Positions 1 to 64,000 of a stretch of 64,000 nt of DNA are shown piece after piece. How positions within the stretch are numbered: position 1 is the first letter of the stretch; every line of letters begins with the position of its first letter. Source of the DNA: an uncultured Erythrobacter sp. (GTDB lineage: Bacteria > Pseudomonadota > Alphaproteobacteria > Sphingomonadales > Sphingomonadaceae). The translations under genes were made by a program, and so were the position numbers. The notes beneath the pieces were generated by a model. That model was given only the letters and a program-made list of their open reading frames with translations, was not told where the DNA came from and ran no database searches. The stretch covers positions 1,488,001-1,552,000 of the forward strand of contig CANMZA010000001.1 of assembly GCA_947502305.1 (NCBI GenBank), read 5' to 3'.

Positions 1-79
1 AGGCCGCGCTAACCGAATACCCTTTATGCTTGGGTAACGCTTTTTATCTACTGCGCCCCCTAAGCAAGGGCGAAATGCG

Positions 80-481
80 ATGATCCAAGTCACTTATACA
101 AGCGTAGCAACCGGCAAGATCGGGTCTGCGGATGTCTTCAAAATTGTCGAAGCGTCTGCAAAGAACAATGCCGTAAACGGCTTATCCGGCTTCCTGATTT
201 TTACAGGCGGCAGGTTCTTCCAACTCTTAGAAGGGCCCGAGGCTGCGGTTGACGCGCTGCTTGCAAAATTGGCCAAGGATAGTCGCCATGCTTCGCTAGA
301 AGTGCTTACCCGCGCACCGGTAGAAGAGCGCCTGTTTACAAAATGGAAAATGAAACGACTGGCGCTTACTCGGCACCAGCCGTCCATCATTCACGACGTT
401 CCGGAGTTTCGCAGAGCGTCGCAATCAGTGAAGAACGCATTGGATGGGTTTCTAAACCCTGCCCTCTCACTAAGCGCCTAG
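80..481 (+). CDS. BLUF-domain blue-light sensor, single domain
   Basis: This 133-residue protein is almost entirely one BLUF (FAD-binding blue-light sensor) domain. The key flavin-pocket residues sit with the same spacing as in AppA: Tyr6 (AppA Tyr21), Asn30 (Asn45), Gln48 (Gln63), Trp89 (Trp104) and Met91 (Met106). The signature around residues 34-52 (GLSGFL, then FFQLLEG) is also present. In this family light rearranges the Tyr-Gln-flavin hydrogen bonds and the signal passes to a partner protein. No output domain is fused here; only about 35 residues follow the core, so it should act through a partner or an oligomer, like other short BLUF proteins. The next gene, aroQ, is 87 bp downstream and probably unrelated. 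The family call is confident; the output partner is unknown. Confidence 0.9.
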   Translation: MIQVTYTSVATGKIGSADVFKIVEASAKNNAVNGLSGFLIFTGGRFFQLLEGPEAAVDALLAKLAKDSRHASLEVLTRAPVEERLFTKWKMKRLALTRHQPSIIHDVPEFRRASQSVKNALDGFLNPALSLSA

Positions 482-568
482 CGAATGAACACCTGAAATT
501 TGCGTGAGCCGGTGATCGGCGCGCGGTGATCCCTTCACCGCACGCGCGCAAGCCGCTATCCCGCCCGC

Positions 569-1021
569 ATGAATGATATCACCGCACGCAATATATACGT
601 CCTCAACGGTCCCAATCTCAACTTACTCGGCCTGAGAGAGCCTGAGATTTATGGGCATGACACATTGGATGATATCGCCGGGATGCTCGAAGATCGCGCG
701 TTAGAGCTCGGTCTGACAATCGATATGCGGCAAACCAATCACGAAGGGATGCTGGTCGATTGGCTGCATGAGGCACAGGCAGAGGGCGCGCGCGCCGTCT
801 TGCTGAACGCGGCGGCCTACACTCATACCTCGATCGCGCTGCTGGATGCGATCAAGGCGATCAAGACGCCGGTGATCGAAGTGCATCTTTCCGATCCCAA
901 AACGCGCGAAGACTTCCGCCACATATCTTACGTTGGAATGGCGGCGGCGCTAACTGTCGAAGGGCACGGCGCCGACAGTTACCGGATAGCGCTGGAAGCC
1001 GTAGCGGCAGGCAAGGTGTAG
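569..1021 (+). CDS. aroQ: 3-dehydroquinate dehydratase, type II
   Basis: Type II dehydroquinase (150 aa, the usual length) converts 3-dehydroquinate to 3-dehydroshikimate in the shikimate pathway, in the cytosol. The N-terminal motif LNGPNLNLLG and the following R-EPEIYG segment, which carries the catalytic Tyr, are present. So are the substrate-binding NAAAYTHTS stretch and the EVHLSD segment with the catalytic His region. The ISYVG and VEGHGADSY motifs close the active site. It lies directly upstream of accB and accC, an arrangement common in proteobacteria, with a 151-bp gap. Start is the ATG at 569. Confident. Confidence 0.97.
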   Translation: MNDITARNIYVLNGPNLNLLGLREPEIYGHDTLDDIAGMLEDRALELGLTIDMRQTNHEGMLVDWLHEAQAEGARAVLLNAAAYTHTSIALLDAIKAIKTPVIEVHLSDPKTREDFRHISYVGMAAALTVEGHGADSYRIALEAVAAGKV

Positions 1022-1172
1022 TCAGCACCCCTGTGCGGCGGAAAAATTGTCGATACAAATTGCAGGTTTTGCACCGATTGCCACTTGCCAGCCGCAATTC
1101 GCGTGAATAGTCACAGCCTCAAGCGCCGGAACCGACATTATCTCTCTGGCGAAACCAAAATAAGGGGCATGC

Positions 1173-1667
1173 ATGGCTGACAAAAAGCCAAGTGCGGGAC
1201 ACAAGTCCGGCATGAATATCGACACCGCACTGGTTCGCGAGCTCGCGGAGCTTCTCGACGAAACGGGGCTTTCTGAAATTGAAGTCGAGGATGACGACCG
1301 CAAGATCCGCGTCGCGCGTAGCGGCGGGGTCGTCACCGCGCCTGTGGCCGCGCCGGTTAACACGCCTGCCGCCCCGGCTCCGGCTGCTCCCGCAGCGGCC
1401 CCCACCCCAGAAGCAGCGCCAGAGGCCGATCACGCCAATGCGTTCAAATCGCCCATGGTTGGCACCGTCTATCTCGCCGCAGAACCAGGCGCGGCCAATT
1501 TCATCAAGGTCGGCGACAGCGTTAGCGAAGGCGACACGTTGCTGATTGTTGAGGCGATGAAGGTTATGAACCCGATCACCTCCGACAAATCTGGCACGGT
1601 CACAGCGATCTTGGTTGAGAACGCTCAACCGGTTGAATTCGACCAACCGCTCGTCGTGATTGCGTAA
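1173..1667 (+). CDS. accB: Biotin carboxyl carrier protein of acetyl-CoA carboxylase
   Basis: BCCP (164 aa) carries the biotin that shuttles CO2 between biotin carboxylase and carboxyltransferase in the first step of fatty-acid synthesis. The N-terminal segment (about 14-50) is the BCCP-specific helical region. A flexible Ala/Pro-rich linker (about 55-85) follows, then the biotinyl domain (90-164) with the EAMKVMN motif; Lys130 is the biotin attachment site. accC begins 6 bp after the stop, so the two are surely co-transcribed. An in-frame ATG at 1212 aligns with the usual family N-terminus and is an alternative start. Confidence 0.97.
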
Positions 1668-1673
1668 ACTGAG

Positions 1674-3047
1674 ATGCGCAAAGAAGGGGCCATTACCCGC
1701 ATCCTGATCGCCAATCGCGGTGAAATCGCGCTGCGCATTCACCGGGCGGCGCATGAAATGGGGATTGAGACGGTCGCGGTACATTCCACCGCCGATGCCG
1801 ATGCAATGCATGTGCGGCTGGCCGACCATGCCGTTTGCATCGGGCCGCCCGCTGCCACCGACAGCTATCTCAACGTCGCCAATATCATTTCCGCTGCGGA
1901 AATCGCCGAATGCGATGCGGTGCATCCCGGCTATGGCTTCCTGTCGGAAAACGCCAAATTTGCCGAGATTGTGGAGGCGCATGACCTCGCATGGATCGGA
2001 CCAAAGCCTGAACACATCCGCACGATGGGCGACAAGGTTGAGGCAAAACGTTCCGCTGGCGCTTTGGGTCTGCCCTTGGTTCCGGGTTCCGATGGAGCGG
2101 TTTCTGACCCAGAAGAAGGCAAGAAAATCGCCGCCGAAATCGGCTATCCGGTGATCATCAAAGCCGCCAGCGGCGGCGGCGGGCGCGGGATGAAGGTCTG
2201 CGAAAGCGAGGACCAGCTAGAGACCCTGATGAAACAGGCCGGGTCTGAAGCGAAAGCCGCCTTTGGCGATGCGACCGTTTACATTGAAAAGTATCTCGGC
2301 AACCCGCGCCACATCGAATTTCAGGTGTTTGGCGACGGTAAAGGCGCCGCGATCCATCTGGGTGAACGTGATTGCTCCTTGCAACGCCGCCACCAAAAAG
2401 TGCTGGAGGAGGCGCCCTCCCCCGTCATCAGCCATGATGAACGCATGCGAATGGGCGAGGTTTGTTCCAAAGCGATGCGCGACATGGCCTATCGCGGCGC
2501 AGGCACAATCGAATTCCTGTGGGAAAATGGCGAGTTCTATTTCATTGAAATGAACACCCGCCTGCAAGTCGAGCACCCCGTGACCGAAGCCATCACCGGC
2601 GTCGATCTGGTGCGCGAACAAATCCGCGTTGCGGCTGGTAAACCTTTGTCTGTCGCTCAGGAAGATCTGGAATTCAAAGGCCACGCCATCGAATGCCGGA
2701 TCAACGCAGAAGACCCGTTCAATTTCGCACCTTCGCCCGGCAAAGTGACCTATTACCACCCGGCTGGCGGGATGCATGTGCGGGTCGATTCCGGCCTCTA
2801 TGCGGGATATTCGATACCGCCCTATTACGACAGCATGATCGCGAAATTGATCGTCTATGGCCGCAACCGCGAAGGGTGCATTATGCGCCTGCGCCGCGCG
2901 CTCGAAGAGATGGTGGTCGAAGGCGTCAAAACCAACATTCCGCTGCATCAGGAATTGCTGCGTCAGGATGATATTTTGAACGGCGATTACACGATCAAAT
3001 GGCTCGAAGATTGGTTGGAAGAACGCGCGGCCGACAGCGAGGGTTGA
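1674..3047 (+). CDS. accC: Acetyl-CoA carboxylase, biotin carboxylase subunit
   Basis: Biotin carboxylase (457 aa) carries out ATP-dependent carboxylation of biotin on BCCP. The N-terminal ILIANRGEIALRI motif and HPGYGFLSEN mark the preATP-grasp domain (about 1-115). The glycine-rich ATP loop (AASGGGGRGM) falls near residues 163-173. The ATP-grasp catalytic segment FIEMNTRLQVEHPVTE is near 290-307. The C-terminal biotin carboxylase domain, with the ECRINAEDP motif, ends in an acidic tail. The length matches the approximately 450-aa family norm. It follows accB at 6 bp. The first residues (MRKEGA) are slightly longer than typical, so the exact start is less certain than the identity. Confidence 0.97.
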   Translation: MRKEGAITRILIANRGEIALRIHRAAHEMGIETVAVHSTADADAMHVRLADHAVCIGPPAATDSYLNVANIISAAEIAECDAVHPGYGFLSENAKFAEIVEAHDLAWIGPKPEHIRTMGDKVEAKRSAGALGLPLVPGSDGAVSDPEEGKKIAAEIGYPVIIKAASGGGGRGMKVCESEDQLETLMKQAGSEAKAAFGDATVYIEKYLGNPRHIEFQVFGDGKGAAIHLGERDCSLQRRHQKVLEEAPSPVISHDERMRMGEVCSKAMRDMAYRGAGTIEFLWENGEFYFIEMNTRLQVEHPVTEAITGVDLVREQIRVAAGKPLSVAQEDLEFKGHAIECRINAEDPFNFAPSPGKVTYYHPAGGMHVRVDSGLYAGYSIPPYYDSMIAKLIVYGRNREGCIMRLRRALEEMVVEGVKTNIPLHQELLRQDDILNGDYTIKWLEDWLEERAADSEG

Positions 3048-3075
3048 GAGCAAAGGCTGGCTGAGACGGCTTCGT

Positions 3076-4296
3076 CTAAGATGCCAATTGCGCCTGCTGC
3101 ACCCAATCGTGATCGGCTTCATTCACATTGACGACCGAAGCCAGCGGGCATGTCAGTGTGTAGATGAACGTCGAATCTTCGACATCAATGCGCGCCTTCC
3201 CATCCAGCGATTGCGGCACCAACCGGGTGAGCAAGACGTCTCGAAACCCCGTCAGCGGATCGGGCGTTATGGCAATCGTTTCGCCGGTTTCGCTCTCCAA
3301 TGCGCCTGACGCATCATCATGCGTCTTGAGGATCTCGCGCCATTCAAAGGTGAATTGATCGGCGCAGCCGCCGCTTTCTGGCACAATTTCCCCCGGTTGC
3401 GGCTCACTCGCTGGCGTCACGAACCACCGCACTTCGATCCGGGCATTCGCCTGATCCCACCGGTTCATCTCGACGAAGCGCGTTGCCAATTCCCACGCCG
3501 CCAGACTGATCTGCTGCGCCCCTTGCGCGCCCGTTTCGATCATCGGCCCAGACATCGACAATTTGGCGGCTGGCTCTGCAAACATGGGCTCCACTTGGCG
3601 GCGGATTACTCGTTCCATGCTCGCCCATGCGCTGTCATCTTGTTCCATCACCGTTGATGTTGCGATAGCCAGCGAATTGATCCGGCCCCGCAAATCGCGC
3701 AAAAATGCCTCGGGACGCTCGCTCAATTCAGAACCCGGCCTGGTCAAGGCAGAAACCGTCTGGATCAGATTGCGGCTGCGCTGCACCGCATCGCGTGCGG
3801 TCAGAGAGAGACGGGTATTGGCCTCTTTCAATTCCTGCGTCCGGTTGTTGACGCGGTCTTCTAACTCATCACGCGCCAAAGCGAGATCGACGAGCGTCAC
3901 TTCTAACTGCGCGATCACCTCTTCGTGTTTACCCGGCGTTGGGATGCGGATCAAAGTCGGGATCAACCGGAACAATGCCGCCGCCGTGGCCAAGGAAATC
4001 AGCCCCGTCGCCAGCTTAACCGTGCCCATCAACGGATAGATCGCGTACCATAATGTCACAATCGACATCGCATGGGTCACGCCGCAAAGCAGGATGAACG
4101 CAGCGAATAATGTCACCAGACCCCGGTGATTTAGGTCGGGCCTGCGCCGCAAAACCAACATGATCGCCAACGGGATCGCCATATAAGCGGCAAAGATCAT
4201 CAAATCTGACCCCGACCAAAGCAGCACCAACCAAGGTTCCCAAAGCAAGCACATGCCGTGCGGCATATATTGCTCATAATCTAGCAAGGCGTTCAT
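3076..4296 (-). CDS. Ethylene-receptor-type membrane sensor with degenerate HWE/HisKA_2-like kinase
   Basis: The N-terminal three membrane segments (about 22-118) match the plant ethylene-binding domain. Asp31, Tyr38, Ile41, Pro42, Ile68, Cys71 and His75 fall at exactly the spacing of ETR1 Asp25, Tyr32, Ile35, Pro36, Ile62, Cys65 and His69; Cys/His are the copper ligands in ETR1. A coiled coil (about 125-165) follows, then a domain aligning with HWE/HisKA_2 histidine kinases. In the H-box (DAVQRSRN) Gln172 replaces the phospho-acceptor His. In the N-box (AWELATRF) Trp268 and Arg273 replace the usual His and Asn. It therefore looks like a receptor with a pseudokinase output and no receiver domain. 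ATG 4296 has the SD GGAAAGG; a TTG at 4326 would add 10 residues. It converges with accC. Ligand and signalling route are inferred only. Confidence 0.8.
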   Translation of the reverse strand: MNALLDYEQYMPHGMCLLWEPWLVLLWSGSDLMIFAAYMAIPLAIMLVLRRRPDLNHRGLVTLFAAFILLCGVTHAMSIVTLWYAIYPLMGTVKLATGLISLATAAALFRLIPTLIRIPTPGKHEEVIAQLEVTLVDLALARDELEDRVNNRTQELKEANTRLSLTARDAVQRSRNLIQTVSALTRPGSELSERPEAFLRDLRGRINSLAIATSTVMEQDDSAWASMERVIRRQVEPMFAEPAAKLSMSGPMIETGAQGAQQISLAAWELATRFVEMNRWDQANARIEVRWFVTPASEPQPGEIVPESGGCADQFTFEWREILKTHDDASGALESETGETIAITPDPLTGFRDVLLTRLVPQSLDGKARIDVEDSTFIYTLTCPLASVVNVNEADHDWVQQAQLAS

Positions 4297-4573
4297 CGAC
4301 GGACCTTTCCGAGGCGAGGCCAGCAAATGCTACAAGCACTTACGATGGCGGACCCTCGGACAATCCCCTACTCCGGCGCGTCACTTAGGGCGCTTCGTAT
4401 GACTGCGTAGTCTGCAACCGATATGGTGTGACCATCCGGTAAGTCGCACAACGCAAAGGCTCCTGAACGGGAACCCTAACGCGCCGCGACAGTTTGGATC
4501 GTAACGTGTATGAGACGGCATTCGCCTGCCCAGTCGGCCCCGAGGGATCGGGGGCTTTCAGCAGGGACGAAGA
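4297..4573. other. Intergenic leader between divergent receptor gene and ndh
   Basis: 277 bp without a supported gene, between the receptor start (minus) and the NDH-2 start (plus). It holds the promoters of both. A GC-rich hairpin (GCCCC / GGGGGC arms, about 4538-4557) lies just before the ndh SD (AGGGAC). No known riboswitch consensus could be matched. Confidence 0.4.
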
Positions 4574-5926
4574 ATGAAGCACGAAGAGATTTCCGCGCCC
4601 AGCGCGCGCCAATCGCGTCCGCGCAAGACGCAGATTGTTGTGGTTGGCGGCGGGGCCGGCGGGCTTGAGCTCGTGCGCAAACTCGGCGCGAAATATGGCC
4701 GCAAACGCCACGATATTATTCTGGTTGACCAAAATCTTAGCCACATTTGGAAACCACTTTTGCACGAGGTCGCCGCCGGGTCGCTCGACGCCAATTTGGA
4801 TGAAGTTGGTTACCGGGGGCACTGCGCAAAGTGGGGTTATCGGTTTTTCCAAGGCAGTTTGGAAAGCATCGACCGCGAAGCAAAGTCGATTCGCCTTGCG
4901 CCAGTGATGGATGATCACGGCGAAGAAGTGATTGGCGGGCACACGATCCGTTATGACATTTTGGTCCTGGCGGTGGGGTCAATTTCGAATGATTTCGGCG
5001 TGCCCGGCGTCGCCGAACATTGCCTGTATCTCGACAGCCGCGAACAGGCCGACCGGTTCCGCACAAAATTGCTCAATCATTGTCTTCGCGTCAGCCGCGC
5101 GATGATCGGGAACCCCGATGCAGATGAGCGGGTCAAGGTTGCCATTGTCGGCGCGGGCGCCACCGGGGTTGAGCTTGCCGCAGAGCTTTACAATGCCGCA
5201 GGGGCGCTGAAATTCTATGGCCTCGAAGTGTTTGATGAAACGCGGATGGTTGTGACAATTTTGGAGGCTGGGCCGCGCATTCTGCCCGCATTGCCAGAAG
5301 ATTTGTCGCAGGCCGCCCGCAGAGAATTGACGAATCTCGGCGTCGAAGTGCGCGAAGAGACGCAGGTCATTCGGGCGGAAAAGGGCGCTTTGGTGACGCA
5401 GTCCGGCGATAGGCTGGATGCTGATTTGATGGTCTGGGCCGCCGGGGTCAAAGGCGCAGAATTTCTCAGCACGCTGGGCCTGCAAACCAATCCGCGAAAT
5501 CAAATCCTTGTCACAGAGACGCTGCAAACCGTCAGTGATGAGAATATTTTCGCGATCGGCGATTGCGCATCCTACACCCCGCCCGGCAGCGATATCGCCA
5601 TTCCCCCGCGCGCGCAGGCGGCGCATCAGATGGCCGCAACCGTGCTCACCAATATTCACCGCAAGCAGAAAAAGAAGAAGCTCAAAGCGTTTGATTACGA
5701 GGACAAAGGCTCGCTGATTTCGCTCAGCCGTTTCTCAACCGTCGGCAGCCTGATGGGCAATCTGGTCGGCGGCGCTTTGGCGGTAGAAGGACGGATGGCG
5801 CGGTTGATCTACACGACGCTGTACCGCCTGCATTTGCTGGGCATTCACGGCTGGATCCGGGGGACCGGATTGATGATCATTGGCCGGGTAAACCGCGTGG
5901 TGAGGCCGAAACTGAAACTGCACTGA
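4574..5926 (+). CDS. ndh: Type II NADH dehydrogenase (NDH-2)
   Basis: Single-subunit, non-proton-pumping NADH:quinone oxidoreductase of the inner-membrane surface (450 aa). The first dinucleotide fold, GGGAGGLELV near residue 25, binds FAD. The second, IVGAGATGVELA near 190, binds NADH. The AIGDCA motif near 325 contacts FAD, and the nearby PPRAQAAHQMA stretch lines the quinone site in this family. A C-terminal amphipathic/hydrophobic anchor (about 390-440) is present. The N-terminal 17 residues are extra and polar. ATG 4574 has the SD AGGGAC. It is divergent from the ethylene-type receptor and convergent with the GFA gene. NDH-2 is the best fit; a general pyridine nucleotide-disulphide oxidoreductase is unlikely given the anchor. 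Confidence 0.92.
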   Translation: MKHEEISAPSARQSRPRKTQIVVVGGGAGGLELVRKLGAKYGRKRHDIILVDQNLSHIWKPLLHEVAAGSLDANLDEVGYRGHCAKWGYRFFQGSLESIDREAKSIRLAPVMDDHGEEVIGGHTIRYDILVLAVGSISNDFGVPGVAEHCLYLDSREQADRFRTKLLNHCLRVSRAMIGNPDADERVKVAIVGAGATGVELAAELYNAAGALKFYGLEVFDETRMVVTILEAGPRILPALPEDLSQAARRELTNLGVEVREETQVIRAEKGALVTQSGDRLDADLMVWAAGVKGAEFLSTLGLQTNPRNQILVTETLQTVSDENIFAIGDCASYTPPGSDIAIPPRAQAAHQMAATVLTNIHRKQKKKKLKAFDYEDKGSLISLSRFSTVGSLMGNLVGGALAVEGRMARLIYTTLYRLHLLGIHGWIRGTGLMIIGRVNRVVRPKLKLH

Positions 5927-5936
5927 AGATATAGTG

Positions 5937-5963
5937 CGGCGGTGTTGAAAGAGCCGCCGAAAA
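5937..5963. terminator. Possible bidirectional terminator hairpin
   Basis: CGGCGG (5937-5942) pairs with CCGCCG (5954-5959) and is followed by AAAA. It lies in the 50-bp gap between the convergent ndh and GFA-family genes. Stem and context support a terminator, but there is no long U-tract. Confidence 0.4.
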
Positions 5964-5976
5964 CGCGGCGCAGCGA

Positions 5977-6423
5977 TCAGTCGAAAGTAAACCCCGCTGC
6001 CTCAGCCTCAGCAATGATTTGCGCGCCGGTTTTCATCGGGCTTGCCTGCGCCAGATCATACCAATCGGGTTTTTCATCGACGAAAATCTGCTGTTTGATC
6101 GACATTCCCTCAGGCACATCGAACAATCCGGCAAGAAATGTGCAATTGCCGGTTGGTTTGAACCGGTACCAAAGATTGCTGCCGCATTTGCTGCAAAAGG
6201 CGCGCTCTGCCCATTCGCTCGATTGATAGGTGGTGATCTGTCCCTCGCCCGTGACGGAAAACTCCTCCGCCTCCAGCCCGGCATACATCGCCCCGCCCCA
6301 CCGTGCGCACATCGAACAATGGCAAACGTCAATTTCCTTATGCGTGCCATTTAGGGTGATCGAAACGCCGCCGCACAGGCAGCGGCCGGTCAAAGGTCCA
6401 TCCAATCGCTCTGCGTCGCTCAC
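5977..6423 (-). CDS. GFA (CENP-V/glutathione-dependent formaldehyde-activating) family Zn protein
   Basis: A small Zn-binding protein of the GFA/Mss4-like fold. The ligand cysteines appear in the standard order: GRCLCGGV, CHCSMCARWGG and FCSKCGSNLWYR. Members are named after a glutathione-formaldehyde adduct enzyme, but most are of unknown substrate; no specific reaction is assigned here. The chosen GTG start at 6423 is preceded by a strong SD (GGGGAGAGG) and gives the short family-typical N-terminus (148 aa). An in-frame ATG at 6471 adds 16 residues and would overlap the upstream Lrp-family gene by 23 bp. Either way it is probably co-transcribed with that gene. Confidence 0.85.
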   Translation of the reverse strand: MSDAERLDGPLTGRCLCGGVSITLNGTHKEIDVCHCSMCARWGGAMYAGLEAEEFSVTGEGQITTYQSSEWAERAFCSKCGSNLWYRFKPTGNCTFLAGLFDVPEGMSIKQQIFVDEKPDWYDLAQASPMKTGAQIIAEAEAAGFTFD

Positions 6424-6448
6424 CGCGCCTCTCCCCGAAATGTCTTCG

Positions 6449-6910
6449 TTAAAGCGGGACGCCCGGCTCATGCTTGGCCGTGCGAATAGTCAGAGACGTT
6501 TTCACACTGGCAACATTGGGTGCCGGTGTCAGTTTACTGGTTAGGAATTCTTGAAAACTTTGAAGGTCTTGGCTGACGATCTTGAGAATGAAGTCAATCT
6601 CACCATTCAGCATATGACATTCGCGCACTTCGGCCAGATCGGCCATGTGGTCTTCAAATTCGCGCAATTCATTTTCGGCCTGGCTCTTCAAACTGACCAT
6701 CGCAAAAACGGTGATTGCAAAGCCCAATTTCGAAGGGTCCAAATCGGCATGATAGCCGCGAATAACGCCGTCTTCTTCCAATCCCCGCACACGCCGCAAA
6801 CAAGGCGGCGCGGTTAGGCCGACGCGCTGCGCCAGTTCAACATTGGTGACGCGCCCTTCGGCCTGAAGTTCGCTGAGCAGGCGCTTATCGATCTCGTCAA
6901 GATTCGCCAT
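6449..6910 (-). CDS. Lrp/AsnC family transcriptional regulator
   Basis: This 153-aa protein has the Lrp layout. An N-terminal winged HTH (about 4-60: LDEIDKRLLSELQAEGR, then VELAQRVGLTAPPCLRRVRGLE) precedes a C-terminal RAM ligand-binding domain (about 65-145). The latter carries the CHMLNGEIDFILKI segment that typically binds amino acids. Such proteins form octamers and regulate amino-acid metabolism genes, often including themselves. It is the first gene of a minus-strand pair with the GFA protein. The 299-bp region upstream, shared with the divergent histidine kinase gene, is the probable operator region. The target is not evident from the context. Confidence 0.93.
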   Translation of the reverse strand: MANLDEIDKRLLSELQAEGRVTNVELAQRVGLTAPPCLRRVRGLEEDGVIRGYHADLDPSKLGFAITVFAMVSLKSQAENELREFEDHMADLAEVRECHMLNGEIDFILKIVSQDLQSFQEFLTSKLTPAPNVASVKTSLTIRTAKHEPGVPL

Positions 6911-7209
6911 GTCGCGTTGGTTTCCCTCAATGTGGTTATGCGCGTCAAAATTACGCAGACGCAGCAGATTGACTTACGCGCTAACAATAGTGTGCAACAA
7001 GACGCACTACTTTGCGCGGTTTCGGCTAATTTAATTATGTGTGACAGCAATTGTCCCGCTTTGCAACGCAGAGCGCAAGCGCGCTGTGACAATTCGCCTG
7101 TGGTGCTAGGGGGGGTTAAGTAGCGCTGTGCTTGACGCCCGCTTCGCCTGTCATGGGCGGGATCGGTCACAAGGCGGCGGATTGAGTTGCCTCCCGGTAG
7201 GAGCCGTGA
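6911..7209. other. Divergent promoter region, Lrp-type regulator / histidine kinase
   Basis: 299 bp without a supported gene. It is locally more AT-rich (about 6985-7045) than its surroundings, as expected for a promoter or Lrp-binding region. The kinase SD (AGGAG) is at its right end. No clear palindromic operator was recognised. Confidence 0.4.
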
Positions 7210-9261
7210 ATGTTCTTCGACGATCGCCTAGCGACTGTGCTGCGACAGCGCGCGTCCAGCGATGTCGGATTGCGCACGCAATATAGGCAATTGCTTGATA
7301 TTTTGGGTGCCGAGCGGACGGCTGGCATCTTTAGCAGCGCGTCTAATGGCGCTGCTGATGGTGGGCCCGGTACGGGCGCGGATGAGGGGAATCGCGGCGA
7401 TCCCAGTCTGATTGCATCGGCGTGGCTGCGGATGGATGCTTTGGCGGAGAAAATTCCGGCGAATGCCCGTGCGCGGATGATACGCGAGCCGGGATGGCGG
7501 TTTCGCAATCCGGAATTGGCGACGCATTTGGCCGATTTTGAACCCGATGTGGCCTCCGCCGCGTTGAACCGGGCGCAGCTTTCGGCAGAGGATTGGTCCG
7601 CACTGATCCCGCGACTGCCAGTAAGGGCGCGCGGATTTTTGCGCTTGCGGCGCGATTTGCCGGTTGATGTGGAGACATTGCTTGAGCGGCTGGGCGTGCA
7701 CGATCGCGGCCTGCCATCCCCCGATGCACCTATTGATGCACTGCTCGATAGCGCTCTTGATGGAACCGGCACAGGCATTGGGGCAACGCCCCAGATTGAG
7801 GAAACGGCGCACCCGGCGGCAATTGTGCCTCCGAGCAGGGTGCAGCGGCCTGCCACACACAAACCGCCTGCTGATTTTGAAGTGGACGCGCCTCAGACAA
7901 GTCCGGCAGCGACATCACCCGCATCTGCGCCAATCAACGAAGACGCCGCGCCGCCGCATGATATTGCCGAGCCGCTCGAAACAGTCCCGGCACCAAAAGC
8001 GGAAACTACCCAGCCATCACGCTCACCCTTTGATCCGGGCAGCGAAGGGCGCAGCGAAATCTCGGCCCTTGTCGAACGCATCGCGCAATTCAAACGCACC
8101 CGCGAAAGCGGCGCTGAATTGGACGGCAGCGAACCGCGTCTGCCGCTTGGCGAGGATCAGATGCGCAATGTCCGGCTCGTCAGCGCATTCGGCTTTGCCG
8201 CGGATGCTGGCGGACGGATTGAATGGGCGGATGGCGAGGTTGCCGCGATGGTGATCGGCACGCGTCTGGTCGCCCCGCCGCGGCTAGGCAGCGCCAATCG
8301 CGAAACACCGCTTGAGCGTTCCTTCATCCGCCGTCAGCCGATTTCTGGCGCAAATGCGCAGCTTTTTGGCGCAGAAGCGATTGCAGGCGATTGGACCGTC
8401 GATGCGCAGCCGCGCTTTACAGATGATGGCAATTTCGCCGGTTATGTTGGCCGTTTTCGCCGCCCGGCCAGCAATGATCCCGCCGCGCCCAGCGCCGCCG
8501 CAAAAGAAGCCGACCGCATTCGCCAATTGCTCCACGAATTGCGCACTCCTGTCACCGCCGTCCAAGGCTATGCCGAGGTGATCCAGCAACAATTATTTGG
8601 CAGCGCGCCGCATGAATATCGCGCGCTTGCCGCCGCAATTGCCGCTGATGCTGCGCGAATTTTGGCCGGGTTTGAGGAATTGGATCGGCTTGCACGTTTA
8701 GAGACGGGCGCGATTGAGACGGAGCCGGGTGAGACCGATCTTGCCGCTTTGGTCCGCCGCACCAATCGCCAGTTGGAGCAGGTTTTGCACCCGCGCATGG
8801 CCGGAATCTCGCTCGACACGGATGACACGCCTTACATCGTCACGCTGAGCATGGATTGCGCAGAGGCGCTGCTGTGGCGGTTGCTCGCCACGCTTGGCGG
8901 TGGGTGTTCTGCTGGCGAGATGTTGCAAGCCACAATCACTGGCACGCTCACTGGCACGGGCGGCAGTGCAACAGGCGCCACAATTGGCGGCGCAGGCGCC
9001 GGTATGGCGCAGCTGGTGTGCGACTTACCTGCACAATTGCTGGCGGAAGAAGATATTTTCACCGCCGAGGTCAAACCGGTCGGGACCGCGATCAATGCCG
9101 GTTTGTTCGGAGCCGGTTTTGCCCTGCGCTTGGCCAGAGCAGAGGCGCGCGCAGCGGGCGGCGGCTTGGTCCGCGATGATGAGAGGATCGTCCTCACATT
9201 GCCCTTGCTGGACACAGACAGCGACGCAGAGACGGATTGCGAAGCGTGGGCCGATAGCTAG
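7210..9261 (+). CDS. Large sensor histidine kinase with divergent ATPase domain
   Basis: The 683-aa protein has an N-terminal part (1-180) of unknown function, a Pro/Ala-rich linker (about 180-270), a possible PAS-like segment (about 295-410), and a canonical HisKA H-box. LLHELRTP places the phospho-acceptor at His442. The C-terminal ATPase region is unusual. A G2-like stretch (LFGAGFALRLARAEARAAGGG, split by context) precedes the last strand, but no N-box Asn and no DxGxG motif is visible. A Gly/Thr-rich insert replaces that part. There are no transmembrane segments, so it is probably cytoplasmic. ATG 7210 has the SD AGGAG. No response regulator is adjacent. Kinase ancestry is clear; catalytic competence is doubtful. 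Confidence 0.8.
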   Translation: MFFDDRLATVLRQRASSDVGLRTQYRQLLDILGAERTAGIFSSASNGAADGGPGTGADEGNRGDPSLIASAWLRMDALAEKIPANARARMIREPGWRFRNPELATHLADFEPDVASAALNRAQLSAEDWSALIPRLPVRARGFLRLRRDLPVDVETLLERLGVHDRGLPSPDAPIDALLDSALDGTGTGIGATPQIEETAHPAAIVPPSRVQRPATHKPPADFEVDAPQTSPAATSPASAPINEDAAPPHDIAEPLETVPAPKAETTQPSRSPFDPGSEGRSEISALVERIAQFKRTRESGAELDGSEPRLPLGEDQMRNVRLVSAFGFAADAGGRIEWADGEVAAMVIGTRLVAPPRLGSANRETPLERSFIRRQPISGANAQLFGAEAIAGDWTVDAQPRFTDDGNFAGYVGRFRRPASNDPAAPSAAAKEADRIRQLLHELRTPVTAVQGYAEVIQQQLFGSAPHEYRALAAAIAADAARILAGFEELDRLARLETGAIETEPGETDLAALVRRTNRQLEQVLHPRMAGISLDTDDTPYIVTLSMDCAEALLWRLLATLGGGCSAGEMLQATITGTLTGTGGSATGATIGGAGAGMAQLVCDLPAQLLAEEDIFTAEVKPVGTAINAGLFGAGFALRLARAEARAAGGGLVRDDERIVLTLPLLDTDSDAETDCEAWADS

Positions 9262-9446
9262 GCCGCTCCCCGCCCGGCGTCTTTCACCACAGCGCCCTCA
9301 ATTTTCTGGCACCAGCATGCGAGCACGCGAAGACTACCAATGCGTTTGGCCCGATGCGCGTTTTTGCATGGCGCGCCCACAGAGCATATCTCAAGATCGC
9401 ATTCAGTAAGGCATCGCTTACAATTTTCGTGTATCGCGCCTTAATC

Positions 9447-10571
9447 ATGAGCATTGGTGGATCAAATTCTGGCGGCCCAAATGGCGCTCCTGCTGGGCGC
9501 TCTGACCGGGGCGTATCCATGGTCGATCCGCCTAGCCCTTCTGCCAAAGCAGCATTTGATCCTGAATTTACGCGCGCCTCTACGCCGGTCTCCGGCGGAA
9601 AAACCGGCCCATCCCAAACCAGCGCGAACCAAGCCAATACACGCGCCATCCTAACCGTCGATACCGAAGAGGAATTCGACTGGAACGCCCCCTTCACCCG
9701 AGACCAACACGGGTTGAAACACGTCGCTGCTTTGCCGCGGTTTCAATCTTTCTGCGAAGAGATCGGCGCGCATCCGGTTTACTTGGTCGATTGGCCCATC
9801 GCGAATGACGCATCGGCGGTGGAAATTATCGGCGATGCTGTGCGGCGCGGAATGGCTGATGTCGGGGTGCAGCTGCATCCTTGGGTCAACCCACCCTTTG
9901 ACGAGGAAGTGAGCGCGCACAATTCCTATGCCGGGAACCTCTCGCCTGAATTGGAGGCTGCTAAATTCACCGCCTTGCGTGATCGGATCGAAGAGGCTTT
10001 TGGAGCAGCGCCGCTGATCTACCGCGCGGGCCGCTATGGCTTGGGCCCAAGCAGCGCCGCCTTGCTGAAATCCGCCGGGATCGCGATCGACACATCGGTG
10101 CGCCCGCTATTCGATTATAGCGATCAGCACGGTCCCGATTATTCCGCGCACCCCATCGCCCCCTATTGGGCGGATGCGGAACGCACCTTGCTCGAATTGC
10201 CCGTCACGACCGTCTATTGGGGGCTGCTGCGGCAATTGGGGCGGCACATTCACCGGGCCCAGCGCCATTTCCCCACTTTCTTTGCTGGCTTTTCAAAACT
10301 CAAATTGCTCGAACGAATCGCCCTGACTCCAGAAGGCGTCACCGCAGAAGAAGCGATTCGCGGGATTGATATTGCCTTGGATGAAGGTTTGCCGGTGCTG
10401 GTTTTGTCCCTGCACAGCCCGACTTTGGCCCCCGGTTTTACGCCCTACACGCACACTGCTCAGGACGTGGATACACTCTATGATTGGCTGCGCCGGGTCT
10501 ATCTTTACCTCGAAACGCGCGGGGTACGCAGCGCCAGCGTCGCTGAGGTCATCGCAGCCGCTAAGCAATAA
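9447..10571 (+). CDS. Polysaccharide deacetylase-like (WalW-type) protein
   Basis: This 374-aa protein belongs to the NodB/polysaccharide-deacetylase superfamily by its layout. LTVDTEEEFDW near residue 72 corresponds to the catalytic Asp and first metal-binding segment. VGVQLHPWVNPPF near 144 carries the His region, YRAGRYGLG near 212 the R-x-G motif, and SLHSPTL near 336 the terminal His motif. WalW proteins of this type lie in cell-surface polysaccharide contexts, but nothing here confirms a substrate. The first 65 residues are low-complexity and poorly conserved-looking. The real start could be ATG 9447 (used), ATG 9519, or an upstream in-frame start at 9354. Confidence 0.75.
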   Translation: MSIGGSNSGGPNGAPAGRSDRGVSMVDPPSPSAKAAFDPEFTRASTPVSGGKTGPSQTSANQANTRAILTVDTEEEFDWNAPFTRDQHGLKHVAALPRFQSFCEEIGAHPVYLVDWPIANDASAVEIIGDAVRRGMADVGVQLHPWVNPPFDEEVSAHNSYAGNLSPELEAAKFTALRDRIEEAFGAAPLIYRAGRYGLGPSSAALLKSAGIAIDTSVRPLFDYSDQHGPDYSAHPIAPYWADAERTLLELPVTTVYWGLLRQLGRHIHRAQRHFPTFFAGFSKLKLLERIALTPEGVTAEEAIRGIDIALDEGLPVLVLSLHSPTLAPGFTPYTHTAQDVDTLYDWLRRVYLYLETRGVRSASVAEVIAAAKQ

Positions 10572-10680
10572 ATTGCACATGCACGCGATCCCCCGCTTGT
10601 GTCTTGTGAAAACCCGCTGTAGGGGCGTCGCAGCTTTCGTCACTGAAGCATGTTTTCGGACCACTGCGTCAGTCCCTTGG

Positions 10681-10756
10681 GGGCCTGTAGCTCAGCGGTT
10701 AGAGCTGGCCGCTCATAACGGCTAGGTCGCGGGTTCGAATCCTGCCGGGCCCACCA
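10681..10756 (+). tRNA. tRNA-Ile2 (anticodon CAU)
   Basis: A 76-nt cloverleaf. The acceptor stem GGGCCTG pairs with CGGGCCC, and CCA is encoded. The anticodon loop is CTCATAA, giving CAU, and the T-loop is TTCGAAT. The body (AGCTCAGCGGTTAGAGC, GGTCGC) resembles E. coli ileX more than metT, so this is probably the lysidine-modified isoleucine tRNA reading AUA. An elongator tRNA-Met cannot be fully excluded without a TilS-determinant model. Confidence 0.9.
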
Positions 10757-10829
10757 AACCTTTTGGGGTGGCACATTGGAGTGGCAAAGCGTTTTGAGTG
10801 GTCTAAAGACTGCTTAGTTGAAATAGAGT

Positions 10830-10906
10830 CGGGGAGTGGCGCAGCCTGGTAGCGCACCTGTTTTGGGTACAGGGGGTCGCAAGTTCAAATCTTGTCTCCC
10901 CGACCA
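10830..10906 (+). tRNA. tRNA-Pro (anticodon UGG)
   Basis: A 77-nt cloverleaf. The acceptor CGGGGAG pairs with CTCCCCG and CCA is encoded. The anticodon loop TTTTGGG gives UGG, and the T-loop is TTCAAAT. The overall sequence is close to proteobacterial tRNA-Pro. It lies 73 bp downstream of the tRNA-Ile2 gene on the same strand and may share its transcript. Confidence 0.97.
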
Positions 10907-10957
10907 TTTCAACAATTTGGTCTCTTAAAAATAGCAGACCGGTCGCCGGATATTCGC

Positions 10958-12034
10958 CTAAGCGGTGGCAGCTGTTTCAGGCTCTATCTCGCTGCGCTCC
11001 GTGCTTTTTGATTTGCACGAAGTCTGGTCAAGGATCCAATCTGCGACCCCGTCTTGTTTCAGCACTTTCAATTCCAGTCGCAAAGTGCGCACCGCATCGA
11101 ACCGGTCGCGCGGCGCATAATCTGGCGGGCGCTGAACGAAAGCCTTGCCGCCAGCGGCGATCAAGGCTTGCAGCCCCTTCGCACCGTCTGCGCCTTTGCC
11201 CGGCAGCAATCCGGCCAAAGCCGCGACTTTGGCTTCTGCAAAAGAGGTCAGCAATCTGTCGGCTCTGGTTTCGGGATGCCGGTCTGGCCCCAAGACCCGC
11301 AATCGCGGCCTCGCACCCGGGATCACCTCCACCGCGCCAATATCACCATGCACCAGACAGGCGCGCCCGCGCTTGATCTCCATCCCGTCAAAAGCAGGCT
11401 CAATCTCGCAGGCCACGGTGCCTTGCATCGACCCGATAACACGCTCTGCTGAGGCGCGGTCTGTATCGATCATCAGCACCGTTGGCGGGCAATCCTCTGG
11501 ATAAGAGGCGAGCACCTGTTTGATCACATCCAAGCCCGCCGCACCGGCCACCAAAGTCACGATTGTGCCGTCACTGGAATAGGCTGACGCCTCCTGCCCC
11601 GGCGCGTCTGCGGCTGGATTGTCGTTGATCACTTCGCCCTTCGCCACGCGGGTCACGATTTCGGTCAAATTGGCGACCGTTGCGTTGAATTCTTCGCGAG
11701 AGGAACTGATCGGTTTCGGGAAACAATGCGCCGCGCCCAATTCAAAGGCGCGTTTTTCCGTGCCGGTGCCCGCTTGCGTCAGGCTCGACAGCATAATCAC
11801 GGGCATCGGGTGTTTTTCCATGACTTCGGCAAGGAATTCCAACCCGCTCATCCCTGGCATTTCATTGTCGAGGGTGAGAACATCCGGGCTAAGCTTGCTG
11901 ATCTTTTCGCGTGCCTCATCGGCATTGGCCGCAACGCCGCACACTTCGATCCCCTTCGCATTATCAAGCACGTCGCAAAACAGCGCGCGGATCAGGGCGG
12001 AATCGTCAATCACCATCACTCGAATATTTTGCAT
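10958..12034 (-). CDS. CheB-like response regulator with degenerate methylesterase domain
   Basis: 358 aa. An N-terminal receiver domain (1-125) keeps the acidic pair Asp10/Asp11, phospho-acceptor Asp56 (LTLDNEMPGMSG, a CheB-like signature) and Lys107. The second half aligns with the CheB methylesterase domain, including the end pattern LPGKGADGAKG and a GG-KAFVQ strand. However, the first catalytic motif (normally GASTGG) reads AGAAG, and the QH motif that supplies the catalytic His is absent. Only the Asp motif looks retained. It is therefore unlikely to demethylate chemoreceptors, and no che genes are nearby. ATG 12034 follows GGGA; ATG 12049 is an alternative start. It may be a phospho-regulated binding protein. 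Confidence 0.8.
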   Translation of the reverse strand: MQNIRVMVIDDSALIRALFCDVLDNAKGIEVCGVAANADEAREKISKLSPDVLTLDNEMPGMSGLEFLAEVMEKHPMPVIMLSSLTQAGTGTEKRAFELGAAHCFPKPISSSREEFNATVANLTEIVTRVAKGEVINDNPAADAPGQEASAYSSDGTIVTLVAGAAGLDVIKQVLASYPEDCPPTVLMIDTDRASAERVIGSMQGTVACEIEPAFDGMEIKRGRACLVHGDIGAVEVIPGARPRLRVLGPDRHPETRADRLLTSFAEAKVAALAGLLPGKGADGAKGLQALIAAGGKAFVQRPPDYAPRDRFDAVRTLRLELKVLKQDGVADWILDQTSCKSKSTERSEIEPETAATA

Positions 12035-12356
12035 GTTAAACGTTCCCATAGCGTCAGGCTCAATTGCCCCGCGCACATTGCCTGAGCGTTGCGAGACAAC
12101 GCCCATCAGATGGGCCGTGGTTAACAAGGTTACGGGTAAGAATTCGCCACCCCGACCCTAAGGGCATTCCCTTGGGCGGGCGTTTCATCGGCGCGCGCAA
12201 ATGACTGTATCCGCGCCATTTCCCCAAATCCGCGCGGCATCCACGCGGCATCCAAGCGGCAGGCGCGACAAATTGCGACGATCTCATACGTGACTCCGCC
12301 GCAATATCTCGGCACTTTGCTGTGGCTGACAAAAGGAACACTTGGGAAAGGCCCAG
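12035..12356. other. Divergent intergenic region upstream of CheB-like and DUF1800 genes
   Basis: 322 bp with no supported gene. A hairpin GCGTTG / CAACGC lies at 12086-12102, and a short direct repeat of GCGGCATCCA units lies near 12233-12260. Both promoters should be here. Confidence 0.35.
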
Positions 12357-13829
12357 ATGAGCAGACCGCATATCGCTCTAAACCGTTTTGGCTATGGATT
12401 GCGGCTGGGCGGCCATACGCCATCCGCCGCGCCCGGAGGTGCCTCGCGCTATTTGCTGGCCCAGATGGAGGCGTTTGATCCTGCGCCTGCGCTGATCTCT
12501 GCGCGCGAAGATACGTCGGAAAAGGCGGGCGAGATCTTGGACATGCTGCGCCAATTGCGGCGGATGCGGCGGAATCAGAGCAGCGCGGGAGGCGGCATGA
12601 TGGACGCCGCCAATGAAGCGCCGCGCCCCAGCAATGCCGAAATGATGAACGCCCTGCCGCCAGAGCTTCGCGCATCCTATCGCAGCGCCGGGCAAACCTT
12701 GCGCCATGATGCGGGCCTTAAGGCGAAAATCGCCGCCGCCAGCCCAACCCCGATGATGGAGCGGTTGGTGCATTTTTGGGCCAATCATTTCAGCGTTTCT
12801 GCCGGAAAGCCGGGCACGCATTATCAAGTCGCCAATCACGAATTTGCCGCGATCCGTCCGCATGTTTTGGGCAATTTTGCAGACATGTTGCGCGCGGCGG
12901 TTCTGCATCCTGCGATGCTGCTTTACCTCGATCAATTCCGTTCCGTCGGTCCCAATTCTGAATTTGAACAGCGGCGCGCACGGCGGCGCGGGTCAGACGG
13001 GCGGCCAAGTCGCGGCCTCAATGAAAACCTCGCCCGCGAAATTATGGAATTGCACACTTTGGGGGTGGATGGCGGGTATAGCCAAACCGATGTTACCGAA
13101 TTTGCCGGCGCGTTGACGGGGTGGACAATTCAAGGCCTTCGCCAGGCGCGCCGTTTTAGCGTTCCGCGTGCTGGCGGCGCGGCGTTTGTGGAACGGGCGC
13201 ATGAGCCGGGCACGCGCCGGGTTTTGGGGCGTAGCTATTCGCAGACCGGACCGGACCAAGCCGAAGCAATCCTGAGCGATCTTGCCACGCATCCGGCCAC
13301 GGCGCGGTTCGTATCGGAAAAACTGGCCCGGCATTTTGCGGGCGATGTTCCTCCGCCCACTTTGATCCGCGCGTTGGAGGCTGATTTTCTGCGCACTGGC
13401 GGTGATCTTGCCAGCCTGACCCGAACTCTGGTTGCCGCGCCTGAAGTTTGGGAGGAGAGCCCGGTTAAATTTCGCGCGCCGTTTGAATGGCTCGTCGCGG
13501 TTTTGCGTCTGACGGGCAGGGATGATCAAGAAGAGCGGCGGATCGCGCGGTGGCTGCGCGAAATTGGCCAAATGCCGTGGAGCGCGCCCTCGCCTGCTGG
13601 ATTTGACGATTTGCAAGGCAGCTGGGCCGGTCCTGATGCTCTGCTGCGGCGGGTTGAATTGGCGGAGCGGATGGCGCGCGGGGCGCCGTCTGATGGTATT
13701 TTGGACCATGCCGAAATGGCTTTTCCCGGCGCATTATCGGATCATACGCGCACGTGGTTGTCCCGCGCGGAAAGCGGTTCTCAGGCGCTCGGCCTGCTGC
13801 TCGTCTCACCCGAAATGATGCGGAGATAG
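12357..13829 (+). CDS. DUF1800 family protein
   Basis: 490-aa member of the DUF1800 family. Recognisable landmarks are the N-terminal LNRFGYG, RLVHFWANHFSVS near residue 138, LARCIMEL-type helix (here LAREIMELHTLGVDGGYSQTD) near 225, and FAGALTGW. The family is widespread in bacteria and almost always paired with a DUF1501 gene; its biochemical role is not established. No signal peptide is evident at the N-terminus. The DUF1501 gene starts 4 bp after the stop, so the two are translationally coupled. ATG 12357 (MSRPHIALNRFG) is preferred over an upstream non-ATG start at 12342. Confidence 0.9.
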   Translation: MSRPHIALNRFGYGLRLGGHTPSAAPGGASRYLLAQMEAFDPAPALISAREDTSEKAGEILDMLRQLRRMRRNQSSAGGGMMDAANEAPRPSNAEMMNALPPELRASYRSAGQTLRHDAGLKAKIAAASPTPMMERLVHFWANHFSVSAGKPGTHYQVANHEFAAIRPHVLGNFADMLRAAVLHPAMLLYLDQFRSVGPNSEFEQRRARRRGSDGRPSRGLNENLAREIMELHTLGVDGGYSQTDVTEFAGALTGWTIQGLRQARRFSVPRAGGAAFVERAHEPGTRRVLGRSYSQTGPDQAEAILSDLATHPATARFVSEKLARHFAGDVPPPTLIRALEADFLRTGGDLASLTRTLVAAPEVWEESPVKFRAPFEWLVAVLRLTGRDDQEERRIARWLREIGQMPWSAPSPAGFDDLQGSWAGPDALLRRVELAERMARGAPSDGILDHAEMAFPGALSDHTRTWLSRAESGSQALGLLLVSPEMMRR

Positions 13830-13833
13830 ATCA

Positions 13834-15045
13834 ATGACCTTGGACCTTAACCGCCGCGCTCTCCTCGCCGGATCTCTCGCGCTTGGCGCCGGATTAGCCC
13901 TGCCGCCTATGGCGTTTGCGCAGAGTTCGGGCACGAAGAACCTGTTCTTTGTCTTATTGCGCGGGGCAGCGGATGGGATGGCCATGGCCGCGCCGATTGG
14001 CGATCCCGGATATGCGGCTTTGCGAGAGGCCACTCTGGGTGAATATGAAGGCGCGCGGCGGCTCAGCGGAATGTTCGCCCTGCATCCGGCATTTGAACGG
14101 GTGGGCGAGGCGTTTGGCGCGGGCGAGGCTTTGTTCGTTCACGCCGCCGCCACATCTTACCGCGAACGATCGCATTTCGATGGTCAAAACATGATCGAAA
14201 CCGGCGGAGCGCAGCCTTACGCGGCGCGTGACGGATGGCTCAATCGTCTGACCGCAATGCTGGCTGAGAATGACGGTTCGGGCGTCAGCGCGGCCCCTCC
14301 GAAAGCTCTAGCCATCGCGCCAACGATACCTCTCGCTTTGCGCGGCGCGGCCCCAGCATCCAGCTACGCGCCCAGCGCCCTGCCGCAGGCCAGCGATGCG
14401 TTTATGGACCGGGTTGGTTTGCTCTATGGCGAAGACCCTGTGCTGGGCGGTTTATGGAACAGCGCGATTGAAACGCAGGCAATGGCCAATGCGAGCGGCG
14501 GCGATGAATTGCGCAATTTGCGCGATGCACGCGCAGCTGGCGAGCTCGCCGCATCTCTAATGCGCGGGCCCGATGGTGCGCGCATTGCAATGATGGAACT
14601 TGGCGGGTGGGATACACATGCCGGGCAATTGGGGGCATTTCGCCGGGGTGCGCGAAATCTCGATGCGCTGCTGGGCGCTTATCGTGCAGGATTGGGGGCC
14701 GCATGGGCCGACAGTTTGGTGATTGTTGTGACCGAATTTGGCCGCACCGCGCGGTTTAACGGCACAGGCGGCACCGATCACGGAACGGCATCGGCGGCGC
14801 TGTTGATGGGGGGCGCAGTAAGAGGGGCAGATGCCGGCGCAACCGGCGGGCGTGTAATCGCCGATTGGCCGGGGCTTAAAGAGGCCGATCTTTACCAGTC
14901 ACGCGATTTGTGGCCCACGACCGCGCTAGAAAACATGCTCGCCGGGGCGGTGTCTGACCACATGCAGCTCGATCCGCGGCGGGCGATGGAACGGCTATTT
15001 CCGGGCCGAGTGGGCGGCGCACAAAGCGGGTTAATCCGCGGCTAG
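13834..15045 (+). CDS. DUF1501 family exported protein (Tat signal)
   Basis: 403 aa. The N-terminus (NRRALLAGSLALGAG followed by a hydrophobic stretch and AFAQ) is a twin-arginine signal peptide with cleavage near residue 30. The DUF1501 family resembles the alkaline-phosphatase/sulfatase fold. The body shows typical features: LRGAADGM near 45, RSHFDGQNMIETG near 112, ELGGWDTHAGQ near 252 and VVTEFGRTARFNGTGGTDHG near 300, with conserved Asp/His suggesting metal binding. It is predicted to be periplasmic. It is coupled to the DUF1800 gene and ends 2 bp before the convergent M28 peptidase. The function of the pair is unknown. Confidence 0.9.
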   Translation: MTLDLNRRALLAGSLALGAGLALPPMAFAQSSGTKNLFFVLLRGAADGMAMAAPIGDPGYAALREATLGEYEGARRLSGMFALHPAFERVGEAFGAGEALFVHAAATSYRERSHFDGQNMIETGGAQPYAARDGWLNRLTAMLAENDGSGVSAAPPKALAIAPTIPLALRGAAPASSYAPSALPQASDAFMDRVGLLYGEDPVLGGLWNSAIETQAMANASGGDELRNLRDARAAGELAASLMRGPDGARIAMMELGGWDTHAGQLGAFRRGARNLDALLGAYRAGLGAAWADSLVIVVTEFGRTARFNGTGGTDHGTASAALLMGGAVRGADAGATGGRVIADWPGLKEADLYQSRDLWPTTALENMLAGAVSDHMQLDPRRAMERLFPGRVGGAQSGLIRG

Positions 15046-15047
15046 CC

Positions 15048-16517
15048 TCACTCGCCAGCGATTGCCGGTGCGCTGGGGATCGGGCCGCCAGTTTGGATTG
15101 ACGTGGTTTCATTGGCAAGAATACCAGCGATCGTCGTCCAGACCGCAACATTCTGGCGCAATTGCACCGGATCAATCTTATCCAGCGTATCATCGGGCGT
15201 GTGGTGCAAATCGAAATAGCGCGTTCCGTCTTGCTGCAAATCAATGATCGCGCCGCCTTGATCGCGCACAATATTGATATCCGCCCCGCCGCGCGCGACG
15301 ATGGAGGAATTGGCGACGCCAAATCGCGCCACTGCGCTCGCCAAACGCGCGTGCAAATCGGGGTTCCCTTCGCGGAAATTGCTTTCAAAACGCCACACCC
15401 GGTCCGCGCCAAAATCGCTTTCCAGACCGACGCCGATGGGTTCATCAATATGCGCCTGTGAATAGGCGGTTGAACCAAACAGGCCGACTTCTTCTGCGCC
15501 CGCAAAGAGCACGCGGATGGTGCGCAAAGGTTGCCCGGTCTTTTGCACATTCAACGCAGCCGCCGCGACAATTCCGCACCCGGCGCCATCATCAAATGCG
15601 CCCGGCGCGTTCCACCAACTGTCCAAGTGACAGGCGAGCAAGACCGGCGGCAGTGACGGGTTGCGTCCAACAATCTCGCCCACAACATTGCCGCTGGTGG
15701 TGGTCCCCAAATCTTGCGGGGTCAGGGTCAATTTCATCATGATTGGGCGGCCATCGGCACGCTCAAACATCCGTTCCAGATTGGCCGCATCCGGCAGCGA
15801 CAACGCGCCCGCTGGCGTGGGTACCGGGCGGCCAACATCGGTTGATCCATCGCGGTTGCGGAATGTCGTGCCGCCGACATGCGGGTTGCGGTGATAATCG
15901 GTGCCGACCGATTTGATGACGGTGGCAACCGCGCCCTTTTGTTTTGCAATACCCGCCCCGACCCAGCGCGCCGGACCAGCAAATCCATATTGCGAGCCGT
16001 CCTGAGTGGGCGTCATTGAATGCGAGATATAGGCGATCTTCCCCTCAAGGCTTCCCTCTGGCGCGGCGCGCAGGGCATCGACGTTTTCAAACATTACGAC
16101 TTCTGCGGTGATCCCATCCGGGCCGGTCGAGGCGCTGCCGCCTAGTGGTTGAATGATCAAAGGTTGCGGAAATGGGCTGGTGATTTCGGCCCGGTGCGTG
16201 TCACCCGGGACCCATGTTTCCATTTCAAACGGCTCATCTGCGACATTGGCAAAACCGTGATCACGAAGCCATTGCATCGCCCATACTCGCCCGCGCGCTT
16301 CTGCTTCTGTACCGGCTTGGCGCGGGCCGACTTCTGTTGTGACACCTTCGACAAAATCCCAGGCATAGGTGTCACTTTCCAGCGCCTCATCCGCAACATC
16401 AGCTAACGTAGAGCTGGCCCCGGCTTCAACATGCCCATCCGCCGCAAGCGGTACGGCAATCATCAAAGAAGAAACAGCGATGGAAATGGCGGCGGCGGTG
16501 AGGAATGTGTTTTTCAT
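15048..16517 (-). CDS. Secreted M28-family metallopeptidase
   Basis: 489-aa exported zinc peptidase. A signal peptide covers about 1-30. A PA-like insert (about 120-230) precedes the M28 catalytic domain. Zn ligands and catalytic residues appear in order: ACHLDSWW (His/Asp), GAFDDGAG (bridging Asp), AGAEEVGLFGS (catalytic Glu pair), ESDFGAD and LHHTPDDTLD (terminal His). M28 peptidases of this layout are aminopeptidases or carboxypeptidases releasing free amino acids in the periplasm; the exact specificity cannot be told. ATG 16517 gives a clean signal peptide; a longer start at 16544 is less likely. It is convergent with DUF1501. Confidence 0.9.
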   Translation of the reverse strand: MKNTFLTAAAISIAVSSLMIAVPLAADGHVEAGASSTLADVADEALESDTYAWDFVEGVTTEVGPRQAGTEAEARGRVWAMQWLRDHGFANVADEPFEMETWVPGDTHRAEITSPFPQPLIIQPLGGSASTGPDGITAEVVMFENVDALRAAPEGSLEGKIAYISHSMTPTQDGSQYGFAGPARWVGAGIAKQKGAVATVIKSVGTDYHRNPHVGGTTFRNRDGSTDVGRPVPTPAGALSLPDAANLERMFERADGRPIMMKLTLTPQDLGTTTSGNVVGEIVGRNPSLPPVLLACHLDSWWNAPGAFDDGAGCGIVAAAALNVQKTGQPLRTIRVLFAGAEEVGLFGSTAYSQAHIDEPIGVGLESDFGADRVWRFESNFREGNPDLHARLASAVARFGVANSSIVARGGADINIVRDQGGAIIDLQQDGTRYFDLHHTPDDTLDKIDPVQLRQNVAVWTTIAGILANETTSIQTGGPIPSAPAIAGE

Positions 16518-16571
16518 GACGCCGATAGCTATCGCCGCAATCACGAAGTGTCCAGCGCATGCGCGAGCATT

Positions 16572-17774
16572 TTACCCGTGGATCGAGACGACCTCAGCGG
16601 GCTGCATCCGGCGTTCTTTGCGGCGTATTTCTTCGCCATCGGCCACCACCCTGTTGCGGCCGCCATTTTTCGCTTCGTATAAATAGCCGTCGGCGCGTTC
16701 AAACAAAGCGGGATAGTTCTCGTTTTCCTGCGCCTGCGCCACGCCCAAACTGATGGTGATGTTCAAATTGCTGCTGGCGTCGGCATCGTTCAGCGCGGCG
16801 GCGGCTTTGCGCAAACGTTCCGCCAATTGCGCCGCAGCAGCGCCATCGCAATTCCAGACCAGCACGCAGAATTCTTCGCCGCCGATCCGCCCGGCGACAT
16901 CCTGATCGCGGATAGTGTTGGCAATCAACGTGCCGACTTTTGAGATGACAATATCGCCGATTGCATGGCCCCAACCGTCATTGATCCGTTTGAAATGATC
17001 TATATCCGCGACGATCAAAGAAACCGGCACCGCCTTATTCGCCGCATCCGCCAACATGATGCGTGCATCCGCCTCAAACGCGGCGCGCATATTCAGGCCT
17101 GACAAAAGGTCAATCGTCGCCTGCCCGCGCTGCTCCTCCATCCGGTCGACAATAATCGTTGCGATCAAAGCCAGCGCTTGCAGCGTAAGCAGGACCGCCA
17201 AAGCAAGCACATGGACCGCGAACAAAATCGCCGCCCCTGCCTCTCCCGGTCCGAAAATCGCATCGGAAAATACAGTCAAAAGCGGCCGCGTAAAACCAAA
17301 ACCGGCAAACAGGACCAAGACCCAGATGAGCGCCCGATCCGCCAGACTGCGCGGGCCTGCATTCCAAAGGTTCTGCGCGGTTAGCGCAATCAGCAGCGCA
17401 GAATTGATGTTCTGAGCCAAGCGCATCGCATCGCTTTCACCATGCGAGATCGCGTAGGACAGGACGAGAGACGTCAGCAGCACCGTCGCTAAATATGCGA
17501 ACATCGGGATTTTCTGCCCCACGCGGCGTGACACGCCCCACATCAAGGCGATCAATCCGCCCATCGACAACAGGTGATACAGCACAATACCAAACGGCCC
17601 GACCGCCCCAAAAATCCAGATATTGACGGCAACACCAGTGGCCAGCGCAGCATAAGATACCGCATAGGCAAGCACATGACGGCGCGCGCGATCCTGCCAC
17701 CACATTGCGGCAAACAATGCCGCAAAAATCAGGCTGATCGCGGGGATAACAAATGTTAAGACGAGCGCTTGCAT
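16572..17774 (-). CDS. Membrane diguanylate cyclase (GGDEF)
   Basis: 400 aa. The N-terminal half (about 1-210) has six to seven hydrophobic helices of an unnamed sensor type shared with the GGDEF gene at 20752. The C-terminal GGDEF domain (about 220-385) has the active-site motif GGEEF, the metal-binding segment DIDHFK, and an inhibitory-site RxxD (RDQD) exactly five residues before GGEEF. An active, product-inhibited c-di-GMP synthase is expected. ATG 17774 is preceded by AGGA and aligns with the paralogue start; an ATG at 17804 lacks an SD. It is divergent from ettA. Confidence 0.93.
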   Translation of the reverse strand: MQALVLTFVIPAISLIFAALFAAMWWQDRARRHVLAYAVSYAALATGVAVNIWIFGAVGPFGIVLYHLLSMGGLIALMWGVSRRVGQKIPMFAYLATVLLTSLVLSYAISHGESDAMRLAQNINSALLIALTAQNLWNAGPRSLADRALIWVLVLFAGFGFTRPLLTVFSDAIFGPGEAGAAILFAVHVLALAVLLTLQALALIATIIVDRMEEQRGQATIDLLSGLNMRAAFEADARIMLADAANKAVPVSLIVADIDHFKRINDGWGHAIGDIVISKVGTLIANTIRDQDVAGRIGGEEFCVLVWNCDGAAAAQLAERLRKAAAALNDADASSNLNITISLGVAQAQENENYPALFERADGYLYEAKNGGRNRVVADGEEIRRKERRMQPAEVVSIHG

Positions 17775-17964
17775 GCCATTCCTATCCGAAAGGTATCGCA
17801 CCATGATCGCGTCGCGGTTAGGATCGATTAATCGCCGCCCTAGGGAATGATACGGTGGTCACGGCTTGCCCCGATACCGCCATGCCCCTATCTGGCAGTC
17901 AAACAGCACTAAAACTGCTTCACCCGTTTCATCTTTCAAAGACCTCGCACAAGGACATTCATCC

Positions 17965-19638
17965 ATGGCCGCGCAATACGCCTTCGTAATGAAGGGCATG
18001 ACCAAGACTTTCCCCGGCGCCCCAAAACCGGTGCTTTCCGATATCAATTTGCAATTTTATCAAGGTGCAAAGATCGGCATTGTCGGGCCAAATGGCGCGG
18101 GCAAATCGACTTTGATGAAGATCATGGCCGGGATCGACAGCGATTTTGCCGGTGAAGCATGGCCGGGTGAAAACATCACTGTTGGTTATTTGCCGCAGGA
18201 ACCGGAATTAGATGAAACCAAAACCGTTCTGGAAAACGTCAAAGACGGCGCGCGTGAGACCGCCGATCTGGTTGAGCAATTCAACGCTGTTTCTGCACAA
18301 ATGGCAGAACCGGATGCCGATTTTGAGGCTTTGGGCGACCAAATGGCCGAGCTGCAGACGAAGATTGATGCGGTTGATGGCTGGACGCTGGATAATCAGC
18401 TTGAAATCGCGATGGAGGCATTGCGGTGCCCGCCATCGGATATGGGTGTTGAGAGCCTTTCTGGCGGAGAAAAGCGCCGCGTTGCGCTGACCCGTTTGCT
18501 GATCCAAAAGCCGTCGATCCTGCTGCTGGACGAGCCGACCAACCACTTGGATGCCGAAAGCGTCGAATGGCTGGAAAACCACCTGAAAGAATATGCGGGC
18601 GCGGTGTTGATGATCACCCACGATCGCTACTTCCTCGACAATGTGGTGGAATGGATCCTCGAGCTCGATCGCGGGACATATTACCCGTATGAGGGCAATT
18701 ATTCGACCTATCTGGAGAAGAAGGCGAAACGCCTGGAACAAGAAAGCCGCGAAGAATCGGGCAAGCAAAAAGCGTTGCAACGCGAGCTGGAGTGGATCCG
18801 GCAAACGCCCGCCGCGCGGCAAACCAAATCAAAGGCGCGCGTGCGCAAATTTGAAGAATTGCAAGACGCGCAATCGGGCCGGGCGCCGGGCAAAGCGCAA
18901 ATCGTCATTCAAGTGCCAGAGCGGCTGGGCGGTAAAGTTATCGAGGCCAAGGGTATTTCCAAGGCTTACGGCGACAAATTGCTATTCGAAGACCTGTCTT
19001 TCATGTTGCCACCGGGCGGCATTGTCGGCGTGATCGGGCCAAACGGCGCGGGTAAATCGACGCTGTTTAAGATGATCACCGGTCAAGAGACCCCCGACAC
19101 GGGCAGCATCGAAATCGGTGACACGGTGCATTTGGGCTATGTCGATCAGTCACGCGATGATCTGACGCCGGGCAACAATGTCTGGGAGGAAATCTCCGAC
19201 GGGCATGATTACATGCAAGTCAACGGCCACGACGCCTCGACCCGCGCCTATGTTGGCGCGTTCAATTTCAAAGGCAGCGATCAACAAAAGAATGTCGGCA
19301 AATTGTCCGGCGGTGAACGCAACCGCGTCCACATGGCCAAAATGCTCAAGCAAGGCGGCAATGTGCTGCTGCTCGATGAGCCAACCAACGATCTAGATGT
19401 GGAAACGCTCGGCGCATTGGAAGATGCGATTGAGAACTTCGCTGGATGCGCCGTGGTGATTTCACACGACCGTTTCTTCTTAGACCGCCTCGCGACGCAT
19501 ATTCTGGCGTTTGAGGGCAACAGCCACGTTGAATGGTTCGAGGGCAACTTTGAAGCCTATGAGGAAGACAAGCGGCGGCGGCTGGGTGATGCAGCGGATC
19601 GGCCTACAAGGTTGGCTTATAAGAAGCTGACGCGTTGA
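17965..19638 (+). CDS. ettA: Energy-dependent translational throttle protein EttA (ABC-F)
   Basis: 557 aa, against 555 in E. coli. Two ABC domains without membrane parts bear Walker A GPNGAGKST at about residues 44 and 353, signatures LSGGEKRR and LSGGERNR, and DEPTNHLD/DEPTNDLD Walker B segments. Between them lies the P-site tRNA interaction motif region, with an arm and the linker ELEWIRQTPAARQTKSKAR typical of EttA rather than other ABC-F proteins. EttA binds the ribosomal E site and gates the first elongation step according to ATP/ADP. The start at 17965 matches the family N-terminus (MAAQYAFVM) and has AAGGA upstream; the reading frame opens 99 bp earlier without support. Confidence 0.96.
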   Translation: MAAQYAFVMKGMTKTFPGAPKPVLSDINLQFYQGAKIGIVGPNGAGKSTLMKIMAGIDSDFAGEAWPGENITVGYLPQEPELDETKTVLENVKDGARETADLVEQFNAVSAQMAEPDADFEALGDQMAELQTKIDAVDGWTLDNQLEIAMEALRCPPSDMGVESLSGGEKRRVALTRLLIQKPSILLLDEPTNHLDAESVEWLENHLKEYAGAVLMITHDRYFLDNVVEWILELDRGTYYPYEGNYSTYLEKKAKRLEQESREESGKQKALQRELEWIRQTPAARQTKSKARVRKFEELQDAQSGRAPGKAQIVIQVPERLGGKVIEAKGISKAYGDKLLFEDLSFMLPPGGIVGVIGPNGAGKSTLFKMITGQETPDTGSIEIGDTVHLGYVDQSRDDLTPGNNVWEEISDGHDYMQVNGHDASTRAYVGAFNFKGSDQQKNVGKLSGGERNRVHMAKMLKQGGNVLLLDEPTNDLDVETLGALEDAIENFAGCAVVISHDRFFLDRLATHILAFEGNSHVEWFEGNFEAYEEDKRRRLGDAADRPTRLAYKKLTR

Positions 19639-19639
19639 G

Positions 19640-20680
19640 GTGAGTTACAGCGATACAAGCGAGCGCCGGAGTCTCAGATTTTTCCGAGGCATGGGCCTCG
19701 CTTGCATTGCAATCATATGCCTAGGGATTGGCGGCTTTTTCTGGGCCACAGCCACGCCCGGCAAGTCTTATGATGGCCCGATTGGCCCTCCGAATGACGA
19801 GGCATTGGCCAGCCGGTTGGAGACGCATGTTGTTTCCTTGTCACAATCCCCGCGGAGCTTGCAAAGCGCCAGCACCATCTATTCGACTTTAGACTATCTG
19901 ACGCAATCGCTGTCAGAATTGGGATATCAGGTCGAAAGGCAACCGGTTCTCTCACCAGCAGACAATTTGATTGTGACCATTCCGGGATCAAAACCGGATG
20001 CCCCTATTCTGATAATCGGGGCGCATTACGATACGGTTTCAGTGTCGCCAGGTGCCGATGACAATGCCAGCGGCGTCGCGGCGTTGCTTGAGCTTGCCCG
20101 TTCCTTTCGACCATTACGCAACCGTTCAGCACTCGAGGTAAGACTCGTCTTCTATGCCAATGAAGAACCGCCTTATTTCAAGACTGGTGCGATGGGCAGT
20201 CTGGTACATGCACAATCGTTAGACGAAGATACCCGCCGCCAGGTTGTGGGCATGATATCACTAGAAACTATGGGGTATTACTCTGATACGCCGGGAAGCC
20301 AGAATTACCCTTTCCCACTGTCCTTACGCTATCCTGACACGGGCAACTTCATCGCATTTGTCGGCGACACGTCCTCACGCAATTTTCTGCGTTCGTTGAT
20401 CGCAGATTTTCGCGGTCATGCCCGCATCCCGTCAATCGGCGGCACGGCGCCCGCTGCAGTGCAAGGCATCGACTGGTCGGATCATTGGGGGTATTCCGCA
20501 CAAGGTATTCCTGCGATCATGATTAATGACACGGCGATATTTCGGAATCCCAATTATCACCGCAGCACTGACACACCCGCGACACTTGACTACAATCGCT
20601 TGGCGCTGGCTGTTGAAGGGCTAGAGATTACCTTGCTCGAACGCATGGCAAGCAGCGTTGATCGAGACAGCGATCAATAG
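19640..20680 (+). CDS. Membrane-anchored M28-family peptidase
   Basis: 346 aa. A single N-terminal hydrophobic anchor or uncleaved signal (about 17-37) leads to an M28 domain with IGAHYDTV, ADDNASG, YANEEPPYF, SLETMGYY and the final NYHRSTDTP. Together these supply all five zinc ligands and the catalytic Glu. It is predicted to face the periplasm. It starts at GTG 19640, 1 bp after the ettA stop codon, so translation is probably coupled. It differs from the M28 gene at 15048 in lacking the PA insert. Peptide specificity is unknown. Confidence 0.87.
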   Translation: MSYSDTSERRSLRFFRGMGLACIAIICLGIGGFFWATATPGKSYDGPIGPPNDEALASRLETHVVSLSQSPRSLQSASTIYSTLDYLTQSLSELGYQVERQPVLSPADNLIVTIPGSKPDAPILIIGAHYDTVSVSPGADDNASGVAALLELARSFRPLRNRSALEVRLVFYANEEPPYFKTGAMGSLVHAQSLDEDTRRQVVGMISLETMGYYSDTPGSQNYPFPLSLRYPDTGNFIAFVGDTSSRNFLRSLIADFRGHARIPSIGGTAPAAVQGIDWSDHWGYSAQGIPAIMINDTAIFRNPNYHRSTDTPATLDYNRLALAVEGLEITLLERMASSVDRDSDQ

Positions 20681-20751
20681 GTTGAACGCCCCCTAACCCC
20701 GTTTTAACCCTCTTGCGCGTATTGCAACTCCCCTACGCATTGGGGACTGAA

Positions 20752-21975
20752 TTGCGCGACACACTTCTCTTGCTTTCAACGCCGATGGTGGCGCTGATTT
20801 TTGCCGTGACGTTTCTCGTCATTTGGCAGCGGGATCGTGCGCGCACGGAAAATCTTGCCTTGGGGTCTGGTTGGGCATTGCTCGCCGCCGCGATGCTCAT
20901 TTCACAGCTTAGCCCAGCTTCGCTTGGCCGGGTGTTGGTTGCGATCACGCATGTGCCCTACACGCTGGCCGGGGTTTGCATCGCCTCTGGCATATTGCTG
21001 CGCGTGAACACAGCGCCGCCGGTGCGGCTGTTCCTTTCCATCGGTCTGCTCGGCAGCGCCGCGATGGGCATCACTCAGGCGTTTGGCGACAGTATCAAAT
21101 CCGACCTGTTCATCACCAACATCACCAGCGGCGTGATTATGGTCCTGACCACGCAAAGCTTCGCCACATCCGCCAAGCGCGACGGGATTGAGCGGTTTAT
21201 GATGGTCACCTTGATCCTCGTCACTACTCAGTTTTTCCTGCGCCCGGTTTTCGCCTTCATGTTTGATGGGCCAATTGCGCCCGCGCAATATCGCGAATCC
21301 ACCTATTATCTGGCGCTGGCTTGGTTGTTCGGCTTTGGCTCAGTCTTGTTCGGCCTGGCGCAATTGACCGCGAGCGTGAAAGATCACGTCGAGGCGTTGA
21401 ATGCCCGAAACGCGACCGATGAATTGTCGGGTTTGCTCGCGCGCGGCGAGTTTGAAACGCAGGTGAAAGCGGCGCTGGCCAAGGCGGCGAAGGAACGGCG
21501 CGAAGTGGCTTTGGTGGTCGGTGATCTCGATCATTTCAAACAGGTCAATGACATTTGGGGGCATCAAGTCGGCGACCGCGCGATTGCAGGATTTGGCGCG
21601 ATGGCAGGCGCGATGATCCGCAGCAGCGACATTGCCGGGCGCGTTGGCGGCGAAGAATTCTGCATTTTGGTGTGGAAGGCCGATGAAGAGATCGCCGCCG
21701 GTCTGGCAGAGCGTCTGCGCAGCCGCACCTGCGACCTCGATATCAGCGAAGGCGCCTTGGACGTCCGCTTAACGGCCAGTTTCGGCGTGGCCGGGTGGCG
21801 CAGCGGCGAAGGGTATAGGGCGCTGTTCGCGAGAGCGGATAAGGCCTTGTATGCGGCCAAGCAAAATGGCCGCAACCGCGTGATCCGCGCCGACGCCGAT
21901 CCAGAGTGCGAGAGCACCGGCAGCACTCAGGAAAACTCCGCCCAGCAAACAGCGGAAATAGACGCCGCCGCATAA
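20752..21975 (+). CDS. Membrane diguanylate cyclase (GGDEF), paralogue of the 16572 gene
   Basis: 407 aa. The N-terminal multi-helix membrane region (about 1-205) aligns with that of the 16572-17774 gene from the first residue (shared pattern LIFA...W-RDRAR near 20-35). The GGDEF domain has DLDHFK, GGEEF and the inhibitory RxxD (RSSD) five residues before it. The start is taken as TTG 20752 because it aligns with the paralogue ATG and is preceded by GGGGA at good spacing; another TTG at 20713 would add 13 residues. The C-terminal tail is polar and Ser/Gln-rich. Active c-di-GMP synthesis is expected. Confidence 0.92.
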   Translation: MRDTLLLLSTPMVALIFAVTFLVIWQRDRARTENLALGSGWALLAAAMLISQLSPASLGRVLVAITHVPYTLAGVCIASGILLRVNTAPPVRLFLSIGLLGSAAMGITQAFGDSIKSDLFITNITSGVIMVLTTQSFATSAKRDGIERFMMVTLILVTTQFFLRPVFAFMFDGPIAPAQYRESTYYLALAWLFGFGSVLFGLAQLTASVKDHVEALNARNATDELSGLLARGEFETQVKAALAKAAKERREVALVVGDLDHFKQVNDIWGHQVGDRAIAGFGAMAGAMIRSSDIAGRVGGEEFCILVWKADEEIAAGLAERLRSRTCDLDISEGALDVRLTASFGVAGWRSGEGYRALFARADKALYAAKQNGRNRVIRADADPECESTGSTQENSAQQTAEIDAAA

Positions 21976-21984
21976 GTCACTTTC

Positions 21985-22036
21985 CTGCTTTCCGGCGCTG
22001 CTTTCCGGCGCTGCTTTCTGGTCCTGCTTTCCATTC
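21985..22036 (+). repeat. Four tandem 13-bp units
   Basis: Four consecutive 13-bp units starting CTGCTTTC. The first two are identical (CTGCTTTCCGGCG); the third and fourth diverge at the 3' end. They lie between the GGDEF gene and the degenerate GGDEF gene. The function is unknown, possibly just slippage. Confidence 0.75.
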
Positions 22037-22107
22037 CTGCCTCCTTTACGCCGTCTTAACCACGGATCGGGCATTCCCCTTAGTCACAGGGAAAAGAGGG
22101 GCAGATC

Positions 22108-22827
22108 ATGGAAGCTTTGGCAGGTGCCAGCGTTACAGATCCAGCATTCGGATTAGTCGCAGCGATTGTGATTGCAGGTGTTTTGACGGCGTGGGCGCTC
22201 CGCTCCTCCGCCAAGCCGCGCGTAGCGGCCGACCCCTTGTCCGGATTGTTCACGCCCGAACGTTTCGAAGCCGAAATCGAAGCCACCGAACGGCGCATTG
22301 CCCCCGTCAAACCGCGCGGCGCTGTGCTGCGCGGGCATATCGACCATTTGTCTCAGGTGCGCGCATTATGGGGCGCAGAAACACGCGCAGAGGCCGCCGC
22401 TCAAGTGGCGAAGGTCATTCGAGCAGGCGTGCGCAAAGGCGATAGCGTGACCCAATACGAAGGGCCAGAAGGCGATGGTTCCTTCGTTATCCTAGCCCCG
22501 GGTGCGAGCGAGGAAGAGGCCAGCGCCATTGCCAAAAGATTGCTCAAAACAATCGGCGAGACTGAGATTGAAGCCATGGGCAGCGACATGCGCCTAAGCG
22601 CAAGTTTTGGCGTCGCATCGCGCCGGATTGGCGAGACCGAAACAGCGTGGCATGCGCGGGCAGGAGAGGCTTTGAACGCGGCGACACAATCCGGGGAAGA
22701 GCAAGTGGTGACCGCCAGCGAGTGGGAAGAGGTTGTGTTGCTGCCCGCGCCGATGCCTACTCCGATGCCAGCTCTGGCTCCAACCAGCAGCGGCGCGCAG
22801 GAAAGCAAAGACGCCAAGGTCGCCTAG
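22108..22827 (+). CDS. Degenerate GGDEF protein retaining an RxxD c-di-GMP site
   Basis: 239 aa. A short N-terminal hydrophobic helix (about 13-31) anchors a GGDEF-fold domain (about 41-200) recognisable by DPLSGLFTPERFE and the LSASFGVA strand. The active site is lost: the motif is replaced by EGPEGDGSF (about 118-126), and the first metal-binding Asp is a His (GHIDH near 77-81). Yet RKGD (109-112) sits exactly where the inhibitory-site RxxD lies in active cyclases. A c-di-GMP receptor role, as known for PelD- or PopA-like degenerate GGDEF domains, is an inference. It follows the active cyclase at 132 bp. Its stop overlaps the convergent PNPOx gene stop in a shared CTAG. Confidence 0.8.
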   Translation: MEALAGASVTDPAFGLVAAIVIAGVLTAWALRSSAKPRVAADPLSGLFTPERFEAEIEATERRIAPVKPRGAVLRGHIDHLSQVRALWGAETRAEAAAQVAKVIRAGVRKGDSVTQYEGPEGDGSFVILAPGASEEEASAIAKRLLKTIGETEIEAMGSDMRLSASFGVASRRIGETETAWHARAGEALNAATQSGEEQVVTASEWEEVVLLPAPMPTPMPALAPTSSGAQESKDAKVA

Positions 22828-23405
22828 GGCGAGACCCAGCGCGAAACCCAATCACCGCCAGCGCGTTCAAATTGCGCGCGCATATGGCCGGTATAGGCAA
22901 GGTACAGCCAATCAACCGAGGTCACCTCAATTCGCAGCACCGCAAAATTGGGCCGTGCGGGAATGAGGTCTTCGTCGCTCGGCTCTGGCCCTTCAAATTC
23001 CGGCGGAAGGCCAGTGGTCGCATTATCGCTGAGTGCGCCCGGCCCCTGACCCAAATAGCACCGGCGGGCGAAATTATCGCTGCTTTCCCATGCCGCATCG
23101 GTCACAGGATCTTCGCGTAGGATTGTGCCGATACCGCGCAGTCGCAATTGCACCTTGGCGGCTTTATCATAGAGCAGCACGCCCATGCGCGGATCATTCT
23201 CTATCACCGCAACTTTTGGCGCGCGCGTATCGGTGTGGAACCGTAATGTCCAAGCATCGCCGTCAAATGCGCGCAACACCATGACCCGTGCGTCCACATC
23301 GCTGGTGATCACCGTCGGCACATGCATCGCCGATTTGCGATCCCGTGCCGCCTCGCTCAGGCGTTCAGACACATCGCGGCGCACATCTAGAAGTGTTTCA
23401 AACAT
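22824..23405 (-). CDS. Pyridoxamine 5'-phosphate oxidase-family flavoprotein
   Basis: 193 aa with the split-barrel flavin-binding fold. Segments typical of the PNPOx-like family are VMVLRAFDGD, LRFHTDTRAPKV, RMGVLLYD and VQLRLRGIGTI; the C-terminus ends ...WVSRWVSP. It lacks the full substrate-binding set of true PdxH, so it is better called a PNPOx-like FMN protein (Alr4036 type) of unknown substrate. Its stop codon overlaps that of the convergent degenerate GGDEF gene. Upstream is about 207 bp before the arginine-rich gene. Confidence 0.85.
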   Translation of the reverse strand: MFETLLDVRRDVSERLSEAARDRKSAMHVPTVITSDVDARVMVLRAFDGDAWTLRFHTDTRAPKVAVIENDPRMGVLLYDKAAKVQLRLRGIGTILREDPVTDAAWESSDNFARRCYLGQGPGALSDNATTGLPPEFEGPEPSDEDLIPARPNFAVLRIEVTSVDWLYLAYTGHMRAQFERAGGDWVSRWVSP

Positions 23406-23612
23406 TGGCCATCCAATTGAGCCTTATCCTTGTGCCGTCAAGATGCCGGAAATTTGAATGTTCAGAAAAAGCGGCTCGAACATTAACGTAAGCCTAAACG
23501 ACATGTTAAGGGTGGGGTCAGCGACTCGGGGCTAGAAGGGGCAAGTAACGAGACGTAATAATAAGTATCAACCGAGCCGTAAGTGGTGGGGCGGCAACAC
23601 TGGAGGCAACTC

Positions 23613-24707
23613 ATGGATATTACCCTATTTCTAAGGGGCAGTGCGCTTTCCGCCCTCGCATTAGCGTTGGCATTTGTCGCACCGCCCGAAGCAGCGGAGG
23701 CGGCCAATTCCGCCGCCGAAACCAGCGCAGCAGCAGGAGCGGAAGCGGAGCAATCGCGCCAAGACCGCCGTGCGAACCCCCGTGCGAACCGCAGTGAACG
23801 TCGAAGCCAGCGCCAATCGACGCGCCAATCAACACGTCAATCCAATCGCGGCCAACAGCGCGCCCAGCGAAGCGAGCGCCGCGCTGAACGCCAATCGCGC
23901 CGATCCGACACGCAAAGTGAACGGCGCAATCGCCGTGCCGACAGCGAAGTCCGGCAAGGTGAACGCAGAGGTGAGCGCAGGAGCGAGCGCCGGGTAGAGC
24001 GCCGTACAGAACGCCGTGCGGATCGAACCGACCGCCGGACAGAGCGCCGCACGGATCGTGTTGAACGCAGAGGCGATCGCCGTACTGATCGCGTTGAACG
24101 CAGAGGCGACCGCCGCACAGATCGCGTCGAACGCAGAAGTGATCGCCGTACTGATCGTGTCGAACGCCGGGGTGATCGCCGCACAGACCGCCGCGTTGAA
24201 CGCCGCGGGGATAGCGCCACCAATCGCCGTTCTGATCGTAGAGCGGACCGTAGGTTCGACAGACGCTCTGATCGCCGGGCAGATCGGCGTGCGGATCGCC
24301 GTTCAGATCGCCGCATTCGCCGCGATGGTTATCGCAGCGGGGTCCGTGACGGCCGGCGTGCAGAGCGCCGCGCAGAACGTCGGCGTGATCACCGCCGCTG
24401 GGATCGCCGCGGCTGGCGCTCGGATCGCCGCTATGGCTGGCGCAATTATCGCCGGATCAACCGCAACGTCTTTAGCCTGGGCCGGTATTACGCCCCTTAC
24501 CGTGCGCACCGCTATAACCGGCTGAACATTGGTTTCTTCCTCGACAGCCTGTTCTTTAGCCAGCGTTATTACATCAACGACCCGTGGTCTTACCGCCTGC
24601 CGCAGGTTTACGGCCCTTATCGCTGGGTTCGGTATTATGACGATGTAGTGCTGGTCGATATTTACACCGGCGAAGTGGTCGATGTGATCCACGATTTCTT
24701 CTGGTAA
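23613..24707 (+). CDS. Secreted RcnB-family protein with extreme arginine-rich repeat region
   Basis: 364 aa. A signal peptide (about 1-32, ending AAEA) is followed by a polar region (35-285) made largely of Arg, Asp, Ser, Glu, Thr and Gln. Within it, an 11-residue unit of the type TDRVERRGDRR repeats about five times (residues about 146-202), flanked by looser RRSDRRAD-type repeats. The C-terminal 60 residues (YYINDPWSYRLP, then YRWVRYYDDVVLVD and GEVVDVIHDFFW) form an RcnB domain, known from a periplasmic nickel/cobalt-homeostasis protein. The arginine region is hugely cationic and presumably disordered; it may bind envelope anions or nucleic acid. ATG 23613 has the SD GGAGG. A strong terminator follows. 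Confidence 0.85.
   Translation: MDITLFLRGSALSALALALAFVAPPEAAEAANSAAETSAAAGAEAEQSRQDRRANPRANRSERRSQRQSTRQSTRQSNRGQQRAQRSERRAERQSRRSDTQSERRNRRADSEVRQGERRGERRSERRVERRTERRADRTDRRTERRTDRVERRGDRRTDRVERRGDRRTDRVERRSDRRTDRVERRGDRRTDRRVERRGDSATNRRSDRRADRRFDRRSDRRADRRADRRSDRRIRRDGYRSGVRDGRRAERRAERRRDHRRWDRRGWRSDRRYGWRNYRRINRNVFSLGRYYAPYRAHRYNRLNIGFFLDSLFFSQRYYINDPWSYRLPQVYGPYRWVRYYDDVVLVDIYTGEVVDVIHDFFW
24048..24212 (+). repeat. 33-bp tandem coding repeats (arginine-rich unit)
   Basis: Units of 33 bp at 24048, 24081, 24114 and 24147, plus a fifth at 24180 with an extra codon. Each encodes an 11-residue RTDRVERRGDR-type unit in the RcnB-family gene. Units differ mostly at third positions, which suggests old duplication with purifying selection on the protein. 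Confidence 0.85.
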
Positions 24708-24714
24708 TTCCTCC

Positions 24715-24742
24715 CGCCGCCGGGCGCCTTTGTCCGGCGGCG
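24715..24742 (+). terminator. GC-rich hairpin after the RcnB-family gene
   Basis: A perfect 9-bp stem (CGCCGCCGG at 24715-24723, CCGGCGGCG at 24734-24742) with a 10-nt loop starts 7 bp after the RcnB-family stop. No U-tract follows directly; a second hairpin with a U-tract lies just downstream. Confidence 0.5.
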
Positions 24743-24763
24743 ACATTACCGGAACATTATGAT

Positions 24764-24798
24764 CCCCGTCGGAGCAATTCGGCGGGGGTTTTCTTTTC
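24764..24798 (+). terminator. Intrinsic terminator
   Basis: An 8-bp stem (CCCCGTCG at 24764-24771, CGGCGGGG at 24780-24787, one G-U pair) with an 8-nt loop is followed by GTTTTCTTTT. This is the classic rho-independent layout. It ends the RcnB-family transcript. Confidence 0.85.
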
Positions 24799-24855
24799 AT
24801 GATCCGGGCCAATGCGCCCCTTGCGCCCTGCTCTTCTCTTGCTAATCATCGCGCC

Positions 24856-25524
24856 ATGACAAAGACGCCCAATGTGCCCGATCAAGATGCCCTGCGCCGT
24901 GTGGGCAAAACCGTAAGAGAGCGGCTGTCGGCGGATCCCGGGATCTATCAAGTCGAAACCAACAAGGCTGAGCTTTACGCGGTTGGCGACTTCCTTAGCG
25001 GCGCCGAATGTGAGCGGTTGTGCCTGATGGTTGACCACACCGCCCGCCCATCGTCCCTGCATGAAATCGGCTATGAAAGCGGCTTTCGCACGTCCTATTC
25101 CGGCGACCTTGATCCGCATGATAGCTTCGTGCGCGGGATCGGGCGGCGGATCGATGATTTGCTCGGCCTAAGCCCGGCGATTGGTGAGGCAATACAGGGC
25201 CAGCGATACCTGCCCGGACAGCAATTCAAGCCGCATAATGACTGGTTCTACACTTCTGAGAAATACTGGCTGGGCGAACGCAAACGGGGCGGTCAGCGCA
25301 GCTGGACGACGATGGCGTTCCTCAATGACGTGGAAGAAGGCGGCGAAACACACTTCACCGAAATTGGCATCAAGATAGAACCGAAGCCCGGCGTGCTCTT
25401 GATCTGGAACAACGCCCTGCCTGATGGCCGCCCGAATGAAGGGACAATGCACGCCGGTACGCCGGTTATTGCAGGGTCCAAATATGTGATCACCAAATGG
25501 TATCGCACGCGCACTTGGAAGTAG
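24856..25524 (+). CDS. 2OG-Fe(II) dioxygenase, prolyl 4-hydroxylase-like
   Basis: 222 aa with the double-stranded beta-helix fold of the P4Hc family. The iron triad is visible: His and Asp in KPHNDWF (near residue 126) and His in GTMHAGTPV (near 197). A Lys in the downstream KYVITKWYR segment would bind 2-oxoglutarate. It probably hydroxylates a protein or small substrate that cannot be named. ATG 24856 (MTKTPNVPD) starts the conserved part; the frame extends 57 bp upstream without support. It is convergent with lysS. Confidence 0.9.
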   Translation: MTKTPNVPDQDALRRVGKTVRERLSADPGIYQVETNKAELYAVGDFLSGAECERLCLMVDHTARPSSLHEIGYESGFRTSYSGDLDPHDSFVRGIGRRIDDLLGLSPAIGEAIQGQRYLPGQQFKPHNDWFYTSEKYWLGERKRGGQRSWTTMAFLNDVEEGGETHFTEIGIKIEPKPGVLLIWNNALPDGRPNEGTMHAGTPVIAGSKYVITKWYRTRTWK

Positions 25525-25540
25525 GAAAAGCGCTTCCCAA

Positions 25541-25591
25541 AGAGCCCCTAGAGAGCCCCTTAGAGCGCCCCCTAAAGAGCCCCCTCCCCCC
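25541..25591. repeat. Degenerate tandem AGAGCCCCT repeat
   Basis: Four imperfect copies of an approximately 10-13 bp unit (AGAGCCCCT TAG type) fill the gap between the convergent 2OG oxygenase and lysS genes. No hairpin potential was noticed. Probably a slippage-generated spacer. Confidence 0.6.
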
Positions 25592-25592
25592 T

Positions 25593-27200
25593 CTATAGAG
25601 CCAGCGCCTCTGCAATCAGCTTACGGGTGGGCTCCACGCCATATAGCGCGATAAAGCTGCCCATACGCGGCCCCTGCTCACTGCCCAGCAGCGTTTCGTA
25701 AAGCGCCCGGAACCAATCGCGCAGGTTCTCAAAACCGAACTCTTCGCGTTTCCCGATTTCATAGACCATTGTCTGCAAAGCCTCTGCATCGGCATCTTTG
25801 TCTGCCGCGGCCAATGCGGCATCCAAGGCTTTCAAAGCGCCCACTTCGCCGCCCAACGGCGCGCGCTTCTTCAGGTTGGGCGCGACGAAATCTCGGTTAT
25901 AGCTAACCGCACAATCAATCAGCCGGATCAGCGCCGGATCGCTCACCGGCTGCCCGGTATAGCTTGCGACATAATCCGCCAAATTCTCCGATGTCGCCTG
26001 CAATCCCAGCACGCTGACAAGGTTGAGCAAAAGACTGTACGGCACCGAAAGGCTGTCGCCTGCCCCAGGCGCATCCGGCCCGTCATACCGCGCATTGCCG
26101 CGCGCCAAATGCCACACCGGATTGCCCAGCTGCTTATCGAGCGGTTGCTCTGCCAGCCGCTCACGGAAGCTCCAATAATCGTCGATCGCTTTGGGGATCA
26201 CGCCGCCATGCAATTGCTTTGCGCTTTTGGGATTGGGGAAGATGTAAAAGCCTAGGCTCTCTTCGCTGCCATATTCCAACCACTCATCAATCGACAGACC
26301 ATTGCCTTTTGATTTAGATATCTTCTCACCATTGGCATCAAGGAAGAGCTCGTAAATCAAACCCTCTGGCTTGTTCCCACCGAGCGCCCGGGCAATCTTG
26401 CCGCTTTGCACGCCGCTATCGGTCAGATCTTTGCCATACATCTCATAATCGACGCCCAGCGCGACCCAGCGCATCGCCCAATCGACCTTCCACTGACATT
26501 TGGCCATCCCGCCAAGCGCGGATTGCTCCACCACGCTGCCATCTTCATCGGTAAAGCGGATCGTGCCGGTATCGGCGTCCACCACTTCAATAGCGACTTG
26601 CAGAACCGCGCCCGTTGACGGGCTGATCGGCATTACCGGCGAATAGGTCTTGCGCCGTTCTTCGCCCAAAGTCGGCAACATAATGTCCTGAATCGCGTCA
26701 AAATTGCGCAGCACCCCGCGCAGCGCATCGTCAAACGCGCCGCCATTATATCGGTCGGATGAACTCACAAATTCATAGTCAAAGCCAAACCGATCAAGGA
26801 ACGCGCGCAGCATCGCGTTATTATGCGCGGCAAAACTGTCATATTGCGTCCCGAACGGATTGGGGATGCGCGACAGGGGCTTGCCCAAATGCTCGGTCAG
26901 CATTTCCTTATTCGGCACATTGTCTGGCACCTTACGCAGGCCGTCCATGTCGTCGCTAAACGCGACTAATCGCGTTTGCTGCCCGGTCAATGCTTCATAG
27001 GCGCGGCGCACGAATGTGGTGCGCAAAACTTCCTGAAAAGTGCCGATATGCGGCAGGCCCGATGGACCATAACCGGTTTCAAACAACACCGGTTCCCCGT
27101 TCGGTTTTCCGTTCCTGAGCCGTTTGGCAAGGCGCTGTGCCTCTTGGAACGGCCAAGCCTTGGAATTGCGCGCGGTTTCACTGAGTGTGTTATCTGTCAT
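25593..27200 (-). CDS. lysS: Lysyl-tRNA synthetase, class I
   Basis: 535 aa class I LysRS, the form found in archaea and many alphaproteobacteria in place of class II. The Rossmann signature GYGPSGLPHIGT (HIGT at 51-54) and the KISKSKG motif near residue 295 are both intact. The C-terminal alpha-helical anticodon-binding cage is present to full length. It charges tRNA-Lys in the cytosol. Its start at ATG 27200 is divergent from a GGDEF gene 157 bp away. It appears monocistronic. Confident. Confidence 0.97.
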   Translation of the reverse strand: MTDNTLSETARNSKAWPFQEAQRLAKRLRNGKPNGEPVLFETGYGPSGLPHIGTFQEVLRTTFVRRAYEALTGQQTRLVAFSDDMDGLRKVPDNVPNKEMLTEHLGKPLSRIPNPFGTQYDSFAAHNNAMLRAFLDRFGFDYEFVSSSDRYNGGAFDDALRGVLRNFDAIQDIMLPTLGEERRKTYSPVMPISPSTGAVLQVAIEVVDADTGTIRFTDEDGSVVEQSALGGMAKCQWKVDWAMRWVALGVDYEMYGKDLTDSGVQSGKIARALGGNKPEGLIYELFLDANGEKISKSKGNGLSIDEWLEYGSEESLGFYIFPNPKSAKQLHGGVIPKAIDDYWSFRERLAEQPLDKQLGNPVWHLARGNARYDGPDAPGAGDSLSVPYSLLLNLVSVLGLQATSENLADYVASYTGQPVSDPALIRLIDCAVSYNRDFVAPNLKKRAPLGGEVGALKALDAALAAADKDADAEALQTMVYEIGKREEFGFENLRDWFRALYETLLGSEQGPRMGSFIALYGVEPTRKLIAEALAL

Positions 27201-27357
27201 AGCGGATGGCTTTTATGGAAGGCGAGCGATGTTGCAAGTGCGAACACGTTAAGCGACCGATTTGCTGGTTTTAGGCAGCCACCCAAAATGCGAGCCTTTG
27301 CTCTCATCAGGCATAATTTTAACCATCAATAAACCACAATTCGGTATCGCTAGGGAC

Positions 27358-28536
27358 ATGTCCGGAGCCTCCGCTTTCTTTATCCTTATCCCTGCGACTT
27401 ACGTGCTTTTCACGCTCGCATTGGTGGCGATTGCCTTTGCCGACAAACGTTTGATCTCGGCCCGTTGGGCGGCCTTGGGATTTGCGGTGGCTTGCGCGTC
27501 AATTTTGGTCGACGGGTTCCGCGATCCTGCCGGTGACAAATGGAGCGCATGGTTCGCCGTGGTAACGCATTTCGCGCCTCTCTTGATCATGGTTCAGGCG
27601 TTCTTATCCCGCCACCGCCGATCCGTTCCGAAATTCAGCGTGGCGCTGTTCTTGATCGCCAGCATCGTCGCCTTACCGGACATGCCTTGGGCCCCGCCTT
27701 ATTGGCTACGCGGCATAATCGTTCAGGCCGTATGCGCCGCGATCATCATTTCTGGCATGCCGCAATTGTGGCATGTACGGCGGCGCTCTGCGCTGGATAA
27801 AGTCGTCTTTGCCGTCATCGCCGGCGCTGCGCTTTCTTATATCGGACGGATGATTGCCATCGCCCTCAATCCGGTTGGCGATACGGCGGCCGATGTCGTG
27901 GCCTTTTACGAAGGGCTCAACATCATATTCCATTCCGCCAGCGCGCTGATGGGAATGTCGGTCGGCATTGTTCTGGTGCTCACAATCGGATTTGATCTCG
28001 TGCGGTTTCGCGAAAAAGAAGGCGAGATCGACGCGCTGACCGGACTTGGCAATCGCAAGAAAATGAACCGCTGGACGGCGGAATCAGAAAGCGGGGGACG
28101 CGCCATTGGTGCGGTGATCGTGGTTGATCTGGATCATTTCAAGCGGATCAATGACAGCTTTGGCCATGATGGCGGCGATGTGGTGCTCAAAGCGGTCGCA
28201 AAGACATTGCAACGGCATTTCGCCAAATATGGCACCGTGTGCCGGATCGGCGGAGAGGAATTTGTTGCTTTGATCGAAGAGCGCCATGCTGATGCGGTCT
28301 CTGCATTGAGTTTGGCGGCGAGGATGGCAATTGCGGATCTGTCGTTCTCAGGCTCTCTGGCCCGCGTGGAAATCACCGCCAGCCTCGGCTTCCACCGGTT
28401 GGAGCGTGGCGAGAGCGTGGCCGATGCCGTTCGCCACGCCGATCAGGCGCTGTATTGCGCGAAGACCGATGGCCGCAACCGGGTCGTAAACGCGGTGATC
28501 GAAAATGGCATGCAATTGATGAAGGCAGTGGCTTAA
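27358..28536 (+). CDS. Membrane diguanylate cyclase (GGDEF)
   Basis: 392 aa. About seven hydrophobic helices (about 5-205) form a membrane sensor unlike that of the two paralogues at 16572 and 20752. The GGDEF domain (about 220-385) has DALTGLGNRKK, VDLDHFKRIND and GGEEF (near 307). No RxxD inhibitory site is seen at the usual position (the sequence there is AKYGTVCRI), so it may escape product inhibition. ATG 27358 follows AGGGAC closely; upstream in-frame ATG 27262 lacks support. It is divergent from lysS. Confidence 0.92.
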   Translation: MSGASAFFILIPATYVLFTLALVAIAFADKRLISARWAALGFAVACASILVDGFRDPAGDKWSAWFAVVTHFAPLLIMVQAFLSRHRRSVPKFSVALFLIASIVALPDMPWAPPYWLRGIIVQAVCAAIIISGMPQLWHVRRRSALDKVVFAVIAGAALSYIGRMIAIALNPVGDTAADVVAFYEGLNIIFHSASALMGMSVGIVLVLTIGFDLVRFREKEGEIDALTGLGNRKKMNRWTAESESGGRAIGAVIVVDLDHFKRINDSFGHDGGDVVLKAVAKTLQRHFAKYGTVCRIGGEEFVALIEERHADAVSALSLAARMAIADLSFSGSLARVEITASLGFHRLERGESVADAVRHADQALYCAKTDGRNRVVNAVIENGMQLMKAVA

Positions 28537-28887
28537 AGCGCCAATTACGGCGGACCGCCAAAAATTTAATTGCGCAGTTTCCGCATCAATGACTGTCCAA
28601 AACCCACTGTGAAATAGAGAATAAATGCGGCGTAGCCATTTTACGCCGCCTATCAATTTGTGTCTTTTGGGATCGAAGAGGCCCCGCCGAACGTTGAACC
28701 CCCAAGCACTGATCAAAACGCCAACAAAACGCGCGTTTTCGATGATCAAAGAGTTTTTGAGCCAACCCTGGGGCATTTTGCCCAACAGGGTCGCAGGAGA
28801 GGGACGGCTTGGCATTTACGCCGGGTCGTTCCTCTTTCTTCTTCTGCGTTATTATTGGCACCGGATTACCGATGCGCAAACCGGCAC
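28537..28887. other. Intergenic region without a recognised gene
   Basis: 351 bp between the convergent GGDEF and TM2 genes. Open frames exist on both strands, including an 88-codon plus-strand frame ending at 28891 and a minus-strand frame through 28815. None has a convincing SD or a recognisable family. It is more AT-rich than its neighbours and could be a decayed gene. Confidence 0.4.
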
Positions 28888-29646
28888 CTAGGCAAAAACA
28901 CCGCGGTAATCGTGCTCCGACTGAAACTTTTTCAACATGCCGGGGATCATGAACAGATCGCCAAACAACCAGCAAATCCAAACCAGCAATCCCACCAATC
29001 CAAGCGGCGGGAAAATAAACAACACGACGAGACTGCCAATCCAAAGGCCGAGCTGGATGAAGGCGGTGTCTTTCTGCCCGCAATAAAACCGGTGCATCGA
29101 CAATTGGCCCAGCACGAACCACAGAACATAGGCCAGCCCAACATTGCGGCTTTGCGGATCGCCAAAGATATAGCCGGAACCGGATGAACCGCGTGCGCCA
29201 GCGCCGCCGGCACCCACATCGCCAACACCCGCCCCGTAACGCGCAGGTTTGTTATGCGCCATGCCGCGCGCTGCTTCGCGAATTTCGGCTTCTTGTGCGG
29301 CGCTCAAACCGGATGCACCGATCGGGCCGCCTGCCAAGTTCCCTGCGCCATTGCGATCCTCGCTCATTGGACGAGCGGGGCGCGGTTCGGGGCGCGACAT
29401 ATTGCGCAAGTTGATAAGCGGATCGTGGTCTTCGGGTTGTTTGGGAGGAGCAGGCGGGAGAATTTCGCCGACTTCGCTCTTTCGGCGGGCCTGTTCCGAG
29501 GCGATGAAGGCCTCTCGTTTGGCAGCGATGTCGTCGGCGGGCTCGCTTTCTTTTGCGGAAAATGGCCGCGCCGCTGTGGCGGTGCGCGCAGCACCGAAAC
29601 CCGGAGCGCTTTCCCCTGGCGCCAGCCCTTTTCTACCAAAGCTCAT
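28888..29646 (-). CDS. TM2 domain-containing membrane protein
   Basis: 252 aa. A long N-terminal polar, Ala/Pro-rich region (1-165) precedes a TM2 domain (about 168-235). The latter contains AYVLWFVLGQLSMHRFYCG, a short loop, then a second hydrophobic hairpin (about 195-230) and a short polar tail. TM2 domains are two-helix membrane modules of unknown molecular role. The N-terminal region has charged segments (AKREAFIASEQARRKSE) that could form a short coiled coil. ATG 29646 follows GAGGGA. It shares no operon with its neighbours. Confidence 0.85.
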   Translation of the reverse strand: MSFGRKGLAPGESAPGFGAARTATAARPFSAKESEPADDIAAKREAFIASEQARRKSEVGEILPPAPPKQPEDHDPLINLRNMSRPEPRPARPMSEDRNGAGNLAGGPIGASGLSAAQEAEIREAARGMAHNKPARYGAGVGDVGAGGAGARGSSGSGYIFGDPQSRNVGLAYVLWFVLGQLSMHRFYCGQKDTAFIQLGLWIGSLVVLFIFPPLGLVGLLVWICWLFGDLFMIPGMLKKFQSEHDYRGVFA

Positions 29647-29778
29647 TGCGGTCCCTCAAACTCTTCAAAGCCTCGTCTCGGGCTCCAACAGAACATTCTC
29701 GCCATGCGATAGTCAGTCAGCGGTAACCGCGACTTGTTAACAGAGACTTAGGGGCAGAACCCTAAGTCACTTATGATC

Positions 29779-30237
29779 TCATCCGCTGGATCGCAGCAGC
29801 GCGATTTTGCCGTCCGAAACCTCATATTCGGAATAGGAACAGCACATTTCCTCACCATTTTCGAAGACATAGCCGACCGAAAGAAACACGCCTGTGCTGG
29901 TGAAGCCGCTTTCCGTGACCCGAATAGCTGGCGCGCCCAGGGCGAAATTGAGCGCGTAAAGCGCGCGGATTTCGCGGTGACCAGTGGCAACCATGCCGTT
30001 CGCCTCCACCCGTGCATCGGCGGTGAAGGTCGCGACAAACCGATCAAGACTGCCCGTGCGATAGGCATCGACATGACGCTGCACCGCAGCAGCTTTGGCC
30101 GCGCCTGCCCTATCGGCGTCAGCAGAAGCGGGCGTATTGCCAGCGCCACTTTCCGCGGAACTTTGCGCCCCGGCGATTGGCGACCAGCAGAGCATGGCCG
30201 CAGCCAGTCCGATTATTCCTGTACGCAGAACTGTCAT
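29779..30237 (-). CDS. Exported NTF2/SnoaL-like protein
   Basis: 152 aa. A signal peptide (1-24, ending AGAQ) is followed by a polar spacer and one domain (about 50-152) with the helix-strand pattern of the NTF2-like fold: VQRHVDAYRTGSLDRFVATFTADARVE is the diagnostic N-terminal part, then the GHREIRALY helix. The fold often hosts small-molecule binding or isomerase sites, but no catalytic residue set is identifiable. ATG 30237 has GGAGGG ten bases upstream. It is divergent from the helicase gene. Function unknown. Confidence 0.75.
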   Translation of the reverse strand: MTVLRTGIIGLAAAMLCWSPIAGAQSSAESGAGNTPASADADRAGAAKAAAVQRHVDAYRTGSLDRFVATFTADARVEANGMVATGHREIRALYALNFALGAPAIRVTESGFTSTGVFLSVGYVFENGEEMCCSYSEYEVSDGKIALLRSSG

Positions 30238-30493
30238 GGTCTTTTAGCCCTCCAATACCCCGTTCAGCGACCCAGAAATTTGGGCGCGATTCAGGCCTGA
30301 AAATCGGGGTAAGTGTCCCGCGCATACGTTTACATATCGTAACCATCCGCGCATCATTGCGGCTGTGAATTTGCCCCCGGCCTTATCCCCCTCTGCACCT
30401 GTCCCATTGCCCGCTTTGCATGCGAGCCATGGCGGCAATTGGTTGAGGCCAGCCAATGGCGAAACTGGCGCTGTTTCTAAGGGGGAGGCGATT

Positions 30494-33196
30494 ATGGCCG
30501 CCGCCGACACGCCGATCTTGGTGCTGAACGCGCCGCTCGTCGCAAACCGATTGGGCTATCCTGATCTGTCGGGACTGGATTTGCTGGAGCTGTTTGCTTT
30601 CGTCCATCCGGCGCGGTTTTGTGTGCCGACCCCGCGCGGATTGGCGCAGGCGTTGGATTTGGCAGAGCCGGAGGGCGATGACGGCGTGCCAGAATTCTTG
30701 CAATTGGCGGCAGGCGCGATGGTCGCCGCATGCGAGGACCCGGAATGGTTCGAGCGCGCGGGTGCATGGAGCGTGCTGCAATCGCTGGAGCGGCTGCGCT
30801 GGCCATGGACGCAGGTGATAAAGCCGCATGTCAAACGCCCTGGAAAGGCCGAAAAGTGGCTGTTTTCAGGCCTACCCGAATGGGAGGAAGCGGGCGAGCG
30901 CGCCCCGCCCCGCCAAGTGGAATTGTCCGAGGCAGACGTGCTGGCGCAGCTGGACGCTCTGACCGGAGAGGGCGCGGAGAAACGCGCAGGCCAGCGCGCC
31001 TATGCCGCCGATGTTAGCCGTATTTTCGCCCCCCGCGACCGGCGCGAAGTGCCGCATGTTGCCTTGGCGCAAGCGGGCACCGGGATTGGCAAGACTTTGG
31101 GCTATCTCGCGCCCGCTTCTGTCTGGTCAGGCGCATCGGGTGGCACGGTGTGGGTGTCGACCTTTACAAAAAACCTGCAACGCCAATTGCGCAGCGAAAG
31201 CCGCCGCGCCTGGCCGATAAAGCGCCCCGATGGCACCCCGCCGGTTGTCGTGCGCAAGGGCCGCGAAAACTACCTCTGCTTGCTCAATCTAGAAGATGCG
31301 CTTCAAGGCGGTTTTGCCGGACGCCCCGCAATCCTGGCTCAATTGGTCGCGCGCTGGGCCGCTTTCAGCCGCGATGGCGATATGATCGGCGGCGATTTGC
31401 CCGGCTGGCTTGGCACATTGTTTCGTAAACGCGGCATTTCGGCGCTCACCGATCAACGCGGTGAATGTATCTATGCCGGGTGCCCGCATTACCGCAAATG
31501 CTTCATCGAACGCGCCGCTCGCGATAGCGCGCAGGCCGATTTGGTGATCGCCAACCACGCTTTGGTGATGATCAACGCCGCCAGAGGCCGCGACCATGCC
31601 CAGCACCCCACGCGGGTGATTTTTGATGAGGGGCATCATGTTTTTGAGGCCGCCGACAGCACCTTTGCCGCGACCTTGTCCGGGCAAGAGACGATTGAAC
31701 TGCGCCGCTGGATCATGGGGCCGGAACGCAAAAATCGGGGCCGCAGGCGCGGTCTGGCCGCGCGGCTGGCGGATGTGGCCAGCTATGATGACGACGGCGG
31801 CATCGCGATAGAGGCCGCGTGTGAGGCAGGCAAAGCCTTGCCCGGCGAAGGGTGGCTGCAGCGCCTGCATGAAGGCGAGCCGTCTGGGCCGATAGAGGCG
31901 TTGCTATCGGCGGTGCGCACCGCGACCTATGCCCGCGATGAAAGCGCCAATGGGGCCGGCGTGCAAGATGCAGGATACGGCATCGAAACCGAAGCCAGCG
32001 GCCTGCCCGGCGAACTCATCGAAGCGGCGGGTGCGGGCGCGCAGGCTTTGGCCGCGATCCGCACCCCGCTTATCCAATTGGGCGGCCGGTTGGAGGCGAT
32101 TATGGCAGACCCGCCCGATTGGCTTGATGGTCAAGGGCGCGCCAGAATCGAAGGCGCACGGTTTTCCCTGCAATGGCGGGTCGATTTGCTCACCGCTTGG
32201 GAAAGCCTGCTGGCGCGGCTAGGCGGACCGGTCGATCCGGAATTTGTCGATTGGTTGGCGGTTGATCGGTCCGATGCGCGCGAATTTGACGTGGCGATCC
32301 ACCGGCGCTGGCTCGACCCGATGAAACCCTTTGCGAAAACGGTGTTGGAACCCGCGCATGGCGTGATGCTGACCAGCGCTACGCTGACCGATAGAATTGG
32401 GCCGCAGGCTGAGGTTTCCCAAGAGGCGAAATGGCAATCAGCCATCGATCGATCAGGCGCGGCACATGTGGAAAGCCAGCCATTGTTGTCCGCAGCAGAC
32501 AGCCCGTTTGATTATGCCGCCCGCGCCGAAGTGTTGATCGTCACCGATGTGAAGAAGGGCGATTTGCCGGGCCTTGCCGGGGCCTATGCGCGCCTGATCG
32601 AGGCCAGCGGCGGCGGAGTGCTGGGTCTGTTCACAGCCATCCGCCGGCTGCGCGCGGTTTATGGGCGGATTGCGGACCGGTTGGCGCGCGAGGGGCTGCC
32701 GCTTTACGCTCAACATGTGGACCCGATCGACACCGGCACTCTCGTTGATATTTTCCGCGATGATCCGCGCGCCAGCTTGCTGGGCACAGACGCCTTGCGC
32801 GACGGGGTGGATGTGCCGGGACGGTCGCTGCGCTGCGTAGTGCTGGAGGCGGTGCCGTGGCCGCGTCCAGACATCCTGCACAAATCGCGCCGCGCCGCCG
32901 CCCATAGCGACAGCGGCGGCGGCAGCGCGCATGATGACCGCATAATCCGCGCCCGCATCGCGCAAGGTTTTGGCCGGTTGATCAGGGGCAAAGAAGATAG
33001 CGGCCATTTCGTCGTCCTATCTGCCGCCTTTCCCACCCGCTTGCTAAGCGCCTTTCCCGAAGGGACCAGCGTGCGCCGGGTGACATTGGACGAGGCATTG
33101 GCGCGCATATCGGGCGGCCTAATCGGTGAGAGTGCGATTCAAGACGCCGAACCATCTGGAAACATTGCCGCCAATGCCCCAGATAGTCTGACATGA
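30494..33196 (+). CDS. DinG/XPD-type ATP-dependent DNA helicase with Fe-S cluster
   Basis: 900 aa superfamily 2 helicase of the DinG/Rad3 group. Walker A AGTGIGKT lies near residue 195. Four cysteines (YLCLL, GECIY, AGCPH, RKCFI; about residues 262-340) make the [4Fe-4S] site. The Walker B box reads DEGH rather than the usual DEAH. C-terminal motifs include LLGTDALRDGVDVPGRSLRCV and RIAQGFGRLIRGKED (motif VI with Arg fingers). It unwinds DNA 5'-3', probably in repair or at R-loops. ATG 30494 has the SD GGGGGAGG; the frame extends to 30365 without support. Its stop overlaps the AraC-type gene start by 4 bp. Confidence 0.9.
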   Translation: MAAADTPILVLNAPLVANRLGYPDLSGLDLLELFAFVHPARFCVPTPRGLAQALDLAEPEGDDGVPEFLQLAAGAMVAACEDPEWFERAGAWSVLQSLERLRWPWTQVIKPHVKRPGKAEKWLFSGLPEWEEAGERAPPRQVELSEADVLAQLDALTGEGAEKRAGQRAYAADVSRIFAPRDRREVPHVALAQAGTGIGKTLGYLAPASVWSGASGGTVWVSTFTKNLQRQLRSESRRAWPIKRPDGTPPVVVRKGRENYLCLLNLEDALQGGFAGRPAILAQLVARWAAFSRDGDMIGGDLPGWLGTLFRKRGISALTDQRGECIYAGCPHYRKCFIERAARDSAQADLVIANHALVMINAARGRDHAQHPTRVIFDEGHHVFEAADSTFAATLSGQETIELRRWIMGPERKNRGRRRGLAARLADVASYDDDGGIAIEAACEAGKALPGEGWLQRLHEGEPSGPIEALLSAVRTATYARDESANGAGVQDAGYGIETEASGLPGELIEAAGAGAQALAAIRTPLIQLGGRLEAIMADPPDWLDGQGRARIEGARFSLQWRVDLLTAWESLLARLGGPVDPEFVDWLAVDRSDAREFDVAIHRRWLDPMKPFAKTVLEPAHGVMLTSATLTDRIGPQAEVSQEAKWQSAIDRSGAAHVESQPLLSAADSPFDYAARAEVLIVTDVKKGDLPGLAGAYARLIEASGGGVLGLFTAIRRLRAVYGRIADRLAREGLPLYAQHVDPIDTGTLVDIFRDDPRASLLGTDALRDGVDVPGRSLRCVVLEAVPWPRPDILHKSRRAAAHSDSGGGSAHDDRIIRARIAQGFGRLIRGKEDSGHFVVLSAAFPTRLLSAFPEGTSVRRVTLDEALARISGGLIGESAIQDAEPSGNIAANAPDSLT

Positions 33197-34272
33197 TCGA
33201 AGAATTTAACTACCTGGTGCGCCTGATCGCGCTCGGATCAGGGTTGATGCTGCTTGCGCAGATCGCCGCCAATGACGTGCGGATGCATATCAAAGTGCCG
33301 CTTATCGGCATGTTGGTTGGCGTGATTTTCTATCTGATCAATTCAACGCCGCTGACCGGGCCCGCTGGGCCGTTTGATCCGTGGATCGACATGCTGTCTC
33401 TGTCGACGCCGTTCTTCATTTGGCTGTTTGCCCGGCGGCTGTTTGAGCGTGAGCCGGAGCCGCGAATTATTATGGGCGCCGCCGCGGTCTTGTTAACCGG
33501 GTGGTTCTTGGGCAATTTCGTGCCCGCAACCCATCCGGTCGGATTCTTCATTTTGCACATTGGCTCGCTGTTGTTGATCCTCGATTTGGTGCGGGTCGGC
33601 ATTTTGGAACGCGATGATGATCTGGTCGAACAACGCCGCGTGATCCGGCTGTGGCTGCCATTATTGGTGGCGGCGCAAGCGGCCAGCATCCTGATTTTTG
33701 AAATGGCAGAGATGGTCGCCTTTGTGGACAGCCGCTCGCCAATTGCGGCGCTGATCAATTCGCTGATCATTGTGCTTCTCATGCTGTTTGCAGGATTGGC
33801 GCTGATGCGCACTGATAGCGAATTGCTCGCTGAGCTGCAGGATGCCCCTATCCCCGATGCAAAAGAGCCTGCGCTGGAGCTTTCTCCGAGCGAGACTGTC
33901 CTGCATGAAAAACTGATCGCGGCGATGAAGGAAGGCGCTTACCGCGAACCGGGTCTGACGATTGCGGGCCTTGCCGATCAATTGGGGACGCCAGAGCACC
34001 GGCTGCGCGCACTGATCAACCGGCGGCTTGGTCACCGCAATTTCAGCGCCTTTCTAAACCGCCACCGCATCGCAGAAGCGCGCGAAAAACTGTCGGACCG
34101 CGAAGAGGTTGATCTGCCAGTGCTGACTATCGCCATGGATTTGGGTTACAATTCCCTGCCGACATTCAACCGCGCGTTCCGCAGCGAAACCGGCACAACC
34201 CCAAGTGATTTCAGGCGGTTAGCCATTAGTAAGGTTGCAGTTCCTACCGCGCAGGCGACTGGTCAAAACTGA
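33193..34272 (+). CDS. AraC-family regulator with N-terminal membrane sensor
   Basis: 359 aa. The first 210 residues form about seven membrane helices (for example LIALGSGLMLLAQIAA, IIMGAAAVLLTGWFLG, INSLIIVLLMLFAGLAL). A linker leads to an AraC HTH domain (about 240-345). The two HTH motifs are TIAGLADQLGTPEHRLRALINRRLG and VLTIAMDLGYNSLPTFNRAFRSETGTTPSDFR, each a recognised signature. A membrane-bound one-component regulator is expected. It overlaps the upstream helicase by ATGA, so the two are coupled. A sterol desaturase-family gene lies 109 bp downstream and is a plausible target. Confidence 0.9.
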   Translation: MIEEFNYLVRLIALGSGLMLLAQIAANDVRMHIKVPLIGMLVGVIFYLINSTPLTGPAGPFDPWIDMLSLSTPFFIWLFARRLFEREPEPRIIMGAAAVLLTGWFLGNFVPATHPVGFFILHIGSLLLILDLVRVGILERDDDLVEQRRVIRLWLPLLVAAQAASILIFEMAEMVAFVDSRSPIAALINSLIIVLLMLFAGLALMRTDSELLAELQDAPIPDAKEPALELSPSETVLHEKLIAAMKEGAYREPGLTIAGLADQLGTPEHRLRALINRRLGHRNFSAFLNRHRIAEAREKLSDREEVDLPVLTIAMDLGYNSLPTFNRAFRSETGTTPSDFRRLAISKVAVPTAQATGQN

Positions 34273-34381
34273 AAATCTACGGTCATTTTCGGAATTGACC
34301 GCCATTTTTCGCCGCTGATAAGATTTTCCATGCGCTCTGGTTCAGAAACTGTGTCATCAACTCGATCAGGAGCCCGACCAG

Positions 34382-35311
34382 ATGCAAACATCGCTGACCG
34401 CACCCGAACCGGCATACACCGCAGCGTATATAACCGAGCGCGTGACGGAGCATTTTATGAATGTGCTCTATTTCGACCTTGGCCGCTATCTGATTGCCGC
34501 CGGGGCGATGACGATTTTACTGTTGGTGTTTCGCGGATGGGCAAAGGCGCGGCGTATCCAAAAACGAACCGCCGGGCGTAAAGATTATACCCGCGAAGTT
34601 CTGTCATCTTTGCGCACGGTTTTCGTGTTCGCAATTATGACTTTGGCGACTTTGATCGGGCGCGAGACCGGGGTGATCAACCTCAAACTCGAAGGGGCGA
34701 CCATGCTGACCGTGGCATGGCAATTTGCGCTGATCGTGTTGGTCCATGATGCCTATTTCTATTGGATCCACCGCGCGATGCATACCAAGCAGCTGTTTAA
34801 CGCCACCCATTTGCATCACCACAAATCACGCACCCCAACACCGTGGACCGCCTATAGTTTCTCCAGCTTAGAAGCCGCAGCAGAGGCCGCCTTTGTGCCG
34901 CTCTTCCTTCTCGTCACCAGCATGCTGGGCCTTGCCTATGCCGGTTTCGCGATGCTGTTTTTCCTGTGGCACATGATCATCCGCAATGTGATGGCGCATA
35001 CCGGCCATGAGATTTTCCCGGCAGGCTGGGTCGACAATCCCTTCACCAGCTGGATCAGCACCACGACGCATCATGATTTGCATCATTCCTCTGGTCACAA
35101 TTTCGGGTTTTATTTCACCTTTTGGGATCGGTGGATGGGCACAGAACATCCGCGCTACGCTGAGGAATTCCGCAAGAACGCCAAACCGTATCGCCTGCCC
35201 AGTTTTGGTCCCAGAGCAGCAGAGCGCATCAGCGTTTTGATGGCGGCATTGCTGGCCGGGGCGGCGACGCTGAGCACTTGGTGGATCGCGGCTGAGCCGG
35301 GTGTGATGTAA
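34382..35311 (+). CDS. Sterol desaturase/fatty acid hydroxylase-family membrane enzyme
   Basis: 309 aa integral membrane di-iron enzyme. The eight-histidine set is visible: HDAYFYWIHRAMH (about 121-133), HLHHH (about 141-145), HTGH near 203 and HHDLHH near 228-233. Hydrophobic helices flank it, including about 30-50, 80-100, 160-195 and a C-terminal one. The family includes sterol desaturases, carotenoid and fatty-acid hydroxylases; the substrate here is not determined. ATG 34382 follows AGGAG. It lies downstream of the membrane AraC regulator. Confidence 0.9.
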   Translation: MQTSLTAPEPAYTAAYITERVTEHFMNVLYFDLGRYLIAAGAMTILLLVFRGWAKARRIQKRTAGRKDYTREVLSSLRTVFVFAIMTLATLIGRETGVINLKLEGATMLTVAWQFALIVLVHDAYFYWIHRAMHTKQLFNATHLHHHKSRTPTPWTAYSFSSLEAAAEAAFVPLFLLVTSMLGLAYAGFAMLFFLWHMIIRNVMAHTGHEIFPAGWVDNPFTSWISTTTHHDLHHSSGHNFGFYFTFWDRWMGTEHPRYAEEFRKNAKPYRLPSFGPRAAERISVLMAALLAGAATLSTWWIAAEPGVM

Positions 35312-35347
35312 CACGGGCGGACCCACACGGTCTGCTACGCACGGATT

Positions 35348-35374
35348 GGCCCCGGATTCTCTTCAGACGGGGCC
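35348..35374. terminator. Candidate terminator hairpin after the desaturase gene
   Basis: A perfect 7-bp stem, GGCCCCG (35348-35354) with CGGGGCC (35368-35374), encloses a 13-nt loop, 36 bp after the stop codon. It is followed by GTTTGC, so the U-tract is weak. The rest of the 35312-35580 gap holds no gene I can support. Confidence 0.4.
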
Positions 35375-35580
35375 GTTTGCGGCAGCATCAGCAATGGCAT
35401 GATCACGGCGCGCTCCCCAGGTTAGCGCCGCGTCTGTCAAAGCTGGGCTGCCGCATTTGCTTTACCCTGTGAAGCTGGCATAGGTGCGCGGGGTGTGCGT
35501 CATGTCTGCGCTATTTATGGGGCCGATATTGGGCCATAGTTGAGGCCAAATTTACGGCCTGCCATGAGGGAAGAAATTTC

Positions 35581-36120
35581 GTGAAAATCCTGGGTCTCTT
35601 GCGCCATGCGAAATCCGAATGGGACGATATGGCAAAGCGTGATTTCGATCGCGGTTTGAATGATCGCGGTCGGCGCGGCGGCGCATTGATCGGTGATCAT
35701 ATCCGCGCTCATGGTATCAAATGGGACCGGCTAATCGCCAGCCCAGCGGTGCGGGTGAAAGAGACGTTGGAATGCGGACTGCCTGAAATCGCGCCGATCT
35801 ATGATGATCGGCTGTATCTGGCCAGTACCGACACAATTGTCGAAGTCGCACAGGAACACGCGATAATTAACGGCGTCGAGGCGGACACAATATTAATGTC
35901 AGGGCACAATCCGGGCTTGCAAGAATTGCTGCTCGATCTGGTCTCGCCAGCTCATGAAAATGATCTGTTTAAAGAGGCTTCGGTGAAGTTTCCGACCGCG
36001 ACCTTTGCCGTGCTTGAATGCAATGTCGAACATTGGGCAGATGTGAAGAATTTCTGCGCGAAGCTGGTGCATTTCGCCCGTCCGCGCGACCTTGATCCAG
36101 ACCTAGGGCCGGAATTTTAA
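35581..36120 (+). CDS. sixA: SixA-like phosphohistidine phosphatase
   Basis: 179 aa histidine-phosphatase superfamily protein. The catalytic N-terminal LLRHAKSEW motif (RHA/G with the nucleophile His8) appears at residues 6-14, and SGHNPGL near 107 supplies the second active-site His. SPAVRVKET lies between. SixA removes phosphate from histidines of phosphotransfer proteins in E. coli. GTG 35581 with GAGGGA upstream is the start. It stands alone before the convergent soxR. The exact substrate is not certain from sequence; a general phosphoesterase is possible. Confidence 0.88.
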   Translation: MKILGLLRHAKSEWDDMAKRDFDRGLNDRGRRGGALIGDHIRAHGIKWDRLIASPAVRVKETLECGLPEIAPIYDDRLYLASTDTIVEVAQEHAIINGVEADTILMSGHNPGLQELLLDLVSPAHENDLFKEASVKFPTATFAVLECNVEHWADVKNFCAKLVHFARPRDLDPDLGPEF

Positions 36121-36140
36121 GCCGCCAGATCGCTCAATCG

Positions 36141-36596
36141 CTAAGCTGAGAGAATTTGACGCGGCCCCGGCCCTTGGCTCGCCAGCCGATCGTCCGGATT
36201 GTAAATCGCGCATTTCTCTAGGCTAAGACACCCGCATCCAATGCACCCGTCGAGCCGATCGCGCATCCGTTCCATTTCCGCAATCCGCGCCTCGATCCGC
36301 CCTCGAATAGAGCCGCTGATCAAACGCCAATCGCGCGCCGTCGGGGTGCGCCCATGGGGCAATTTGCGCATCTCTTCGTCAATCTCGCTCAGCGAAAGCC
36401 CCAATTGCTGCGCGATCAGGATAAAACTGACGCGGCGCAAATCTGACCGCAAGAACCGGCGTTGATTGCCGCCAGTACGAACGGGTTCGATCAACCCTTT
36501 ATCTTCGTAAAAACGGATTGCCGACACGGACAGGCCGGTGCGGCGTGCCATTTCACCAATCGGGATGAGATCGCGGGAGGAGAGTGTTTTGGCCAT
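36141..36596 (-). CDS. soxR: Redox-sensitive MerR-type regulator SoxR
   Basis: 151 aa. An N-terminal MerR winged HTH (IGEMARRTGLSVSAIRFYE) and a coiled dimerisation helix lead to the [2Fe-2S] site. Cys118, Cys121, Cys123 and Cys129 form the diagnostic CX2CXCX5C. SoxR is activated by redox-cycling compounds that oxidise the cluster. It is divergent from a VOC-family gene; an 18-bp SoxR-box-like palindrome lies between them. As in many non-enteric bacteria, SoxR here probably controls adjacent genes directly rather than through soxS, which is absent from this window. Confidence 0.95.
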   Translation of the reverse strand: MAKTLSSRDLIPIGEMARRTGLSVSAIRFYEDKGLIEPVRTGGNQRRFLRSDLRRVSFILIAQQLGLSLSEIDEEMRKLPHGRTPTARDWRLISGSIRGRIEARIAEMERMRDRLDGCIGCGCLSLEKCAIYNPDDRLASQGPGPRQILSA

Positions 36597-36625
36597 ATCA
36601 AACCACTATCGTAAAAAGAGCTTGA

Positions 36626-36643
36626 TCTCAAGTTAGGTTGAGA
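36626..36643 (+). promoter_or_regulatory. SoxR box
   Basis: The 18-bp sequence TCTCAAGTTAGGTTGAGA has 7-bp inverted arms and matches 14 of 18 positions of the E. coli soxS operator (CCTCAAGTTAACTTGAGG). It lies between candidate -35 TTGATC (36622) and -10 CATAGT (36647) with a 19-bp spacer, the over-long spacing typical of MerR-family promoters. The promoter points to the VOC gene. Confidence 0.8.
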
Positions 36644-36736
36644 TTGCATAGTGACGGCACCGCTTGATTCGGGTGCGTGTGAATTCTCAATTCAAAAATT
36701 CTGACGCGCCCGGCCAAACAAATAGGAGCCAAGACT

Positions 36737-37195
36737 ATGCCGACAGCCAAAACAATATCAACAGGACGCATCGAACACGCCAACCTCACCGTGACCAACC
36801 CGGAACGCAGCGCGCGATTGTTCAAAAATTTACTCGGGTGGGAGGAGCGTTGGCGCGGCCAATCGGCAATGGGCGGAGACACTCTTCACATTGGCGAGCC
36901 CGGCAATGGCGCGACCTATATTGCGCTTTACACCAATGCCGATGTGAGGGCGGATGCGGATAAAGAAGGTGGCCGCAATTACTCAAAAGGCAGGCCGCTT
37001 AACCATGTCGGTTTGCTCGTCAATGATCTGACGGCGGCGCAAGAGGCGGTTGCTGGCGCAGGCCTCAAACCCTTTGGCCATGATGATTATGAACCGGGAC
37101 GGCGGTTCTATTTCTTCGATTGGGACGGGATTGAATTTGAAGTGGTGAGTTACGCCGACACGCCAGCCAAAGACTCCGCGGGAGCACAAGCATGA
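36737..37195 (+). CDS. VOC (glyoxalase/bleomycin resistance) family protein
   Basis: 152 aa with the paired beta-alpha-beta-beta-beta modules of the vicinal oxygen chelate fold. IEHANLTVTNPERSARLFKNLLGW opens the first module, NHVGLLVNDLTAAQEAV the second, and FFDWDGIEFEVVSY closes with the metal-binding Glu. The likely metal ligands His (EHANLTV, NHVGL) and Glu are present. Such proteins detoxify aldehydes, antibiotics or serve as binding proteins. The upstream SoxR box points to a role in response to redox-cycling compounds. ATG 36737 follows AGGAG. Confidence 0.88.
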   Translation: MPTAKTISTGRIEHANLTVTNPERSARLFKNLLGWEERWRGQSAMGGDTLHIGEPGNGATYIALYTNADVRADADKEGGRNYSKGRPLNHVGLLVNDLTAAQEAVAGAGLKPFGHDDYEPGRRFYFFDWDGIEFEVVSYADTPAKDSAGAQA

Positions 37196-37244
37196 ACGAG
37201 CCACTCCTGCGTGAGCCGATCTTCGCCCCGCCCCGCGATCGAGG

Positions 37245-37919
37245 TCAAAACAAGCTGGCTTGGCGACCAGATGCGCCGTCTGCGCCGGCACTCGCTACGC
37301 CGACTGCACCGCGTTTCTGGCCGATCCAAGGTTGGTCGGTGTGGTCGATGTTCAAATCCCCGGCCCACGGCTTGCAGAGCGCACGCGCTTCTTCCGGCGA
37401 TCCTGAAACCCAGCCCTCATAATCCGCAGGCCTGAGCAGCACCGGCATGCGGCTATGCACCGCCTCAGCCGCAGAGCCGGTGCTGTCCGTCATCACCATC
37501 GAAAAACATGTGCCGAACTCGTCGCTATCTCGCCAAACCCCGGCGCAGGCGAACAAGTCGCTGTCTGGAACCGACATCCAGCTGCGCGTCTTGGCGCCCT
37601 TTGGCCCCTGCGCCTCTGCCCATGCGGTGACCGGGATCAGGCAGCGGCGTTCCTCAAAAGAATGCCGCCAGAAGAAACTGTCCAGCTTATCAGTGCGCGC
37701 ATTGTTGACCGGCTTGGGCTTCAGCGTTTGGCCCGATTTGCCCTTCATCACGAGCGGGAAACCCCAACTCATCTGGCGCAATTGGCCCTCTGCGACCACT
37801 GTTCCGGGATAGCCGGGAAACACCTCTGCGCCGAAATTTGCACCGCCCAAAGCGTCAACCGCGTCAAACCACGCCGCGACTTCGTCTTTGCCCTTGGTCA
37901 TGCGATAAAGGTTGCACAC
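37245..37919 (-). CDS. SRAP-domain protein (HMCES/YedK-like)
   Basis: 224 aa SOS-response-associated peptidase-domain protein. Cys2, exposed after Met removal, is the residue that forms a thiazolidine DNA-protein crosslink with abasic sites in HMCES and YedK. Other signature residues appear as NNARTDKLD, RCLIPVTAWAEAQ (active-site Glu) and VHSRMPVLL (His). It therefore probably shields abasic sites in single-stranded DNA. The preceding gene ubiA on the same strand ends 15 bp upstream, so it may be a transcript partner. The C-terminal tail is low-complexity. Confidence 0.92.
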   Translation of the reverse strand: MCNLYRMTKGKDEVAAWFDAVDALGGANFGAEVFPGYPGTVVAEGQLRQMSWGFPLVMKGKSGQTLKPKPVNNARTDKLDSFFWRHSFEERRCLIPVTAWAEAQGPKGAKTRSWMSVPDSDLFACAGVWRDSDEFGTCFSMVMTDSTGSAAEAVHSRMPVLLRPADYEGWVSGSPEEARALCKPWAGDLNIDHTDQPWIGQKRGAVGVASAGADGASGRQASLF

Positions 37920-37934
37920 GGCCTAACGTCCCCC

Positions 37935-38867
37935 TCACGCGCCAGCATTGCCGATGACAAAACACGCCGCCGCCATCAGCGCACCCGCCATGCGATTGGA
38001 ACGAAAACGCGCGAGCGGATTGTCTGGGTCCGCAGGGTCCAATGTCGCCACCTGCCATGTCAAATGCAAAGCGACCGGAGCCAACGCCAACAATGCAAAG
38101 ACATCAGGCCGGTAAAGCCAAACGCCAATCCCCCACAAAGCAATCGTCGCCCCGTAAAACAGCGCGGTCCCGGCATGCACACGCGCGCCCATCCGCAGCG
38201 CCGACGATTTGATCCCGACCAAGGCGTCATCCTCACGGTCTTGCAAGGCATAGATCGTGTCAAAACCAATCACCCAGCAGATGCAGCCAGCATAAATTGC
38301 CGCAATCGCATCCCAATTGTCCCAAGCATCCCCGCGCAAGGCCGTCCATCCGACCAGCAACCCCCAGTTGAACACCATGCCCAGCCACGCCTGAGGCCAC
38401 CACGTGATCCGTTTCATAAACGGATAGGCCGCAACCAGCGCCAAACTGCTCAGCGCCACAATTTGCGCGGTGAATTGCAATTGCATCAAGACAATCAAGC
38501 CAACCAAGCACAGCGCGATGAGCCACGCCCATGCCGCCCGCTTGCTCACCCGCCCACTGGCAACCGGACGCGCGGCGGTTCGGGCGACTTTCTTATCCAG
38601 ATCCGCATCAACAATATCGTTATAAACGCACCCTGCCCCGCGCATCACAATCGCGCCGAGCAAAAGCCACGCCAGCAGCCCAAATTGAAACCCCGCCCCG
38701 GTCAACCAAACGCCAAACACGCAAGGCCAAAACAGCAGCCACCACCCAATCGGCCGATCAAACCGCGCCAATTGCGCAAGATCGCGCGGCAATTGCGGCA
38801 GGCGCGCAATGAGGCCGCGATGCTGCGTATCGGGGACGATCTGCTCAGCGTTCGTTTGATCGCTCAT
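37935..38867 (-). CDS. ubiA: 4-hydroxybenzoate octaprenyltransferase
   Basis: 310 aa membrane prenyltransferase of ubiquinone biosynthesis, attaching a polyprenyl chain to 4-hydroxybenzoate. Both Mg-binding aspartate motifs are seen: CVYNDIVDADLDKKV (about 103-117) and IYALQDREDD (about 225-234). Eight or nine helices cover the rest. Its ATG overlaps the TGA of an upstream small membrane protein gene, so translation is coupled, and an SRAP gene follows 15 bp downstream. Assignment is confident; the chain length of the prenyl donor cannot be told. Confidence 0.95.
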   Translation of the reverse strand: MSDQTNAEQIVPDTQHRGLIARLPQLPRDLAQLARFDRPIGWWLLFWPCVFGVWLTGAGFQFGLLAWLLLGAIVMRGAGCVYNDIVDADLDKKVARTAARPVASGRVSKRAAWAWLIALCLVGLIVLMQLQFTAQIVALSSLALVAAYPFMKRITWWPQAWLGMVFNWGLLVGWTALRGDAWDNWDAIAAIYAGCICWVIGFDTIYALQDREDDALVGIKSSALRMGARVHAGTALFYGATIALWGIGVWLYRPDVFALLALAPVALHLTWQVATLDPADPDNPLARFRSNRMAGALMAAACFVIGNAGA

Positions 38868-39277
38868 GACTGTTGGGCCCCGCTTTCATCGCTGCTTTCA
38901 ATCCCGCCCTTTGTCGCCGCATGCCACCCAATAATCGCCAGTCCGAACATCACTACGTTACCCGCAAAATCGAGCATGCCGATGGATGTCAGAACGGGCA
39001 TTTCGTAATGGAAGTAATAGTTGAAGGCGAAGAATGGCACGAGCGCCGCCGCAAACACCGCAAAGCCGCGCGCGGACCAGCGCACAGTCACCGCCATAAT
39101 GCCGAACAGCACCGCCTGTGATCCGAAACAGGCCATGATGAACCGCGATAGAAACGTGTTTTCGCGGTACGCCTCACTGACAGCGACATCGATCACATGG
39201 CCTGGCGCAAACAGCGCCCATCCGCCAAGGCCAAAAAACACGGCTGCTATCAGATATTGGGCAGTTCTGGCTGTCAT
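38864..39277 (-). CDS. Small four-helix membrane protein of unknown function
   Basis: 137 aa with four predicted membrane helices (about 6-26, 46-68, 72-90 and 102-124) and a polar Ser/Glu-rich tail. I do not recognise the family. ATG 39277 (MTARTAQYLIAAVFFG) follows AAGGAG at good distance; the frame reaches 39451 but that would run through the divergent rsmE start. Its TGA overlaps the ubiA ATG, suggesting a link with quinone synthesis or simply co-expression. Confidence 0.8.
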   Translation of the reverse strand: MTARTAQYLIAAVFFGLGGWALFAPGHVIDVAVSEAYRENTFLSRFIMACFGSQAVLFGIMAVTVRWSARGFAVFAAALVPFFAFNYYFHYEMPVLTSIGMLDFAGNVVMFGLAIIGWHAATKGGIESSDESGAQQS

Positions 39278-39316
39278 GCCTTGCTCCTTAACGCCGCGCG
39301 GGCTTAGGGGAAAGGC

Positions 39317-40171
39317 ATGGCTGAAACGCATCAACCACCTGCTCCTGATCCCAAGACCCCGGCTTGGCCTCCCAAAAGCGCGCCGCGCCTGTTTGTGGAG
39401 GGTGCATTGTCCGTTGGGCTGAATGTCACGCTGGATGGGACGCAGGCGCATTATCTCGGCAAAGTCATGCGTCTACGCGAAGGCGGCGATGTTATTTTGT
39501 GTGACAATGCGACCGGTGAATGGGCCGCTGCGGCGCAAAGTGTCGATAAAAGGCGCGTTGATCTGGTGGTGCACAAACGGCTCCGCCCGCGCGAAGATGT
39601 GCCCAATATATGGCTGTGTCCGGCGCTGCTGAAGAAAGACCGGTTTGATCTGGTGCTGGAAAAAGCGACCGAATTGGGCGGCGCACATCTTCGCCCCGTC
39701 GTGACGCGGCGCTGTGTGGCCGACAAACTCAACCTGGCCCGCGCCCGCACCATCACGATAGAGGCCGCCGAGCAATGCGCGCGCACCGCTTTGCCCGAAG
39801 TGGCAGAGCCGGTGAAGCTGGACGCGATGCTGCGCGATTGGCCGGAAAGCCGCGCGTTGTTTTTTGCCGACGAGGCCGCAGCAGGTGCTGAAAATTCAGA
39901 ATGCGCCCCCGCCGCCGCCGCATTCGCCGCACATGACGGGCCCGCCGCGATCCTGATCGGGCCAGAGGGCGGCTTTGACGATGCAGAGCGCGCCGCCATT
40001 CGCGCCCACCCAAATACCCGCGCCATCACCCTTGGCCCGCGAATTTTGCGCGGCGAAACGGCCGCAATTGCCGCTCTGTCAATATGGATGGCGAGCAGCG
40101 GCGATTGGGCGAATAACCAGAAGGCAAGCAATACAGCGGACGAACCTGATAGCAGCCCGGCCAAGGATTGA
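39317..40171 (+). CDS. rsmE: 16S rRNA (uracil1498-N3)-methyltransferase
   Basis: 284 aa SPOUT methyltransferase. An N-terminal PUA-like part (about 20-95: HYLGKVMRLREGGDVILCDN) precedes the knot domain. The latter ends with ILIGPEGGFDDAERAAI and LGPRILRGETAAIAAL, the SAM-binding trefoil-knot signature. It methylates U1498 of 16S rRNA. The first 18 residues are a Pro-rich extension. It is divergent from the small membrane protein at 38864 (39 bp apart), and gshA follows 92 bp downstream. Confidence 0.95.
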   Translation: MAETHQPPAPDPKTPAWPPKSAPRLFVEGALSVGLNVTLDGTQAHYLGKVMRLREGGDVILCDNATGEWAAAAQSVDKRRVDLVVHKRLRPREDVPNIWLCPALLKKDRFDLVLEKATELGGAHLRPVVTRRCVADKLNLARARTITIEAAEQCARTALPEVAEPVKLDAMLRDWPESRALFFADEAAAGAENSECAPAAAAFAAHDGPAAILIGPEGGFDDAERAAIRAHPNTRAITLGPRILRGETAAIAALSIWMASSGDWANNQKASNTADEPDSSPAKD

Positions 40172-40263
40172 TTTGCGCAAAGAAACCGAAATTACGCTTC
40201 CCACAAATCAATCGGTTTTATAGGGCAACCGTTATGACAGGCCTGCGCCAGAGAGATTAGAGC

Positions 40264-41646
40264 ATGAGCACCAGAGAAGCATCCAGCGGCGAAGAGCCGA
40301 TTATCGAGACTATGGATGATTTGACCGCGCCCATGCGCGGCGGCGAAAAGCCGAAATCAGATTGGCGCATCGGGACCGAGCATGAAAAGCTGGTCTACAA
40401 ACGCCTCGACGCAGACGGCAATCGCCGCGCCCCGTCCTATGACGAGCAATGCGGGATCAAAGACCTGCTCATGGGTCTCACTGAATTTGGGTGGGAACCT
40501 GTGACAGAAGGGGACCATGTCATCGCGCTCAAAGGCGCAGATGGCGCGGTCAGTCTTGAGCCTGCGGGGCAGCTTGAATTGTCCGGCGCACCGCTAAAAA
40601 CGTTGCACGAAACCTGCGCGGAAACCGGACGGCATTTGGAGCAAGTCAAATCCATCGGCGAACGCTGCGGCGTCGGTTATCTTGGCCTTGGCATGTGGCC
40701 GGATAAAACCCGCGAAGAATTGCCGGTGATGCCCAAGGGCCGCTACAAAATCATGATGGAGCATATGCCGAAGGTCGGCGATCTTGGCCTCGATATGATG
40801 CTGAGAACTTGCACCATTCAGGTCAATCTGGATTACCAATCAGAAGCCGACATGGCGCAAAAATTCCGTGTTGGCTTGGCACTGCAACCGCTGGCAACGG
40901 CTTTGTTTGCCAATTCCCCTTTTACCGAGGGGAAGCCCAACGGGTTCCTGTCCTATCGCAGTCACATCTGGTCTGACACCGATCCGCATCGCACCGGTAT
41001 GCTGCCATTCGTATTCGAAGACGGCTTTGGCTATGAACGCTGGGCTGAATATATGCTCGATGTGCCGATGTATTTCGTGTTCCGCGATGGCAAATATATC
41101 AATGCCGCTGGTCTGAGTTTTCGGGACTTTATGGCGGGCAAACTCTCTGTCCTGCCGGGCGAGCGGCCCACCGCCAGCGATTGGTGGGACCACCTCTCCA
41201 CTGCCTTCCCAGAGGTGCGGCTGAAAAGTTTCCTCGAAATGCGCGGCGCAGACGGCGGCCCGTGGAGCCGGATTTGCGCCTTGCCCGCGCTGTGGGTCGG
41301 GCTTCTCTATGATCAAGGCGCGCTGGATGCCGCGTGGGATTTGGTCAAAGATTGGTCGATGGAAGAACGCGAGCAATTGCGTATCGACGCACCGCGCCTC
41401 GGCCTGAACGCGCCAATCCCCGGAGGGGGCACGATGCAAGACCTCGGTAAAGAGGCGCTGTCCATTGCGCATTCCGGTTTGGCCGCGCGCGCGATGCTAA
41501 ATGCCAGCGGCGATAACGAGACCGGATACCTCGAAACACTGGACGAGATCGTCAAAACCGGCAAAGTTCCGGCGCAGCGCCTCCTCGATGCCTATCATGG
41601 CGAATGGGGCGGCGACGTATCGCGGGTTTATAAATACTCGTTTTAA
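40264..41646 (+). CDS. gshA: Glutamate-cysteine ligase (plant/alphaproteobacterial type)
   Basis: 460 aa enzyme of the first step of glutathione synthesis, ATP-dependent joining of glutamate and cysteine. It belongs to the plant-like GCS group: IGTEHEKLVYKR near residue 38, LSGAPLKTLHETCAE, MLRTCTIQVNLDYQSEADM near 179 and FEDGFGYERWAEYMLDVPMYF are all typical. The length matches the plant/alphaproteobacterial form and is shorter than the E. coli type. Two ABM-domain genes follow immediately (AAGGAG SD 4 bp after its stop) and are probably co-transcribed. Confidence 0.95.
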   Translation: MSTREASSGEEPIIETMDDLTAPMRGGEKPKSDWRIGTEHEKLVYKRLDADGNRRAPSYDEQCGIKDLLMGLTEFGWEPVTEGDHVIALKGADGAVSLEPAGQLELSGAPLKTLHETCAETGRHLEQVKSIGERCGVGYLGLGMWPDKTREELPVMPKGRYKIMMEHMPKVGDLGLDMMLRTCTIQVNLDYQSEADMAQKFRVGLALQPLATALFANSPFTEGKPNGFLSYRSHIWSDTDPHRTGMLPFVFEDGFGYERWAEYMLDVPMYFVFRDGKYINAAGLSFRDFMAGKLSVLPGERPTASDWWDHLSTAFPEVRLKSFLEMRGADGGPWSRICALPALWVGLLYDQGALDAAWDLVKDWSMEEREQLRIDAPRLGLNAPIPGGGTMQDLGKEALSIAHSGLAARAMLNASGDNETGYLETLDEIVKTGKVPAQRLLDAYHGEWGGDVSRVYKYSF

Positions 41647-41659
41647 GGAGAGAGACGAC

Positions 41660-41962
41660 ATGCTGATCGTATTGGCCGAAGCAACAATGGGCGAAGGCGC
41701 ACTGGACGCTGCGCGCGGGGCTATGGCAACCATGCTAGCGGCATCGCGCGCCGAAGATGGCTGCGTCAGCTATGCCTATGCGGTCGACGTGCTTGATCCA
41801 TCAAAGCTGCATATTGTCGAAAAATGGAAAGATGAGGCCGCCCTCGCCTTCCATTTCCAAACGCCGCATATGGCCGCGTTCCAAGCGGCTCTGGCTGAGC
41901 TCGATGTGAAAATCACCGAATTGGCCAAGTTTCAGGCCGATGACGGCGCGCCAGTAATGTGA
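41660..41962 (+). CDS. ABM-domain (antibiotic biosynthesis monooxygenase-like) protein 1
   Basis: 100 aa, one dimeric alpha-beta-barrel ABM domain. ASRAEDGCVSYAYAVDV (about 29-45) and VEKWKDEAALAFHFQTPHMAAF (about 52-74) are the family core. Members include YgiN-like quinol monooxygenases and heme-degrading or stress proteins; the substrate here is unknown. ATG 41660 has a perfect AAGGAG. It follows gshA by 13 bp and has a close paralogue directly downstream. Confidence 0.88.
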   Translation: MLIVLAEATMGEGALDAARGAMATMLAASRAEDGCVSYAYAVDVLDPSKLHIVEKWKDEAALAFHFQTPHMAAFQAALAELDVKITELAKFQADDGAPVM

Positions 41963-42026
41963 GCATGATGCATCCAGAGCGGATGCAGTCTTTCGAGCGC
42001 ATGCGGCTTAGCAGGAGAATTTGGCA

Positions 42027-42329
42027 ATGATAGTCGTCGTCGGCAGTTTTCGCATTCCGCCAAACATGGTCGATGTTGTGCTGGCACCGATGGAGGAAAT
42101 GATCGCCGCCAGCCGCGCCGAAGAAGGCTGCGTCGAATATGCCTATGCGATGGATGTGCAGGACAAAGGCCTCGTCCGCGTCAGCGAGGTCTGGCGCGAT
42201 CGGGAAGCGCTGGAGACGCATTTTCGCACTGCCCATATCGCAGAATGGCGCGCGCAAGTTTCTGCCTTGGCCGTTTCGGAGCGGGAATTGACCGCGTTTG
42301 AAACCAAGGATGACGGGTTTTATATTTAG
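42027..42329 (+). CDS. ABM-domain protein 2, tandem paralogue
   Basis: 100 aa, same length and layout as the preceding gene. The shared core is AASRAE-GCV-YAYA-DV, a W-D-EAL-HF-T-H pattern, and the following helix, while the ends diverge, so this is an old tandem duplication. ATG 42027 is used; a TTG at 42021 is closer to the AGGAG. It is probably the third gene of the gshA transcript. A quinol-oxidising or redox-stress role is plausible from the family and the glutathione context but not shown. Confidence 0.86.
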   Translation: MIVVVGSFRIPPNMVDVVLAPMEEMIAASRAEEGCVEYAYAMDVQDKGLVRVSEVWRDREALETHFRTAHIAEWRAQVSALAVSERELTAFETKDDGFYI

Positions 42330-42405
42330 GCCGCCACCAGCGGAGCACACAACTTCGGTGCTTTCAAATCTTAACAGTTAACTCTGGGGGCGCCTTTGTC
42401 GTAAA

Positions 42406-43731
42406 GTGTATCGCTTTGTCGCAGGCATAGCCCTTAGCCAAGATGTTCACATAGCCGACAGCAATGCGGCCTCATTCCTCCACTCGTTAAATTCTGGGAG
42501 GAATGACATTTTAGATACTAAAATAAGGCACCGCGCAGCTCGCGGTGCGATGGCCGCCGCTATGCTTGCAACGCTTTCGGCATGTGGCGGCGAAGATGCC
42601 AATCCGGCTAATACCGACACGGCCGTCACGCCGACACCCACCCCTACCCCTGTAGATCCAGCGGTCGCCGCCAATCAGATCGTACAGCAATTCCTCAACC
42701 TCGATCTCACCACGCTCGACAATTACGCTGCGCCCGCGCTGCCCGCCTATTTCGATGGAACAGTCGACGCGATTGACAACACTCCGGGCAACGACCCGGT
42801 TAACGATGCCGCCGCGACTTTAGGCCGGGTGCTGTTTTACGATGCGGCACTCAGTTTCAACGACACCACGTCTTGTTCAACGTGCCACAAACAAAGCATC
42901 GGCTTTGATGATGATGAACAGCTTTCAACTGGGTTTGAAGGCGGCCAAACCGATCAGCATGCAATGCGGTTGGGCAATATTCGCTATTATGAACCGGGGG
43001 AAATGTTCTGGAACCGCCGGGCTGCGAGCGTTGAAGATCAAGCGATACAGCCAATCCTTGATGCGACTGAAATGGGATGGTCGGACAATGGCGGCATCGC
43101 GGCTCTGACGACGAAAATGGCGGGGCTGGACTATTACCCGGCGCTGTTTGAATTTGTCTATGGCGACCCTGCAATCACTCAGGAACGCATTGAGCAGTCG
43201 CTCGCGCATTTTCAGCGTGCCATGATTTCCTCCGACAGCAGATGGGATCGCGCCTATGCGCAGGTGTTTGCTATCGGGGCGCCAAACCGCGCCTTGAACC
43301 AAGCGCTCCCTGGTTTCTCAGCGAGCGAAAATCGCGGGCGCGAACTGTTTATGACTGGTCAGAATAATGGCGGCGCGGGATGTTTATCCTGCCATGTGCC
43401 GCCGACATTTGCCCTCACCGCCAACAGCCGGTCAAATGGACTGGATGCAGGCGAAACTATTGTTTTCAAATCACCTTCGCTCAAGAATATCGGGCGCTCC
43501 GCGTTTTTCATGCACGATGGGCGTTTCACTACTTTGCGCAGCGTGGTCGATCATTATTCCGATAGTGTTCAGGCTGGTCCCGCGCTCGATAATCGGTTGA
43601 CGCAAGGGAATAACCCCCGGAGGCTCAATTTGACCGAGACGGACCGTGAAGCACTGGTGGATTTTATGCTGACGCTATCGGATGAAACGCTGGAGGCGGA
43701 CCCGAAATTTGCCTCCCCATTCCTCCCTTGA
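42406..43731 (+). CDS. Di-heme cytochrome c peroxidase/MauG-family lipoprotein
   Basis: Up to 441 aa. Two c-type heme sites are visible: CSTCH (Cys157, Cys160, His161) and CLSCH (Cys326, Cys329, His330), as in bacterial di-heme peroxidases. RVLFYDAALSFNDTTSC and FKSPSLKNIGRSAFFMHDGRF frame them. A lipobox-like LSAC with a following GGED spacer near residue 58 and a Thr/Pro linker suggest an envelope lipoprotein. The start is unclear: GTG 42406 opens the frame, but no ATG gives both an SD and a charged n-region; ATG 42550 lies just inside the hydrophobic segment. It reduces peroxide or modifies a partner protein. Confidence 0.87.
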   Translation: MYRFVAGIALSQDVHIADSNAASFLHSLNSGRNDILDTKIRHRAARGAMAAAMLATLSACGGEDANPANTDTAVTPTPTPTPVDPAVAANQIVQQFLNLDLTTLDNYAAPALPAYFDGTVDAIDNTPGNDPVNDAAATLGRVLFYDAALSFNDTTSCSTCHKQSIGFDDDEQLSTGFEGGQTDQHAMRLGNIRYYEPGEMFWNRRAASVEDQAIQPILDATEMGWSDNGGIAALTTKMAGLDYYPALFEFVYGDPAITQERIEQSLAHFQRAMISSDSRWDRAYAQVFAIGAPNRALNQALPGFSASENRGRELFMTGQNNGGAGCLSCHVPPTFALTANSRSNGLDAGETIVFKSPSLKNIGRSAFFMHDGRFTTLRSVVDHYSDSVQAGPALDNRLTQGNNPRRLNLTETDREALVDFMLTLSDETLEADPKFASPFLP

Positions 43732-43766
43732 TTTGGTCTGAGCTCTGCAAAGTCGAGGCGTGCCGC

Positions 43767-45233
43767 TTATTCAGCCGGTTCCTGTGAGGATTGTGCTGGA
43801 TGGGCAACGCCTCGGCTCGCACCGCTCGTAAACCGACCAAAAATCGCGCGCTTCACCCATGCGAGCCGCGACGTAATCACGCCGTTTTCTTCCATCCAAT
43901 CGTAATATTCTCGGTATTTGGGATCTTCGGAAAGCAAGTGCTTTTCCTCTGTCCGGGCGCGCCAGTAATAGATGCCGCCGACCACGGCCAAGAAAAACGT
44001 GTTGCGAATGCCATCGGTCAGCGAACCGTTCATCACAAAGAACGGCAGGACCGAGCACCACCAGAACAGGTTCTTTGACAGATAGGCCGGGTGACGCGTG
44101 AAACGGTACGGCCCATTGGTCAGAACCCCGCGATAGGTGAGGTTGGAAAAACGAATGCCAAACACCACCGTCGCCCAAGCATAGACCCCGGTGAGGAAGA
44201 TAAGCCAAGCCGCCCACACCCATAGCAAAGTAGGATTGCCTGCAAACCAGTGCCCCCATGTGGCGGTGCTGGCCTCGTAGCTGAGGATTTGGTTGTTGTT
44301 GCCAATGATGCCCCAGACAAAGGGCGGGTAACACAGCAATGCCGCAAGCCAGCCGCTCAAAAACGGATTGCCTGAACGGATATGTGCATCCAGCGGACGC
44401 AATGTGAACAGATAGCCCACCGTCCCAATCTGCACATCAATCACAAACAACAAAGTGATGAGCAGCATACCGAATTCAACAGGATTGCTGATAATCTGCG
44501 CCGGAGTGGCCTCGACAATATAGGCGAAACCCGGCGGCAGGATTGAGATCATGAAGGCGCCAAAGAAGGCTTTAATGATCCATGCGCGCCAGTGTTTCTT
44601 GACCGCTTCTCTATCAAAGGCCGCGCCATCTGTGTCAGGGCGCGGCATCAAGCCAAAGCCTTGGCAAAGCATCGCGCCGAAATGCCAAGTGGCGTCTTTC
44701 GGCTGCGTCATGAACCGATCGAGCCAGATGATATACGGCACCGACAACACCACCATCGGCAGGATCGCAAAGCCGAGCACTTCCATCGCAAAGAGATATT
44801 GCCCGTCCCAATACCAACGGCACACGCAATACAAAGCGGCGATGATCGCCCAAGTCGCCCAAAGACCGACGATCTTGATCGTCGCGGTTGGCATTGCGGC
44901 TTGGACGCTGCGTTTCAGGTTCCAATCTAGTCCGGTCGATGGGCGCAAATGCACCCGGTCCACCAGCAATGACCAAATCGCCATCGGACCGGCAGTAAAG
45001 ATCATCGCGGTCAGCGCTGCGTAAGGTCCGCTCAGGACGCCATATTGCCCCTCCAGCCCAATCGCTTCTGCGATCAGCGGGAAGGTGCGGCAGAACAATA
45101 TCCACACAAACAGACCCAGCAATCCTGCAAGGCCCACGCCTGAGGAGACGTCGCTTTTCGGCAAGCGCTTGGGCAGGCCTTTAGCGCTCGGCAAAGGTCC
45201 GCTGCGTTCGGTCGATGGAATATCTGCGCTCAT
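43767..45233 (-). CDS. ICMT-like membrane methyltransferase with long N-terminal membrane region
   Basis: 488 aa, far longer than typical ICMT/PEMT proteins (about 150-250 aa). The C-terminal quarter has the family signature: GPYRFTRHPAYLSKNLFWW near residue 375 and YYWRARTEEKHLLSEDPKYREYYDWM near 425, which bind SAM and lipid substrate. The N-terminal 330 residues hold about eight further membrane helices of no family I recognise. A lipid, isoprenoid or protein-carboxyl methylation role is possible. It is convergent with the di-heme peroxidase and stands alone. Confidence 0.8.
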   Translation of the reverse strand: MSADIPSTERSGPLPSAKGLPKRLPKSDVSSGVGLAGLLGLFVWILFCRTFPLIAEAIGLEGQYGVLSGPYAALTAMIFTAGPMAIWSLLVDRVHLRPSTGLDWNLKRSVQAAMPTATIKIVGLWATWAIIAALYCVCRWYWDGQYLFAMEVLGFAILPMVVLSVPYIIWLDRFMTQPKDATWHFGAMLCQGFGLMPRPDTDGAAFDREAVKKHWRAWIIKAFFGAFMISILPPGFAYIVEATPAQIISNPVEFGMLLITLLFVIDVQIGTVGYLFTLRPLDAHIRSGNPFLSGWLAALLCYPPFVWGIIGNNNQILSYEASTATWGHWFAGNPTLLWVWAAWLIFLTGVYAWATVVFGIRFSNLTYRGVLTNGPYRFTRHPAYLSKNLFWWCSVLPFFVMNGSLTDGIRNTFFLAVVGGIYYWRARTEEKHLLSEDPKYREYYDWMEENGVITSRLAWVKRAIFGRFTSGASRGVAHPAQSSQEPAE

Positions 45234-45357
45234 TACCCGAGGGGCATTAGCGCAAAAGGGTTAATGGACAGGTTAGATTAGCAACGCCGTTTCAGACAGG
45301 CACACGGGCGCGCGAATACTTAACAAACGCGCATGCCGCACCGCCTAGACCATCAGA

Positions 45358-46716
45358 TCAACGCCAGGCGTGGATCTCACCGCTGTCATCCAGAATGTAG
45401 AGGTGATTGTTCGCCACAATCGGCGGCAAGCTGACCGGTTGATCGATGTCAGCGAACATTTCAGATGATCCCTCGCCCGCGCTGATTTTCCACACTTCCC
45501 CGCGTGAACTGGCAACCCACAAATGGCCGCCCGCTAACACTGGCCCGGTCCAGAAAATCGGGTCCTTGCGCTTTTCTTCATTGCGGAATTGCTGAAGCTG
45601 AGAAATCCAGCGCACGCGCCCGGTGGAACGCGCAATCGCCAGCAATCGTGCATCATCGGTCAGAGTAAAAATCCACTCACCAGCGATCGCCGGGGTGGAG
45701 ATACCGGCAAGGTTCAATTCCCAAATGCGTTGCCCTGTGACCAGTTCATACGCCGCCATGCGCCCGCCTTGCCCCAAGGCATAGACGCGGCCGGAATCAA
45801 TGATCGGGTCCGCGTCAATATCGGTGATCGAGCTAACGGTGGTGGAGATATTGGTGCGCGCCAAAGCGTCCGCCCAAAGGGTCCGGCCATTCTCATAGCG
45901 ATAGGCGTTCAGCTCGCCGCTGGAATAGCCCGCAATCACAGTGCCATTGCCCGCCGCCGGGGCCGCAACGCCGAACACGCCCGATTGCGTGGTCGATCCA
46001 GATTCGTTCCAGAGCAGCGAACCATCCGCCGCGTCTAGCGCCAGGATTTGGTTGTCTTGCGACATCACATAAACCTGACCAAAGGCGATTGTTGGCGAAC
46101 CGCGCAATGGGCCCGCGGGATGCACTTTCCAGATAATCTCGCCAGTCATCGCGTCGATGGCTTTGGCATCGCCAGCGCCATTGGTGGCGTATAGGCGACC
46201 ATTGTCATAGCTCACCCCGCCGCCAAATGCCGATGGGCGCATATCGTCACTCATCTCATCATCAGAATTCCAAACGCGCGCGCCGGTTTCTTTGTTGAAA
46301 GCATGAATGGTTCCGTCAGAGCCAACCGCGAACAGCATATCGCCGCCCACAACCGGTGCCGCTGCAAGGCGTTCTGAATTGCTTGACCCGGCAATCCGCG
46401 CCGACCATGCTTTGGTCATTGTCGCTGGCAAAGCGAGGTGGCCGTATGATTTGCTGGCTGATCCGCCGACCTGCGCCCATTCTGGGTTGGCTGTTTGAGG
46501 CGGCAGGACAACCGTGACACTGGCAAGTGTGGGATCAACCGCCGCGCCGCTTTCGATACGAGACAGGATCGGTGTGCGATTGCCGACCGTTGGGGTGGTT
46601 TTTTCTCCGCCGCCAAACAAGCCGCCGCCGCCGCATGCCGTGAGCGTCGCCGCCAGCGCGCCCAATGCCAGCGCGCCTTTCATTGCACCCGTTTTTCGTG
46701 TGATCCGCATTTTCAT
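45358..46716 (-). CDS. bamB: Outer membrane protein assembly factor BamB
   Basis: 452 aa lipoprotein. A signal with lipobox LTAC (near residue 28) precedes an eight-bladed PQQ-type beta-propeller. Repeated strands such as GGDMLFAVGSDGTIHAFNKETGARVWN and DNQILALDAADGSLLW identify the blades. BamB docks on BamA and helps insert beta-barrel proteins in the outer membrane. A YfgM-like gene lies directly upstream on the same strand, as in E. coli. ATG 46716 is used; other in-frame starts are at 46710 and TTG 46728. Confidence 0.94.
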   Translation of the reverse strand: MKMRITRKTGAMKGALALGALAATLTACGGGGLFGGGEKTTPTVGNRTPILSRIESGAAVDPTLASVTVVLPPQTANPEWAQVGGSASKSYGHLALPATMTKAWSARIAGSSNSERLAAAPVVGGDMLFAVGSDGTIHAFNKETGARVWNSDDEMSDDMRPSAFGGGVSYDNGRLYATNGAGDAKAIDAMTGEIIWKVHPAGPLRGSPTIAFGQVYVMSQDNQILALDAADGSLLWNESGSTTQSGVFGVAAPAAGNGTVIAGYSSGELNAYRYENGRTLWADALARTNISTTVSSITDIDADPIIDSGRVYALGQGGRMAAYELVTGQRIWELNLAGISTPAIAGEWIFTLTDDARLLAIARSTGRVRWISQLQQFRNEEKRKDPIFWTGPVLAGGHLWVASSRGEVWKISAGEGSSEMFADIDQPVSLPPIVANNHLYILDDSGEIHAWR

Positions 46717-46772
46717 ATGTCCGTTCAAACTTTCGTCTTAGGCTGAAGTGTGGTGCCTGATCTGGGTGCTTA

Positions 46773-47591
46773 TTAAGGCGCGCCTGCTGGTGCCCCTTGC
46801 GGTGCTCCTTGGGGCGGGCCGCCTGCGGTTACGCCTTCGTCTTCGAGCAATTGGTCAACATCATCAATCGCATCCACGCCCAGCAGGCCCGCCATTTGGC
46901 GCGCACGGGAACGGAGCGTTTCGGGGATGTCTTCATCCTTCGCGATTTCCGCAAACAAAGCGCCAGCGGCGTCTTCATTGCCCGCCTCAAGATGCGCAAT
47001 CGCGACCAATTCGCCCGCGCTGCCAAAGAAAGCGTTGCCCGGCACCGCCAGCCCTTCGAGCTTCGCGATAATATCGGCCGGTTCACGGTCGTCAAAATTG
47101 GTGGAAACTTCGCGGATCAAAGCAAGATCGCGCATAGGCTGCGGAGCGTCAGGATCGGCGGCCACAGCGGCGTATAGTTCAACCGCGCGCGCCGGGTCTG
47201 CATCCTCTAGCGCCGCCGCAGCTTGCATAAACTGCGCAACAGTTTTTGCGCCCGGCGAACCATCTTCGACCAACGGAGCGACTTTTTCCGCCGCGCCGGG
47301 ATAATCGCCAGCATCGACCGAATCGAGCGCGCTAACGATTGTCTCAGATTGGCCTTCTAAATTCGCCTCATTGGTGCTGTCCCAATACCAATAGGCCAGC
47401 ATCCCAGCGAGAGCGACGGCCAGAACCGCGCCCACTGTGACGCCGTATTTCTTAAAAAATTCGGTCGCATCATCCTGACGCACGGCCTCGTCAATTTCGC
47501 GCATAAGGATTTCATCCTCGCGCGAAGGTGTGCCCGGTGCCGGGTCTTGTGGTGCTTCGTCTTGCGGTAGTTCAGTCGGGGTGCGCGCCAC
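46773..47591 (-). CDS. YfgM-like TPR membrane protein
   Basis: 272 aa. A cytoplasmic acidic N-terminus, one membrane helix (about 48-68, GVTVGAVLAVALAGMLAYWYW) and a periplasmic TPR-like region (about 80-245) match the YfgM/DUF2133 family. Repeats such as DPARAVELYAAVAADPDAP and LEAGNEDAAGALFAEIAKDEDIPETLRSRA show the TPR pattern. YfgM assists periplasmic chaperones and Sec translocon traffic in E. coli. It is upstream of bamB by 56 bp. The start is GTG 47591 with GAGGAA upstream. The C-terminal tail is Gly/Pro/Ala-rich. Confidence 0.9.
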   Translation of the reverse strand: MARTPTELPQDEAPQDPAPGTPSREDEILMREIDEAVRQDDATEFFKKYGVTVGAVLAVALAGMLAYWYWDSTNEANLEGQSETIVSALDSVDAGDYPGAAEKVAPLVEDGSPGAKTVAQFMQAAAALEDADPARAVELYAAVAADPDAPQPMRDLALIREVSTNFDDREPADIIAKLEGLAVPGNAFFGSAGELVAIAHLEAGNEDAAGALFAEIAKDEDIPETLRSRARQMAGLLGVDAIDDVDQLLEDEGVTAGGPPQGAPQGAPAGAP

Positions 47592-47776
47592 GGGGCGGAA
47601 TTCCTCGTTACAATTAACTTTGCTTTGCGCGGCTCTTTAATCGCCGCCGCGCTGCTACGCAATGGTGCTGCACTGGCCGATGCACCGCCGCGAACCCTCC
47701 TGTTTTGCGAAATGCATCGCGTAAGTTGAAGGGGCAATGAACAGAAAGCAGGGCAAACGCCGATTGAAGCGCGGGA

Positions 47777-48913
47777 TTAATCAGGAGTCATCGCGCCCCA
47801 ATAGAGCGCGCGATACGCCGCCACCATTTGCGCTTGATCGAAATGCTTGGCCGCCCGTTTCCGGTTTGCCGCGCCCACTTGTTTGCGCAAATCGGTATTG
47901 GCGATCAATTCCTCGAGCATCGCAGACAGCGCCGCGGCATCATCCGGAACAGCGATAAAGGCGCGGTTTGGCTCAGCCACGATAGACTTAATATCGCCAA
48001 CATCAGGCGCGGCAATCGGCAATCCTGCGGCCATCGCCTCGACCACCGATAGCGGGAATTGCTCGCTTTTCGACGACAGCGCAAAAATATCGAACAGGCC
48101 GATCAATTCCGCCGCGTTGCTCACCGCGCCGGGCAAATGAACGCGGTGGCTGATCTCCAATTCATCGGCGACGGCAAGAATGGCTTCGCGTTCCGGTCCC
48201 TCGCCCAGAATGACAAGGTGCCAGTCTTCCGGCATTTGCGCGCAAGCCTGCACCAGCATCGGCAATTGTTTTACCGCGCGCAAACCGGCCAGCGTGCCGA
48301 TCCATTTCTCGCCGGCGCGTTTGACGACACGGAATGCGCCCGGTTTCGGTTTGCGGGCAAATTTGGCGGTATCAATACCGTTGGAAATGCGTTGGACCTT
48401 GCCCTCTGGCTGATACCAAATGTCGCGGGCAATCGTCTCCAGCCCTTGGCTGGGCACAACCAAAGCATGCGCGCGGGCCAAGGCAATGCGCCGATACCAG
48501 TTGCGGCTCGATTTAAGCTGCGCGGCCTCGTCTTCGTTAAAACCGTCCTCGTGATGGATCAGCGGCGGCAAGTTTAGCGCATCGGCAAAAACTCGGTGAG
48601 CCATGACGACATCCATCGCGCCCCAATTGTAAGTCAGCACCAGATCAAACGGCTTCATCGCCTGAGCAATCGCAACCAAACGCCCCGGTGTCGGCAATCC
48701 TGTTAATGAGGGGAAGGCCTCCGGAAAATCGGCCTTTACGCCGCGCGCAATATGTTCGCGCGCGCCCGTCTGATCGGGCAAACCAGAGATCACCGTGTGA
48801 TGCAGTTCTTTGCCAAAGGCGTTCATCAATTGCACCGCGCGCAGCTCTTTGCCGCCCGGCGCAAAGGTAGAGTGGCAATGCAGAACTTTGGGCAGGTTTT
48901 GAGATTTCGCCAT
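47777..48913 (-). CDS. Family 4-like glycosyltransferase
   Basis: 378 aa GT-B fold enzyme. The N-terminal VLHCHSTFAPGGKELRAVQLM is a typical acceptor-domain start. The nucleotide-sugar domain holds GEGPERE near 208 and SSKSEQFPLSVVEAMAAGLPIAAPDVGDI near 265-292, with the E-x7-E pattern of GT4. A retaining glycosyl transfer to lipid or polysaccharide is expected; the sugar is unknown. ATG 48913 (MAKSQNLPKVLH) is preferred because the upstream frame would overlap the hydrolase gene. It follows the alpha/beta hydrolase by 10 bp and is probably co-transcribed. Confidence 0.88.
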   Translation of the reverse strand: MAKSQNLPKVLHCHSTFAPGGKELRAVQLMNAFGKELHHTVISGLPDQTGAREHIARGVKADFPEAFPSLTGLPTPGRLVAIAQAMKPFDLVLTYNWGAMDVVMAHRVFADALNLPPLIHHEDGFNEDEAAQLKSSRNWYRRIALARAHALVVPSQGLETIARDIWYQPEGKVQRISNGIDTAKFARKPKPGAFRVVKRAGEKWIGTLAGLRAVKQLPMLVQACAQMPEDWHLVILGEGPEREAILAVADELEISHRVHLPGAVSNAAELIGLFDIFALSSKSEQFPLSVVEAMAAGLPIAAPDVGDIKSIVAEPNRAFIAVPDDAAALSAMLEELIANTDLRKQVGAANRKRAAKHFDQAQMVAAYRALYWGAMTPD

Positions 48914-48923
48914 GATGCGCCCG

Positions 48924-49787
48924 TTAAACCTTTGCCAGCAACGCGTCGATCGCGGCGCGCGCCTCTGTTTCATCCAAAGTGGGCGCATGGCCAATGCGCG
49001 GCACGGTTACCGCGGTCATCGCCGGGTTACGAACGCCCATTTGCGTGACCGTTTCCGGAGTTAACAGGTCCGACAATTCCCCGCGGATCAGGACCATCGG
49101 CACATCACGCAAAGCCTCATAAGCGCCCCAAAGATCGGGCGGTGCGGCATTGCCGGGCTCTTTGAAGGGATCAGCAATGGCCATGTCGTAATCGTGGCTG
49201 ATCCGGCCATTTTGACTCACCACCAATCCCTGTTTCGCGGCGTCCAGCCAATCTTCCAGATCATAATCGGGAAAAGACGCACTGTGCACCTCTGCCAATG
49301 ATCGCGCCGCGTGAATCCAGGTGGGATAGCTGCGCGCTTGACCGACATATCCGCTGATCCGTTCGATCCCGACCGGGTTAATCTCTGGCCCAATGTCATT
49401 CATAACACAGGCCGCGATGCGCCCCGGCTTGCTGGCGGCCAGCAACATCGTCATCAACCCGCCCATTGACGTGCCGACGGAAATGAAACGCGTCACGCCA
49501 AGCTCGCTGAGCAACGCTTCCACATCAGCGCAATATTGCAGCGGGTTATACGTCGCGCTGTCTGGAGCATAATCGCTCTGCCCGCGCCCGCGCATTTCTG
49601 GGACAATCACCCGGCGCGTTTGCGCCAGATGCGCCGCCAAATCGGCAAAATCGCGTGAATTGCGGGTCAGGCCGTGCAGGCACAAAACCGGCGGGCCATC
49701 ATATCCATCCGGCCCGGCATAATCGCGGTAATAGAGCGACAGCCCATCGGCGCTGGTCCAATTGCGGTCTTCATATGTGTTGGCCAT
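48924..49787 (-). CDS. Alpha/beta hydrolase
   Basis: 287 aa. The fold signature LCLHGLTRNSRDF (oxyanion loop) lies near residue 36. The nucleophile elbow GTSMGG near 104-109 bears the catalytic Ser. An Asp segment (IRGELSDLLTPE near 235) and a terminal His (RIGHAPTLDE near 265) complete the triad. Substrates range from esters to epoxides in this large family and none is assigned. It is the first gene of the minus-strand pair with the glycosyltransferase and is divergent from selO. Confidence 0.92.
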   Translation of the reverse strand: MANTYEDRNWTSADGLSLYYRDYAGPDGYDGPPVLCLHGLTRNSRDFADLAAHLAQTRRVIVPEMRGRGQSDYAPDSATYNPLQYCADVEALLSELGVTRFISVGTSMGGLMTMLLAASKPGRIAACVMNDIGPEINPVGIERISGYVGQARSYPTWIHAARSLAEVHSASFPDYDLEDWLDAAKQGLVVSQNGRISHDYDMAIADPFKEPGNAAPPDLWGAYEALRDVPMVLIRGELSDLLTPETVTQMGVRNPAMTAVTVPRIGHAPTLDETEARAAIDALLAKV

Positions 49788-49860
49788 GAAAGGCGAGTTT
49801 CCTCTGAATGTTGGTGATGGGCGGCTTGCGCGCGCCTGATCTGGGCTCCACTATCGCCGG

Positions 49861-51273
49861 ATGAGCGATGAACCGCAACCGGCCACGTACACCCCCGACC
49901 CCGCTATCAACACGCTCGCCGATTGGCTGGGCGTGCCGGTGGCGGCGGCGGATTTTCCAGAGACGAAATTGAGGTTTCGCAGCGACAAGGCCGCGGCTGC
50001 CATTGGACTGGCTGGCCTGAGTGACGAGGAATGGACCGGGCATTTCGGGCGGTTTGCGCCGCTGCCTGGCAATTTGGCGGCTCCGCTCGCGCTGAAATAT
50101 CACGGCCATCAATTCCGCAATTACAATCCAGACATTGGCGACGGGCGCGGGTTTCTGTTTGCTCAGATGCGCGGGGCCGATGGGCGGTTGATGGATCTTG
50201 GCACAAAAGGGTCTGGCACCACACCGTTTAGCCGCGCGGGCGATGGGCGGCTGACTTTGAAAGGGGCCGTGCGCGAGATCCTGGCGACGGCGATGTTGGA
50301 GGCACTGGGGGTGAACACCTCCAAAACTTTGTCGGTGGTTGAGACCGGCGAGCCGCTGGAACGCGGCGATGAGCCTTCGCCCACCCGCTCAGCTGTGATG
50401 GTGCGGCTGAGCCATTCGCATATCCGCATCGGCACATTTCAGCGGCTGCTGGCGCATGAAGAGACGGAGCAGATGGAGGCTTTGGTGGCCTATTGTCTGG
50501 AACAATTTCCGGGTCCACCTCTGCCAAAAGACGCGCCGGGACGAGACGAGCCTGCGGTGATGTTGATGCATAATGTGGTGGAGCGCATGGCCGATCTCGC
50601 CGCCAGTTACATGGTCGCTGGTTTTGTCCACGGCGTGCTCAACACTGACAATATGAACGTAACGGGGGAGAGTTTTGACTACGGCCCGTGGCGCTGGCTG
50701 CCGAGCTGGGACCCGAGCTTTACCGCCGCCTATTTCGATCATGGCGGCCTGTATGCATTTGGGCGTCAGCCTGAGGCTTTGCATTGGAATTGCGGGCAAT
50801 TTGCGGTGGCTTTGCGATTGCTCGCCGACACAAAGCCGCTCGTGTTCGCGTTGGAGCGGTTTGGCCCGCTTTATATGGAGGCGATTGCGCGGCGTTGGTG
50901 TTGGCGATTGGGTGTGCAGCCGCGCGGTGTAGAAACGGATTCGGTCATGGTGTCAGCCGCCGAAAAAGCCATGCGAGAGAGCGGCGCGCAGCCCGATGCG
51001 TTCTTCTTCACGCATAGAGGCAAAGGGCGCGATCTGGGAGCCGGACGGAATGCAGAACTGGCCGAATTGCTTGCTGACTATACGCGGGCCGGCGACACCC
51101 ACGAATATTGGGACGATGACGCGCCGCAATCGATGGTCGTTGATGAAGTCGAAGCGATCTGGTCAGCGATTGACGAGCGCGACGATTGGACGAAGCTAAC
51201 GGATAAAGTGGCAGCTCTACAGCGCATGGGCGAAGCGCATGGCCCCGCGCCTATTCCTGCCGGTCACGCTTAA
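49861..51273 (+). CDS. selO: Protein adenylyltransferase SelO (YdiU family)
   Basis: 470 aa pseudokinase that transfers AMP to proteins, with a role in redox control by AMPylation. The ATP-binding region MDLGTKGSGTTPFSR (near 108-122) and the metal-binding NTDNMN (Asn261-Asn266) are the family hallmarks. YGPWRWL downstream is also conserved. The length fits shorter SelO forms. It stands alone between divergent and convergent genes. Activity is known for E. coli and human SelO; here it is inferred from motifs. ATG 49861 is the first in-frame start. Confidence 0.95.
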   Translation: MSDEPQPATYTPDPAINTLADWLGVPVAAADFPETKLRFRSDKAAAAIGLAGLSDEEWTGHFGRFAPLPGNLAAPLALKYHGHQFRNYNPDIGDGRGFLFAQMRGADGRLMDLGTKGSGTTPFSRAGDGRLTLKGAVREILATAMLEALGVNTSKTLSVVETGEPLERGDEPSPTRSAVMVRLSHSHIRIGTFQRLLAHEETEQMEALVAYCLEQFPGPPLPKDAPGRDEPAVMLMHNVVERMADLAASYMVAGFVHGVLNTDNMNVTGESFDYGPWRWLPSWDPSFTAAYFDHGGLYAFGRQPEALHWNCGQFAVALRLLADTKPLVFALERFGPLYMEAIARRWCWRLGVQPRGVETDSVMVSAAEKAMRESGAQPDAFFFTHRGKGRDLGAGRNAELAELLADYTRAGDTHEYWDDDAPQSMVVDEVEAIWSAIDERDDWTKLTDKVAALQRMGEAHGPAPIPAGHA

Positions 51274-51301
51274 CCGCGCCGAGCCGATGCGCGGGGTGAG
51301 G

Positions 51302-51859
51302 CTATTGCGCCTCAGCCATGGCTTGCGGTTGAAGGTCGATGCCGTAGAGTTTCCAGCGGCCCTGTTCCCATTGAAAATACATATCAAATCCAATTGAGAT
51401 CGGCCGCATCTGAAACACGCCGCGCACCCGGAAAACGTCGGCGCTGACCAATTGCGGTGCCTCATAATAGGTTGGCGGCACCAACAGCGCATTCGACAGA
51501 TCGATGTTCAAATTGCGGATACCGGCAAAGACCTCCGTCAGTCGGGCCGGATTGAAATTGATCTGAAATCCTTGCGCCGAAATATCGCGCAGCACCGAAT
51601 AATTGCCCGATTGATTGGCATGATCCACCGCCGCGACGGTCGACCATAACAGTTTGGACAATTCCAACTGGCTCGGCACGGGGCGCGTCGATGGCGGCGG
51701 CTGCACGGTGGGAGCCGCCTGCGGGGCCGCAGGAGGAGCCACCTGAGCAGCGGCGGGAGCCAGTGGCAAGGCAGCGGCCACACAGGCCAAAGCCATGAAA
51801 CGAAATGCCGGGGCGCTGGGCCCCGGCATCGTATTTTTGTGGTTGGTCATCGAAGTCAT
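51302..51859 (-). CDS. Exported protein of unknown function
   Basis: 185 aa. A signal peptide ending APAAAQ (near residue 40) is followed by an Ala/Pro-rich spacer and a domain (about 70-185) ending QMRPISIGFDMYFQWEQGRWKLYGIDLQP, which has the helix-then-strands pattern of NTF2-like folds. No named family could be fixed. ATG 51859 is used; ATG 51850 and ATG 51829 are alternatives. The frame extends further upstream only by running inside the adhesin gene. It ends the minus-strand unit 20 bp after the adhesin stop, so co-transcription is likely. Confidence 0.7.
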   Translation of the reverse strand: MTSMTNHKNTMPGPSAPAFRFMALACVAAALPLAPAAAQVAPPAAPQAAPTVQPPPSTRPVPSQLELSKLLWSTVAAVDHANQSGNYSVLRDISAQGFQINFNPARLTEVFAGIRNLNIDLSNALLVPPTYYEAPQLVSADVFRVRGVFQMRPISIGFDMYFQWEQGRWKLYGIDLQPQAMAEAQ

Positions 51860-51878
51860 AACCAAGCTGTCTAACGGC

Positions 51879-54800
51879 TTACCAAGAAACTTGGAAGCCG
51901 CCGCGTGCGCCGACTTCGCCGCTGTCGAAGCCAACGCCCATACCGGCCGAAACCGACGCATTGTCCGAAACCCGCGCGCTGACGGCGAATGTGCCCGCGC
52001 CTTGGTTTTCGAAATAACCAACGCCGCCCGACAGAGCAAAGCTGCTGCCGGGTGCCAATGCTGGGCTTTCCATCGCCAGCGCCATTGCGACGCCTTCATT
52101 GGCGCGGTCGATCGCCTGACGGTTGGTTTCAGTGAGGCTGAACAATGTGTCCACCCGGCTGGTGTTCGACGCGGTCAGTGTTTGCAGCGCGAGGATATCG
52201 GACGCATTCGCCGCGATCCCTGCGCTGTTGGTGTCGACCCCGGCTTGCGAGGCAAAGGTGCTCGTGCTGCCGGTGAGTGTTGAACGGCCCAATGTGCCGG
52301 TCGCGTCGCTGGTTACGAAGAAAAGGCCGCCCGTCTGGCTGTTGGTGCTGGCATCAAGCGATGCGACCACAACCTGCCCGTCATTGGCCGCCACTGCGCC
52401 CTGACCGATGGCCACCGAATTTGCGCCGGTTGCCGAAGCCTCTGCACCCAGAGCAATCGCCCCGGCCCCGCTGGCCGCCGCATTGTCGCCGACTGCGATG
52501 GATTGCATTCCGCTGGCCGCGGCTGCTTCACCAACGGCGAGTGAGCGAACGCCCGAAGCGTTGGCGAGATGGCCGAAGGCTTGCGCCCGTTCCGCCGTCG
52601 CCTCAGCGCGCCAACCAAATGCGGTTGCGCCCGCCCCCATTGCCAAAGCCTGGCCGCCGACCACTGTGGTCGAAGCGCCGCTGGCGACAGTTGCCCGGCC
52701 AGCCGCACCGTCCCGGTTGCCGCCAATGGCGATCGAATCGCCTCCGGTGGCTTGCGATGCGTTACCGATAGCAATCGAGTTGCTGCCCGATGCAACGGCG
52801 TCTTCTGCCGCGGCAAAGCTTTGGTCGCCGGATGCCGTAGTCTGGTGACCAACGGCGGTTGCCATTGCGCCGGTGGCTTCTGCTTGCCAGCCAAACGCAC
52901 TTGCGCCCGGCGTGTTAGCAATACTCTCGCCGCCAATCGCAGTGGTCGAATTGCCAGAGGCAAGCGCACTGTCCCCCAAGGCCAAGGCATCGATGCCAGT
53001 TGCGATGGCTTCATTGCCGATTGCGGTTGAAAAATCGCTTTGCGCATCGGCATTTTCGCCAATCGCCAATGACCGTTCACCTTGCGCCGTGGCGAGATGG
53101 CCGAACGCTTGCGCCCGTTCACCCGTCGCCATTGCGCGCCAACCGTAAGCCGATGCGCCTGCCCCCATCGCGACCGATTCGCCGCCAACTGCCGTAGTCG
53201 AATTGCTGAGCGCCTGAGCGCCTGTGCCCGCATCGTCGCCGCCAATGGCAACCGCATCAATGCCGGTCGCCAGCGAATCGTTGCCAATCGCAATCGCCGC
53301 ATCGCCGGTTGCCGAAGCATCGCCGCCAGTGGTGTTCACCTCAAAGAAACGCAATTCCTGCGTGTTTGCGGCGCTTCCGGCTGAGTTGGCCGCAATTGCT
53401 GTCGCATTGGCGCTGATATTGCCGGTATTGGTGGTGATCGCCGCCGCATTGGTCGCAATGTCGCCGGTGTTGGTGGCAATCGCAGCGGTGTTGGTGCCGA
53501 TTGCCGTCGTGTTCGTCGCGATATTGCCTGCGTTGGTGCCAATCGCAGCTGTGTTGCCTGCGATATTGCCAGCATTCGTACCAATCGCCGTCGTGTTGCC
53601 TGCGATGTTACCAGCGTTGGTGCCAATCGCGGCCGTGTTGCCCGCAATGTTACCAGCGTTGGTGCCAATCGCCGCGGTATTCCCAGCGATGTTACCGGCA
53701 TTCGCACCAATCGCAGTTGTATTGCCCGCGATATTGCCAGCATTTGTGCCAATCGCCGTCGTGTTTGCCGCAACATCCGCCGCAGAGGCGAGCGTTGTCA
53801 CATCGACACCCTGGCCCAGCGTACCATCCGCATCGACCGTGGTCACAAAGGTCGCGCCGGTCTGTGCCGCGCTGCTTGCGGCAAGGTCGCCTACAGTGAC
53901 GGAACTGCCCGCGCCGCCAAGAACAATCTGATTGGCCCGCGCCGCAGCAGCAGAAGCGCCAATCGCAACCGATCCATCAAATCCAGCAATGGCTGCATCG
54001 CCGAGCGCGACTGAGCCAACACCGCCAGCCGAGCTGAGGTTACCAACCGCGATCGAACGTTCGGCAGAAGCATCGGCCGATTCGCCGACCGCCAGAGAGC
54101 GAACGCCATTGGCATTGGCCAAGTGACCAAACGCCTGTGCCCGCTCTGCCCCGGCAACCGCGCGCCAACCAATGGCTGTTGCACCGGCGCCGTTGGCGAA
54201 GGATTCGCCGCCAATGGCCGTGGTCGAGTTACCAACCGCTGCAGCGCCGAAGCCAGCATCATCGCCGCCAATTGCGAGGGCATCGACGCCCGCCGCGACC
54301 GAAGCGTTACCGATAGCAATCGAAGCAAGCCCGTCCGATTCCGCATTGTCACCCTGTGCAATCGAGAAATCGCTATTGGCAATCGCCGCTTCACCAATGG
54401 CAAGTGAGCGAACGCCCAAAGCCTGCGCCAAGTGACCAAACGCTTGTGCGCGTTCTGCCGAAGCAACCGAGCGCCAACCAATCGAGGTCGCACCTGCGCC
54501 CTGAGCCAATGCCTCGCCGCCAATCGCTGTGGTGGAATTACCAACCGCGGCAGCGCCAAAGCCAGCATCGTCGCCGCCGATAGCAAGAGCGTCGACGCCT
54601 GCTGCGACTGATGAGTTACCAATCGCAATCGAAGCCAAACCGTCCGATTCAGCATTGTCGCCTTGAGCAATCGAGAAATCGCTATTGGCCGTTGCCGCCT
54701 CACCAATGGCTAATGAGCGAACACCCAATGCATTGGCCAAGTGGCCGAACGCTTGCGCTCGTTCTGCCGACGCAACCGAGCGCCAACCAATCGAGGTCGC

Positions 54801-55667
54801 ACCTGCGCCCTGAGCCAGAGCCTCGCCGCCAATGGCCGTGGTCGAGTTACCGACAGCCGCCGCACCGAACCCAGCATCATCGCCGCCAATTGCGAGCGCA
54901 TCGACACCCGAAGCAACCGAAGCGTTACCGATAGCAATCGAAGCAAGCCCGTCCGATTCTGCATTGTCACCCTGAGCAATCGAGAAATCGCTATTAGCCG
55001 TCGCCGCTTCACCAATCGCCAGCGAACGCACGCCGAGCGCATTGGCCAAGTGGCCGAACGCCTGAGCACGCTCTGCAGAAGCGACCGAACGCCAACCAAT
55101 TGAGGTTGCACCCGCGCCATCTGCAATCGCTTCGCCACCTACCGCTGTGGTCGAATTGCTCAGCGCCTGCGCGCCGGTGCCGTTATTGTCGCCGCCAATG
55201 GCGACGGCATCGACGCCAGTTGCCACCGAATCGTTACCCAGAGCGATGGAGCCAACGCCTGTTGCATTGGCCTCAAAACCGACGGCGGTCGAGAATACGC
55301 CGAATCCGCGCGCATTCGTGCCGATTGCGGTGGCAAAATTCTGATTGGCATTCGCAACCGAACCCACCGCAACCGCGCCCGTTGCCGTGGCGCGTGCATT
55401 CTGACCGACTGCGGTTGAGTTCAAACCAGTGGCGTTGGAACTATCGCCCACCGCGGTAGAATCTTCACCGCTAGCATTTGCGTCTTCACCGCAGGCCAGC
55501 GAATCGTCGCCAGTCGCGGTCGCGCCGCCGGTAACACCGGGATCAAGCAAACAGACATCTTGCGCGTTTGCAGGCGTAGATGCGGCGCCCATCCCGACCG
55601 CCACAGCAATAGCGGCGCTGGATGCAGTAATGCTCAAAGCAGAAATTTTAATTGTATTGAAAGCCAT
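51879..55667 (-). CDS. Trimeric autotransporter adhesin (YadA-like)
   Basis: 1262 aa. A signal peptide (about 1-35) is followed by a very long YadA/Hep_Hag head region built from 14-residue-type AIG-x-A repeats. Within it lies a block of three near-identical 103-residue units. A stalk of 14-residue NTTAIGTNAGNIAG-type repeats (seven or so) comes next, then a second head stretch, and a C-terminal coiled coil with YadA-type membrane anchor ending in Phe-Gln-Val-Ser-Trp. The trimeric anchor inserts a 12-stranded barrel in the outer membrane, probably with Bam help. Adhesion to surfaces or cells is expected. The repeats may allow length variation. A candidate promoter lies upstream. Confidence 0.93.
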   Translation of the reverse strand: MAFNTIKISALSITASSAAIAVAVGMGAASTPANAQDVCLLDPGVTGGATATGDDSLACGEDANASGEDSTAVGDSSNATGLNSTAVGQNARATATGAVAVGSVANANQNFATAIGTNARGFGVFSTAVGFEANATGVGSIALGNDSVATGVDAVAIGGDNNGTGAQALSNSTTAVGGEAIADGAGATSIGWRSVASAERAQAFGHLANALGVRSLAIGEAATANSDFSIAQGDNAESDGLASIAIGNASVASGVDALAIGGDDAGFGAAAVGNSTTAIGGEALAQGAGATSIGWRSVASAERAQAFGHLANALGVRSLAIGEAATANSDFSIAQGDNAESDGLASIAIGNSSVAAGVDALAIGGDDAGFGAAAVGNSTTAIGGEALAQGAGATSIGWRSVASAERAQAFGHLAQALGVRSLAIGEAAIANSDFSIAQGDNAESDGLASIAIGNASVAAGVDALAIGGDDAGFGAAAVGNSTTAIGGESFANGAGATAIGWRAVAGAERAQAFGHLANANGVRSLAVGESADASAERSIAVGNLSSAGGVGSVALGDAAIAGFDGSVAIGASAAAARANQIVLGGAGSSVTVGDLAASSAAQTGATFVTTVDADGTLGQGVDVTTLASAADVAANTTAIGTNAGNIAGNTTAIGANAGNIAGNTAAIGTNAGNIAGNTAAIGTNAGNIAGNTTAIGTNAGNIAGNTAAIGTNAGNIATNTTAIGTNTAAIATNTGDIATNAAAITTNTGNISANATAIAANSAGSAANTQELRFFEVNTTGGDASATGDAAIAIGNDSLATGIDAVAIGGDDAGTGAQALSNSTTAVGGESVAMGAGASAYGWRAMATGERAQAFGHLATAQGERSLAIGENADAQSDFSTAIGNEAIATGIDALALGDSALASGNSTTAIGGESIANTPGASAFGWQAEATGAMATAVGHQTTASGDQSFAAAEDAVASGSNSIAIGNASQATGGDSIAIGGNRDGAAGRATVASGASTTVVGGQALAMGAGATAFGWRAEATAERAQAFGHLANASGVRSLAVGEAAAASGMQSIAVGDNAAASGAGAIALGAEASATGANSVAIGQGAVAANDGQVVVASLDASTNSQTGGLFFVTSDATGTLGRSTLTGSTSTFASQAGVDTNSAGIAANASDILALQTLTASNTSRVDTLFSLTETNRQAIDRANEGVAMALAMESPALAPGSSFALSGGVGYFENQGAGTFAVSARVSDNASVSAGMGVGFDSGEVGARGGFQVSW
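53470..53780 (-). repeat. 42-bp tandem repeats in adhesin stalk
   Basis: About seven direct repeats of 42 bp encode 14-residue units of TTAIGTNAGNIAGN type, differing mainly by Thr/Ala and silent changes. Boundaries are approximate. They form a trimeric coiled-coil-like stalk. Confidence 0.8.
54070..55125 (-). repeat. 309-bp tandem repeats in adhesin head
   Basis: Three full units of 309 bp (103 codons) with an incomplete fourth. Homologous points such as the CGAGAAATCGCTATT string fall at 54363, 54672 and 54981, exactly 309 bp apart. Copies are very similar at DNA level, indicating recent duplication or gene conversion. End points are approximate. Confidence 0.85.
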
Positions 55668-56003
55668 CAGACAATTCCCCCAATTCAGCGCAATCGATGT
55701 GATGCGCCGATGAATGTTGAACTGCGACTCGATCCGGATTGGAGCTGCAGATTGCCTGCATTACTGCGTTTTCGCAGCTATCGCCCCCCGTGTTACGTGG
55801 TGGCTATAACTGATCGCACGCATTTGGCAAAGCCGCCAAAATGCCGGTATTAACCCTAGGATTCCTGCAAATCTGGGGTTACCGGGATTGCGCTAATGGG
55901 TTTTACACAACAATTGGCCACTTGAATATTTTGCCCGGCGGGCACCACTGCGGTGCGTCTAACGGGGTTGCGGAATGCGCAATTTTTGACAAGAGCAGGC
56001 GGA
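55668..56003. other. Divergent intergenic region, adhesin / astD
   Basis: 336 bp without a supported gene. It contains the candidate adhesin promoter and, at its right end, the AGGCGGA SD for the astD GTG start. Nothing else was recognised. Confidence 0.4.
55803..55830 (-). promoter_or_regulatory. Candidate sigma-70-type promoter for the adhesin
   Basis: On the minus strand, TTGCCA (-35) and TATAGC (-10) are separated by 16 bp, 136 bp before the adhesin ATG. The match is moderate and no start site is known. Confidence 0.3.
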
Positions 56004-57416
56004 GTGACTGAAAGCATTCTTGTTTCCTATGCCCCGGCAACGGGCGAAGAATTGTGGCGCGGGGCGCATGGCGATGTTGACGAGGCCGTCAGCCGCGCCC
56101 GCCGCGCATGGCCCGCTTGGGCGGCGCTGGCGCTAGGCAATCGCATCGAAATCGCGCGGCGTTTCGCCAATGAAGTGCGCGCCGATCATGAAAAGATCGC
56201 CGACCTAATCGCCGCAGAAGCAGGCAAACCCCAATGGGAAGCCCGCACCGAAGTCGACGCCGTTATCGCCAAAATCGACATATCTGTTCAGGCCTATGCA
56301 GAGCGGACCGGCAAGAAAAAGCTCGACAGCGCGTTGCAAGGCAGCGCCGCTGTGCGCCACAAACCGCACGGCGTCATGGCGGTGCTGGGCCCGTATAATT
56401 TCCCGGCGCATTTGCCCAATGGCCACATGATCCCGGCATTGATTGCGGGCAATGTGGTGCTGTTCAAACCGTCTGAAAAAACGCCCGCCGTGGGTGAGGC
56501 TTTGCTGGAATGTTGGAAACGCAGCGGCGCGCCCGATGACACGATGCAAGTGATCATTGGCGGCCCTGATGAAGGCAAGATGATGGTCGCGCATCCAGGC
56601 GTTGACGGCGTCTTGTTTACCGGATCGGCGCAAGCAGGGATCGCAATCAACCGCAAATTGGCGGCCAATCCAGGCAAACTCGTCGCGCTGGAAATGGGCG
56701 GCAACAATCCGATTGTGGTGATCGACACGCCCAAACTGACGGATGCCGCCGCACTGGTGATTCAAAGCGCCTTTACCTCCGCCGGGCAGCGTTGCACTGC
56801 CGCACGCCGTTTGATTGTGGTGGACAGCGTCTATGATGCTTTGATGGGCGAATTGCTGCCGATGGCGCGCAAATTGCTGGTCGGTGATCCGTTTGCAGAA
56901 CCGCAGCCCTTTATGGGCCCGGTGATCGATAATGACACCGCCGACAGGTTGAGTGAGAGTTTTCTGGCGCTGTTAACAGCGGGCGGGAAGGCTTTGATGC
57001 ATATGCGCAAAACCGATCCTGATCGGCCGTTTCTGACCCCGGGTATTATCGACACGACGGCGATCCCTGATCGTCCAGATGTCGAATTGTTTGGCCCAAT
57101 TTTGCAAGTGATCCGCGTACCGGACCTCGACGCTGCCATTGCGGAGGCGAATAATACGCGGTTTGGACTGTCGGCGTCCTTGGTCGGCGGAACGCCAGAC
57201 GATTACGGGCGGTTTTGGGCGAATATTCGGGCCGGGATTATCAATTGGAACCGGCCGACGAATGGGGCGTCTTCCTCTGCGCCATTTGGCGGGATCGGCC
57301 TGTCAGGCAATCACCGCCCGGCGGCCTATTACGCGGCCGATTATTGCGCCTATCCGGTCGCAAGCAGCGAGATGGATCAACCGCGCGCGAATATTGGCGT
57401 CGGCATGAAGGAGTAA
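56004..57416 (+). CDS. astD: Succinylglutamate-semialdehyde dehydrogenase
   Basis: 470 aa NAD-dependent aldehyde dehydrogenase of the arginine succinyltransferase pathway. The conserved VLGPYNFPAHLPNGHMIPALIAGN, LEMGGNNP (catalytic Glu region) and SAGQRCTAARR (catalytic Cys264) are present and specific to AstD. PFGGIGLSGNHRPAAYYAADYCAYP is another AstD hallmark at the C-terminus. GTG 56004 with the SD AGGCGGA is used; an upstream in-frame start at 55953 has no SD. No other ast gene (astA, astB, astC, astE) is next to it in this window. Confidence 0.94.
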   Translation: MTESILVSYAPATGEELWRGAHGDVDEAVSRARRAWPAWAALALGNRIEIARRFANEVRADHEKIADLIAAEAGKPQWEARTEVDAVIAKIDISVQAYAERTGKKKLDSALQGSAAVRHKPHGVMAVLGPYNFPAHLPNGHMIPALIAGNVVLFKPSEKTPAVGEALLECWKRSGAPDDTMQVIIGGPDEGKMMVAHPGVDGVLFTGSAQAGIAINRKLAANPGKLVALEMGGNNPIVVIDTPKLTDAAALVIQSAFTSAGQRCTAARRLIVVDSVYDALMGELLPMARKLLVGDPFAEPQPFMGPVIDNDTADRLSESFLALLTAGGKALMHMRKTDPDRPFLTPGIIDTTAIPDRPDVELFGPILQVIRVPDLDAAIAEANNTRFGLSASLVGGTPDDYGRFWANIRAGIINWNRPTNGASSSAPFGGIGLSGNHRPAAYYAADYCAYPVASSEMDQPRANIGVGMKE

Positions 57417-57438
57417 AGTAGCCGCTCCAATTCGTGCT

Positions 57439-58173
57439 CTATTTTCTCCAATGCACCACATCAATTTCGGTCATACCGCTTGGCCCGGCGCGCACATGCA
57501 CCGCAACTTGTTGATCACGGCGTTCACCGCGCAATTGCATTTCTGGTGAAGCGAAGATTTCCATACGGAAACGCTCACGGTCGGCCTTGGTAAAATGATA
57601 TTCAAGCGCATCGTCGATGCTGACAGGCGTCAGATAACGCACGACGCGAACGACGCAGGTGCCCTGATCGACGCCTGCGGCCTGCTGCACCATGCCATGC
57701 GGCATAATGGAAGAGGTCGGCGGCATCGCGGTTGACCATTGCAGATCGCCATCCAAATCACCGATGCAATCCTCGCGCCCGCCCACCGCTTTGACGATTT
57801 CGCCTGCGGTGTTGAGATCGGCAAGCGACGCGCTGCCTTCGGCGCTTGATGCGGCGGGCAAGGCGGGTATCTGGCCATTTTCGAGCAGTTCCAATCGGGC
57901 CGCTTCGCGTGCCCGATTTGCCGCATCATCGCGCGCCTCAAACGGAGGGAGCGGATGCCCATCGCGGAATGTGATCACAGCATTGGCTTCATTGCGCCAC
58001 GCCAAATCGGGATCGACCATTAAAGGATCATTCAACGCACGCGAAAGCAGAGGATCTTGCCCCACGACTTGGACGGGCGCGTCGACCTGCTCCTCTGCGC
58101 ATGCAGCAAGAGACAGGGCCGCAATTGGCGCACAAGCCAAGGCGATCAGGCGAGGGATTACACGGCTTTCCAT
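57439..58173 (-). CDS. Predicted lipoprotein of unknown function
   Basis: 244 aa. A signal with lipobox LAAC (near residue 26) followed by AEEQVD marks a lipoprotein. The body has no family I recognise. Features are an acidic-basic helix (DAANRAREAARLELLENG, about 85-102), a Cys pair (EDCIGDLDG near 135 and GTCVVRVVRY near 175, possible disulphide) and a C-terminal VHVRAGPSGMTEIDVVHWRK strand. ATG 58173 gives a clean signal peptide; the frame reaches 58413 without support. It is convergent with astD. Confidence 0.75.
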   Translation of the reverse strand: MESRVIPRLIALACAPIAALSLAACAEEQVDAPVQVVGQDPLLSRALNDPLMVDPDLAWRNEANAVITFRDGHPLPPFEARDDAANRAREAARLELLENGQIPALPAASSAEGSASLADLNTAGEIVKAVGGREDCIGDLDGDLQWSTAMPPTSSIMPHGMVQQAAGVDQGTCVVRVVRYLTPVSIDDALEYHFTKADRERFRMEIFASPEMQLRGERRDQQVAVHVRAGPSGMTEIDVVHWRK

Positions 58174-58562
58174 CGCGACTGTTTGACCGATTTTGGTTAA
58201 TTTTCGCTCTACTGTGATCGAGCAGGTTTTGTCATCCGGCGGGCGGACAATTGCGCACCAATTGAAAACGCCCCCACACCCCGATTCGGGCGTGAGAGCG
58301 TCTTCCACGGTCGGTGGGGACCGCGCCCGGATCACATGGTGGGAGTGACCCAAGTGGGGAAAGGCAGCGTCAAAGGTGGTGTGGGTGAAGACGCCCCTCC
58401 ATCCTGTGTTCATTTATAACCGGCACAATATGAACGACCTCGGAGCAGGATGTTAGGATTTGTTCATCTTTGAGAGCTTCAACATAAACAAATGCCGATA
58501 ACAGCCACGGTCGTCTACTTCTCTTGCGGTGCTTGCTCGGGCGGCCTAGGGGGCGGATGCTC
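58174..58562. other. Intergenic region with a structured segment
   Basis: 389 bp without a supported gene, upstream of both the lipoprotein (minus) and rarD (plus). GCGTCTTC (58298-58305) pairs with GAAGACGC (58387-58394), extended by CAC/GTG. Inside, GGTC / GACC (58309-58322) forms a small hairpin. This could be an unannotated structured RNA or a regulatory element; no known RNA consensus matched. Confidence 0.4.
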
Positions 58563-59489
58563 ATGACAAGCGATCCCCAAAACTCCTCCGATGACGCGCC
58601 ATCTGGCCTGCCCGCTGCGCTCGGTGCCTATTTGCTCTGGGGGTTTTTGCCGCTCTATCTGTTGCTCGTCACCAGCGTCCCGCCATTCGAATTTGTCGGC
58701 TGGCGGATCATTTGGACCTTGCCGTTTTGCTTGATTATTGTGGCCTTGCGCAAACAATTCCCTGCTTTGCGCGCGGCAATCGCCAATCCGCGCACATTGT
58801 TGGCACTATTTTTCAGCGCCCTTCTGATCGCGACGAATTGGTTCGTTTACATCTGGGCTATCATGGAAAATCAGGTTTATGCCGCCAGCCTGGGCTATTA
58901 TCTCAACCCGCTCTTGAATGTGCTGCTCGGCACATTGCTGCTGGGTGAGAAATTGACCAAATGGCAATGGCTGGCCGTGGCTATTGCTGCCAGTGCGGTC
59001 GCCTTGCTGTCGGCAGGCGCGATCACGACCTTGTGGATTAGCCTGACACTCGCTTTCAGCTTTGGGCTGTATGGCATTGTTCGCAAACAAGTTGATGTTG
59101 GGTCATTGCCTGGCCTGACGATTGAAAGCGCAATCCTGCTGCTGCCGGCAATGGGCATTGCGGGGTGGTATGCGGGCACCGCGGCGGGCACGTCTTTCGG
59201 CAATGATTGGTTCCTCAGCGCGGCGATCATCTTTTCCGGCGTGGTGACGGCAGTGCCGCTCTTGTTGTTTGCCATTGCGGCAAAGCGGATGAGTTATTCG
59301 ACGCTGGGCTTTATCCAATATCTCGCGCCGACAATTGTCTTCATCCTCGGCCTAACCGTGTTTGGCGCGCAATTGCGCCCGGTCCAATTGGGCAGTTTTG
59401 TTCTGATCTGGATTGCGGTCGCGATCTTTGTTGCCGATCTTTGGGTTCGGACCCGCCGCGCCAAAGCCGCTGCGAAGGCAGAGGCTTAA
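58563..59489 (+). CDS. rarD: EamA-family permease RarD
   Basis: 308 aa with about ten membrane helices in two EamA repeats, typical of the drug/metabolite transporter superfamily. RarD-specific stretches include [41 protein letters not shown], and [15 protein letters not shown]. The substrate is unknown (the name comes from an E. coli chloramphenicol-sensitivity annotation). ATG 58563 is chosen; ATG 58557 adds two residues. Its stop overlaps that of the convergent pyrC gene by 4 bp. Confidence 0.92.
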
Positions 59490-60535
59490 TCGGCAATCCG
59501 CCAGCCGAGCGTCTGCCCAGCATGCCACGGAACAATGTCTTCGCCGGTCAATTCTAAGCTGTCAGGGACGGGTACTTCCGCACGTTCCAACGTGATGCTG
59601 TCCGCGTTCACCGGCAGGCCATAAAACGCAGGGCCATGCAAAGAAGCAAAGCCCTCGAAATGTTCCAGCGCGCCTTCTTCCTCAAACACCGCCAGATAGC
59701 TTTCCAACGCGAAGGGCGCGTTGAAAATACCCGCACAGCCACAGGACGTTTCTTTCACTTTGCGCAAATGCGGGGCGCTGTCGGTGCCCAAAAAGAACTT
59801 TGGCGAACCCGATGTTGCAGCCGCGCGCAAAGCCAGCCGGTGCGTCTCTCGCTTCGCCACCGGCAGGCAATAATTGTGCGGTTGAATCCCGCCCACGAGC
59901 ATGGCGTTGCGATTGATATGCAAATGTTGCGGCGTGATCGTCGCGGCGACATTCGGCCCGCAATTTTGGACAAATTCCACCGCATCGGCGGTGGTGATAT
60001 GTTCAAAGACTACCTTCAGATTGGGAAAGTCTGCGATAATCCCGCGCAAATGGCGTGCGATAAATTCCGCCTCTCGGTCGAACACGTCAATATCATTGTC
60101 GGTCACTTCCCCGTGAATGCACAGGACGATGCCTTCTGCTTCCATCCGGGCAAGCACCGGGGCGAGTTTTGCCACATCGCTGACGCCGTGCGCTGAATTT
60201 GTGGTGGCATTGGCGGGGTAGAGTTTGGCGGCGGTAAAAATCCCCTGCGCCGCGCCGCGCGCCAGATCATCCGGGTCGGTGGCATCCGTCAGATAGCACG
60301 TCATCAACGGGGTGAAATCCACGCCCGCAGGCACAGCGGCCAAAATCCGATCCCGATATTCTGCCGCCATCGCCGCAATGGTTACCGGCGGGGACAGGTT
60401 CGGCATGACAATCGCGCGGCCAAATTGGCGCGCCGTATAAGGGACAACGCCGCGCATAATATCGCCGTCGCGGAAATGCAGATGCCAATCATCGGGGCGG
60501 CGGATCGTGAGGCGGTTTGGCGTATTCGTGTTCAT
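59486..60535 (-). CDS. pyrC: Dihydroorotase
   Basis: 349 aa zinc amidohydrolase closing the dihydroorotate ring in pyrimidine synthesis. [11 protein letters not shown] (His18 and His20) gives the first metal ligands. [15 protein letters not shown] supplies the carboxylated Lys region, [14 protein letters not shown] a His, and FLGTDSAPH the Asp. This is the shorter PyrC type of E. coli. ATG 60535 starts at the conserved N-terminus. It overlaps rarD only at the stop codons and is divergent from the ATP-grasp gene. Confidence 0.96.
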
Positions 60536-60601
60536 GCATCCGGTCTTAGGCGGGCAAAGGGGGGCTTTCCAGTCCTGCCTTTCAGCAATAGGGGATTGGG
60601 C

Positions 60602-61522
60602 ATGACCACAATCGGATTTTTAGCGTGCGAGACGACCCTGCCCAATGCAGGCGAGGAGCGTCGAGGTGATGCCTTTGAGCATGATTTGATGATCGCTGCT
60701 TTGGTGCCTGCATTTAAAACGGCTGGTCTCACCCTGCGCATCATCGGGTGGGAAGCGCCGCTGGAGCAATTTTCCGGGATCGACGCCGTCATGCTGGGAA
60801 CCGCGTGGGATTATCAGGACAAAGCACAGGCGTTCTTAGGCAAGCTCGACGCTTTGGAAGCCAGCGGGATTATCGTGTGCAATTCGCACGATATCGTGCG
60901 GTGGAACATCACCAAGACATATTTGCGCGAATTGGCAGAGCGCGGCGCAGCGACGATACCGACGCGGTGGATGAATGACGTAACCGCCGCCGATGCACGC
61001 GCAGCGATGGACGCGTTTGAATGCGATAAAATTGTGGTCAAACGCCAGATTGGCGCGGGCGCTTTGGGGCAAGAATTGCTGGTTCGCGATGCGTTGCCGC
61101 CTGCTGATTGGCGCTTTGGCCATGCCGCGATGGTGCAACCATTTTTGCCTGCCATCGCGGAGGAAGGTGAACTCAGTTTTATCTTTATCGGCGGCGAGTT
61201 AAGCCATGCGGTGCGCAAGCGCCCGGCAAAGGGCGAATACCGCATTCAATCGCTTTATGGCGGCTTGGAAGACGCACACACACCTTCTGCGGAAGAAGTC
61301 GCAGCCGCAGGCGACATTATCGCGGCGCTTCCTAATTTTGGAGCGTCTGAGCCGCCGCTTTATGCGCGGATTGATATGCTGCGCGGGGATGATCGCCCAG
61401 ATGGCAAAAACCTGATGGTTATGGAAGCCGAGATGATCGAACCCTATCTCTATCCTGAACAAGGCCCGCAATTGGGCGAGCGCCTAGCCCGCGCAATTTT
61501 GAAAAGAGTTGGATCCCAGTGA
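60602..61522 (+). CDS. ATP-grasp family protein
   Basis: 306 aa. The layout is that of an ATP-grasp ligase: a preATP-grasp segment with [13 protein letters not shown] near residue 60, [17 protein letters not shown] near 140 for the ATP-binding loop, [20 protein letters not shown] near 190, and [19 protein letters not shown] for the metal-binding site. It resembles glutathione-synthetase/RimK-like ligases, but the substrate is unknown. ATG 60602 is preferred; the frame opens at 60425 inside the divergent pyrC. It overlaps ygfZ by GTGA (4 bp), so the two are coupled. Confidence 0.85.
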
Positions 61523-62256
61523 CAAATGTGCCCGCCACGCAGTTAAAATCTCGCGCGATTGTGCGCCTTTCCCCAACCGATCCGGCAGAAGATTTAACCG
61601 GGTTCCTGCAAGGTCTGGTGACCAATGATGTGGCCGGAAAGCTGCCGGTCTATGCCGCCTTACTCTCGGCGCAGGGCAAGGCGATGTTCGACTTTTTTGT
61701 GTGGGCTGGCGCGGCGGGCGCTGTGCTGCTCGATTGCGAAGCAGAGCATGCCGATGAATTGGCGAAAAGATTGTCGCTCTACCGGTTGAGGCGTAAAATC
61801 GAGATTGTCTGCGATGACAATTTGACCGTGCATTGGGCCGCAGAGCCACACAAAGATGGTGCGACCGATCCGCGCTTGCCGCAGCTTGGTAGCCGCTGGA
61901 TTGCCCCTGACGAGGCAGGCAGCGCTGACGCGGCCTATCTCGCGCACCGCCTATCACTTGGCGTTCCAGAGGGACGCGCCGAATTGGGCGATATCCTGTG
62001 GCTCGAAACCAATGCGGTGGAATTGAACGGAGTGAGTTTTGAGAAGGGCTGTTATATCGGCCAAGAAAACACTGCGCGGATGAATTGGCGGCAAAAGGTC
62101 AATCGCCGGTTGGTCGTGGCGCCGCTAGAGGCTTCTGACGAAAAGCGGCGCAAGGCTGCCTATCCCGATCTTGGAATGGCTGTCGATCATTTGCGGGTCG
62201 CGGACCTTGATCCCGCCGCCCTGCCCGATTGGCAGCGCGCTGGCCTGACTGACTAG
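61519..62256 (+). CDS. ygfZ: Folate-binding Fe-S assembly protein YgfZ
   Basis: 245 aa GcvT-like protein. The YgfZ signature KGCYIGQE (Lys176-Glu183, redox-active Cys178) is intact, followed by NTARMNWRQKVNRR. QGLVTNDV near residue 32 is another family mark. YgfZ helps repair or assemble certain Fe-S enzymes in a tetrahydrofolate-dependent way. GTG 61519 overlaps the ATP-grasp gene. The C-terminal beta-barrel is short. Confident assignment. Confidence 0.93.
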   Translation: MTNVPATQLKSRAIVRLSPTDPAEDLTGFLQGLVTNDVAGKLPVYAALLSAQGKAMFDFFVWAGAAGAVLLDCEAEHADELAKRLSLYRLRRKIEIVCDDNLTVHWAAEPHKDGATDPRLPQLGSRWIAPDEAGSADAAYLAHRLSLGVPEGRAELGDILWLETNAVELNGVSFEKGCYIGQENTARMNWRQKVNRRLVVAPLEASDEKRRKAAYPDLGMAVDHLRVADLDPAALPDWQRAGLTD

Positions 62257-62277
62257 CGCAACTGCGCAAATTTCCGA

Positions 62278-62874
62278 CTAGCTGCTATATTGCGCAGCCA
62301 TCGACGCTTCTAGATTGGCGGCGGCGCGATCGCGCGCCGTATCACGCGGCAGGCCCAACGATTTCGCCAGAGCGGCCCCGATCAATGCATCGCCCAGAGC
62401 CAATAGGACGAGGCTCAGCGTATCCTTATGGACATGCATGTCATCGCCGTCATGCTGCGCTTCGCCCGGCGCGATTTCATCGACCAATTCGTGAATGGTC
62501 GAGATAATCGGGTTGAGCGCGTCTTCATTGCCCGTCAGCAGCATCCAGCTGGTCAGTGCACCTGCCCCCTCCCGATCAAATGCATCAAACGCCAAATCCA
62601 CCACTTCGCGCGCAGAGCCCAGCCCCGCGCGGCTCGCATGGACGGCATCGATGATCGTCTCGCATACGGTGCGCGCCAAATGTTCTGCCAATGCCTTTTG
62701 CAGGCCAGAGGCAGAGCCGAAATGGTGGAGCAAATTGGCGTGAGTTCGCCCAATCCGCCCCGCAACCGCTTTGAGCGTCACCGATTGCGGGCCAGTCTCG
62801 ATCAGCAAGGCTCGCGCCGCCTCCAACGCTGTGCTGCGCGATTCCTCAGGGCTTAGTCTTTTTCGGCTTGTCAT
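62278..62874 (-). CDS. TetR-family regulator
   Basis: 198 aa. The N-terminal HTH (about 10-58: AARALLIETGPQSVTLKAVAGRIGRTHANLLHHFGS) is typical. The remainder is the helical ligand-binding/dimer domain. The neighbours (ygfZ convergent, GNAT on the same strand 69 bp upstream) give no clear target. ATG 62874 is used because it starts directly before the basic MTSRKRL; the frame extends to 62913. The C-terminal part is rich in acidic residues and His (EAQHDGDDMHVH). Confidence 0.9.
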   Translation of the reverse strand: MTSRKRLSPEESRSTALEAARALLIETGPQSVTLKAVAGRIGRTHANLLHHFGSASGLQKALAEHLARTVCETIIDAVHASRAGLGSAREVVDLAFDAFDREGAGALTSWMLLTGNEDALNPIISTIHELVDEIAPGEAQHDGDDMHVHKDTLSLVLLALGDALIGAALAKSLGLPRDTARDRAAANLEASMAAQYSS

Positions 62875-62943
62875 TATGCATCGATGAATAGCCGGAATGA
62901 ACGCAGCGAACAAGCAAACGCAAAGCGCTTCCCGACATGCCAG

Positions 62944-63525
62944 TTACGCCGCGCAGACACCCGCCCCCTCAGCAGCAGTCGTCGACGCAAACTTAGACCC
63001 AGGCACAATTTTGATCGCATATTCCGCCGTCGGTGCCATTTCACCGCGCCCGCATGAATGGCGATCCACGACACGCCCGGTCGCTTGAAAACCGAGCTTG
63101 GACAAAACCTTGCCCGATGCTGGATTATCGAGAAAATGCGATCCAATGACGCGGGTGTAACCAAGCGTTTGAGCAATCGTCAAAATTGCGCGCCCCGCTT
63201 CAGTGGCGAAACCCTGCCCCCAAAAGGGCCGCGCGATCCAATATCCCACCTCAACCGTTTTCGGATCGGCACCGTCTTCTGGTGGAGGCGGATCAATCCC
63301 GATGCAGCCAACAACCGCCGCATCACGGGCGCGGGTCACAAGAAAACGCGGGCAAAGCGGGTCAATAGGCAGAGCGGTGAATGCGCGCGCGTCTTGCTCT
63401 TCATAGGGCCAAGGCGCACTTGCCAAATTGCGCACGACGCCTTCATCGGCGATGCCGCTATGGACCCCGCGCCAATCCTCTGGCCAGATCGGTCTAAGCA
63501 GCAATCTTTCACTACGATGGAACAC
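62944..63525 (-). CDS. GNAT-family N-acetyltransferase (RimJ/RimL-like)
   Basis: 193 aa. The fold follows the RimJ/RimL-type GNAT pattern: SERLLLRPIWPEDW start, VGCIGIDPPP strand near 75, VGYWIARPFWGQGFATEAGRAIL (acetyl-CoA-binding motif A with GxGxA, near 95-117) and SHFLDNPASGKVLSKLGF near 130. Such enzymes acetylate N-termini, amino sugars or antibiotics; the substrate is unknown. rpmA lies upstream on the same strand, 216 bp away. Confidence 0.9.
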   Translation of the reverse strand: MFHRSERLLLRPIWPEDWRGVHSGIADEGVVRNLASAPWPYEEQDARAFTALPIDPLCPRFLVTRARDAAVVGCIGIDPPPPEDGADPKTVEVGYWIARPFWGQGFATEAGRAILTIAQTLGYTRVIGSHFLDNPASGKVLSKLGFQATGRVVDRHSCGRGEMAPTAEYAIKIVPGSKFASTTAAEGAGVCAA

Positions 63526-63629
63526 GAGTCATCCCTCTCTTGCCCGGCACCGCAATTATCCGCGATGCGTGACAATTTCATGGCCGCAAAACCGCAAATT
63601 CTGCGGACCGGTATGAGGGAGAGACGAGA

Positions 63630-63675
63630 AGAGGGAGATGGCTCCCCCAATGATTGGGGTGGCCCTTCTCCCTCT
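63630..63675 (-). terminator. Candidate terminator downstream of rpmA
   Basis: A compound hairpin. The outer stem AGAGGGAGA (63630-63638) pairs with TCTCCCTCT (63667-63675), and the inner stem CCCCAA (63645-63650) with TTGGGG (63654-63659). On the minus strand it ends rpmA transcription, followed by a pyrimidine-rich tail. The rest of 63526-63741 holds no gene. Confidence 0.55.
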
Positions 63676-63741
63676 ACGCTGCCGGTGTGTTAACCCGGCT
63701 TGGACCGCCCCGTGGACGATCCTTTTCTTGAATGCGTCCGT

Positions 63742-64000
63742 TTATTCTGCTGCTTCCGCAATCACGTCGACTGAGACGTATTTGCGGCCTAGCTTGCCTT
63801 TGTGGAATCGGACCACGCCATGATCGGTTGCGAACAAGGTGTGATCCTTGCCCATGCCGACATTGGTGCCAGGATAGAATTTGGTGCCGCGCTGACGCAC
63901 GAGAATGTTACCGCCGACCACGTCTTGGCCGCCGAATTTTTTCACACCAAGGCGCCGACCAACTGAGTCGCGACCGTTACGCGATGAACCGCCTGCTTTT
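63742..64000 (-). CDS. rpmA: 50S ribosomal protein L27, partial (5' end outside window)
   Basis: The window end cuts the gene near its start. The visible 85 residues run from the [23 protein letters not shown]-terminal arm through [15 protein letters not shown] and [15 protein letters not shown] to the natural stop at 63742. L27 reaches its basic N-terminal arm toward the peptidyl-transferase centre of the 50S subunit. Only about three residues (MAH) should be missing. rplU usually precedes rpmA and would lie beyond the window. Confidence 0.97.

Follow-up and report, generated by a model that had tools for sequence, protein, structure and literature searches.

In the window, by which we mean the whole 64,000-nucleotide stretch of DNA that was analysed, a gene encodes an ethylene-receptor-type sensor fused to a histidine kinase module of the HWE family that has lost the residues of a working kinase. 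Judged from its sequence, this kinase-dead receptor likely docks a receiver protein or a partner kinase; for the narrower reading, in which a pocket-bearing HWE receptor without its phospho-acceptor and ATP-site residues docks a receiver on its conserved DHp part instead of phosphorylating it, we estimate a probability of roughly 0.45. The placement of an ethylene-receptor-type domain on an HWE module, proposed in the original prediction, is confirmed as a matter of predicted domains. Because the residues for phosphorylation are lost, signalling would likely proceed by gripping a partner protein, and a protein-binding output appears to be the likeliest way of working. Some plant ethylene receptors lack a canonical kinase, and the original prediction's phrase "as some plant receptors do" is a comparison by analogy.

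The coding frame lies on the minus strand; the original prediction left the strand unspecified, and nine stop codons interrupt positions 3076-4296 when they are read on the plus strand. A Pfam search of the receptor identified ETR1_N (PF25487) far above chance (E-value 2.4e-29; 101.9 bits, cut-off 27) and HWE_HK (PF07536) over residues 173-251 (E-value 4.8e-9; 37.3 bits, cut-off 22.8), whereas HisKA_2 scored under the Pfam cut-off. GAF and receiver domains were absent from the protein in the Pfam search. The predicted model has membrane helices at residues 21-51, 58-81 and 87-117 and a single unbroken helix from residue 122 to residue 185, and it gives the output module an HWE DHp-CA fold. In the structure-match lists, which were made for residues 169-390, HWE kinases are the best matches, and we rejected on this ground the possibility that the output domain is a different fold with its own catalytic residues, as far as a predicted model can decide it.

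We compared the receptor with 181 relatives, made up of the 120 listed of 280 matches and of 61 new proteins among the 120 listed of 482 matches. Trp268 and Arg273 occur together in 38 listed relatives (P0001-P0038; clade A), and three further proteins (P0046, P0051 and P0054; clade B) carry Gly172, Lys176 and Ala273, a second type of kinase loss; His172 and Asn273 are kept in all 140 remaining listed relatives, which we refer to as intact. When the receptor is aligned with 5epv, an HWE kinase of solved structure, Gln172 faces the phospho-acceptor His and Arg273 faces the N-box Asn. Each of the 78 full-length intact relatives has His172 and Asn273, their residue 268 is His (70 proteins) or Tyr (8 proteins), and all 78 have Gly352 in the GFG motif of the G-box, which is also replaced by Arg in the receptor, a loss that the original prediction does not mention; His172, Asn273 and Gly352 are likewise present in 61/61 of the newly listed relatives. 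The proposed replacements of the phospho-acceptor His by Gln172 and of the N-box His and Asn by Trp268 and Arg273 are thus both borne out. The H-box reads QRSRN in place of an HRxxN motif with its phospho-acceptor His, so the receptor lacks the phosphorylatable DHp His that is a trait of the PhyT/PhyK type.

The letters behind the family name HWE are the N-box His and Asn and the W-x-E motif. The receptor and 36 of the 38 listed clade A members (one of the two exceptions is a fragment) keep Trp319 and Glu321 of W-x-E; with the N-box His and Asn replaced by Trp268 and Arg273, the module is best described as a degenerate HWE family descendant, not a kinase. Arg173, Asn176 and Arg205 are each kept in 38/38 listed clade A members, as is the combination of R-box Arg205 with N-box Glu269, residues of a kind described as HWE family features (PMC12148442). 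The claim that the module lacks the residues of a working kinase appears to hold across the clade, with Trp268 and Arg273 fixed in all 38 listed members; the question of whether the lost residues are lost in all homologues has a divided answer, as residue 172 is Gln in 24 of the 38 listed members, Arg in four, Leu in three and Ser in one, but still His in six. A single damaged gene was rejected as an explanation, given that Trp268 and Arg273 are common to the 38 listed relatives.

Two trees place these losses, both from quick searches with support by SH-aLRT only: the first holds 118 of the 120 proteins (>330 aa) and includes the trait columns; the second holds 78 chosen rows, probably includes columns 172, 268 and 273, and is rooted on six ETR1_N-HWE proteins (L074, L076, L078, L094, L097 and L107), with L078 on a very long branch. 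Loci L006 and L064, whose frames are broken as read, were left out. Clade A is monophyletic in the first tree (37 clade rows, SH-aLRT 99), is nested among intact kinases in the second, and has the intact Altererythrobacter arenosus protein P0039 branching just outside it. Clade B neighbours clade A with a support of only 92, which is not firm, so there may have been one common first loss or two losses; a search from P0046 yielded no further clade B members among the 61 new listed proteins. Clade B keeps all seven pocket residues, yet gave up the Asn of HRxxN. The first branch of clade A, P0032, retains His172 and Gly352 and already has Trp268 and Arg273, so the change in the ATP site preceded the loss of the His. 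His172 of P0010, P0014, P0019, P0022 and P0027 is either retained or regained.

All seven residues of the ethylene pocket named in the original prediction are present in the translation (Asp31, Tyr38, Ile41, Pro42, Ile68, Cys71 and His75), and their numbers exceed the ETR1 numbers given there by a constant 6, so that the claim of identical spacing stands as a comparison by numbering rather than by alignment with ETR1. Tyr38, Ile41, Pro42 and Ile68 match Tyr32, Ile35, Pro36 and Ile62, which we take to be the four ETR1 pocket residues outside the copper site. That copper site is described as Asp25, Cys65 and His69 (PMC12643061), and ethylene binding in ETR1 is described as requiring seven residues (PMC6682694). 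The seven are kept in all 140 listed intact relatives, and the complete, exact pocket is found in 21 of the 38 listed clade A members, the window protein included. Seven of the 38 (P0028, P0030, P0031 and P0035-P0038), from two regions of the tree, have lost at least one copper-site residue (Asp, Cys or His), and the gene of carrier genome G260 (L136) has Phe in place of Cys71. The stated ground for refutation, homologues in which the Cys and His are not conserved, therefore applies to these seven listed members and not to the rest, and ethylene sensing cannot be every member's duty. The pocket strings of the copper-site losers, L136 among them, include EYISIGQ, DCIAIYH and DCIPIFH, and their dead kinase module is conserved. 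The coordinates of the receptor, its domains, its informative codons and its neighbours are given in Table 1.

Table 1. Features of the receptor gene and its flanks, in window positions
Feature	Position	Strand	Evidence
accC (biotin carboxylase), convergent neighbour, marker of the conserved locus	1674..3047	+	Pfam, synteny
Receptor gene, 406 aa + stop	3076..4296	-	ATG start, reading frame
CA (ATP-binding-type) domain, degenerate, residues 218-390	3127..3645	-	Fold matches and conservation
Arg273 codon (CGC) replacing N-box Asn	3478..3480	-	Arg in 38/38 listed clade A members
Trp268 codon replacing N-box His	3493..3495	-	Trp in 38/38 listed clade A members
DHp part of HWE module, residues 169-217	3646..3792	-	Pfam, predicted model, fold matches, conservation
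Asn176 codon, final residue of HRxxN, retained	3769..3771	-	Asn in 38/38 clade A and 79/79 intact; Lys in 3/3 clade B
Gln172 codon (CAG) replacing phospho-acceptor His	3781..3783	-	5epv alignment; non-His in 32/38 listed clade A members
Signalling helix linking sensor to output, residues 118-168	3793..3945	-	Predicted model
ETR1_N membrane domain, residues 23-117	3946..4230	-	Pfam PF25487 and three long model helices
His75 codon (ETR1 His69, copper site)	4072..4074	-	His in 36/38 listed clade A members
Cys71 codon (ETR1 Cys65, copper site)	4084..4086	-	Cys in 31/38 listed clade A members
Asp31 codon (ETR1 Asp25, copper site)	4204..4206	-	Asp in 36/38 listed clade A members
Pyridine nucleotide-disulphide oxidoreductase (NDH-2-like by inference), divergent neighbour	4574..5926	+	Pfam, synteny

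Conservation was compared between clade A without the near-copy P0005 and the fragment P0034 (36 rows) and the intact kinases without the fragment P0077, in which GFG lies outside the fragment (78 rows). Mean pairwise identity of the DHp part is 0.73 in clade A versus 0.56 in the intact kinases, that of CA-N is 0.63 versus 0.49, and that of the membrane helices is 0.60-0.67 versus 0.70-0.76. DHp is the part most alike within clade A. The intact set is broader, which makes the ranking more informative than the absolute values: DHp ranks above the membrane helices in the clade and below them in the kinases. Among the 29 members whose copper site is whole, DHp identity (0.76) is no higher than that of membrane helices one and two (0.76 and 0.77), whereas in the seven that have lost a copper ligand the membrane helices fall to 0.43-0.47 and DHp is still at 0.71, so the output module persists after the pocket is lost. 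The greater likeness of DHp within the clade than among intact kinases argues that purifying selection continues to act on the dead module, which is maintained even in members whose pocket is not. Over the whole gene, the window receptor has dN/dS values of 0.14, 0.17, 0.15 and 0.20 against L034, L004, L035 and L036, respectively. By domain, the least saturated pair (L034) gives 0.08 for the membrane domain, 0.17 for the coil, 0.04 for DHp and 0.14 for CA; against L004, L035 and L036, DHp values are 0.18, 0.09 and 0.35, rough figures from synonymous sites near saturation, the highest of them for L036, a His-keeping clade member.

The clade A gene occurs in 9 of 100 sampled genomes of the genus (the window's own genome, G180, G217, G218, G226, G247, G260, G275 and G284), and the intact type occurs in three (G212, G237 and G264); named carriers are uncultured Erythrobacter (L034 and L036) and Erythrobacter sp. 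NAP1 (L035). Residue 172 is Gln in seven carriers, His in one and Ser in one; all nine have Trp268 and Arg273, a receptor gene free of internal stops, and a single ETR1_N gene per genome, on which ground we rejected the idea that the dead receptor pairs with an intact kinase of the ethylene-receptor type in its own cell. The gene occupies one conserved neighbourhood: each of the nine has one or more of the flanking genes accC, the oxidoreductase, GFA and Lrp, and accC itself lies within the short loci of seven. In 6 of 10 other genomes of the genus (seven without a match and three with the intact type elsewhere), accC and the oxidoreductase lie about 350 bases apart or less, an empty site. For the locus comparison, 80 of 127 loci were kept. 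Around 36 named intact-type loci (L037-L072), the flanking DNA available shows no accC, and the idea that the intact kinases have a fixed neighbour was rejected, since no neighbour cluster beyond the receptors themselves recurred in more than four loci (36 of 39 loci readable, 33 of the intact type; gene picking was crude, some frames were antisense and the clusters are unannotated). A pattern scan for a sigma-EcfG-type motif has a match within 300 bases upstream of 0/9 orthologues, whereas the identical scan does find a match at the nepR locus of the window genome; membership of the sigma-EcfG regulon by promoter motif was accordingly rejected, and the promoter offers no tie to the general stress response.

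Elsewhere in the window, a BLUF blue-light sensor protein (1.5e-27; 80-481, plus strand) lies beside aroQ-accB-accC. A 683 aa protein (7210-9261, plus strand), whose start is some 2.9 kb away from the receptor gene, adjoins the locus in L034-L036; it matches HisKA (2.5e-9) with no HATPase_c match, and by eye its tail resembles another degenerate ATP-binding domain.

Possible partners are available in the genome. It holds 32 receiver-domain matches, 31 of them over the cut-off, and five other HWE_HK matches, all of which keep His, Asn and GxG in translations read by eye. One of the five, a CHASE-sensor HWE kinase, is found at a general-stress locus (L125) that also encodes NepR, PhyR and an EcfG-type sigma factor. 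Scanning for the motif of SdrG-type single-domain receivers produced no match in its first form and no clear one when widened; two other single-domain receivers (L179 and L180) were noticed. A PAS-HWE kinase (L127 1424-3253) lies after a frame that looks CheR-like by eye, and adjoins L179 (G000:C1:4823-5140), with which it likely forms a two-component pair.

In the mechanism that we propose, the membrane dimer would hold copper(I) and ethylene at Asp31, Cys71 and His75, and the signal would pass along the unbroken helix of residues 122-185. With its RxxN motif untouched, the DHp dimer would then alter its grip on a receiver protein from one of the genome's HWE pathways, which might thereby be kept from, or released to, working kinases; alternatively, DHp may pair with a kinase. 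Several findings count against docking: Pfam identified no receiver domain in the seven neighbouring genes examined, PhyT retains its His and the receptor does not, seven of the 38 listed members lack a copper ligand and only 21 have the exact full pocket, and DHp is not slow in every comparison (dN/dS up to 0.35; identity equal to that of the helices in the 29 members). A dedicated phosphatase would be possible since Asn176 is kept, yet it is not favoured given the loss of the His, because the H260A substitution is described as diminishing the phosphatase activity of HK853 (PMC5727384).

An unlikely, though serious, alternative to receiver docking is that the dead module forms mixed dimers with one of the five intact HWE kinases, in the way that the ChrS pseudokinase pairs with HrrS, and gates it. 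A laboratory-evolved histidine kinase pseudokinase is described as heterodimerizing with its paralogue in that case (PMC9491836), and the dimer-making coil and DHp are conserved in the receptor; however, only two of the kinases match it at E <= 0.001, with identities as low as 22 and 23%, the five have different sensor parts, and the closest relatives, intact ETR1_N-HWE kinases, are missing from 9/9 carrier genomes. We consider it rather improbable that the signal detected by the membrane domain is not ethylene but, for instance, copper itself or another small ligand, with "ethylene receptor" denoting mere ancestry. The listed members that have lost a copper-site residue and kept the output module would fit that view, and ethylene sensing by these bacteria was not found described in the literature searched, but the seven residues of the window protein, of 20 other clade members and of all listed intact relatives speak against it, as does the ethylene binding described for related domains of Synechocystis and Azospirillum.

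Continued phosphotransfer after loss of the kinase, through a phosphorylatable residue as in PhyT and PhyK, is very improbable for the window protein. Caulobacter PhyK and LovK are described as phosphotransferases that do not use their own kinase (PMC5964349), and six of the 38 listed members, including the earliest branch P0032, combine His172 with Arg273, so the ancestor may have worked as such a relay; the window protein, however, has Gln172, 32 listed members have no His there, and residues 165-219 hold no other conserved His column in clade A. That the gene is a decaying, functionless former kinase can scarcely be credited and was already disfavoured: its patchy distribution and the empty sites would suit decay, whereas the intact frames of all nine carriers, whole-gene dN/dS of 0.14-0.20 in four comparisons, the fixation of Trp268 and Arg273, and a DHp more alike in the clade than among working kinases would not.

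We regard as tentative the fuller account in which a bacterial lineage, separately from plants, made an ethylene-receptor kinase into a switch that works purely by ethylene-gated binding: the ATP site would have been rebuilt around a fixed pair of Trp and Arg, the His then dropped, and a two-component pathway would now be controlled by gripping its receiver or kinase. If true, bacteria invented a kinase-free ethylene receptor independently of plants. In this clade the steps of kinase loss can be put in order by phylogeny, with Asn lost before His, and a comparison set is within reach, namely sister kinases that are intact, members that keep the His and side branches without the pocket, so that the function of a kinase-free ethylene receptor becomes open to direct testing in a bacterium. 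The literature searched yielded no account of a bacterial ethylene receptor with a dead kinase; it was mostly non-subscription and leaves such an absence unproven.

Among the matches listed, the closest known proteins are the intact ETR1_N-HWE kinases of Alphaproteobacteria, such as Leisingera P0045, Qipengyuania mesophila P0060 and A. arenosus P0039, which share both domains at about 38-49% identity and differ in keeping His172, Asn273 and Gly352 (78/78 and 61/61 listed). PhyT and PhyP of Sphingomonas and PhyK and LovK of Caulobacter resemble the receptor as HWE/HisKA_2 proteins whose own kinase is described as degenerate or dispensable, but they are described as carrying out phosphotransfer through the His that the receptor lacks; to our knowledge, their sensors are not ETR1_N. 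PhyT is described as restraining PhyR by complex formation despite a degenerate ATPase domain, and none of the precedents, as described for PhyT, PhyK/LovK and ChrS, combines an ETR1_N sensor with a module that lacks the His. SynEtr1 and AzoEtr1 are described as placing an ETR1_N-type sensor on a histidine-kinase-type output; SynEtr1 is reported to signal by His phosphorylation and AzoEtr1 is predicted to do so by its authors, whereas the receptor lacks the His, the N-box Asn and one G-box Gly. Plant ethylene receptors, described as signalling mainly without kinase activity (PMC11819568), share with it the ETR1_N domain and, in ETR1, the seven pocket residues, and its output would likewise avoid phosphorylation. 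Unlike them, the bacterial receptor has an HWE module and neither a GAF nor a receiver domain, and its kinase loss arose within the bacterial HWE kinase family, apart from plants.
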